Below the pieces are notes generated by a model that had not been told where the DNA came from, searched no databases, and saw only the letters and a list, made by a program, of their open reading frames with translations. From the IMG/VR virus record IMGVR_UViG_3300037070_001829, positions 1 to 28,500 of that record: a DNA stretch of 28,500 nt. One strand, written 5' to 3'. The translations under genes were made by a program, and so were the position numbers. This document shows positions 1-28,500 of the stretch, piece after piece (position 1 is the first letter of the stretch; each line of letters begins with the position of its first letter). Origin of the DNA: a virus.

Positions 1-224
1 GAAATGTCGGACGGCTTCATCTGCATGTAGCGCAGGATATGCAGGACGACTTCGCGCTGCCCCTCGTTGTGCGCCATTGTAATCGGGTCGCCAGCGAAGG
101 TCGAACCGAGGACGTAGTGGCGGGCGATTAAGTCGTGGATAACCCGCTTGCCCTCCGCCGAGCCGAACACCATCCGGTAGTCGGCCAGCCGCATGCGGTC
201 GTCGTATTTCATGCGGACGGTCAT
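1..224 (-). CDS. Bbp19-like phage protein, partial (C-terminus outside window)
   Basis: The first 74 codons of a leftward gene are present; the rest lies beyond the left edge. The ATG at 224-222 overlaps the portal stop codon as ATGA, so the two are translationally coupled. The visible N-terminus begins MTVRMKYDDRMRLADYR and continues with VFGSAEGKRVIHDLIARHYV and a G-Q-R-E-V-V-L-H-I-L stretch. This pattern (D.R...Y..VF.t..GK.Vl.DL....G.R....I) is what I recall for the small Bbp19-like family encoded beside portal and capsid genes in podophages such as Bordetella phage BPP-1. Its molecular role is unknown; position suggests a head-assembly accessory. The identification is from memory of the family pattern. 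Confidence 0.65.
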   Translation of the reverse strand, partial: MTVRMKYDDRMRLADYRMVFGSAEGKRVIHDLIARHYVLGSTFAGDPITMAHNEGQREVVLHILRYMQMKPSDI

Positions 225-2020
225 TGCGGTGCGCCGCTAACCGCCGAGCGGATGGCCGGACCTGCGCCCTGCGCCAGCGAGGTGATCATCTGCTGGATGT
301 TCTGGCCGCCCTGCTCCGGGGCTGGCTGCGGCACCGGGCCGCCTTGGGCGGGCGGCGGTAGCTGCGGCACCGGCATCTGCTGCGCCATGCCAGTGGCCTC
401 GACGCCCTGCTTGCCAGCCGAGGCGATGCTGTCTACGCCGCCTGCGCCTTGCTGGAAGGCCTTCGCCAGCATGGGGATCATCTGCATCATGCGCTGATTG
501 TTCTGCTGCTGCGCCGCCTGCTCGTTCTGGTCGTCGGTCTTGAGCAGGTCGTCATCCACCCCGAACCAGTCGAACAGCGCGGGCGTGATCTTGGCCACGT
601 CGATGGGAGCGAATAGCTGCTGGGCGATTTCCGGCCCCAGCTTGGCGAGCGGCTCCAGCGTGGCGATCACCTGCTGGAAGCCTTGCGCGATCTGCGACTT
701 CTGCGCCCTAGCAAGCGGCGACTGGTACTCGATGCGCATGTCGGCGTTCTGGATTTCCTCGGGCGGCTGCTCGAATGCGCCGTGCCGGTACATGATGCCG
801 AACACCCGCTCCACCAGTGGGTTGAGAAATTCGTTCTCAAGGCGTCCCAGCACCGGGCCGAGCAGGCGCATGCGTTCGGTCTGCCGCTGGATCACCTCGG
901 TGGCGGTCATCTTGAAGTCGCCGACGAACTGCACCTGATCCACGAACATCGTAGTGCGGATCGCATTGTCCAGTTGCTGAATGTATTCGCCAGCGTAGGG
1001 CAGGATCGCCGAGGTCGGCATCTGGCCGATTTCGGTCTTGTTGCGCAGGTAGGTCAGCGAGCCAGCGTACTGGCGGACGGGACCGACGAGGCCTTCATGC
1101 GGGACGGTGAGCGGTGGATCGACCGCCTTTTCTGCGGCACGCATGACAGTCCGGGTTGCTGCGTTTGCCACCTTGATCTGCGGCAACGCGGTCATCGCGG
1201 GGGAGCGCCCGTGGACCTCGCCGGAAATAACCCACCAGCGCGGAATGACATAGGGCATTTCCTCGACGCCGCTTTCTTCGAGGACGTGCTGTTCTTCCTC
1301 TTGGATGTAGCAGATGGCTATCGGCATGTTGGTCGGCAGCTTGTTGCCGTAGGTGCGGTCCTTGTCCTCGCGCGGCGTGCAGACGTTGATCACCTTGTGC
1401 TTGTCGTCGTACTTGCCGTCGTCCCACAGCTTCTTGATGCGGCTCGACACCTTGTCGCCCCAGATTTGGACCATCTGCCGCACCGTGTACATGCTGTCGC
1501 GCATGACGGTATCGACAAAGCCGTACTGGTTCTCGGCGATGCAGCAGTCGAAGATCGGGTAGGTCTTGACGAAGATATGCCCCGTTCGCTGCTGGCCAAT
1601 GTACATCGCGGCGGTGCCGAGCGATGCCATGTCCTCCAGTAGCTGGTTGGCCTGCGAATGGAACGCGGTCTTGGGCGATGACAGCGCGTTGCTGATCATC
1701 TTGCTGACGTTGTTGGTCCAGTGCCGCGCCTTCTCCATCTGGTCGAGCGCCTCGTCGGCCAGCCGGATGTTGAGCCAGTTGGTCGCCGGGTTCATCAGCA
1801 TGCCGTGCATGGCCGCCGCCAAGGTCTGCACGCACTGGATGCCGATGGGGTCGTATATCTGCGGGCTGATGCGCCGGTCGCCATCGACCCGAGGTCCGAC
1901 TGCGCCCATGCGGCGCGGCGCGCAGTAGCGGGCGATGTCCTCCCACATATTGCGCCAGTTGGCGCGGTCGCTGTCGAGCACCTTGTAGCGCCTGATCAGC
2001 TTCTCCGGGTCAACGGACAT
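221..2020 (-). CDS. Head-tail connector (portal) protein, T7 gp8-like
   Basis: This 599-aa protein is the portal, the dodecameric ring at the capsid vertex through which DNA is packaged and ejected and to which the tail attaches. The N-terminus (residues 5-45, RRYKVLDSDRANWRNMWEDI, then CAPRR) is characteristic of podovirus head-tail connector proteins, and the family pattern continues to about residue 480 (for example MHGMLMNPATNWLNIRL). The last 110 residues are rich in Gln, Pro, Gly and Met, a low-complexity tail that probably faces the capsid lumen. It is longer than T7 gp8 (about 536 aa), mostly because of this tail. The start has a GAGG site about 6 nt upstream, and the gene overlaps the HExxH gene by 11 nt upstream and the Bbp19-like gene by ATGA downstream. 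Confidence 0.93.
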   Translation of the reverse strand: MSVDPEKLIRRYKVLDSDRANWRNMWEDIARYCAPRRMGAVGPRVDGDRRISPQIYDPIGIQCVQTLAAAMHGMLMNPATNWLNIRLADEALDQMEKARHWTNNVSKMISNALSSPKTAFHSQANQLLEDMASLGTAAMYIGQQRTGHIFVKTYPIFDCCIAENQYGFVDTVMRDSMYTVRQMVQIWGDKVSSRIKKLWDDGKYDDKHKVINVCTPREDKDRTYGNKLPTNMPIAICYIQEEEQHVLEESGVEEMPYVIPRWWVISGEVHGRSPAMTALPQIKVANAATRTVMRAAEKAVDPPLTVPHEGLVGPVRQYAGSLTYLRNKTEIGQMPTSAILPYAGEYIQQLDNAIRTTMFVDQVQFVGDFKMTATEVIQRQTERMRLLGPVLGRLENEFLNPLVERVFGIMYRHGAFEQPPEEIQNADMRIEYQSPLARAQKSQIAQGFQQVIATLEPLAKLGPEIAQQLFAPIDVAKITPALFDWFGVDDDLLKTDDQNEQAAQQQNNQRMMQMIPMLAKAFQQGAGGVDSIASAGKQGVEATGMAQQMPVPQLPPPAQGGPVPQPAPEQGGQNIQQMITSLAQGAGPAIRSAVSGAPQ

Positions 2021-2330
2021 ACTTGGCCTCGCGGTACTGCGGCGTGTTGTAGTGCGCCGCGTCGTCTTGCAGCGCGGCCTTGCGCGCCTCGATTTCGTAG
2101 GGCGAATTCTCGTAGCCGTACTTCGCCAGATACCAGAATGTTCTCAGCCAGTAGCGGATGAAGCCGTCGCGCTGGCGTTGCAGCCAGTGGCAGAGTTCGT
2201 GCCGCCGCAGCGCGCGGTTGCGGTAGTAGCGCGGCACGATGTAGATGCCCCACGGCGTGTAGATGCCAGCGAAGCCGAGAACCCGTAGGAGGGTTCCCCA
2301 GAACAATCCGGCTGGTTTTATGTTCGGCAT
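2010..2330 (-). CDS. Small HExxH (zinc-metallopeptidase-like) protein
   Basis: A 106-aa protein whose start (ATG 2330-2328) overlaps the stop of the preceding tiny gene as TAATG; its 3' end overlaps the portal start by 11 nt. Residues 43-49 read R-H-E-L-C-H-W, a HExxH zinc site (H44, E45, H48), and YENSPYEIEAR follows at 73-83, supplying possible third-ligand glutamates. That spacing resembles small gluzincin-like or SprT/DUF4157-like modules. Residues 8-32 are hydrophobic and may lie in a membrane. Inference: a virion-associated peptidase-like protein or a structural relic of one. I do not recognise the exact family, and no substrate can be named. A longer reading frame upstream is excluded because the tiny gene before it occupies that DNA in its own frame. 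Confidence 0.7.
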   Translation of the reverse strand: MPNIKPAGLFWGTLLRVLGFAGIYTPWGIYIVPRYYRNRALRRHELCHWLQRQRDGFIRYWLRTFWYLAKYGYENSPYEIEARKAALQDDAAHYNTPQYREAKYVR

Positions 2331-2530
2331 TACTGCCCCAGCAGGGTCTTGGAGGTGGCCGCCTTGGTGTTCGGGTCGCCCAGCGTTCCGGCTGCTGACG
2401 TGGCCCCGCCTGCGCGGTTCGCAGCGCCAAGTGCGGCGGTCGTCCCCTCGACTACGGGCGTGGCGACAGGCCCGGTGTTCGGGGGCGGTGGAGGTGCTGG
2501 TGCTGGTGCTGATGGTCTGCCGCCGCACAT
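2330..2530 (-). CDS. Tiny MC...LLG-family protein, copy E
   Basis: A 66-aa protein beginning MCGG and ending KTLLGQ, last of five consecutive leftward genes with the same kind of ends (2330-3532). The middle is Pro/Ala-rich (APAPAPPPPP) then Gly/Ala/Thr-rich, with no predicted fold. A GAGAGGA site sits about 7 nt before the ATG. The stop overlaps the HExxH start as TAATG. Small MCFGG-type proteins occur as hypothetical proteins near the portal in some podophages. If Met is removed, as expected before Cys, a free N-terminal cysteine results. Function is unknown; a minor head or connector component is the natural guess from its place just upstream of the portal. Confidence 0.75.
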   Translation of the reverse strand: MCGGRPSAPAPAPPPPPNTGPVATPVVEGTTAALGAANRAGGATSAAGTLGDPNTKAATSKTLLGQ

Positions 2531-2543
2531 GATCAGGTTCCTC

Positions 2544-2810
2544 TCATTGTCCTAGCAAGGTCTTTGCGACCGGGCCGCTGACATCTGACGCAGCGCGGCT
2601 CGCGGGTGTGATGCCAGCGGCTGCCGATGGATTGATCGGCACGCTGGTCGCGGCCATACCCTCCCTCGGAATAACCGCCGACGTGCTGCTCGAAAACGGG
2701 TTTCCCGGCCCCGGATGCTGCGCCCACCAGTCGCGATTTTCCTGCTCGGTCCAAGGCCGCTGGCCCGCCGCGAGGATGTTGCCGCCCTGCCAAGGGAGTG
2801 TTCCGCACAT
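2544..2810 (-). CDS. Tiny MC...LLG-family protein, copy D
   Basis: An 88-aa protein with family ends: MCGTLPWQGG at the start and VAKTLLGQ at the stop (TGA 2546-2544). I chose the ATG at 2810-2808 because it restores the Met-Cys start of its neighbours. An ATG two codons upstream (2816, giving MTMCGT) overlaps the previous stop as ATGA and could also be used. The centre is different from the other copies: WTEQENRDWWAQHPGPGNPF is Trp-rich, followed by Ser/Ala/Pro-rich sequence. It lies between copies C and E in the same operon. Function is unknown. Confidence 0.72.
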   Translation of the reverse strand: MCGTLPWQGGNILAAGQRPWTEQENRDWWAQHPGPGNPFSSSTSAVIPREGMAATSVPINPSAAAGITPASRAASDVSGPVAKTLLGQ

Positions 2811-2812
2811 GG

Positions 2813-3100
2813 TCATCCACCCAACAGCGCCTTTCTCTGCTGCGGGACGGGAGCAATAGCGCCTTCGCCAGCCGCGCGGGTTGATGGGTTTGTCGGGATG
2901 GCGGCAGGCGAGCCGCTGATCGGGGTCGCGGCTGGACCTTCTTGCGGAGAAGCAAGGGCTGCTGGCCCGCCGCCTGCCGATGTCTCGCGCCCGTAATTGT
3001 TGAGCGCCGCCAAGTCCGCTGGCGAGCCGCTCTGCTGGTATTTCCACATGGTTGCCCAGCCGCCGAGAACCTTGTCCATGCCGGGGCCTGCCAAGCACAA
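2813..3100 (-). CDS. Tiny MC...LLG-family protein, copy C (TTG start)
   Basis: A 95-aa protein. The first ATG in frame (3079) would give MDKVLGGW, but a TTG at 3100-3098 gives Met-Cys-Leu-Ala-Gly-Pro-Gly, matching the family start. It is preceded by GGGAGGGA at a spacing of about 8 nt and lies one base after the stop of copy B. The TTG start is therefore preferred. The C-terminus is RKALLGG, the family ending. The middle carries WATMWKYQQSGSPADLAALNNYG and then a Pro/Ala/Ser-rich linker. Its stop overlaps the alternative start of copy D. Function is unknown. Confidence 0.7.
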   Translation of the reverse strand: MCLAGPGMDKVLGGWATMWKYQQSGSPADLAALNNYGRETSAGGGPAALASPQEGPAATPISGSPAAIPTNPSTRAAGEGAIAPVPQQRKALLGG

Positions 3101-3101
3101 T

Positions 3102-3314
3102 TCACGTCCCTCCCAGCGTTGTCTTGGGCTGCGTGCTCGCCGCGTCAAGCAGCAGGCTGCCGCCTGTGCGTCCGCTCGTGTTGTCGCCGACTGCTGCGCC
3201 GCGCCATGGACCGGCCTGCGAAGGATCGGGCGCAACCTTGTTAACGTTGATCACTCCCGGCTGTGGTGCGGGAGCGGGAGGCGGGTTGTTGTTCTTGCTG
3301 CCGCCGAAGCACAT
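3102..3314 (-). CDS. Tiny MC...LLG-family protein, copy B
   Basis: A 70-aa protein starting MCFGGSKNNN and ending PKTTLGGT, second in the tandem set. The region after the start is Pro-rich (PPPAPAPQP); the centre holds VINVNKVAPDPSQAGPW. Copy A ends 2 nt upstream of its ATG, so translation is probably coupled. No signal peptide or lipobox precedes the cysteine, so it is not a classical lipoprotein. Function is unknown. Confidence 0.74.
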   Translation of the reverse strand: MCFGGSKNNNPPPAPAPQPGVINVNKVAPDPSQAGPWRGAAVGDNTSGRTGGSLLLDAASTQPKTTLGGT

Positions 3315-3316
3315 GG

Positions 3317-3532
3317 TCAGGCTCCCAGCAGCGTCTTGGTGACCTTCGGTTCTGCCACGCCGCCGAGGCCTGACGGGCCGACCGTCGATTTGAACCCGGA
3401 TGTTTGCGATGCCCGGATTTGATCGACGGCGGCCTGTCGGCCAGCCGCGCCCTCGTCCATCTTGGACGGAGGCGGTGGAGGTGCCGCAGGAGTGGGCGCT
3501 GGTGCCGATGATCCGCCGCCGCCGAAGCACAT
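3317..3532 (-). CDS. Tiny MC...LLG-family protein, copy A
   Basis: A 71-aa protein starting MCFGGGGSSAPAP and ending VTKTLLGA, the first-translated member of the five-gene set. A GAGGGG ribosome site lies about 7 nt before the ATG at 3532. The Pro-rich segment (PAAPPPPPSK) is followed by a more ordinary segment (MDEGAAGRQAAVDQIRASQ) that may be helical. A 75-nt gap containing a perfect palindrome separates it from the gp13-like gene upstream. Function is unknown; position points to the head or connector. Confidence 0.76.
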   Translation of the reverse strand: MCFGGGGSSAPAPTPAAPPPPPSKMDEGAAGRQAAVDQIRASQTSGFKSTVGPSGLGGVAEPKVTKTLLGA

Positions 3533-3578
3533 GATTAGCCCCTCACTCTTGGAAAGGAGGCCGAGCAATAGCACGCCC

Positions 3579-3596
3579 GCCTCGCGCGCGCGAGGC
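3579..3596. repeat. Perfect 18-nt GC palindrome in a short intergenic gap
   Basis: The sequence GCCTCGCGC-GCGCGAGGC is its own reverse complement. It lies in the 75-nt gap between the gp13-like gene (stop 3608) and copy A (start 3532). No T-run follows on the leftward strand, so it is not a canonical terminator; it may act as an mRNA-stabilising or processing hairpin between two operon segments. Confidence 0.5.
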
Positions 3597-3607
3597 AGGT
3601 CTGTGGA

Positions 3608-4129
3608 TTAGTCCCACACCCGCGAGAACAGGATGAAGTCGTCGCCGTCGCGCCCGTACTTGCGCAGCAGCACCGGGTCGCCGAGGCCGAGGAAGCGGGT
3701 GCAGCGGTGCGCGTCCTTGTGGCTGGCGAGGCTCTTGCATTCGAGCCGGTGCATGCCGCGCGCGCGTCCGAAGGCGATCATCGCCTCCAGCTTCGGCTTG
3801 AAGTAGACCAGCACGCGGCGGTACTTCTCGGTGCCGAAGGAGAACACCTGCCAGTTGCCGGGAAAGTTCTCGCACACGCCCATCACGGCAGCAGGTCGCC
3901 CGTTGAAGCGAGTGATCCACGCGCAGCCGTTCTTCGCCACGCCTTGGTGGATCATGGCCGCCCACTCCAGCGGGTTGTCGGTGGCGAGGTTGCCGTAGAT
4001 TTCCCGCCGGTCGATGTCGCGCATGTTGAAGCAGAGGAATTCGAGCGGCAGCCATTCCATCGGCTCGATGGTGACGACGTTGCCGGGGCTGGTTACTTCA
4101 TCGAGCCAGCTTTGCTTCGGGGCCAGCAT
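3608..4129 (-). CDS. Internal virion protein, T7 gp13-like (DUF2833, GNAT-like)
   Basis: This 173-aa protein has the size and pattern of the DUF2833 family that includes T7 gp13, an internal-virion-protein factor with an acetyltransferase-like fold. Visible cues are the early EWLPLEFLCFNMRDIDRREI segment, the central GCAWITRFNGRPAAVMGV (the strand pair that binds CoA in true GNATs) and the late GRARGMHRLECKSLASHKDAHR with RFLGL, matching the C-terminal half. Whether it binds acetyl-CoA cannot be told. Its ATG (4129-4127) directly abuts the stop of the 60-aa gene (TGAATG). It lies in the head operon between membrane/small genes and the MC...LLG set. Confidence 0.7.
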   Translation of the reverse strand: MLAPKQSWLDEVTSPGNVVTIEPMEWLPLEFLCFNMRDIDRREIYGNLATDNPLEWAAMIHQGVAKNGCAWITRFNGRPAAVMGVCENFPGNWQVFSFGTEKYRRVLVYFKPKLEAMIAFGRARGMHRLECKSLASHKDAHRCTRFLGLGDPVLLRKYGRDGDDFILFSRVWD

Positions 4130-4312
4130 TCACTTGCCGCCCGCCTTCTTCTGCACGCTCTGCTGCTCGAAGGCGTCCAGCGTGTCCTCGGCGTTAAGCT
4201 GCACGGCGCAGCGGGTGCAGTAGGCGGTGCCGTCGGCGCGCCTGATCCAGTCGTGCTCCGGTCCCTTCTCGATGTTATCGCAGGGCATCTTCGCCGGGTT
4301 AGTGACGCGCAT
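4130..4312 (-). CDS. Small Cys-containing hypothetical protein
   Basis: A 60-aa protein of unknown family. It contains C11, H20 and a C-x-x-C pair in TAYCTRCAVQLNAEDT, which could make a small zinc ribbon, and a Lys-rich end. It overlaps the membrane-protein gene upstream by 14 nt and abuts the gp13-like gene downstream, so it belongs to the leftward operon. No function is proposed. Confidence 0.65.
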   Translation of the reverse strand: MRVTNPAKMPCDNIEKGPEHDWIRRADGTAYCTRCAVQLNAEDTLDAFEQQSVQKKAGGK

Positions 4313-4568
4313 GCAGCCTCACCGCGATGTTCTCGGATGCGTCGTAGGTAGGCCTCATGTCGGCCTTGCCCAGCCTGATGCCCATGCCGGGGAGCACCAA
4401 GCGCAGCAGCAGCAGCAGCACGACCAAGATCACGATGATCCAGATGATCTGCACCACCTTGGCGGGAAGCGAAATGCCAGCCACGCTTTCGAGCACCCAC
4501 AGCACGAGGTACACAACGAGACAGAGGACGCAGACGTAGATCAGCAGTTGAATGACGCCTTCGATCAT
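4299..4568 (-). CDS. Two-helix small membrane protein
   Basis: An 89-aa protein with two strongly hydrophobic segments, about residues 5-30 (VIQLLIYVCVLCLVVYLVLW) and 37-64 (VVQIIWIIVILVVLLLLLRL), followed by a short polar tail with several basic residues. Similar two-helix membrane proteins are common in podophage head operons and are usually left unnamed. A holin role is conceivable, but another holin candidate sits beside the endolysin at 18.6 kb. The ATG overlaps the upstream stop as ATGA. Confidence 0.72.
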   Translation of the reverse strand: MIEGVIQLLIYVCVLCLVVYLVLWVLESVAGISLPAKVVQIIWIIVILVVLLLLLRLVLPGMGIRLGKADMRPTYDASENIAVRLHARH

Positions 4569-4813
4569 GTCACCGCCTCATAGGTTGCCTCGAAAATATC
4601 GGGCTTCACCGGATAGAACTCGCCCGCAATCCCCTTGATGATCCAGTCGCCGGGGTCGGCCCGCATTACGCCCTCCAGCGTCGAAATTTCAATAGCATCG
4701 CCCATCACCCAAGCTGCCTGCGTGTTGCCGCCGATGAACTGCAAGACTGACAGCGTATCCCCGGCTTCGAAGCGAACCGCCTCGACCTCGACCGGCTTCT
4801 TGCGGAACTTCAT
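4565..4813 (-). CDS. Small conserved phage protein (GDWIIKG...KPDIFEATYE type)
   Basis: An 82-aa protein starting MKFRKKPVEVEAVRF and ending with PGDWIIKGIAGEFYPVKPD followed by IFEATYE. This start-and-end pattern recurs in many unrelated phages of Gram-positive and Gram-negative hosts, usually annotated as hypothetical. It is predicted to be a compact beta-rich domain. Its biochemical role is not known to me. The start and the stop both overlap neighbouring genes as ATGA, giving tight coupling. Confidence 0.75.
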   Translation of the reverse strand: MKFRKKPVEVEAVRFEAGDTLSVLQFIGGNTQAAWVMGDAIEISTLEGVMRADPGDWIIKGIAGEFYPVKPDIFEATYEAVT

Positions 4814-5178
4814 CGCTTGCTCTTTGCCCTTGCCCCTTCCGGCACCAGTGTCTCAACGAACGAGAAGTCCAGTGTGTTGCTGGTGGCGAAGCCGGGGTTG
4901 CGCACGGCGACCGGGCACACCGCTGGCACCACGAACAGCGACGGCTTGACGCCGGTCGAGACATGCGTGCGGTCGATGAACTTGGTCGGCTCGTCGTGAC
5001 CGTTGAACACGATGACGCTCTCTGGGTGGAAGTGCGTGCCCTCGACCACCATCACGATGTCGAGCGCGTCCCCGACCAGCGCGGTCGATGGGTTGAGCGC
5101 GATGAGAGTGGGCGCTTCGAGCGCCTCCGGTCGAATGCCCTGCGGGCCTACGTCAATCGGCTTGATTTCTTCTGCCAT
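4810..5178 (-). CDS. IPT/TIG (Ig-like) domain protein
   Basis: A 122-aa protein with an excellent AAGGAGG site 5 nt before the ATG at 5178, which decides the start over a longer open frame. Residues 22-120 follow the IPT/TIG beta-sandwich pattern: APTLIALNPSTALVGDALDI, then VEGTHFHPESVIVFNG, and later VPAVCPVAVRNPGFATSN. Such Ig-like domains decorate phage capsids and tails and bind cell-surface carbohydrate weakly. Residues 6-17 (KPIDVGPQGIRPE) contain a motif shared with two tiny proteins at 6984-7288. It lies 11 nt after terL, so it is probably a virion decoration or packaging-linked protein. Confidence 0.75.
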   Translation of the reverse strand: MAEEIKPIDVGPQGIRPEALEAPTLIALNPSTALVGDALDIVMVVEGTHFHPESVIVFNGHDEPTKFIDRTHVSTGVKPSLFVVPAVCPVAVRNPGFATSNTLDFSFVETLVPEGARAKSKR

Positions 5179-5189
5179 CGTATCCTCCT

Positions 5190-6653
5190 TCAACCGAGCG
5201 CGTCGGTCTGTTGGCCGTGGGCATAGTGCCTGTGCTCGCGCGCCTCGTCCAGCATGTCGTCGGGGGCATCGAGCGCCATGTGATGACGGCGGTAGTCGGC
5301 AGCGAACTCGCCGCCTGCGAACGTCAGGCAGAAGGCGTCGGCCACGTCGGGCGACTTGAGGCCCCGCTTCTTCATGTCGTCCTTGGCCTCGATCTGCAAC
5401 TTGCCCGAGGACAGCGGCTTGTAGGACGGGCCGACGAGGTCGCTGATCAGCGCCTGATCGTTCGGTATCTTGCAGTCGCGCGCCATGAACCACTCGCGCG
5501 CCTTCCACCAGAGTTCGTCGCGCAGCCTCATGTACCTGTCCGGCTCCGACGATGTCTCGCCGACGTTGACCCCGAAGATCGGAAGTCCAATTTCCCTAAG
5601 CCGGTCAACAACGCCCGCCCCGACACCGATGACATCGCCATTGATCGCAGAGGGCTTAATGCTGTCGGGTGTCTCGAAGTAGTCCCTGCTGACGATGCCG
5701 CAGGTTTCCATGAGGTCGCGGTGCCTCCAGACTTTGCTTGGCTCAATGACGTGGTTGCCGCGCCGCTTAACAAGCGCACAGCGATCATCGCCGAAGCGCG
5801 CAACGTCAAGGCCCCACACCACCGCTCGACCCTCGGTGACATCCACGTCGCGCGCGATAGCAGCTTCAACAAGGTCAAGGTGAATGACAGCATTGTCCTC
5901 GCTAGTTGGAAAGTCGCCCAAGACCCGGATGCGGTAGACATTGCTGTGCTCTCCATACTCGCGGGCCATCTGCTCCGGGTAGTTCGGTGATGACCACGGG
6001 TTCAGCCGCCAAGGCCAATGCAGGCAATGCCACAGCCAACGGCCTTCCTTGAACGCGCGCGAAAAGTAACCCTGCGACTTGTTCGGGTTGCCGATCATCA
6101 GCGCGCTCGCGCCCTTCGAACTCATAGCGCCCGATGCGATTTCGAAGATGATGTCCTCCATGCCGCTGGCTTCCTCCAGTAGGAACAGCAGGTTCTCGCT
6201 ATGAAAGCCTTGCAGCGCCTCCGGGTTCGACTTCGAGGCGGTGCGCGCCACCATGAAGCAGTCCTCGGGCATGTTGCGCAGGGTGATGCGCTCCAGCCCG
6301 ATGTCGTACTGCGCCAGCAGCGGCGCTGGCAGCATGCGGCCCCATTTCATCAGTTCGGCCCATGTCACGTCGCGAAGCTGATCCTGCGTGTTGGCGGCCA
6401 CGGGTATCTTGCAGGGCATGCGCGTGGTCAGGAAGTACCAGCCGACCCACGCCAGCAGCGCGGTCTTGCCCTGATCGTGCGCGGCTCTGATGGCGACGTG
6501 GTTGTGGGTCCTGAAGGCCGTCAACGCCTCGACCTGATGCGGTTCAGGCTTGGCGAGCAGGACATCCGTGACGAAGCGCAGCGGGTCGGCCTCAATCGCC
6601 GACTGCTGCCATGCTTCCATTCGTTGCCGGTCGTTCGGTGGTGTCGTGTTCAA
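5190..6653 (-). CDS. terL: Terminase large subunit
   Basis: This 487-aa protein is the packaging motor: an ATPase that drives DNA through the portal and a nuclease that cuts concatemers. The Walker A element is RAAHDQGKT (residues 56-64), a variant without the first glycine; Walker B with catalytic glutamate is LLFLLEEAS (155-163). The RNase H-like nuclease acidic residues are visible in WGLDVARFGDD (D283), INGDVIGVGAGV (D340) and SPDVADAF (D436/D439). The start is a TTG at 6653 with GAGGG 7 nt upstream; an ATG 11 codons later has a poorer site. It overlaps the putative small terminase gene upstream by 62 nt. The IPT/TIG gene follows. Confidence 0.93.
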   Translation of the reverse strand: MNTTPPNDRQRMEAWQQSAIEADPLRFVTDVLLAKPEPHQVEALTAFRTHNHVAIRAAHDQGKTALLAWVGWYFLTTRMPCKIPVAANTQDQLRDVTWAELMKWGRMLPAPLLAQYDIGLERITLRNMPEDCFMVARTASKSNPEALQGFHSENLLFLLEEASGMEDIIFEIASGAMSSKGASALMIGNPNKSQGYFSRAFKEGRWLWHCLHWPWRLNPWSSPNYPEQMAREYGEHSNVYRIRVLGDFPTSEDNAVIHLDLVEAAIARDVDVTEGRAVVWGLDVARFGDDRCALVKRRGNHVIEPSKVWRHRDLMETCGIVSRDYFETPDSIKPSAINGDVIGVGAGVVDRLREIGLPIFGVNVGETSSEPDRYMRLRDELWWKAREWFMARDCKIPNDQALISDLVGPSYKPLSSGKLQIEAKDDMKKRGLKSPDVADAFCLTFAGGEFAADYRRHHMALDAPDDMLDEAREHRHYAHGQQTDALG

Positions 6654-6966
6654 TTACTTGCCCTCGGCGCTGGTTGAGAGCGCGCAGCATTTCGATGAAC
6701 AGGTCGCCAGCTTGGTGGGTCATGGTGCCTTCGACCGACTGCAGCGGCTTGCCGTCGAGGCGGTCGTGGACCATTTGGCAGGCCCAAGGCTCGCCCTTGA
6801 TCGCCTCGTCCACGATCTTCTCGTTGATCCGGCGCAGCTTTAGCTTGCCCTTGTGCTTGCCCTTCTCGGTGATCTTTTCGAGCGCAACAATGCGCAGGCT
6901 GTCGGCGGCGATCTTCTCAAGGTTGCGACCGAGCGGATTGCCTGATTTGCCGGGCTGGAACGTCAC
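6592..6966 (-). CDS. DUF5681 protein, putative terminase small subunit
   Basis: A 124-aa protein beginning TFQPGKSGNPLGR, the hallmark of the DUF5681 domain (a GqSGNPkGR pattern), which is often encoded directly before terL. The rest is Lys/Arg-rich and helical (KGKHKGKLKLRRINEKIVDEA) with LVHDRLDGKP-like sequence, suitable for DNA binding. Inference: it recognises the packaging site and recruits TerL. The start is uncertain: GTG at 6966 has AGGG about 10 nt upstream and gives the usual family N-terminus; a TTG three codons earlier has almost no spacing. It overlaps terL by 62 nt and follows a tiny gene by 17 nt. Confidence 0.72.
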   Translation of the reverse strand: MTFQPGKSGNPLGRNLEKIAADSLRIVALEKITEKGKHKGKLKLRRINEKIVDEAIKGEPWACQMVHDRLDGKPLQSVEGTMTHQAGDLFIEMLRALNQRRGQVIEHDTTERPATNGSMAAVGD

Positions 6967-6983
6967 TTGATGCAAGCCCTAAG

Positions 6984-7157
6984 CTATTCTGGACGTTGGC
7001 CGTCTGGACCCACGTCAATGGGCCGCACCGGGTCTGCCGGGGCGGAAGGCTCCGGGGCCTGTTCCTCCTGCGGCACGGGTTTTGCTTCAGGTTCTTGCTC
7101 AACCTGCTTCGGCTTGGCCATGGTGTGCTTCCTTCTGCGTTTTGGTGCCTTGCCCAT
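6984..7157 (-). CDS. Tiny basic protein ending in DVGPDGQRPE
   Basis: A 57-aa protein (ATG 7157-7155) overlapping the previous stop as TGATG. It starts with a basic run (MGKAPKRRRKHT), continues with an acidic and proline-rich part, and ends VRPIDVGPDGQRPE. An internal ATG at 7121 has a better ribosome site (AGAAGGAAG) and would give 45 aa; either start keeps the end. The basic start plus DVGPDG ending mirrors the 43-aa protein directly upstream, and the same motif opens the IPT/TIG protein. Likely a paralogous pair; function unknown. Confidence 0.62.
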   Translation of the reverse strand: MGKAPKRRRKHTMAKPKQVEQEPEAKPVPQEEQAPEPSAPADPVRPIDVGPDGQRPE

Positions 7158-7288
7158 CAGCGTAGGCCATCAGGGCCGACATCGACAGGCTTTTGCGGCG
7201 CGGGCTTAGGCGTTGCCTTGCGAACCGCCTTCTTCTTCGCGGGCTTTCGCGATGATTGACGGCCTTTTGACTTGCTCTTTCGCTTCAT
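7157..7288 (-). CDS. Tiny Lys/Arg-rich protein ending in DVGPDGLR
   Basis: A 43-aa protein with an AAAGGAGG site and good spacing before ATG 7288. About 40% of the residues are Lys or Arg (MKRKSKSKGRQSSRKPAKKK), followed by PAPQKPVDVGPDGLR at the end. It looks like a nucleic-acid-binding peptide with a C-terminal tag. Its first 83 nt overlap the end of the 150-aa gene in another frame. It pairs with the 57-aa protein that follows. Function unknown. Confidence 0.62.
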   Translation of the reverse strand: MKRKSKSKGRQSSRKPAKKKAVRKATPKPAPQKPVDVGPDGLR

Positions 7289-7658
7289 CGTTGCCTCCTT
7301 TGAAATGATGCGGCAGCGGAATTTCCTCCGCTCCCCACTGGCCGCCGTACGGAAAGCCAACATCGTCGGTGGCGACAATCGGCGGCGTCATGACGGCGGT
7401 CGGTGTCTCCATCGTCATGACGTTCCACCATTGCTTGATGTTCACCGGGGCGTTGCCGCCGTTGAGAATGTTCACCAGTTCGATGGCGCGGTTGATGTTG
7501 AGCGCGAACACCATCGGCGTCCATATTTCAGCGTTCTGGCGCGTGGCGCGGAAGCCGACGACGTAGACCGACTGCGGCGTGAACGGCGGATTGCTGGGAT
7601 GGATCGGATCGACCAGCGGTGGCCCGGTGTAGTGCAACAGGCGCAGGGTGTGCGTCAT
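7206..7658 (-). CDS. Hypothetical phage protein, 150 aa
   Basis: The ATG at 7658-7656 overlaps the stop of the 33-aa membrane peptide (TGATG). The protein has an ordered N-terminal part with VYVVGFRATRQNAEIWTPMV and INRAIELVNILNGG, then NIKQWWNVMTMETPTAVMT, and ends in a charged tail (KEQVKRPSIIAKAREEEGG). I do not recognise the family. Its last 83 nt are also read by the tiny basic gene. The operon position, shortly before the terminase genes, suggests a packaging or head accessory. Confidence 0.65.
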   Translation of the reverse strand: MTHTLRLLHYTGPPLVDPIHPSNPPFTPQSVYVVGFRATRQNAEIWTPMVFALNINRAIELVNILNGGNAPVNIKQWWNVMTMETPTAVMTPPIVATDDVGFPYGGQWGAEEIPLPHHFKGGNDEAKEQVKRPSIIAKAREEEGGSQGNA

Positions 7659-7759
7659 CAAATGTACCCGGCGTAGATCAGGGCGGCCACGGTGCCGACG
7701 AGGACCAGCACCGCAGCCAGTAGCGGCCACAGGTCGCCAATGTCCTCGGACGTGGTCAC
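7658..7759 (-). CDS. 33-aa single-pass membrane peptide (GTG start)
   Basis: A small open frame with GTG at 7759 overlapping the previous stop as GTGA, and a stop overlapping the next ATG as TGATG. The peptide is VTTSEDIGDLWP followed by one hydrophobic helix (LLAAVLVLVGTVAALIYAGY). Perfect interlocking with both neighbours makes it credible despite its size. Function unknown; possibly a membrane anchor or lysis modulator. Confidence 0.55.
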   Translation of the reverse strand: MTTSEDIGDLWPLLAAVLVLVGTVAALIYAGYI

Positions 7760-7860
7760 TTGCACGACTTCTCCGCCTTGCTCGGCGCGTAGGCGTTCGG
7801 CGGCAGGCTCATGTCAGCGGCGGCTTCCAGTTCGGCGTCGGTCGGCAGATCGTTGTCCAT
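7756..7860 (-). CDS. 34-aa hypothetical peptide
   Basis: ATG 7860 with an AAAGGA site about 7 nt upstream; the peptide starts MDNDLPTDAELEAAADMSLP and ends KAEKSCK. The stop overlaps the GTG of the membrane peptide as GTGA. The start lies within the last 47 nt of the Cys-rich gene. No known family; included because of its ribosome site and coupling. Confidence 0.5.
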   Translation of the reverse strand: MDNDLPTDAELEAAADMSLPPNAYAPSKAEKSCK

Positions 7861-8113
7861 CGGGGTTCCTTTCCTCGAAGTATTTGCAGCTTGGCGTGGT
7901 GCGCGGCAGTTCCTGCCGGACCCACTGGCCCATCAAAGCGTAGTACTTCATGCAGCCATAGCCAAGATTGCCGCGCGGGACCATGTGCTTGCAGTCGCCG
8001 CAGCACTTGCCCCTCGGGCCGGTCAGCGCGAAGTGCGCCATACCGGGGACGGTGGCGCGCACCTTGCGCTCGAAGTCCACGTCAGGCGCTGTAAGCATTT
8101 TGGAACTGTTCAT
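7814..8113 (-). CDS. Cys-rich (zinc-ribbon-like) hypothetical protein
   Basis: A 99-aa protein; ATG 8113 has AGGA about 7 nt upstream, and a second ATG (8098) lacks a site. Residues 36-80 contain GKCCGDCKHMV, GYGCMKYY and PSCKYFEE, a CxxC...C...C layout that resembles small phage zinc-binding proteins with a CxDCkhf motif. The C-terminal 20 residues are Arg-rich and partly overlap the next gene. It overlaps the nuclease-like gene upstream by 32 nt. Probable zinc binding; role unknown. Confidence 0.65.
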   Translation of the reverse strand: MNSSKMLTAPDVDFERKVRATVPGMAHFALTGPRGKCCGDCKHMVPRGNLGYGCMKYYALMGQWVRQELPRTTPSCKYFEERNPDGQRSADRRRTGSRR

Positions 8114-8618
8114 CGTAAATCCTGTTGCGTAGGTCCGCCGGGTCGCGCAGCCGCTCCTGCTTGGCACGCCAGCATGGCCGCCCCGGTTGCAGTTCTTCCT
8201 TGGGCAGCGCCATCAGTTCGCGGCCCCACAGCCAGCCGCTGACCCAGCAGCCGGGGAATTCGCTCAGGTCGAGCAGAACGAACGCCCACGCAGGCTCACC
8301 CTTGTAGGCGATCAGGCCGTAGTGCGGGTTGCCGATGCTCTTGACCTCGATCTTGATGGTGCGGCTGACCAGATCAGGCTCCGTGCCGAGGAATTGCGCC
8401 TCGCTGACCGCATTCCAGTGGACCGGATCGAAGTAAATGCGGGCGGCGACCTCGGCGCGCACCCCGCGCAGTTGCTCCGCAGGCGTCACGTTGCCTTTGT
8501 TGCCGTGCTGGCGCTTCCATTTCACCGCCAGATCGGTGCGGCGCTGGTTGACCTCATCGGCCTCGGCCAGATTGAGGCGGCTCAACTCAACGAAGGGCCG
8601 GTAGAATTGCATTACCAT
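8082..8618 (-). CDS. Putative PD-(D/E)XK nuclease-fold protein
   Basis: A 178-aa protein, the first gene of the leftward head operon. After a Lys/Arg-rich helical start it carries EVAARIYFDPVHWN (a possible helix-borne Glu), PDLVSRTIKIEVKSIG (D...E-x-K in a strand pair) and YGLIAYKGEPAWAFVLLD. This order of Glu, Asp and EVK is that of PD-(D/E)XK nucleases, and the later WVSGWLWGRELM fits a fold of that class. The match is by eye and no close family is named. Starts ATG 8618 or 8612 both lack a ribosome site, so the mRNA might be leaderless. A longer open frame upstream runs through the control region and is discounted. Confidence 0.55.
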   Translation of the reverse strand: MVMQFYRPFVELSRLNLAEADEVNQRRTDLAVKWKRQHGNKGNVTPAEQLRGVRAEVAARIYFDPVHWNAVSEAQFLGTEPDLVSRTIKIEVKSIGNPHYGLIAYKGEPAWAFVLLDLSEFPGCWVSGWLWGRELMALPKEELQPGRPCWRAKQERLRDPADLRNRIYDEQFQNAYSA

Positions 8619-8653
8619 GCATAACGTATTCGCCCGTCGCGAACAAGGTTGGA

Positions 8654-8662
8654 TTATCCACA
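8654..8662 (+). promoter_or_regulatory. DnaA box (perfect TTATCCACA)
   Basis: TTATCCACA is the consensus DnaA binding site. It lies between the head operon and the 22-nt palindrome, in the largest gene-free stretch of the window. A single box does not define an origin, but host DnaA could bind here to influence replication or transcription. Confidence 0.45.
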
Positions 8663-8665
8663 GAC

Positions 8666-8687
8666 GACCTACTAGATATAGTAGGTC
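8666..8687. promoter_or_regulatory. 22-nt palindromic operator candidate
   Basis: Perfect 9-nt arms, GACCTACTA and TAGTAGGTC, flank a GATA loop. There is no T-run, so it is not a terminator. It lies about 50 nt upstream of the first head-operon gene, with GATAAT (a possible extended -10 on the leftward strand, preceded by TGTG) just beyond it. This is the expected place for a repressor or activator dimer controlling the late leftward operon; the XRE protein or the GcrA-like protein are candidates. Confidence 0.5.
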
Positions 8688-8896
8688 ACCCCCCCGGATT
8701 TGACCAAGACAGTTCCGGTCTGCCACCACGCGCGGCCCCCCGGCAGGGGAGAGGCCCCAAGGGGACGACCGAGCGAGCGCAGGGAGCGAAGCCCACACCG
8801 CAGCGACCGAAGCGAGCCAGCCAAGCGAGGGACGTTGGTGAGGGGTGTATCCCGAGAAATCAGCGGCGAACTGTCGGGACGCTTTTGACATAGATC

Positions 8897-8932
8897 AAAA
8901 AAGAACCCCCCGGAGAACCGAGGGGCCTTTTT
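8897..8932. terminator. Two-way Rho-independent terminator
   Basis: Stem CCCC-C-CGG / CCG-A-GGGG (one mismatch) with an AGAA loop. Rightward reading is followed by CCTTTTTG and leftward reading by TTCTTTTTTG. Its main job is probably to end the leftward regulatory transcript after the GcrA-like gene, insulating the head operon. Confidence 0.8.
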
Positions 8933-8974
8933 GTGGCGTTCCTTGGTCGGGGGATGACTGCTAGGGGCTGATGT

Positions 8975-9451
8975 CTAGCGGGCGTCCGACCGTGGAGCGG
9001 TCAAGGGTTTTACACCCGGAGCACCCGCCCAAGCAATAGCCCGGTGGGTCGCGCAGTACGACCCGAGGTCGGCAAAGCAGCCGCAGAAGCCAGCCCCGAC
9101 CGGCCAGCGGCAGTCGTCCGGCTCCAGATCGACCAGCATGATCGGCGTGGTCCCCGGCAACGGCTGCCAGATGTCCTCTGGCATCACCTTCGGCGGCTGC
9201 ACTTTCTTGCGCATGACGTACTCCATGCTCTTGGGCGGTCGCGGAGCGCGCAGTTTGGGCGGCCATTTAGGTTGCGGCTGTTGTGATCGCTGGCCGCCCC
9301 TCAAGCCCAATCTGAAGGCCTTACCGACCACCGAATTCTTCGAGCGTTTAAGGTCATTACCGATTTCGGTGGCCGACCGGCGGCCCCACCAGCGCCGCAG
9401 ATGGGCGATGTCCTCGACCGGCCAGAGGTCGTCGCGCTCGTGCTCAGACAT
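8975..9451 (-). CDS. GcrA-family cell-cycle regulator homologue
   Basis: A 158-aa protein. Residues 10-50 (WPVEDIAHLRRWWGRRSATE, then NDLKRSKNSVVGKAFRLGL) match the GcrA N-terminal DNA-binding domain, whose signature is W....v..L..lW..g.S..eIa..L...trnaVigk..RLGL. The C-terminus has CRWPVG (C114), FCG and YCATHRAIAW, matching the conserved GcrA C-terminal region that contacts sigma-70. In Alphaproteobacteria GcrA binds sigma-70 and activates promoters with CcrM-methylated GANTC sites. The phage copy probably redirects host cell-cycle transcription. The start overlaps the XRE gene by 8 nt, so the two are co-translated; a terminator follows. Confidence 0.85.
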   Translation of the reverse strand: MSEHERDDLWPVEDIAHLRRWWGRRSATEIGNDLKRSKNSVVGKAFRLGLRGGQRSQQPQPKWPPKLRAPRPPKSMEYVMRKKVQPPKVMPEDIWQPLPGTTPIMLVDLEPDDCRWPVGAGFCGCFADLGSYCATHRAIAWAGAPGVKPLTAPRSDAR

Positions 9452-9713
9452 TACCGGCCAGCACTTCCAGCTTCTGCATTGCCCGCGCTTCGCGGGTGAG
9501 CCGCGCCCGCACCGTGGGGGAAATTGCGTTGGCGGATAGCCCGGTGACCTTTGCAAGCCGGGACAAAAGAGCAACGGACGGGTTCTTCTCCCCGTTCTCG
9601 ATGTCTGAAAGGTGCGGAGCGGAGGCCCTCACCTTCTTGCCCAATGCAGCCAGCGACAAGCCGTGATTGAACCGCCAGCGGGTAAGCGGGTGAACAGTAT
9701 TGCGTTCTGACAT
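9444..9713 (-). CDS. XRE-family (Cro/CI-type) transcriptional regulator
   Basis: An 89-aa protein with one helix-turn-helix domain at about residues 10-66: LTRWRFNHGLSLAALGKKV, then ASAPHLSDIENGEKNPSVAL and LSRLAKVTGLSANAI. This is the standard XRE layout. There is no CI-type dimerisation or peptidase domain, so it resembles a Cro-like or small repressor. An AAAGGAG site lies 7 nt before ATG 9713. Immediately upstream are a terminator and a TGCTAAC word like those in other control regions of this window, suggesting autoregulation. It is co-transcribed with the GcrA homologue. Confidence 0.88.
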   Translation of the reverse strand: MSERNTVHPLTRWRFNHGLSLAALGKKVRASAPHLSDIENGEKNPSVALLSRLAKVTGLSANAISPTVRARLTREARAMQKLEVLAGNV

Positions 9714-9737
9714 GATAATGCTCCTTTGGCGAATTTA

Positions 9738-9745
9738 GTTAGCAG
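9738..9745 (-). promoter_or_regulatory. TGCTAAC operator-like word upstream of the XRE gene
   Basis: The leftward strand reads TGCTAACTAAATTCGCC ahead of the repressor start. It resembles the TGCTAACAACCTTCGC segment in the HD-hydrolase promoter. A weak promoter TTGAAC-N17-TAACTA can be drawn, with its -35 in the loop of the terminator hairpin. Evidence is word similarity only. Confidence 0.35.
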
Positions 9746-9772
9746 AAAACCCCCTGCCGTTCAAGCAGGGGG
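9745..9772 (-). terminator. Rho-independent terminator after the HD hydrolase gene
   Basis: On the leftward strand an 8-bp perfect stem (CCCCCTGC / GCAGGGGG, 7-nt loop) is followed by TTTTC. It lies 55 nt after the hydrolase stop and ends that single-gene transcript before the XRE gene. Confidence 0.75.
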
Positions 9773-9827
9773 CCTCGCCGGTCGCTTGGCCCGCCCTCTG
9801 GGCTAGGGTAGGACCGGCTTAGTCGTT

Positions 9828-10343
9828 TCAGCCCTCCTTGTGGACGTTGGCGTGTGCCATCTTCCAGAGTGTCGGGTCGCCAGCCTTCAGGACCCCAAGC
9901 AGCGCCCGCTTCTCGGCGATGTAGACCTTGGCGAAGGCTGGGTCGTAGGCGCGGATCGACTTGGTGTTGTCGATCACGTCGGCCAGCTTGATGGTTTTGG
10001 CGGCGGGGCAGGCGAGGCTGAGAAAGTCGCGGTCTATCGCCGCCTTGGTCACCCGGTCGGCATCAGGACACAGCATCGAGGCGTTGGTCACTTGGTAGAC
10101 CAGCGTGGCGACCGCGACCCCGAACAGGGTGATCAGTTCGCCGTAGCTGGTGTTGGTATCTTCGAGTGTGTCGTGCAGCAGGGCGGCGGCGATGATCCGC
10201 TCGTCGTCCGTGACCGTGGCGACCAGTTCGGCCACCGCCTCGGTGTGCGTCCAGTAGGGCACCCCGGTATACTTGCGTAGGTGGCCCCCGTGCTTCTCGC
10301 GCGCGAGGGCCTTGGCTCGTTCGAGCAGTCTGGTTTCTCTCAT
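9828..10343 (-). CDS. Small alarmone hydrolase-like HD protein (SpoT/MESH1 type)
   Basis: A 171-aa single-domain HD protein resembling the hydrolase half of RelA/SpoT enzymes, which remove the 3'-pyrophosphate of (p)ppGpp. All metal and catalytic positions are recognisable: LRKYTGVPYWTH (R23, H33), LLHDTLEDT (H57-D58, E61-D62) and IKLADVIDNT (D122, N126). Between them are a typical FGVAVATLVYQVTNAS segment and a C-terminal helix. Phage small alarmone hydrolases of this kind are known to neutralise toxSAS toxins, which also attach pyrophosphate to tRNA ends. The gene has its own promoter, whose predicted start coincides with the ATG (leaderless), and its own terminator, so it is expressed separately from its neighbours. 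Confidence 0.82.
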   Translation of the reverse strand: MRETRLLERAKALAREKHGGHLRKYTGVPYWTHTEAVAELVATVTDDERIIAAALLHDTLEDTNTSYGELITLFGVAVATLVYQVTNASMLCPDADRVTKAAIDRDFLSLACPAAKTIKLADVIDNTKSIRAYDPAFAKVYIAEKRALLGVLKAGDPTLWKMAHANVHKEG

Positions 10344-10349
10344 GTCTTT

Positions 10350-10386
10350 AGTATAGTTCCTGCGAAGGTTGTTAGCAAGAGGCTTA
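10350..10386 (-). promoter_or_regulatory. Promoter P1 (TWAGCCYY box, TTGCTA-N17-TATACT)
   Basis: Leftward strand: TAAGCCTC directly followed by -35 TTGCTA (10378-10373), a 17-nt spacer, and -10 TATACT (10355-10350). The predicted transcription start falls on or next to the ATG of the hydrolase gene (10343). TTAGC and GCTTA arms at 10372-10386 form an imperfect inverted repeat across the -35, a probable operator. Confidence 0.72.
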
Positions 10387-10467
10387 GGCGATCAGCCCCG
10401 CGAGGCTGGTCAGCAGTACCAGCACCATGAAGGCCAGCACCGCCCACCCGATCAGTCTCTCTTTCAT
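10384..10467 (-). CDS. 27-aa membrane peptide
   Basis: ATG 10467 has AGGAGG with good spacing. The peptide starts MKERLIGWAV and is one hydrophobic helix (LAFMVLVLLTSLAGLIA) with no C-terminal tail. Its TAA stop overlaps the promoter P1 box. It is last in the group of small leftward genes 10384-11537. Function unknown. Confidence 0.55.
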   Translation of the reverse strand: MKERLIGWAVLAFMVLVLLTSLAGLIA

Positions 10468-10476
10468 GCGGTCCTC

Positions 10477-10713
10477 CTAGTTCTTGCGGATGGTTTCGAC
10501 GTAGGCGCGGATCGCCGTCTTGAGTGCTTCAAAGTCGCTGCATTCCGCCAGCTTCATGCGCCCGACCCGGAACACCTTGCCGATGTCCATGATGTCGATC
10601 TGGATGCCCGAGCAGGTCGCGTAGTAGGCCTGCTCGATCAGCTTTTCCTCCTGCTTGGCCTTGCGCTTGGCGGCGCGGTTCACCTGCGCCACCGTCATCA
10701 TGTCGAGTTTCAT
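10477..10713 (-). CDS. Hypothetical 78-aa protein
   Basis: ATG 10713 is preceded by AAAGGG and sits 1 nt from the upstream stop. The sequence is charged and helical ([20 protein letters not shown]), then [20 protein letters not shown] and [16 protein letters not shown]. No recognised family. It belongs to the co-directional small early genes started from P2. Confidence 0.68.
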
Positions 10714-10714
10714 G

Positions 10715-11014
10715 TCAGCCCTTTCGGTTTGCGAGGAAGTTTCCGTAGTCGATGGCATCAGCCGGGTCGCTCCAGCCACCGTCCGGGTCGGTCGGCGGCG
10801 CAAGGCTGGCGGTGCTCACCAGCCCGATGAACTTCCCGGTGTCGGTTGTCTCGATGAAGTAGTGCCCCATCGTCCCCTGCTTGGGGCAGCCGTAGGGCGA
10901 CTTCTTCATCACCCGCACCAGCATGCCGCGCGGGATTTTGGGGGCGTTCTTCGGGTCGAACCGCTCCCACCCGGCGGGCTGGTAACTGTAAACCCGGCCC
11001 TTGATCACTGACAT
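10715..11014 (-). CDS. Hypothetical 99-aa protein
   Basis: ATG 11014 has AGGAGG 8 nt upstream and overlaps the end of the 56-aa gene by 10 nt. The N-terminal half ([20 protein letters not shown], then [20 protein letters not shown]) looks like a small beta-rich fold; the end is Asp/Pro-rich. No family recognised. An early phage protein by position. Confidence 0.68.
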
Positions 11015-11175
11015 TCGGCGTCCTCCTGTTCGCGTTGCGGAAAGTCGTAGTCGGGGTCGGAGCCGTAGTCGTCGGCACCGATGTCCCATTCGCCGTCGAG
11101 CCAGCCCTTGTCGTCGGCCAGCGTGCTGGCGGTCTTGATCGCCAGCTTCAGTCTGGTTTCACCCGGTCCTGTCAT
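11005..11175 (-). CDS. Hypothetical 56-aa acidic protein
   Basis: ATG 11175 with AGGAGGG 4-5 nt upstream. The sequence starts MTGPGETRLKLAIKTASTLA and then becomes strongly acidic (GEWDIGADDYGSDPDYDF), ending EQEDAECQ. Such small acidic early proteins are often DNA mimics or inhibitors of host enzymes, but nothing here identifies a target. It overlaps the next gene by 10 nt. Confidence 0.62.
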   Translation of the reverse strand: MTGPGETRLKLAIKTASTLADDKGWLDGEWDIGADDYGSDPDYDFPQREQEDAECQ

Positions 11176-11183
11176 GTGCCCTC

Positions 11184-11537
11184 CTAGTCCAGTCTGCTGT
11201 CGGCGAAGGCCTCGATGCCGTGCTCGTTCAGGACCTTGGCGAAGGCCCGCGCGTACTTCTCCTTCCGGTCAACGCTCTGTCCGAACTCGCTCACCCAGAC
11301 ACACTTGCCGGTCGGGTAGTGGTTGCTGGCCTTGCCAGCCTTCACCGCCCACCGTGCCCAAGGCGTGGTCCCCTTGAACCAGACCCAAGCGAACCCGCAG
11401 GCCCCCTCGCTGACGTACCAAGACTTGCCCTCACCACCGACCTCCGACACCACCATCGGGTTCGGCGTGGAGCCGTAGCCCGCCGCCATCCCGGCGGCGT
11501 GCGCGGTTTCGTAGAGACTTCCGAAGTCGAGGATCAT
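11184..11537 (-). CDS. Conserved-looking phage hypothetical protein, 117 aa
   Basis: ATG 11537 has AAAGGA 7 nt upstream. Features are AHAAGMAAGYGSTPNPMVV, then GACGFAWVWFKGTTPWARW and a C-terminal AFAKVLNEHGIEAFADSRLD. Proteins with a CGFAWV centre and a helix-plus-SRLD end recur among phages of Actinobacteria and Proteobacteria as hypothetical proteins; this is from memory. It is first in the P2 transcript. No function is known to me. Confidence 0.7.
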   Translation of the reverse strand: MILDFGSLYETAHAAGMAAGYGSTPNPMVVSEVGGEGKSWYVSEGACGFAWVWFKGTTPWARWAVKAGKASNHYPTGKCVWVSEFGQSVDRKEKYARAFAKVLNEHGIEAFADSRLD

Positions 11538-11573
11538 TCCGGTGTCCTTTCTGTTGGGGTTTCTCACAGCCCT

Positions 11574-11609
11574 AATCTACTGCGGCTAATGATATTAGCA
11601 AGGGGCTAA
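11574..11609 (-). promoter_or_regulatory. Promoter P2 with overlapping TTAGC/GCTAA operators
   Basis: Leftward strand: TTAGCCCC directly followed by -35 TTGCTA (11601-11596), a 16-nt spacer and -10 TAGATT (11579-11574). Two perfect inverted repeats overlap here: GCTAAT-GAT-ATTAGC (11585-11599) and TTAGC-N5-GCTAA (11595-11609). The word GGCTAATG repeats 20 nt apart, two helical turns. A further TTAGCC lies at 11642. This looks like a compound operator between divergent genes. Confidence 0.65.
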
Positions 11610-11635
11610 TGTGCGGCAGGGTGTCGCAGATAGTT

Positions 11636-11664
11636 CTTGTATTAGCCATAGGCTCATGGTAGGT
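11636..11664 (+). promoter_or_regulatory. Possible rightward promoter for the PEP-CTERM gene
   Basis: TTGTAT, 17 nt, TAGGTA can be drawn just downstream of the TTAGC operator cluster and about 35 nt before the ribosome site of the secreted-protein gene. The -10 is weak. The TTAGCC word at 11642 lies in the spacer. Confidence 0.3.
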
Positions 11665-11695
11665 AGCTGGGTGGCACCATAGGAGGGCTGTTTTT

Positions 11696-12430
11696 ATGAA
11701 GAAGTTACTACTGGCGACGGCAATGCTGCTCGCCGCTACATCGGCGCAAGCCGCGACCGTTACCGTGACAAGTGTCTCGGGGGTTTGGTCTGACGTTGAC
11801 CCGAATGTCGCGACCGGCGTCGGCACCACCTCAATCCGGTGGGGCCAATCTACCGGCTTTGGCAGGTCCGGTTACGACTTCACCAGCAACGTCCCGCCGC
11901 CGCAAGTGCTTGGGAATGGACAGCAGTTCGACCTCGCCACGTTCACGCACATCAATCAGCCCATCACAGGGAACGCGATTGAGAAGGCGTGGCTCGACGT
12001 GACGATCAACTTCACCGCTGACTTTCTGGTTGGCCCGCAAGTCGCCAATCAGCAGTTCATCTTCCTGCACAACGAAACGCCCAACAACTGCGTCGGGCTT
12101 AATTGCTCCGACGATATTGTGAAGGCGTTTCTTAATGTCGGTCAGTCGAATGTGTACGTTGACGGCCTCAACATCTACACCTTCGGCATCACCGGCTTCG
12201 AGGTGGGCAACGTGCTGTTTGCACAGTTCAACTCGCCGGAAGGTTCCAGCAACACAGCGACGTTGCGTGCGTCGTTTGATGCTGTTGAGAACTTCCCGAG
12301 TGAAACACCGCTGCCTGCCGCCGTCTGGATGTTCGGCGGCGTCCTCGGCCTCTATGGTATGATCGCCAAGGGCCGCAGGCGCAGGCAGAAGTCATACCTC
12401 GAAACGGTTGCCTCGGCGTCCAGTCCCTAG
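11696..12430 (+). CDS. Secreted THxN-type PEP-CTERM/VPLPA-CTERM-like protein
   Basis: A 244-aa protein with a signal peptide (MKKLLLATAMLLAATSAQA, cleavage after AQA), then a beta-rich body: GVWSDV, GVGTTSIRWG, SGYDFTSN, the FTHINQPITG motif that gives THxN proteins their name, QQFIFLHNETPNN and DDIV. Near the end, TPLPAAVWMFGGVLGLYGM followed by K-G-R-R-R-R is a PEP-CTERM/VPLPA-type sorting signal (PLPA, hydrophobic helix, Arg cluster), normally cut by an exosortase. The C-terminal tail of about 15 residues after the Arg cluster is unusual. AGGAGGG lies about 8 nt before the ATG. A single gene flanked by control DNA and a terminator, it is a likely moron altering the host surface or matrix; a role in infection is unproven. 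Confidence 0.8.
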   Translation: MKKLLLATAMLLAATSAQAATVTVTSVSGVWSDVDPNVATGVGTTSIRWGQSTGFGRSGYDFTSNVPPPQVLGNGQQFDLATFTHINQPITGNAIEKAWLDVTINFTADFLVGPQVANQQFIFLHNETPNNCVGLNCSDDIVKAFLNVGQSNVYVDGLNIYTFGITGFEVGNVLFAQFNSPEGSSNTATLRASFDAVENFPSETPLPAAVWMFGGVLGLYGMIAKGRRRRQKSYLETVASASSP

Positions 12431-12462
12431 TGTTCCCAAATCCCAAACGCCGAAAGCAAGAA

Positions 12463-12487
12463 CCCCCGGAGCACGATGCTCCGGGGG
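12463..12487. terminator. Strong hairpin between convergent genes
   Basis: A perfect 11-bp stem (CCCCCGGAGCA / TGCTCCGGGGG) with a CGA loop lies between the secreted-protein gene and the DUF932-like gene. Leftward reading is followed by TTCTTGCTTTC, rightward reading has no T-run. Probable terminator for the DUF932-like gene and weaker for the other strand. Confidence 0.65.
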
Positions 12488-12523
12488 CGCTGCCGTCTGT
12501 CCGGGTAAGTGGTCAGCCGACAG

Positions 12524-13624
12524 CTAGGCCGCTCGCGCGATCTGCTTCCACTGGTTCGCCTGCAACTCGATCACCTGCGCTCCGATCCGCTCCAGATCGC
12601 TGGCGCGGTCGTAGTCCTCGACGTTCGCAGATGCCGCTGTGATGGCGTTGTAGAGGCCGAACCGGGAGAGGTCACCGCCGCTCGCCAGTTCCTTCAGCAC
12701 CGACTTGCCCTCGACCTCGCTAAGGCCGAAGGTCTTGGCAGCCATGTTGACCACCTTGACCAGATCGTCGCTTTCGATCTTGTCCGCTTGCGTTCCCTCG
12801 ACCTTGCAGGCGAGAGCATCGAACTGCACCCGGTCGAAGGCCGCGCGCGTCACGTCCACAAGCTGCGCCATGGTGGCGACCTGTGTCTTGCGCTTGGTTT
12901 CGTCCGTGAGCATCGTGTAGTGCGCTTCACCGACCAGTTCGTGGCGGGCACCGACGTGGTACTTGCGCACGCTGCGTTCGTTGAAGGTTGCGAGGTTCGA
13001 GCAGAAGCTGTCGAACAGGCCGGTGAGCACGTTCGCGCCGCCATAACCGACTTCGCTGTCGCTGATGGTGATCGCGGGCGACAGGCAGCGCACGATGTTG
13101 TGCTTGCCGTCGCCGAACTTTCCGCCGATGGCGGCCAGTTCACGGGTGACCTTCTTGTCCACGCACTTGATGTACATGCGCGTGTCGGTCACTTGGCAGG
13201 ACATGACATCCACGTCGATGGCGAGCAGCACCGGCAGCAAGCTGGCTGCGATGTCCTCGTATTCCATGTCCGTGCGGAATTTGTCCGAGCGCACGCAGCG
13301 AAGGTCGCCGTCCTGCGTTCGGAACAGTTGCTTGGTCGCCTGCTTCCGCCAGATCGTGTTGACGGTATCGCAGAGGACCGGCTGATAGTCCGGGTCCTCC
13401 AGCATGCGGTCGTAGAACTGCTTTGGTATCTTCGCGACTTCGGCGATCTGGGCGTGCCCGATCTTGTTGATGCCGAACTCCATGTCGCCGACCCCGACCG
13501 TCGGCGCTCCCGCGTGCGGGACCATTTCGACGTTCTTGGTGTTGGCGATGAAGTCTTTTTTTGTCTCGGCGCGGCGGGCGATTTCAGCCGCGAATTCTTG
13601 GATCGAGTGTATTCCCGATTTCAT
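12524..13624 (-). CDS. DUF932-like phage/plasmid protein
   Basis: A 366-aa protein with CAGGAGC 7 nt before ATG 13624. The order of segments, NVEMVPHAGAPTVGVGDMEF, then GHAQIAEVAKIPKQFYDRML, later LRCVRSDKFRTDMEYEDIAA and the central VTDTRMYIKCVDKKVTREL with SDSEVGYGGANVLTGLFDSF, resembles DUF932 proteins found on phages and plasmids. Those begin with a target-like N-terminus, have an RxxLS-type central step and a beta core with a (S)E-G motif. Their function is undefined; a link to replication or recombination is suspected. It stands alone, transcribed from promoter P3 with an 86-nt leader and ended by the 12463 hairpin, which suggests separate, strong early expression. Confidence 0.6.
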   Translation of the reverse strand: MKSGIHSIQEFAAEIARRAETKKDFIANTKNVEMVPHAGAPTVGVGDMEFGINKIGHAQIAEVAKIPKQFYDRMLEDPDYQPVLCDTVNTIWRKQATKQLFRTQDGDLRCVRSDKFRTDMEYEDIAASLLPVLLAIDVDVMSCQVTDTRMYIKCVDKKVTRELAAIGGKFGDGKHNIVRCLSPAITISDSEVGYGGANVLTGLFDSFCSNLATFNERSVRKYHVGARHELVGEAHYTMLTDETKRKTQVATMAQLVDVTRAAFDRVQFDALACKVEGTQADKIESDDLVKVVNMAAKTFGLSEVEGKSVLKELASGGDLSRFGLYNAITAASANVEDYDRASDLERIGAQVIELQANQWKQIARAA

Positions 13625-13716
13625 GCTTTGCTCCTGTGGACCCGAGGGTCCGGTTTCGGCTTGTCTCTGGACCACTCCCTCCAGCCTGAAGGGCACAATC
13701 CGACTTGCCTAAACGA

Positions 13717-13753
13717 ATTATAAACAGGGCAAAAACCTTTTGCAAGGGGCTTA
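13717..13753 (-). promoter_or_regulatory. Promoter P3 (TWAGCCYY box, TTGCAA-N17-TATAAT)
   Basis: Leftward strand: TAAGCCCC abutting -35 TTGCAA (13745-13740), a 17-nt spacer, and a perfect -10 TATAAT (13722-13717). It drives the DUF932-like gene. The 15-nt element at 13739-13753 is the third copy of the TTAGC-AAGRG-GCTWA-like sequence. Confidence 0.8.
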
Positions 13754-13764
13754 GGTCAAAGGCC

Positions 13765-13792
13765 TTGCTTTTCTATGCCACCAGCGTACTAT
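13765..13792 (+). promoter_or_regulatory. Promoter for the recombination operon
   Basis: TTGCTT, 16 nt, TACTAT on the rightward strand, with a predicted start near 13799, 20 nt before the ATG at 13819. It is back-to-back with P3, so a regulator bound at the shared element could control both. It lacks the TWAGCCYY box. Confidence 0.55.
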
Positions 13793-13818
13793 ATAGGCAT
13801 CGAAAAGAAAGGGCTGAA

Positions 13819-14028
13819 ATGAACGTCACCAGCATCGAATTGCGCGACCTGCCCGGTTCGCCGGGCTACGTCGGCGTCCAGATTAGTGCGCCAACGTCCG
13901 CCGAGGCGCAGGCCGCCATCACCCGCATGATGAACAACGTCGAAAGGACCGGAGGCATCGCGGAATTCCGCAATCCGGCCCGCTTCGGCGAGGTCTGGAT
14001 GTCGTGCGGCTACATCAAGCAGGACTAG
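13819..14028 (+). CDS. Hypothetical 69-aa protein
   Basis: ATG 13819 with AAAGGG about 7 nt upstream, first gene of the rightward recombination operon. The sequence has an alternating beta/alpha pattern: VTSIELRDLPGSPGYVGVQI, then SAEAQAAITRMMNNVERTGG and FRNPARFGEVWMSCGYIKQD. No family recognised. A longer frame upstream runs into the promoter and is rejected. Confidence 0.7.
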   Translation: MNVTSIELRDLPGSPGYVGVQISAPTSAEAQAAITRMMNNVERTGGIAEFRNPARFGEVWMSCGYIKQD

Positions 14029-14047
14029 GTTTCAACAGGAGGGGCTG

Positions 14048-14875
14048 ATGGCGAATACGAAGAAGCGGAGCAGCGTCAAGGCCGTGCTGCGCGAAGCGGG
14101 CACGGCGCTGACCGAGCGCGGAAAAGTTCGAGTTGCCGGGATGGTGATACCGGCACCGCCAATGATGATGACCGACGAGCAGGCCTTCATCGCTCTGATC
14201 GACCGGGCCGCGCGCGACCCGAAATTCGACAGCGACAAGTTCAAGATGCTGATGGACGCTCGCGCCAAGGAACGCGCCGAGCGCGCGTCAGCCGAGTACT
14301 CGCTGTCCATGTCGGAGGTGCAGGAGAAGCTGGAGCCGGTGCGGCGCGACTGCGAGAACCGGCAAACGCGGTCGCGCTACGCCAGCTACGAGGCGCTCGA
14401 CCGCGCCATCAGGCCGACCTACACGGCTCACGGCTTCGCGCTGTCGTTCTCGACCGAGGGTATTTCGGTCACCGACACCATGCGCGTCACCTGCCGGGTA
14501 CTGCACCGCGCCGGTCACACCGAGCACCACCAGATCGACATTCCCATCGTGACCAAAGGCCCGCAGGGCAAGGACGTGATGACCGCAACGCACGCCGCGA
14601 TGTCAGCCAAGACCTACGGCATGCGCGGGCTGCTCACCATGATCTTCAACGTCGCCCTCACCGATGACGATGGCAACGGTGCCGGGAGCGGCGGGCCGGT
14701 TTCCGACGAGCAGCTTTGGACGCTGGGTGAGTGGATCAAGAAAACAAACGCCAATGTCGCCGACTTCTGCGACTACATGGGCGTGGACGCGCTGGTCAAC
14801 CTGCCAGCCAAAAAGTTCGGCGAGGCCAAGGCCGCGCTGGAACTGAAGGCAAAACAACAGGGGGTGACGCTATGA
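14048..14875 (+). CDS. ERF-family single-strand annealing protein
   Basis: A 275-aa recombinase. After a basic N-terminus and a coiled segment (AKERAERASAEYSLSMSEVQ), residues 105-215 hold the ERF core: TRSRYASYEALDRAIRPTYT, HGFALSFST, VTCRVLHRAGHTEHHQIDIP, and GKDVMTATHAAMSAKTYGMR followed by GLLTMIF. The C-terminus is a small helical domain. ERF proteins anneal complementary single strands and act with an exonuclease, as in phage P22. The partner exonuclease is the next gene, overlapping as ATGA. AGGAGGGG precedes the start. Confidence 0.88.
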   Translation: MANTKKRSSVKAVLREAGTALTERGKVRVAGMVIPAPPMMMTDEQAFIALIDRAARDPKFDSDKFKMLMDARAKERAERASAEYSLSMSEVQEKLEPVRRDCENRQTRSRYASYEALDRAIRPTYTAHGFALSFSTEGISVTDTMRVTCRVLHRAGHTEHHQIDIPIVTKGPQGKDVMTATHAAMSAKTYGMRGLLTMIFNVALTDDDGNGAGSGGPVSDEQLWTLGEWIKKTNANVADFCDYMGVDALVNLPAKKFGEAKAALELKAKQQGVTL

Positions 14876-15528
14876 GCAGTCAGGCAGCGACAGCATTCGT
14901 CCAGCAGCCAGCGATCATCGAACAAGGTTCGCCTGAATGGTTCGCGTTGCGTTGCGGCAAGGTGACGGCGTCCCGCATTTCGGACCTGATGGCGAAGGCG
15001 CGCACGCCCGGCAAGGGTGTGCGCGCCAATTACATGGCGCAGATCATGCTGGAGCGCATGACCGGCGTCCCCGGCAAGACCTACCAGAACGCCACCATGG
15101 AGGAAGGCAACCAGTGGGAGCCGAAGGCCCGCGCCGCCTACATTTTTATGACCGGCTTCTCGGTCAGCAAGGTCGCGTTCGTTGATCACCCGGACGTTCC
15201 CAAGTCGGGCTGCTCGCCGGACGGGTTTGTATCAACGGACGGCCTGCTCGAAATTAAGTGCCCGTTCGCGAACACGCATTTCACCACGCTGACCGACGGC
15301 GAGGTCCCCGACGAGTACATGAAGCAGATGCAATGGGCGCTCGCCTGCACCGGGCGGGCATGGTGCGACTACGTCAGCTACAATGACGACATGCCAGAGA
15401 ACATGAAGCTGTTCATCAAGCGGGTGCCTCGCTCGAACCAGATGATCGGCGAACTGACCGACGCGGTGCGCTCGTTCCAGACCGAGGTCGATCTGCGCCT
15501 GTCGGTGCTGCGGGAGAAGTTCCCGTGA
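14872..15528 (+). CDS. YqaJ/lambda-type recombination exonuclease
   Basis: A 218-aa protein; ATG 14872 overlaps the ERF stop as ATGA. Conserved parts are SPEWFALRCGKVTASRISDL (residues 20-39), the EEGNQWEPKAR helix (78-88), GCSPDGFV (D117) and LLEIKCP (E127, K129), which together are the PD-(D/E)XK nuclease site of YqaJ/lambda exonuclease proteins. It should degrade one strand from double-strand ends to feed the ERF protein. Together the two form a Red-like recombination module, useful for repair, concatemer formation or circularisation. Confidence 0.9.
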   Translation: MSSQAATAFVQQPAIIEQGSPEWFALRCGKVTASRISDLMAKARTPGKGVRANYMAQIMLERMTGVPGKTYQNATMEEGNQWEPKARAAYIFMTGFSVSKVAFVDHPDVPKSGCSPDGFVSTDGLLEIKCPFANTHFTTLTDGEVPDEYMKQMQWALACTGRAWCDYVSYNDDMPENMKLFIKRVPRSNQMIGELTDAVRSFQTEVDLRLSVLREKFP

Positions 15529-15998
15529 CCACACCCACGCAAGCGCAGATCGAGGCGGCAGAGAATACAGACCGCGAGTTATGGCGTGAACGCGAGGATG
15601 ACTACTACGCCGACAGTATCCATGTCACCAAAGACGGCGGCATAGGAATGAATGTCGGTGGCAGCGTCATCGTCATGCCCGTTCGTAAATGGCACGCCCT
15701 CGCCGCCGCGCAGGTTGGGGGCGGCATAGGATCGTTTCCAGAAGATGACCCGCGTCCCGGCGCGTTTCACGCCGCGCAGGTTGGGGAGCCACTCGACAAC
15801 AGCCACATGATTGATGCGCTGATAGATGAGCGTGTGCGAGCATACGATGAAGGAGTAGCCGCCACCATCGAACGCTGCGCTCAGGTGGCGGAGACTTACG
15901 ATATGGATGGTGGCCTCAAAGATGGACTACCGAAGGGGTGGGAAGGCTGTCGCCGCATGATCGCCACCGCCATTCGCAAGCTGAAGGACGAGGCATGA
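15525..15998 (+). CDS. Hypothetical 157-aa protein (GTG start)
   Basis: GTG 15525 overlaps the exonuclease stop as GTGA. The middle has two AAQVG segments (about residues 62 and 84) encoded by an identical 17-nt DNA repeat, surrounded by Gly/Pro-rich sequence. The end is helical: MIDALIDERVRAYDEGVAAT, then GWEGCRRMIATAIRKLKDEA. That C-terminal pattern occurs in many small phage proteins of unknown role. Its stop overlaps the next ATG as ATGA. Confidence 0.7.
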   Translation: MTTPTQAQIEAAENTDRELWREREDDYYADSIHVTKDGGIGMNVGGSVIVMPVRKWHALAAAQVGGGIGSFPEDDPRPGAFHAAQVGEPLDNSHMIDALIDERVRAYDEGVAATIERCAQVAETYDMDGGLKDGLPKGWEGCRRMIATAIRKLKDEA

Positions 15999-16453
15999 TC
16001 GACAAGGGCCTGTTCACCATCACCCCGCACGGCTTCGAGCCGCACGACGAGCGGGCGCACACCCTGCATCAGAGGCTGCTGGCGCAGGACGTGACCCGCC
16101 ACGAGGGCAAGCCGGTGTTCATGTCGGTGCGCACCGCGCGTAATCCCGAGTTCTCGGCGCTGGCGCATGTCGTGTTCAGCAAGCTGGCGGACGGCCTCGG
16201 CGTGCCGATGGACGCGATCAAGAACTACCTGAAGGAACAGACCGGGCGCTTCGATCTGGTCAAGATGCCCGATGGCAGCTTCATCAAGCTGCGCAAGTCT
16301 GTCAGGTTCTCCGCCATGAGCGAGGAACAGTTCCGCGCCTTCTGGGACGAGGCCCTGCCGATCATCTTCGAGCGGCTGCTGGGCAAGGTGAAGTCGGTAG
16401 AGTATCGGGACATAGTGGACATTCTCGATGGCAAACGCAGCCCTCGCTCGTGA
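15995..16453 (+). CDS. DUF1367-like phage protein
   Basis: A 152-aa protein, ATG 15995 (ATGA overlap). MSVRTARNPEFSALAHVVFS and LADGLGVPMDAIKNYLKEQT are followed by KLRKSVRFSAMSEEQFRAFW and DEALPIIFERLL. The sequence of an RN-x(F/H) helix, a basic S(v/i)xFs-x-M step and an F..f...a C-terminal helix resembles DUF1367 proteins found in the nin-like regions of lambdoid phages. No molecular function is established for these. It sits in the recombination operon and overlaps the next gene by 26 nt. Confidence 0.55.
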   Translation: MIDKGLFTITPHGFEPHDERAHTLHQRLLAQDVTRHEGKPVFMSVRTARNPEFSALAHVVFSKLADGLGVPMDAIKNYLKEQTGRFDLVKMPDGSFIKLRKSVRFSAMSEEQFRAFWDEALPIIFERLLGKVKSVEYRDIVDILDGKRSPRS

Positions 16454-16607
16454 GGCTCTGATCAGACTGCTGGCGCTGCCGAACCTCAGCAAGGAGGCGC
16501 GCTACTATGCGCAGGTGGCGATTAGTCACCTGTACCTGACCGACCCTAACATCATCCACCCCGGCAGCCCTGACGCACCGGGGCCGTTCCCCGAGGAAGG
16601 CCCATGA
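16428..16607 (+). CDS. Hypothetical 59-aa protein
   Basis: ATG 16428 inside the end of the DUF1367-like gene; TGA 16605-16607 overlaps the next ATG as ATGA. The peptide is helical (NAALAREALIRLLALPNLSK, then ARYYAQVAISHLYL) with a Pro/Gly-rich end. The interlocked gene ends support it. No family recognised. Confidence 0.62.
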   Translation: MANAALAREALIRLLALPNLSKEARYYAQVAISHLYLTDPNIIHPGSPDAPGPFPEEGP

Positions 16608-16945
16608 GGCTCGAATTCACCAAGGCCACCAAGCGGGCGATCCACGTCCGCAGCGCGGGCCGCTGCGAGTGCTGGCGCTGCCCCGGCCTCGTGCCGTGCG
16701 GGCAGCGCCTCGGCTTTCCGAGGTTCTACGAGCACATCATCCAGTGCGAGGTAGGCGGCGACAATTCCATCGAGAACGGGGCGGTGCTAAACCTGACCTG
16801 CTGGAGAGCCAAGACCGCCAAACAGGACCTGCCGATCATCGCCAAGGTGAAGCGTGTTCGCGACCGTCATTGCGGCATTGTTACACGCCGCCGTCGTATC
16901 ATGGGCTGGAAGCGGTTCGACGGCACGCCCGTCAGGAGAACCTAA
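16604..16945 (+). CDS. HNH-like protein with degenerate active site
   Basis: A 113-aa protein laid out as a small phage HNH endonuclease: RAIHVRSAGRCECWRCPG (zinc-type cysteines C21, C23, C26), FYEHIIQCEVGGDNSIEN (E43-H44 and N58) and VLNLTCWRAKTAKQD. In active members the last segment reads L-C-x-x-C-H-x-x-K-T; here N63 replaces the first Cys and W67 replaces the His, while C66, K70 and T71 remain. Nuclease activity may be lost, leaving a DNA-binding role, or a variant metal site may be used. The start overlaps the 59-aa gene and the stop overlaps the next start as TAATG. Confidence 0.72.
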   Translation: MRLEFTKATKRAIHVRSAGRCECWRCPGLVPCGQRLGFPRFYEHIIQCEVGGDNSIENGAVLNLTCWRAKTAKQDLPIIAKVKRVRDRHCGIVTRRRRIMGWKRFDGTPVRRT

Positions 16946-17124
16946 TGCCTGTACCGATCTGGCTCGCACCGTATGCCCCGAACCACGATGCCGCCCGCGC
17001 TGCCCTGCTGACCCCGGAGGTGCCGCTGTTCGACGGCCTCTGGAGCCGGGCCTGCGGTGACGCGCAGCCCGCACTATCGAAGCGCGAGCAGGATAAATTG
17101 ATTTCAATGCTGGGGGGACCATGA
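16945..17124 (+). CDS. Hypothetical 59-aa protein
   Basis: ATG 16945 overlaps the HNH stop (TAATG), and its TGA overlaps the next ATG as ATGA. The peptide starts MPVPIWLAPYAPNHDAARAA and ends LSKREQDKLISMLGGP, with a possible helix at the end. No family recognised. The open frame extends upstream but that part is shadowed by the HNH gene. Confidence 0.6.
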   Translation: MPVPIWLAPYAPNHDAARAALLTPEVPLFDGLWSRACGDAQPALSKREQDKLISMLGGP

Positions 17125-17510
17125 TGCAAAACGGCGGCGACAATCTGCACCAGACTGCGGCCAAGGGCGTTGAGGCGATCAACATGCTCGTCGGCGAGCG
17201 TGATGACCTGATGACAAAGAACGACCGGATGGAGCGCGACATCGCGCTGATGCGCGAGAAGATCGCCCAGCTTGAAGGCCGCCTCAACGTCGCTTCCGCC
17301 GAGCGCGACCACTACATGCGCTACTGCGTCGAACTCACCACGAACCTGAACAACATCCAGAGCATGATCAACAGCGCCATCGAGGCCGCCAAGCATGCCG
17401 CCTTCAAGCCGACCCACGTCACCCGGCCCGAACGCGAGGACCCGGTGTCGGAGGAAGATGCCAAGGCCATCGAAAATCTGATCCAGCGGCTGCCGCAGAG
17501 CCAGAATTAA
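17121..17510 (+). CDS. Coiled-coil hypothetical protein
   Basis: A 129-aa protein; ATGATG at 17121 follows a G-rich ribosome site. Residues 12-65 form a long heptad-bearing helix (KGVEAINMLVGERDDLMTKN, MERDIALMREKIAQLEGRL), then HYMRYCVELTTNLNNIQSMI and a C-terminal charged tail with a short helix. Probably an oligomeric accessory protein; the family is unknown. It is the last gene of the tightly coupled series before an AT-rich intergenic region. Confidence 0.7.
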   Translation: MMQNGGDNLHQTAAKGVEAINMLVGERDDLMTKNDRMERDIALMREKIAQLEGRLNVASAERDHYMRYCVELTTNLNNIQSMINSAIEAAKHAAFKPTHVTRPEREDPVSEEDAKAIENLIQRLPQSQN

Positions 17511-17674
17511 GGCAGCCCCAAAAATTTATTTTCGCCAATGATTGCGGTGCGGTTCTCCTGCTAACCCATTGATCAATTCCAAATTCGCTCAAAGCTAAAA
17601 TTCTCTGCCACAATTATATGCTAACATACTTCTGTTAGAGCGAATTGGCTGTTTAACATCGTAAAGGAGGACCC
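17511..17674. promoter_or_regulatory. AT-rich intergenic region with inverted repeats
   Basis: No gene is seen. The region is clearly richer in A and T than its surroundings. It holds two TGCTAAC words (17559 and 17619), an inverted repeat CTAAC-N8-GTTAG (17621-17638), a 10-nt palindrome ATTGATCAAT (17568-17577), and near-complementary words AAATTCGCTC and GAGCGAATT about 47 nt apart. A weak promoter (TTCTGT-N18-TAACAT) could start the 131-aa gene. It may be an operator or a replication-related site. Confidence 0.45.
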
Positions 17675-18070
17675 ATGCAGTTAAGCCTGCAAGAAGTCGA
17701 ACTGCGTTTGAAGCGGTGGCACACCCGGCTCACCAGAGCCAGCAACGAGGTGGCCAAGCTGGAGAAGAAGCGGCGGCGGATGGTGTCGATGACGCTGGCC
17801 GACCGCCCTCGCGAGCACACCAAGGTGCGCCTCGCCAGCGGCGAGGTGGTTGGCGTCAAGACCGACACCACTATGGACGCCCTGTTCGCTGCGCCATCGC
17901 TGCCGGAAAAGTTCGACGCCGAGGACGCCTTTAGTATCCCGAAAGAACTGAAGGTCACCACGGATGTCGAAAGGCTGCGAGCCGAGCGGCGGAAGAAGGA
18001 GGCCGCCGAACGCAAAAAGATGCCGTTGACGGGCAAGGCCGCCAGTGACTACATCAAGCGCAAGAAGTGA
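17675..18070 (+). CDS. Basic coiled-coil hypothetical protein
   Basis: A 131-aa protein with AAAGGAGG and good spacing. It begins with a helix (LSLQEVELRLKRWHTRLTRA, then EVAKLEKKRRRM), has a short strand segment with HTKVRLASGEVVGVKTDTTM, and ends with a strongly basic helix (AERRKKEAAERKKMPLTGKA) and KRKK. It is likely to bind nucleic acid. It has its own upstream control region and is followed by a strong terminator. Family unknown. Confidence 0.72.
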   Translation: MQLSLQEVELRLKRWHTRLTRASNEVAKLEKKRRRMVSMTLADRPREHTKVRLASGEVVGVKTDTTMDALFAAPSLPEKFDAEDAFSIPKELKVTTDVERLRAERRKKEAAERKKMPLTGKAASDYIKRKK

Positions 18071-18083
18071 CCCCCATCCTGTT

Positions 18084-18110
18084 GCCCCCGCCTCGGCGGG
18101 GGCTTTTTTT
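18084..18110 (+). terminator. Strong Rho-independent terminator
   Basis: A 9-bp perfect stem (GCCCCCGCC / GGCGGGGGC) with a 2-nt apparent loop is followed by seven T residues. It ends the rightward operon 14 nt after the 131-aa gene and lies against the stop of the convergent endolysin gene, shielding the lysis operon. On the leftward strand no T-run follows. Confidence 0.9.
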
Positions 18111-18558
18111 ATTCACCGGGCCAGCGGATCGCCTTGATGCCGGACGCAGCGAACGCGCTCTCCTTGACCATGTCGGATTGATTGCCGCCGAGCAGGATGA
18201 CGTTCGACCCCTGCATGCGCTCGTACAGCGCGACGTGATGGCTCAAGGTGATGATCGCCCCCGGCACCGGCTCGACCAGTTCCTTGCCCCAATCGCTCCA
18301 CGCCTCGGCGTACAGGAAGCGATGCACGTCGTCCTCGCCGTAGACCGGGCGGTAGCCCGCCATCGTGACGAAGAATGCCACCGCCAGCCCGCACCACGCG
18401 ACGCTGTCGCCGGTATAATAGGAACAGTAGGTTTCCATGTCGGGGTAGGCCGCCGCGATGATCTGCGGCGCTCGCATGATCTGCGGGTTGTTGGCGTCAC
18501 CGGGATGTTCCTCGATGCCGATGCAGCGCCGTGCGACTTCGAGCCATGCCGGGATCAT
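18109..18558 (-). CDS. Endolysin (TIGR02594-type, NlpC/P60 or CHAP-like)
   Basis: A 149-aa peptidoglycan hydrolase. PAWLEVARRCIGIEEHPGDA with NNPQIMRAPQ at the start, DSVAWCGLAVAFFVTMAGY (catalytic Cys in AWC), GAIITLSHHVALY (catalytic His) and LLGGNQSDMVKE are the conserved steps of TIGR02594-type proteins. The Cys-His arrangement is of NlpC/P60 or CHAP type, cutting peptide bonds in the wall. No signal peptide is present, so it depends on the holin candidate upstream, whose stop overlaps its ATG as ATGA. It is last in the leftward tail operon. Confidence 0.85.
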   Translation of the reverse strand: MIPAWLEVARRCIGIEEHPGDANNPQIMRAPQIIAAAYPDMETYCSYYTGDSVAWCGLAVAFFVTMAGYRPVYGEDDVHRFLYAEAWSDWGKELVEPVPGAIITLSHHVALYERMQGSNVILLGGNQSDMVKESAFAASGIKAIRWPGE

Positions 18559-18815
18559 TTCAGCACCCACACTGTTGGCGGCTCCAGACTGGTGCGCGGA
18601 GCCTGACGGCAATCGCGAATGTCCCTCACCAGCCCGCTGATCAAATCCATCTGCGCCTTGTTGCGCTCGCTGGCGTTGGCCGCAACCTGCCCGAGGACAT
18701 AGCCCGCGAAGCCGAGGAACCCGATGTTGACGATCAGCAGCGCAATGGCCAGCGGCGTCGAGCGCATGGCCTCGATGGTGCTGACCGCGACCTTGCCGGT
18801 GGTCTTGATCGCCAT
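18555..18815 (-). CDS. Single-pass membrane protein, holin candidate
   Basis: An 86-aa protein with a short basic N-terminus (MAIKTTGKVAVSTIEAMRST), one transmembrane helix (PLAIALLIVNIGFLGFAGYV, residues 21-40) and a soluble C-terminus with an amphipathic segment (QMDLISGLVRDIRDCR). ATGA overlaps on both sides tie it to the tail protein and the endolysin. Place and size suggest a holin; a small inner-membrane spanin is the alternative, although the outer part is short for that. No family match claimed. Confidence 0.6.
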   Translation of the reverse strand: MAIKTTGKVAVSTIEAMRSTPLAIALLIVNIGFLGFAGYVLGQVAANASERNKAQMDLISGLVRDIRDCRQAPRTSLEPPTVWVLK

Positions 18816-19534
18816 CAGGCACCTGCCCTGCGCACCGCGATGGTGCAGGCGGCGTACTGGCCCTGCTCGTTGTAGGTCCAGTCGCCGGGGTTCTCCGCGC
18901 CGGGAGTGAGGATCACCTTGGTGCCAGCGCCACCCGTGACCTGCCTCTTGGTGCTGCCGGAAGTCTGTAGCACCTGATTGATGTAGCCGACGGGAACGCT
19001 CAACGGGTTGTTGTTCATCTGCATGCCATGGGCGGTGATGACCCACGCCCCCGCCGTGGCGGTGGTGATCGCAGGCGTCGGCAAGGTATTAAGGCCGCCG
19101 CCGACCGTGCCGGTCGCGGTCACGACCGTCGCGTCCTCGGGCTGGACACCCTTCACCCCGCGCAGGCAGTAGGCGTAGGCGACGTTGCCGAGGCCGAGCG
19201 CGCCAGCGTTGAAGCTGACCGTGCCGTCGATGCTGCCCGATACGATCTTGCGGTAGACCGCAAGCCTCGTGCCGAACACGCCTTCGACGGTGTTGGCCCC
19301 GACGATGTTGGCCAAAAGCACATAGCCGCTCTGCCCGATGACAATGGCCGGGGCCTCGTTCGACCGGGTGCAGAACGCATAGATCACGTCGTCGTTCTGC
19401 AACAGCGGCAGCGTCAGGGCGACCGCGTTGCCGACCGCGTTGCCGCCGATGACCTGACCCACGAGGGAAATATCCGGGTTAACAATCGCCCCGCCCGATG
19501 ATCGCGTTATCATTCCGGTCAGGCCGGGGAGCAT
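18815..19534 (-). CDS. Tail-associated beta-rich protein, 239 aa
   Basis: ATG 19534 overlaps the upstream stop as ATGA. The protein is Gly/Ala/Thr/Val-rich with repeated short strands: VALTLPLLQNDDVIYAFCTR, APAIVIGQSGYVLLANIVG, GLGNVAYAYCLRGVKGVQ, VVTATGTVGGGLNTLPTPAI and WVITAHGMQMNNN. The pattern of a strand-rich module with alternating YAF/YAY steps is common for proteins beside tail fibres. Probably a virion surface or receptor-side accessory; the exact family is not recognised. Confidence 0.6.
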   Translation of the reverse strand: MLPGLTGMITRSSGGAIVNPDISLVGQVIGGNAVGNAVALTLPLLQNDDVIYAFCTRSNEAPAIVIGQSGYVLLANIVGANTVEGVFGTRLAVYRKIVSGSIDGTVSFNAGALGLGNVAYAYCLRGVKGVQPEDATVVTATGTVGGGLNTLPTPAITTATAGAWVITAHGMQMNNNPLSVPVGYINQVLQTSGSTKRQVTGGAGTKVILTPGAENPGDWTYNEQGQYAACTIAVRRAGA

Positions 19535-20154
19535 CAGCGAATGTCCGCTACGAACGAGCAAAGGATGTAGTCGGTGGACAGCACAGCATAGGACAGGGCA
19601 TCGACCGCGTTGGCTGTCAGCGTCAGCACCGGCTTGACGCCGCCCGCGAACTTCCAAGCCGTGCCGAACGCCGTGATGGTGCAGGCCCCGCCGCTTGGCT
19701 GCTGGAAGTAGATGACGCCCTTCTGCCCGCCCTTCTGCGCCGTTGGATTTTGCAGCGTTCGCCCCGCCCCCGTCAGTGCGCAGAGGAAGTCGAAGCCGAG
19801 GCTGAAGTTCGGCGTGATCAGCGCGCCGCTCTCCGCCAGCGCGACATAGCCCGCACCGCTCCAGACCTTGTCGGTCAGCAGGTACTTGCCCGCGACGTTG
19901 GAGCGAAAGTCGGCGACCGAGGCGAAGTTCGCCGGATGCACATGGTCCTCGCGCGCATACTTGAACGACGCGCCAACCACCGCCGGGTCGGCGTCAGGCA
20001 TGGGCGTGACCGTGCCCTCGCCTCCGCTGATGACCGTGCCCTGCCCGGTGAACCATTTCTCGCCGTCCCATGTGTACTGCGGGATGCCAGCGATGGGCGA
20101 GGCCGGGTACTTCTGGCCGACTGTCGGTGAATTCGGAAAATCGAGGGCTGCCAT
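19534..20154 (-). CDS. Tail fibre-like protein, 206 aa
   Basis: The N-terminus (MAALDFPNSPTVGQKYPAS with YTWDGEKWF) is a well-known short module of tail-fibre-region proteins. At residues 60-75, GASFKYAREDHVHPAN is a fibre motif also present in the large fibre of this phage as FAREDHRHPA. The C-terminal half is beta-rich (TAQKGGQKGVIYFQQPSGGA, then LTLTANAVDALSYAV). Inference: a second receptor-binding or fibre-attached subunit. It is separated from the 59-aa gene by 8 nt and overlaps the 239-aa gene as ATGA. Confidence 0.72.
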   Translation of the reverse strand: MAALDFPNSPTVGQKYPASPIAGIPQYTWDGEKWFTGQGTVISGGEGTVTPMPDADPAVVGASFKYAREDHVHPANFASVADFRSNVAGKYLLTDKVWSGAGYVALAESGALITPNFSLGFDFLCALTGAGRTLQNPTAQKGGQKGVIYFQQPSGGACTITAFGTAWKFAGGVKPVLTLTANAVDALSYAVLSTDYILCSFVADIR

Positions 20155-20162
20155 GGCGGCTC

Positions 20163-20342
20163 CTATCTGCCGGGAGGCGTGGGCGGCGCTGGAATGCCGC
20201 GCGGTTTGCCAAATTCGAAGTATTCGTTGGGGCCACGTTCGACAGCGGTCCAGCCGGGGGGCAGCGTCATCGCGTCCTCGCCGTTCCAGACCACGAGGTT
20301 CTGCACGAGGCCAGCCTTGTCCATCAGCAGATAGTTCTTCAT
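20163..20342 (-). CDS. Small tail-fibre-region protein, 59 aa
   Basis: ATG 20342 has GAGGTGG 6 nt upstream and overlaps the fibre stop as ATGA, so an upstream GTG was not chosen. The peptide starts MKNYLLMDKAGLVQNLVVWN and contains PPGWTAVERG, like small proteins encoded after tail fibres that assist or cap them. The C-terminus is Pro-rich. Function inferred only from position. Confidence 0.62.
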   Translation of the reverse strand: MKNYLLMDKAGLVQNLVVWNGEDAMTLPPGWTAVERGPNEYFEFGKPRGIPAPPTPPGR

Positions 20343-22060
20343 GGATACCACCTCAGAATGACGATGCCCTGCGAAGCGTTGACGCCGTAGCCGTAAACGC
20401 CGCCGCCGCCGTAGCCTGTCGCATGCGTTGCGCCGCCTTTTTGGTAGGCGTAGAAGCCGCCGAACCCGTACAGCGAAGCGCCGCTGTAATAACTGCTTGT
20501 GGTGAAGCCGTTGCTGTCCGTATAGGCGTCCCAGTGGGCGCTTTCGCCCTGCGTGCCCATGTAGACCGCCCCGCCGTAGCTGCCGCCAGCATTATTGTCG
20601 GCAGAACCGCCAGCGCCGCCGAAGGCGTGGGCAGTCGGAACCGATTGCGACCCCGCATAGCATTGCGAGTATCCCCCGGCACCATTGTAGCCAGCGGCCC
20701 CCACGACAACCGTGAAATACAGGCCGGGGGTCAAGCCGGTGTAGTGCGTCACCGCAACGCCACCACCGCCACCGCCGATATAGCCTCCAGAACCGCCGCC
20801 GCCGACCATGATGACTTCGCACTGGCTCGCACCAGCCGGGACATAGACGTTCTGCGTCGAGCCGATGAATTGCACCGCCGGGTTCGGCCCGGTGGCGACC
20901 GCCGGGTGGCGGTGATCCTCGCGCGCAAACTTGGTGGCGGTGCCGACCGCTGCGGTGCCTGCCTGCAACGGCGTGGCGGTGCCTGCCTGACCGAGCACGA
21001 ATTTGGTGTTGGCGATCTGCTGCGTGTTGGTGTTGACCGCCGCGTCCGGCGCGGTCGGTACGCCGCTAAAGGCAGGCGAGGCCAACGTCGCCAGCACGGC
21101 AAAGTCCGGTTGCGGAGCGGCTGGCACCCATTGCGCGGAATTGCCGTCGTTGTAGCGGACGTAGAGAATGCCGGTGTCGCTTTTCCACCAGAATGAATTG
21201 TCGGCGGGCGTTGCGGGCGGCGTGACCGACGTGGTGACGCCGCTGGTCAGGAAGCGGCTGTCGTCGCCCGCCGCCACCGTGTTGGCCGCCGTGCCGACGT
21301 TCTTGGTGGCGGAATTTCCGAGGCCGAGGTTGGTGCGAGCGGTTGCGACGTTGATCAGATCGAACAGGTTTTGCGACCGCTGCATGTCGCCCGTGCCGGG
21401 GCCGCCGGGTCCGACCGGGCCGACAGGTCCGGTGTCTCCCGGTATGCCTTGAGGTCCGGGTATTCCTTGCGGCCCGGTCAATCCGATGGGGCCGCGAATA
21501 TCGGTTGCCTCGGCAATGTCGGTGACAAAGCTGAATTGGCCGACGTACATGCCGACCGGCGGCATTTCACCCTGTCCGCCGATCCAGCCGGTGATCTGCA
21601 CGACGCGCCGCGCGCCGTCCGGCACAATCGCCACGTTGGCGATCCACGTCCCCGGCACGGTGGCGAGCGAGCCGTCGCTGGTGTGCAGCGTCCGGCTGAA
21701 ATTCATCTTTAGCTGCGCCAGCGCGTGCCAGATTTTGTCGTAGGCCTGCTCCTGATCACCCGCGTCCATGGTCGAGAGCGTGGTGCCGTCGAGGTCCTGC
21801 ACGAATTGCACGTCGCGAATGATGAACAGCGTCGTGCCGGTCATCGGCGGAGCCATCGTGGTCAGCGTGCCGGGGACCTCGGTGCCAGCGCCGAACAAAG
21901 TGTAGTGGACGTTCTCGACCAGAACGTATTCGACCTGCGCGGCATCGGTCAGGATCACCTTCACGTCGAGGTTCGACAGGAACGAGAAGCCGGTCGAGAA
22001 CACCGTGGTCGCGCCGTTGCCGCTGTACTGAACGCGCGCCAGATCGGAAGGAACGGTCAT
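20339..22060 (-). CDS. Tail fibre protein (T7-type N-terminus, Gly-rich tip)
   Basis: A 573-aa fibre. Residues 1-130 are the T7-tail-fibre-like attachment domain (VQYSGNGATTVFSTGFSFLS, VKVILTDAAQVEYVLVENVHY, TLFIIRDVQFVQDLDG, and the DQEQAYDKIWHALAQLK helix). Residues 189-224 form a collagen-like G-P-x stretch. A linker with FAREDHRHPA (378-386) follows, and the last 160 residues (from about 415) are extremely Gly/Tyr-rich (VGGGGSGGYIGGGGGG), like glycine-rich receptor-binding tips. AGGTGA precedes ATG 22060. It follows the 1517-aa gene by 8 nt. Confidence 0.88.
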   Translation of the reverse strand: MTVPSDLARVQYSGNGATTVFSTGFSFLSNLDVKVILTDAAQVEYVLVENVHYTLFGAGTEVPGTLTTMAPPMTGTTLFIIRDVQFVQDLDGTTLSTMDAGDQEQAYDKIWHALAQLKMNFSRTLHTSDGSLATVPGTWIANVAIVPDGARRVVQITGWIGGQGEMPPVGMYVGQFSFVTDIAEATDIRGPIGLTGPQGIPGPQGIPGDTGPVGPVGPGGPGTGDMQRSQNLFDLINVATARTNLGLGNSATKNVGTAANTVAAGDDSRFLTSGVTTSVTPPATPADNSFWWKSDTGILYVRYNDGNSAQWVPAAPQPDFAVLATLASPAFSGVPTAPDAAVNTNTQQIANTKFVLGQAGTATPLQAGTAAVGTATKFAREDHRHPAVATGPNPAVQFIGSTQNVYVPAGASQCEVIMVGGGGSGGYIGGGGGGVAVTHYTGLTPGLYFTVVVGAAGYNGAGGYSQCYAGSQSVPTAHAFGGAGGSADNNAGGSYGGAVYMGTQGESAHWDAYTDSNGFTTSSYYSGASLYGFGGFYAYQKGGATHATGYGGGGVYGYGVNASQGIVILRWYP

Positions 22061-22068
22061 GGTGTCAC

Positions 22069-25000
22069 CTATTGGGTCGGAACTCTAAAACCGCCGCCGG
22101 TCGGTCTGCCGAAGCGGTCGGGTAGCGGCTCTTGGATCGGTCGCACATTCTCGGTTCGGCGCTGCACGCGGCGGTCCTCGATACCACGGCCTTGATAGGG
22201 GATGTTCAGCTTCTGATGCTCGCGGTGCGCAAGGCCAGCCTGAATTTCCGCGTAGAATTCTGGGAAGCGCCACGGGGCCTCCGACATGATCTGCCGCTGC
22301 GCCGCCGTCCTGTACTCCTGCGCCCATTGCTTGATGTAGGCCGCCTTGCCGCTATCGGTGCCGGTGCCGTCCGGCTCGCTCTTGTTCTGGTAAATGTGCG
22401 AGTAGCGCGGGTCGCCCCCGGACACCATCCGGTTCAGGAAGTCCTCCAGCCCGATCTTCTCGCCGGTCTTGGGGTTGTGCTGGAGTTCGTTGCCAGCCAG
22501 CCGCCGATAGTAGTCGAGGACCTCGGGGTGGTCGCGGAAGTTGACCTGCACGCCCATGAACGGGGCCGACCACTCGATGCGCTGGATGCCGCTGCGCAGC
22601 CGCACCAGTTCGTTGAAGGTCGCGTGGTCCTTCTTCCAGCTAAGTCGGAACGGCATGAAGAAGTTGTAGAGCGCGCCCGCAGCGCCTGCGGGCTGGTTCT
22701 CTACCTCCTTGCCAAATACGTCGCGCACCGGGATCAGCCTGTCGGACAGCCCCGGCATGTTCTTGAACAGCACCGCGTCGTACCAGCTACCGACCTGCCG
22801 CTGCTGCGGGTCCATCGCCGAGCCGATTGCGCGCAGGGGCGCGAGGCCGGGAACGCCAGCGGTGACCGCGCTGCCCGCGAGGTCGCGGAAGTAACTGCCG
22901 AGCGCGCCGCTGCTGCCGCGCTTGTAGGTGTCCATGCCGCTCGCCATCTTGGAGAAGCTGGTCATAAAAGTCTGGTCGGTGAACGAGTAGGCCATGATGG
23001 CTATTGCGGTGTTGAGCCATTCGTCAATCGTGTCGTAGGCCTCCGGGTGGATGTCGCGGTTCTTCATCATCTGGTCCAGCCCGCCCGCGAAGGCGATCAT
23101 GGGAGCAAGCTGACCCAGCCCGGTGATGCCGACCTGCATGCCTCCCGGTCGTTGCAGCGAGTACGGCTTGATGCCAGCCCCCTCCAGCGACTGCCGCCAT
23201 GCCGGTTCGTGCGGCAGCGGGCCACTCAGGTTGCCGTTCTGCGCGTAGTCGAACAGCAGCGACGTTGCCGCCGCCCCGGTGGTGACCTTGGCCAGCGCGA
23301 GGTCGCGCGCGGCCCCACCTGCCGCGAAGTCCTTGCGCCAGTTGCCAATGACGAACGCCAGCGGCGAATGCTCCGCAGCGTTGGCCAGCAGCCGGTTCGG
23401 CGTGCGCACATAGGGCATGACCAGATGGATCGGCTGGTAGGCCGTGCGCAGGTTCATCAGGCCCTGCCCGAGCGCACCCGGCGCGTCGTTGAAGGTCGCG
23501 TAGTTGGCGTGTGACATCGCCGACAGCTTGATGTTCTGCGGCGGGTTCGCGATCAGGTCGGTGACCCGATTGACGTAGGCATTGCCCTGCAATCCCTCTG
23601 ACAGCGCCAGCCTGTGCGCCTGCGCCTCGATTTCCCCACGGAAGGCAATGACCTTGAAGAAGTCGTCGCCAGCGGCAAGGAAGCGCCCCGGTATCCTGAC
23701 GGTGCCGCCGATGAAGTCGATGGCCCTGCCCATGACGGTCTTGCCGAACTCAACCTGCTCGACCGCCGACTTGCCCATCTTTTCGGCCACCGCCTTCGAA
23801 GTGGACGGGGAGAACAACGTCGCGCCGCTACCGAAGGCGTCGGTGGCCGCGCTGCCGCCATGCAGCGGAGCGAACTGCCGCTCGCCGGTAGCGACCGCCC
23901 TGCCTGCGGTGCGGAATGCCTCCTTGAACGCGGAAAGCTGGCCGCGCATGTAGGCCGCCGCCTCGCCATCGACCACGCCGTCGCCGAGGTCGCGGCCCAG
24001 CACCATCGAATACTTTTCGGCGGTCTTGCGGTCCACCGACTGCCAGATCGCGTTTGCGCTGTTGCCGACAAGGTTGCGCACCTGCGTGACCGGCTTCCAC
24101 AGGAACGACAAGGCGTAGGCCTCCTTGTAGACATCCCACGCCCAGCGGCCCCAGCCACGATTGAGCGCGAGGTTCATCGCCCCCGGCGCGGCCCCGTCCG
24201 CGTGCATCTGGATGATCATGCTCGACAGGTTGCGCGCCCCGTCCACGCCGCCGGTCCCGATCAGGAACTCGTGCATGGCCTGCGCCCGCGCGATGTTGCC
24301 TTCGGCGTGTACGGCACGCAGCGCGCCGAGCGCGCGGCCAGCCTCACCCGATACCCCGAGGAAACTTTCGAGGATGGCCATGTGCGTGACCATCTGCTCG
24401 TTGACCCGGAAGGTGTCGGCCAGCGACGAGTGCGGCAGTTCGGCGATCTTCGCCAGTTCGAGCAGCTTGGCGTGTGACGAGTTGAGCAGCCTGCCCGCCG
24501 CGATGATCTGCTCTCCGCTGTAGGCCTCGCCCAGCTTGCGCGCGAGGAACTGGTCGTGCGTCATGTTGAGCGCCTCGGCCATGTCCTTCTGCGCCGCCAG
24601 CGTCAGCACGCCCCGCTTGGCCTCGCTGATGTTCGGCTTGATCTGCTCCGCGAGGTCGCCGATCACGCCGGGAATGTTGGCCTTGTCGATGTTCTCCCAA
24701 GTTATATTCGTGTTGAGGTCCGACAGCTTGACCGCCTTGGCAGTCTCGCGGACCTTCTCGCCGATGGCCTTGGCGGTGACCTGACCCGGCACCGAAGGGC
24801 CGAACTCCGCGCGCAGCTTCGCCTCCTTGGCCGCCGCTTCCGGCCCCGGCCAATGCTGCTTTGCCCATGCTTCTTCGAAGCCGTCCGCCACCTGCTTGGT
24901 GACGCGGTCCACCTCGGCCTTGCCTGCCTCGTCAAGCGTCGATTTATCGACCCGCTTGATGGTGTCGTACAGATTGTGCAGCTTCTCCTGCACAGCACCG

Positions 25001-26622
25001 ATTTCCTTCGGCACGATCTGGATTTCGGCGGTCAGGCCGGGCCGCATTTCGACCTGCGCATGGATGGCCCGGTAGCCGTATTGCGGGTTGGCGATCTTGT
25101 CGTCCACGTTGAGCAGCTTGCCGAACCTGTCCTCCAGCCGCGCCAGCACGTCGCTGGCGGCCTGCGGGCTGTCCACATGAATGCGGCCCCCAAGGTAGTC
25201 GCCAATCGCCTCCGGTGGCCTCCCTGTGGCGATCTTGTTCTCGACCCCCTTGAGTTCCTTCGCCCGCGCTCCGAACACCCGCGCGCCCTCGACCCCGTCA
25301 ACCACCTGCGCCAAATCGGCTTTTAGCCCTTCGACATTTTTATTCGCCTCTGCTATAATGGCACGATGATCGGCGGTGCCCTGCCAGATGGGCTTCCCCG
25401 CAACACTTGAAGGTCGTCCAATGGTGAATTCGTCCCAGCCCGGTAGTGGCTCTTTTGTCCGCGTGATGTCAGGCCCCGTCCTCGTGGACGGCGGCATCGT
25501 CCGGCTGATCGAGACTTCTGATGGTGGCGGCAGGGTCGAAAGCTGGGATGGTCGCGCTTGGGTGCCGGGAGGCGCGACGGTCAAGGAAGTGCTCAAAGGC
25601 ACGCCGGTCGCCGACCCCTCCGCTGGAGCGCCCACCGATACCGAGAGCGCGGGCGCGTCAGGGGAAACTCCGCCGGTCGCCTTGGACACGAAGTCGTCGG
25701 CATGACGCGCTGCGTCAGCCGCAGCCGCGTCCGCTGGCGCGCCGGGGATGCCAGCCTGCTGCGCGCCCTTTGCCTTTAGCATCGAGCGGGTGAACTTGGC
25801 CGAGGCCACGATGCCGCGCAGGATGCCCTCCGCCACCACGCCCGTCGCCACGCCTTCCACCGCATTGCGCAGCCGGTTTACGGCTGCGTTGTCGTTCGGG
25901 TCGGTCGCGAGGAACTCAGATACCGGACCCTTGAGTGTGGGAAACTTTTCCACAACCATGTTGGTAAGGTTCGGCTTGTCCGGGTCGTTGCCCAAGAACA
26001 TCGACAGCCCGCCCGCCCCCGACATTGCCGCCACGCTGCCGACCCCTGCCGCCGCCAGCGCCTTCGAGAACGGCCTGTAGCCCACCATGAACTTGGTGAA
26101 GTCACGAATGAGGCCGCCGGTCACGCTGTCGGCCTCGCCACCGATGCCCAGCACGTTCTTCGCCGTTAACTCCATCTGCTTGGGGTCGTTCGGGTCGCGC
26201 CCTTGATTGACGGCGATGGCATTCGTCAGTTCCTGACGCCTCGCCTTGTCAGCCGCCTGCGTTTCCGGGGTGCCAACCAGCCACTCGGGTGCGTTCATGT
26301 TCAGCCAGTCGCCGAACTCGCCCACGGCGGACCCGGCGTTGCGCCAGAAGTCGAAATAGCCCTCGGCCACCTGCCCCGGCGCGGACAGCGCACCCTTGGC
26401 CACGTCCTTGCCGACCGCCACGGTGCCCTTGCCGATCCGTTGCAACAGGCTCGACTGTTCATCATGCGCGGGCGTCGGCTGCGCAGGTTCCGGCGGCTCG
26501 TCCGGCGGCGCGGTGCCGCGCTGCTTCATGCCGTCGAGCAGGCGCTGGAACTGCGCCTGATCGCCGCGCTCGCGCGTGTTTTCCAAGTAGACGTTGTCTG
26601 TCGTCTGTTCGCCGAGCGGCAT
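22069..26622 (-). CDS. Giant internal-virion-type protein with RelA/SpoT synthetase domain
   Basis: A 1517-aa protein in the position of the large T7-like ejection protein, so probably packed in the capsid and injected. Residues 60-215 contain small hydrophobic stretches; 310-415 are a Pro/Ser/Thr-rich linker. Residues 420-560 match the RelA/SpoT nucleotidyltransferase domain: RAKELKGVENK (R453, K455, K463, like R.K...S...K), DYLGGRIHVDS (D475, R480), NPQYGYRAIHAQV (Y517, H521) and TAEIQIVPKE (E533, Q535). The remaining 900 residues are helix-rich and resemble large podophage virion proteins (WKPVTQVRNLVGNSANAI; YQPIHLVMPYVRTPNRL). No peptidoglycan-lytic motif was seen. ATGA links it to the previous gene. 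Whether the domain makes (p)ppGpp, modifies tRNA or is inactive is unknown. An antisense promoter and ORF lie within it. Confidence 0.85.
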   Translation of the reverse strand: MPLGEQTTDNVYLENTRERGDQAQFQRLLDGMKQRGTAPPDEPPEPAQPTPAHDEQSSLLQRIGKGTVAVGKDVAKGALSAPGQVAEGYFDFWRNAGSAVGEFGDWLNMNAPEWLVGTPETQAADKARRQELTNAIAVNQGRDPNDPKQMELTAKNVLGIGGEADSVTGGLIRDFTKFMVGYRPFSKALAAAGVGSVAAMSGAGGLSMFLGNDPDKPNLTNMVVEKFPTLKGPVSEFLATDPNDNAAVNRLRNAVEGVATGVVAEGILRGIVASAKFTRSMLKAKGAQQAGIPGAPADAAAADAARHADDFVSKATGGVSPDAPALSVSVGAPAEGSATGVPLSTSLTVAPPGTQARPSQLSTLPPPSEVSISRTMPPSTRTGPDITRTKEPLPGWDEFTIGRPSSVAGKPIWQGTADHRAIIAEANKNVEGLKADLAQVVDGVEGARVFGARAKELKGVENKIATGRPPEAIGDYLGGRIHVDSPQAASDVLARLEDRFGKLLNVDDKIANPQYGYRAIHAQVEMRPGLTAEIQIVPKEIGAVQEKLHNLYDTIKRVDKSTLDEAGKAEVDRVTKQVADGFEEAWAKQHWPGPEAAAKEAKLRAEFGPSVPGQVTAKAIGEKVRETAKAVKLSDLNTNITWENIDKANIPGVIGDLAEQIKPNISEAKRGVLTLAAQKDMAEALNMTHDQFLARKLGEAYSGEQIIAAGRLLNSSHAKLLELAKIAELPHSSLADTFRVNEQMVTHMAILESFLGVSGEAGRALGALRAVHAEGNIARAQAMHEFLIGTGGVDGARNLSSMIIQMHADGAAPGAMNLALNRGWGRWAWDVYKEAYALSFLWKPVTQVRNLVGNSANAIWQSVDRKTAEKYSMVLGRDLGDGVVDGEAAAYMRGQLSAFKEAFRTAGRAVATGERQFAPLHGGSAATDAFGSGATLFSPSTSKAVAEKMGKSAVEQVEFGKTVMGRAIDFIGGTVRIPGRFLAAGDDFFKVIAFRGEIEAQAHRLALSEGLQGNAYVNRVTDLIANPPQNIKLSAMSHANYATFNDAPGALGQGLMNLRTAYQPIHLVMPYVRTPNRLLANAAEHSPLAFVIGNWRKDFAAGGAARDLALAKVTTGAAATSLLFDYAQNGNLSGPLPHEPAWRQSLEGAGIKPYSLQRPGGMQVGITGLGQLAPMIAFAGGLDQMMKNRDIHPEAYDTIDEWLNTAIAIMAYSFTDQTFMTSFSKMASGMDTYKRGSSGALGSYFRDLAGSAVTAGVPGLAPLRAIGSAMDPQQRQVGSWYDAVLFKNMPGLSDRLIPVRDVFGKEVENQPAGAAGALYNFFMPFRLSWKKDHATFNELVRLRSGIQRIEWSAPFMGVQVNFRDHPEVLDYYRRLAGNELQHNPKTGEKIGLEDFLNRMVSGGDPRYSHIYQNKSEPDGTGTDSGKAAYIKQWAQEYRTAAQRQIMSEAPWRFPEFYAEIQAGLAHREHQKLNIPYQGRGIEDRRVQRRTENVRPIQEPLPDRFGRPTGGGFRVPTQ
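25323..25359 (+). promoter_or_regulatory. Antisense promoter P4 inside the giant virion gene
   Basis: TTAGCCCT abuts -35 TCGACA (25331-25336), followed by 17 nt and a perfect -10 TATAAT (25354-25359). It has the same box-plus-promoter layout as P1-P3. The virion gene uses uncommon A/T-rich codons exactly here (ATA, AAT, AAA, CTA), as if constrained by the promoter. It points rightwards into the antisense ORF at 25421. Confidence 0.6.
25421..25705 (+). CDS. Possible antisense overprinted gene, 94 aa
   Basis: A rightward ORF lying wholly opposite the Pro/Ser/Thr-rich linker of the giant virion protein. It starts about 55 nt after the predicted start of promoter P4, with AAGG about 7 nt before the ATG (an upstream GTG at 25376 is in frame). 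The product has an ordered-looking front half (SFVRVMSGPVLVDGGIVRLI, then ETSDGGGRVESWDGRAWVPG) and an acidic Ser/Thr/Pro tail. Caution: its third codon positions coincide with those of the sense gene, a register that easily yields chance ORFs in GC-rich DNA. The promoter is the stronger evidence. No family recognised. Confidence 0.35.
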   Translation: MVNSSQPGSGSFVRVMSGPVLVDGGIVRLIETSDGGGRVESWDGRAWVPGGATVKEVLKGTPVADPSAGAPTDTESAGASGETPPVALDTKSSA

Positions 26623-28500
26623 CAGATGTCCTCCTGCCGCATTTGATTAAGGCGCGCACCCATCACGTCCTCGGGCTTGTAGGCGTTCTGGTCTGGGTTC
26701 GGACCACTCGCTGGCGGCTTCTCGATCTGGTCTTGAGCCGGACGGGTTCCCGGCGGCGGCACGCCCGGCGGCGGCACGATGATCGACATCTTCTGCGGGT
26801 TCTCGTTCGGAGCAGGCGGCGGCACCTTGGTCGCCGGTTTCAGCGCATTGGGCTGCGTGGCCTTCTGCTGCTGCTGCTTCTTCAGCCGCTGATCCTCGCG
26901 CAGCGTATCGCGCCACTGATTGATCAGGTTCTGCTGGGTGGAAAGGTCAGCAACGTTTCCCCTTTTGGCTATCACGTCGGCATCCAGCTTGGCCTGCGCC
27001 GCGTCGATGTCGCCCTCGACAATGTCGCGGCGCGTCTTGCTGCCGGTATCGAAATAGCGCGAGAACGGCAGCCGGTCGCGTACCGCTGCGGCGGTGTCAT
27101 CGCGCGCACGCCGGATGATGTCGTCAGCCTTGTTGAACATGGCTGCCCGGTTGTCGAGTAGCGGCTTGTTGGCCGGGTCGTTGGTGAAGTCGTCATATTC
27201 GCGCAGCGCCAGTTCCATGCGCTTGCGGGCGTCCTCGCCCTCCAGCCCCGCCACGCCGGGAGTGAGCACGCCATGAATGTGATCGCGCGCGGAAACGACC
27301 GGCGGCTTCAGGCCCTGCCGCCAAGCGTCGGCGTTGCGCCGTGCCAGTTCGCCCGCCTTGGTGCCGTCGATGCTGCGGTTACGGATGGCCGCCTGCAAGG
27401 TCGCGTTGAATTCGGCGGGCGGCTGCGCGCGGACATCGTTCTCCAGTTGGATCATCGCCCCCGGATCGTCGCGGGTCGGCGGCTTGTCGCGCAGGGTATA
27501 GGCGGTGTGCAGTTGGTGATCGGACAGGAACTGCTTGCGCTCGTCAATCATCTGCTGCGTCACCTCCTTGCCGCTGAAGGCGGCGTCGGTGAGTTCCTTC
27601 ATCTTCTCGACCCCGAGGCGGGCGATGCGCTTGTTGTTGGCCTCGATGGTCTTGGTCATCAGGAGCGCGGCTTCTTGGTAGTTTTTTGTGCGCTGCAAGA
27701 ATGCTGGGTCCTGCGGGTCCACGAATTGCGGGTTCAGCTTTTCCAGATCGCGCTGCATCTGCTCCGGGGTCGTGTCCGGCCCCCATTGCGTGCTGCCGTG
27801 GTACGACAGGTTCGCCTCGCGCTCCGCCAAAATCCGGGTGCCGTCATGCGGCCCGAACACCATCATCACCGCCTGCGGGGTCCAGCGTCCGTTGACGCCT
27901 TCCTGCCCGTGCGCCTTGGCTGCCATTTCTTCCTGCTTGAAGTCGTCCTCGGCGGCCTTGCGCACCTGCGTCCTAAGCCGCTCGCGTTCGGCCTGCACCG
28001 AGCGCATGCGCGCGTCCCAATGTTCTTCGCTCTGCCGCATTTCCTTCGGGGTCTGCCCGAGCAAGGGCGCTGCGCTGGTGCCGCCCAGCCCCTCGGCCCC
28101 CGCCACCTGCACCGGCTTGGCCTTTTCGCCCGAGGCGATTGACCGGGCCTCGCTCTCGTGCAGCCTCTGCGCGTACTCGTCCGCCGCCGATGAACTGTCG
28201 AACACCCCGAGGTGCTTGCCGCTGGTGCGGAACTGGTCGAGCGCGGCCTGATCGGACAGGATGCCGCTGCCGTCGTGCGCTACGGTCGGAATGAGCACGT
28301 TCTTGCCGTCCTCCAGACTGAAGGAAGCCGAGCGCACCGTGCTGACCGTGCCGTCCGCGTTCCTGACGCGCGGCTGCTTGGAAACGTCGATGTTGCCGGG
28401 TTCGACCTGACCGCGCTGCACGCGCACCACCGACATGGGCGACGGCTCGCCGCCCTTGCCCCCGGTGACCTTCTGGTCCCACATGGCGATGAAGTCGCGC
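26622..28500 (-). CDS. Internal-virion-type protein, partial (N-terminus outside window)
   Basis: At least 625 aa, open through the right edge (the edge codons read RDFIAMWDQKVTGGKGG), so the start is probably outside; an in-window start at 28484 or 28436 lacks a ribosome site. From MSVVRVQRGQVEPGNIDVSK through NADGTVSTVRSASFSLEDGK, LIPTVAHDGSGILSDQAAL, TSGKHLGVFDSSSAADEYAQ and RLHESEA is a module I recall from large podophage virion proteins. Then come long charged helices (MRSVQAERERLRTQVRKAAE) and a Pro-rich end (VPPPAPNENP, then IIVPPPGVPPPG). Probably an ejection or inner-core protein acting with the 1517-aa protein, whose ATG overlaps its stop. The cut N-terminal part might hold an enzymatic domain. 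Confidence 0.75.
   Translation of the reverse strand, partial: RDFIAMWDQKVTGGKGGEPSPMSVVRVQRGQVEPGNIDVSKQPRVRNADGTVSTVRSASFSLEDGKNVLIPTVAHDGSGILSDQAALDQFRTSGKHLGVFDSSSAADEYAQRLHESEARSIASGEKAKPVQVAGAEGLGGTSAAPLLGQTPKEMRQSEEHWDARMRSVQAERERLRTQVRKAAEDDFKQEEMAAKAHGQEGVNGRWTPQAVMMVFGPHDGTRILAEREANLSYHGSTQWGPDTTPEQMQRDLEKLNPQFVDPQDPAFLQRTKNYQEAALLMTKTIEANNKRIARLGVEKMKELTDAAFSGKEVTQQMIDERKQFLSDHQLHTAYTLRDKPPTRDDPGAMIQLENDVRAQPPAEFNATLQAAIRNRSIDGTKAGELARRNADAWRQGLKPPVVSARDHIHGVLTPGVAGLEGEDARKRMELALREYDDFTNDPANKPLLDNRAAMFNKADDIIRRARDDTAAAVRDRLPFSRYFDTGSKTRRDIVEGDIDAAQAKLDADVIAKRGNVADLSTQQNLINQWRDTLREDQRLKKQQQQKATQPNALKPATKVPPPAPNENPQKMSIIVPPPGVPPPGTRPAQDQIEKPPASGPNPDQNAYKPEDVMGARLNQMRQEDI

What the first reader, a model, noticed from the sequence alone, without database searches (positions are those of the whole stretch)
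24940..25365. RelA/SpoT-type synthetase domain inside an ejected virion protein
Residues 420-560 of the 1517-aa protein carry the residues known for Rel synthetase catalysis (R453/K455/K463, D475, Y517, H521, E533-Q535). A virion-borne alarmone or tRNA pyrophosphate transferase would act at the moment of DNA entry, before any phage gene is expressed. Multi-domain polyvalent proteins in phages are known, but this domain in a T7-type ejection protein is unusual as far as I know.
Basis: partly seen in the sequence, partly recalled or inferred. Interest (0 to 1): 0.8.

Follow-up and report, generated by a model that had tools for sequence, protein, structure and literature searches.

The report
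Alarmone-synthetase domain in phage ejection protein
A short-tailed phage and its relatives carry an apparently intact stress-signal (RelA/SpoT-type) enzyme domain inside the large internal protein that such phages normally push into the bacterium ahead of their DNA, so the phage may deliver a ready-made metabolic switch at the moment of entry.

Summary
Residues about 409-562 of the 1517-aa ORF (window 22069-26622, minus strand) form a RelA/SpoT synthetase domain. The slice passes Pfam's cut-off narrowly. A 13-member family profile hits only RSH enzymes strongly in the PDB (best 1.6e-9). The AlphaFold model (pLDDT 89.9) matches B. subtilis RelQ at Z 16.3.

The host protein is an internal virion protein D (phrog_6651) lying between a gp15-like gene and a T7-type tail-fibre gene. 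It has no detectable sequence homology to T7 gp16 itself.

Eleven viral contigs (about five lineages) carry the domain at this site; more distant homologues lack it, so it is a cassette. Relatives of the domain occur in a 3024-aa polyvalent protein near a DNA-ejection gene and in other phage proteins.

RelA/SpoT domains in phage polyvalent and MuF proteins were described in 2017, so the theme is known. The ejection-protein architecture and this subfamily look new.

Best reading: an ejected, ATP-using 3'-pyrophosphokinase. Acceptor (GTP/ATP or tRNA-CCA), activity and virion presence are untested. New variant of a known kind.

The parts
22069..26622 (-). 1517-aa internal virion (ejection) protein D-like gene that hosts the domain
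   Evidence: phrog_6651 internal virion protein 1.1e-23; tblastn to annotated internal virion protein D of Autographiviridae and other podoviruses, best E-value 4e-13, 22-31% identity; relatives with 52-92% identity
24937..25398 (-). RelA/SpoT-type synthetase domain, residues 409-562
   Evidence: Pfam PF04607, PDB profile hits, model and fold match
25018..25266 (-). Catalytic residues R453, K455, K463, D475, R480, Y517, H521, E533, Q535 (codon span)
   Evidence: alignments; mapped to donor and acceptor sites of FaRel2 and SaRelP described in PMC11782079 and PMC5794853
24808..24936 (-). C-terminal helices of the modelled module, residues 563-605 (aligned with the C-terminal part of small alarmone synthetases)
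   Evidence: model m91f71ca17e6e, aligned range 10..196 to RelQ
25399..25752 (-). Pro/Ser/Ala-rich linker, residues 291-408, conserved before the domain and partly shared with a polyvalent protein
25753..26622 (-). N-terminal part of the ejection protein (residues 1-290), with hydrophobic stretches 188-206 and 257-275
   Evidence: alignment with other internal virion protein D sequences; hydropathy
22072..24705 (-). C-terminal part of the ejection protein (residues 640-1517)
   Evidence: phrog_6651 match; a profile of this region finds the other internal virion protein D sequences at 2e-48 or better
26622..28500 (-). gp15-like gene upstream, cut by the window end
   Evidence: overlapping stop/start with the ejection gene; full-length relatives in L001 and L019
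20339..22060 (-). T7-type tail-fibre gene directly downstream, 8-nt gap, no room for an immunity gene
   Evidence: PHROGs tail protein matches; sequence

Best explanation
It is a small-alarmone-synthetase-type domain carried as a cassette inside a podoviral ejection protein. Shown: homology, fold, intact donor-site residues and acceptor tyrosine, purifying selection, insertion between two conserved parts of the ejection protein, recurrence in related phages. Inferred: the protein is packaged, is ejected with or before the DNA, and the domain reaches the cytoplasm, where it takes pyrophosphate from ATP and puts it on a 3'-OH. I think the likelier acceptor is a purine nucleotide (a (p)ppGpp- or (p)ppApp-like product), so that host transcription, translation or purine metabolism is shifted before any phage gene is expressed. 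tRNA-CCA is the next candidate.
For: Fold and family. Donor site: R453, K455, K463, D475, R480, E533 and Q535 correspond to FaRel2 R64, K66, K74, D90, R95, E145 and Q147, and H549 to SaRelP His190. Acceptor Tyr517 and His521 are invariant in 13/13. Selection: dN/dS 0.185 for the domain against 0.09-0.19 for the comparable segments of the protein in window versus L002. Insertion: L034 joins the flanking parts with about 80 residues where the window has about 370. Cassette exchange: L086 is 84% identical to the window in the last 187 residues but only 57% in the domain, while its domain is 69-70% identical to L019/L025. Same subfamily in a 3024-aa polyvalent protein near a DNA-ejection gene, L087. 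T7 gp16's C-terminal part is placed in the host cytoplasm (PMC8954989). Nearest folds are RelQ and RelP (Z 15-16), ahead of Tas1 13.3, CapRel 12.7 and FaRel2 7.7.
Against: No enzyme assay and no proof of packaging. The Syn4 arginine of RSH enzymes (EIQIR) is V537 here and V/I in 11 of 13 family members, and the Ser of the SxH guanosine motif is Ala. The domain lies between the N- and C-terminal parts, so it could end up in the periplasm, where ATP is lacking. T7 gp16 is present in few copies. At the RelP/RelQ rates in PMC5794853 (about 200 per minute per molecule) a handful of molecules would make only micromolar product per minute; the rate of toxic synthetases (about 100,000 per minute, PMC12691689) would be needed for a millimolar change. 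No sequence homology to T7 gp16 was detectable.
Confidence: 0.55

Rival explanations
1. Ejected tRNA-CCA pyrophosphotransferase (toxSAS-like): it pyrophosphorylates the 3' end of host tRNA and stops host translation during entry.
For: GYRA-x-H at the acceptor loop is the same as in phage Phrann PhRel, which PMC12691689 lists as a tRNA-modifying enzyme; CapRel is among the structural matches, Z 12.7; few molecules could modify the tRNA pool at toxic rates.
Against: FaRel2 is a weaker structural match (Z 7.7) than RelQ/RelP; the N-terminal helix of the domain shows no obvious basic patch like FaRel2 K28/R29 (sequence reading only); stopping translation would also stop the phage unless transient; no antitoxin gene is adjacent.
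Confidence: 0.25
2. Catalytically dead or purely structural domain kept as a spacer or folding unit in the ejectosome.
For: Syn4 arginine lost; insertion in a variable region of a protein family that works without it; two distant relatives (L095, L096) have changed catalytic residues.
Against: All nine core catalytic residues are kept in the other 11 aligned family members, although identity to the window falls to 25%; a spacer would not need them. MuF Apk2 enzymes are active although their Syn4 motif also differs (PMC12226406).
Confidence: 0.17
3. The domain acts against a host defence or a competing phage (for example by making or draining a nucleotide signal, or by decoying RelA-family defence such as CapRel) and not on host growth itself.
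For: Polyvalent-protein domains are proposed to counter host conflict systems (PMC5512222); cassette-like exchange of the module; presence or lack of (p)ppGpp helps some phages and hinders others (PMC12814882).
Against: No defence target is indicated by any sequence evidence here.
Confidence: 0.1

Closest known systems
RelA/SpoT domains of phage polyvalent proteins and MuF fusions (Iyer et al. 2017, PMC5512222)
   Same: RelA/SpoT synthetase domain embedded in a large phage protein thought to be delivered with the DNA; L087 of the present subfamily is such a polyvalent protein (ddrB-ParB, RadC, RelA_SpoT, LPD38).
   Different: [quoted passage not shown] Here the carrier is a podoviral internal virion protein D in which no MPTase, MuF or LPD domain was found.
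Apk2 / MuF (p)ppApp synthetases of temperate phages (PMC12226406)
   Same: RSH-fold synthetase fused to a phage head protein.
   Different: Apk2 sits at the C-terminus after MuF, has GxN at Syn3, and is followed by two immunity genes; here the domain is internal, has AxH, and no gene fits between it and the tail fibre.
RelQ/RelP small alarmone synthetases
   Same: Closest fold (Z 15-16) and the same ATP site.
   Different: Stand-alone bacterial tetramers with GYRSxH and EIQIR; here GYRAIH and EIQIV inside a phage protein.
toxSAS enzymes FaRel2, PhRel, CapRel
   Same: Same donor-site residues and acceptor tyrosine.
   Different: Encoded with, or fused to, an antitoxin; tRNA recognition region not evident here.
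T7 gp16 / internal virion protein D
   Same: Gene order gp15-like, large protein, tail fibre; internal virion protein family phrog_6651.
   Different: T7 gp16 belongs to phrog_342, has an N-terminal transglycosylase and no RelA domain; no significant profile match.

Membership tests
RelA/SpoT homologue (RSH) synthetase domain | Sequence match to the RelA_SpoT family above the curated cut-off | tested here: met
   27.6 bits vs 27.0 for the slice, 27.0 for a longer slice; profile vs PDB 1.6e-9
RelA/SpoT homologue (RSH) synthetase domain | Catalytic set R.K.......K, D....R, GY...H, E.Q | tested here: met
   all present; kept in at least 12 of 13 relatives
RelA/SpoT homologue (RSH) synthetase domain | Synthetase fold | tested here: met
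   model pLDDT 89.9; RelQ Z 16.3, 175 residues, 3.5 A
RelA/SpoT homologue (RSH) synthetase domain | ATP:3'-OH pyrophosphotransferase activity | not testable with these tools
   needs purified protein
(p)ppGpp synthetase (RelP/RelQ/Rel type) | SxH guanosine motif at Syn3 and Arg at Syn4 (EIQIR) | tested here: not met
   A519-x-H521 and V537; motifs described in PMC12226406. Does not exclude activity on GTP
MuF-Apk2 (p)ppApp synthetase | GxN at Syn3 | tested here: not met
   A-x-H in 13/13
MuF-Apk2 (p)ppApp synthetase | MuF domain fused upstream | tested here: inconclusive
   full-length Pfam scan gave no family, but it also missed the RelA domain
toxSAS toxin-antitoxin | Adjacent antitoxin or immunity gene | tested here: not met
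   gp15-like stop overlaps the start; tail fibre begins 8 nt after the stop
Phage internal virion protein D | Family match to internal virion proteins of podoviruses | tested here: met
   phrog_6651 1.1e-23; annotated internal virion protein D hits
Phage internal virion protein D | Gene order: gp15-like, large protein, tail fibre | tested here: met
   window and L019 compared with T7
T7 gp16 proper | Sequence homology to T7 gp16 | tested here: not met
   profile gives -0.8 bits; different PHROG family
T7 gp16 proper | Same fold as T7 gp16 | tested here: inconclusive
   C-terminal model pLDDT 54; no significant match
Polyvalent protein (Iyer et al.) | Several effector domains in one delivered protein | tested here: inconclusive
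   only the RelA domain was found in the window protein; relative L087 is a polyvalent protein
Phage internal virion protein D | Present in virions and ejected | not testable with these tools
   needs virion mass spectrometry and infection assays

The most novel reading that the evidence does not exclude
A lineage of short-tailed phages builds an active nucleotide-signal synthetase into its own DNA-ejection channel protein, so each ejected channel subunit delivers an alarmone (or tRNA-modifying) pulse at the inner membrane before phage gene expression; the module is swapped as a cassette between ejection proteins and polyvalent proteins and forms a subfamily of its own with a changed acceptor site.
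Probability: 0.4. Interest if true: 0.8.

Novelty: new variant of a known kind. Interest (0 to 1): 0.62.

Why it matters
If active, it would be an enzyme that reprograms host nucleotide signalling or translation at time zero of infection, delivered by a structural part of the ejectosome. Whether (p)ppGpp helps or hinders a phage is open and varies between phages (PMC12814882); a phage that brings its own synthetase makes that question directly testable. It also adds podoviral ejection proteins to the list of delivery platforms for RelA/SpoT effectors, beside MuF, type VI, exported and polyvalent ones.

Tried and rejected
Chance match: rejected by relatives, profile and fold; a strict active-site pattern in 2.4 million six-frame residues matched only loci already known to encode RelA-type domains (these loci were fetched for that reason, so this is a specificity check only). 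Search for the whole protein and its C-terminal part in bacterial genomes: nothing found, so no sign of a prophage copy, within the limits of pattern search. Search of 50,697 phage records with the domain and with three related modules: no significant relative. PADLOC gave only a weak candidate-defence match (PDC-S33, 4e-4), ascribed to the shared RelA fold. Other enzyme domains in seven homologous ejection proteins: none found in Pfam, though full-length scans can miss diverged domains. T7 RNA polymerase in related contigs: no hit, but the control was empty too. Integrase: none in six related records, which may be fragments. Fold of the C-terminal part: model too poor; T7 ejectosome chain 7k5c appears only at E 2.9. 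A homology link from the window C-terminal part to L087 (LPD38) or L095: none by hhalign. One search fetched an unrelated record by a mistaken accession and was not used. The domain tree is too small and its deep branches too weak to date the acquisition.

Full report
What was checked. The window is an entire 28.5-kb virus record from a viral metagenome collection. The ORF at 22069-26622 on the minus strand encodes 1517 residues, has a good ribosome-binding site and starts within the stop of the upstream ORF; the tail-fibre gene starts 8 nt after its stop.

Is the domain real? A Pfam scan of the full protein found nothing, but the slice around residues 409-562 matches RelA_SpoT at 27.6 bits, just above the cut-off of 27.0. 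On its own that is thin, so I collected relatives. Scans of viral contigs found the same domain in ten further contigs with the same kind of carrier protein (88-100% identical in the nearest, 52-57% in three other lineages) and in about a dozen others at 25-40% identity. PF04607 is found in 12 of 13 members of the resulting alignment. A profile of the family against PDB sequences gives 17 RSH enzymes from 1.6e-9 to 6e-5 and nothing else below 0.6. AlphaFold2 gives a confident model (pLDDT 89.9, pTM 0.84) whose best matches are small alarmone synthetases: RelQ Z 16.3, RelP about 15, then Tas1 13.3, an exported Streptomyces synthetase 13.1, CapRel 12.7, Rel 10-12, FaRel2 7.7; the first chain outside the family is at 6.9.

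Is it intact? The ATP site described for FaRel2 (R64, K66, K74, D90, R95, E145, Q147; PMC11782079) and SaRelP (R78, K80, K88, D107, R112, E174, H190; PMC5794853) is present as R453, K455, K463, D475, R480, E533, Q535 and H549. Two further donor-site positions (FaRel2 S70 and R77) are not kept. The acceptor tyrosine is Y517. Nine core positions are identical in at least 12 of 13 sequences, where only 20 columns reach that level. Two departures are shared by most of the family: Ala instead of Ser in the GYRSxH motif, and Val or Ile instead of Arg in EIQIR. MuF Apk2 enzymes also depart at Syn3 and Syn4 and are active (PMC12226406), so these departures speak to the acceptor more than to activity. 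In the pair with unsaturated synonymous change (window and L002) dN/dS of the domain is 0.185, within the range of the rest of the protein (0.09-0.19).

What carries it? The protein matches phrog_6651 'internal virion protein' and, by tblastn, annotated internal virion protein D of Pelagibacter, Roseobacter, Desulfovibrio and other podoviruses. A profile of its C-terminal half finds all of these at 2e-48 or better. It does not match T7 gp16 detectably, and the C-terminal model was too poor to compare folds. 'T7-type ejection protein' therefore rests on gene order (gp15-like gene, large protein, tail fibre; compare T7) and on the phrog_6651 family.

How did it get there? In the homologue L034 the two conserved parts (window 165-268 and 640-1461) are joined by about 80 residues instead of about 370; L036 and L037 show similar short joins. 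None of the distant homologues found has the domain by profile search, while all members of the close group that span the region have it. L086 is 84% identical to the window in its last 187 residues but 57% in the domain, whereas its domain is 69-70% identical to those of L019 and L025: this is best read as the module having moved between ejection proteins. The similarity between the window protein and the 3024-aa protein in L087 begins in the Pro/Ser-rich linker (residues 331-602). L087 carries ddrB-ParB, RadC, RelA_SpoT and LPD38, is a polyvalent protein, and lies two genes downstream of a phrog_598 DNA-ejection gene. L095 carries the domain in a protein between a head protein and a virion structural protein. 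The same module thus recurs in putatively delivered phage proteins.

How would it work? T7 ejects gp14, gp15 and gp16; the N-terminal part of gp16 stays in the periplasm and the C-terminal part is placed in the cytoplasm (PMC8954989). In the window protein the RelA module follows two hydrophobic stretches (188-206, 257-275), so if these enter the inner membrane the module would face ATP in the cytoplasm; this is inference. Copy number sets a bound (my arithmetic): about six molecules at the 100,000 per minute quoted for toxic synthetases (PMC12691689) would change a nucleotide by about 1 mM per minute in a 1-fl cell, but at the roughly 200 per minute measured for RelP/RelQ (PMC5794853) only by about 2 micromolar. 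So either the enzyme is fast, it acts on a scarce target such as tRNA, or it acts locally. I favour a nucleotide product because RelQ and RelP are the nearest folds, with tRNA second because of the PhRel-like AxH motif; the data do not settle it.

Novelty. RelA/SpoT domains in phage polyvalent proteins and MuF fusions were reported in 2017 and predicted to shift the host's transcription and translation (PMC5512222), and MuF versions have been shown to make (p)ppApp (PMC12226406). The idea of a delivered RelA domain is therefore known. I found no report of it in an internal virion (ejection) protein of a podovirus (within an open-access library), and no isolate among 50,697 phage records with a significant relative. 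Structures of viral proteins in BFVD include several unnamed or RelA-annotated large phage proteins with the same domain, which supports a wider, largely unstudied theme. I rate it a new variant of a known kind.

Noticed in passing
L087 2814-11885: 3024-aa phage polyvalent protein with ddrB-ParB, RadC-JAB, RelA_SpoT and LPD38 domains, two genes downstream of a phrog_598 DNA-ejection gene. The 2017 survey lists RadC only in conjugative elements, so its presence in a phage-type polyvalent protein departs from it.
   Followed up: partly
L088, L090, L092, L094, L097 (for example L092 7293-8702): Stand-alone 396-470-aa phage proteins with a hydrophobic, glycine-rich N-terminal part and a RelA_SpoT domain of the same subfamily; in L097 the gene lies two genes upstream of a portal gene. 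Function and delivery unknown.
   Followed up: partly
window 26622-28500; L019 3259-6720: The gp15-like protein (1154 aa in L019) has an ESGG motif; its only PDB sequence hits are lytic transglycosylase MltE (E 0.9). The cell-wall enzyme may have moved from the gp16 slot to the gp15 slot in this lineage.
   Followed up: partly
L019 3259-6720 and window 26622-28484: A unit resembling 'VFDSSxAAxxYAxRL' occurs in the gp15-like protein of the window and of L019, apparently more than once in L019; unexplained.
   Followed up: no
L002 2425-6880: The 92%-identical copy of the ejection gene is split by frame changes near its start and near position 4229; assembly errors or real decay not distinguished.
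   Followed up: no
window 14048-15528 (+): Erf-like ssDNA-annealing protein and RecE-like exonuclease pair on the opposite strand.
   Followed up: no
window 221-2020 (-): Portal protein nearest to those of HTVC010P-like Pelagibacter phages (37-38% identity).
   Followed up: no
L096 1247-1846: Family member with changed catalytic residues (K455 to Thr, R480 to Ser), possibly an inactive copy.
   Followed up: no
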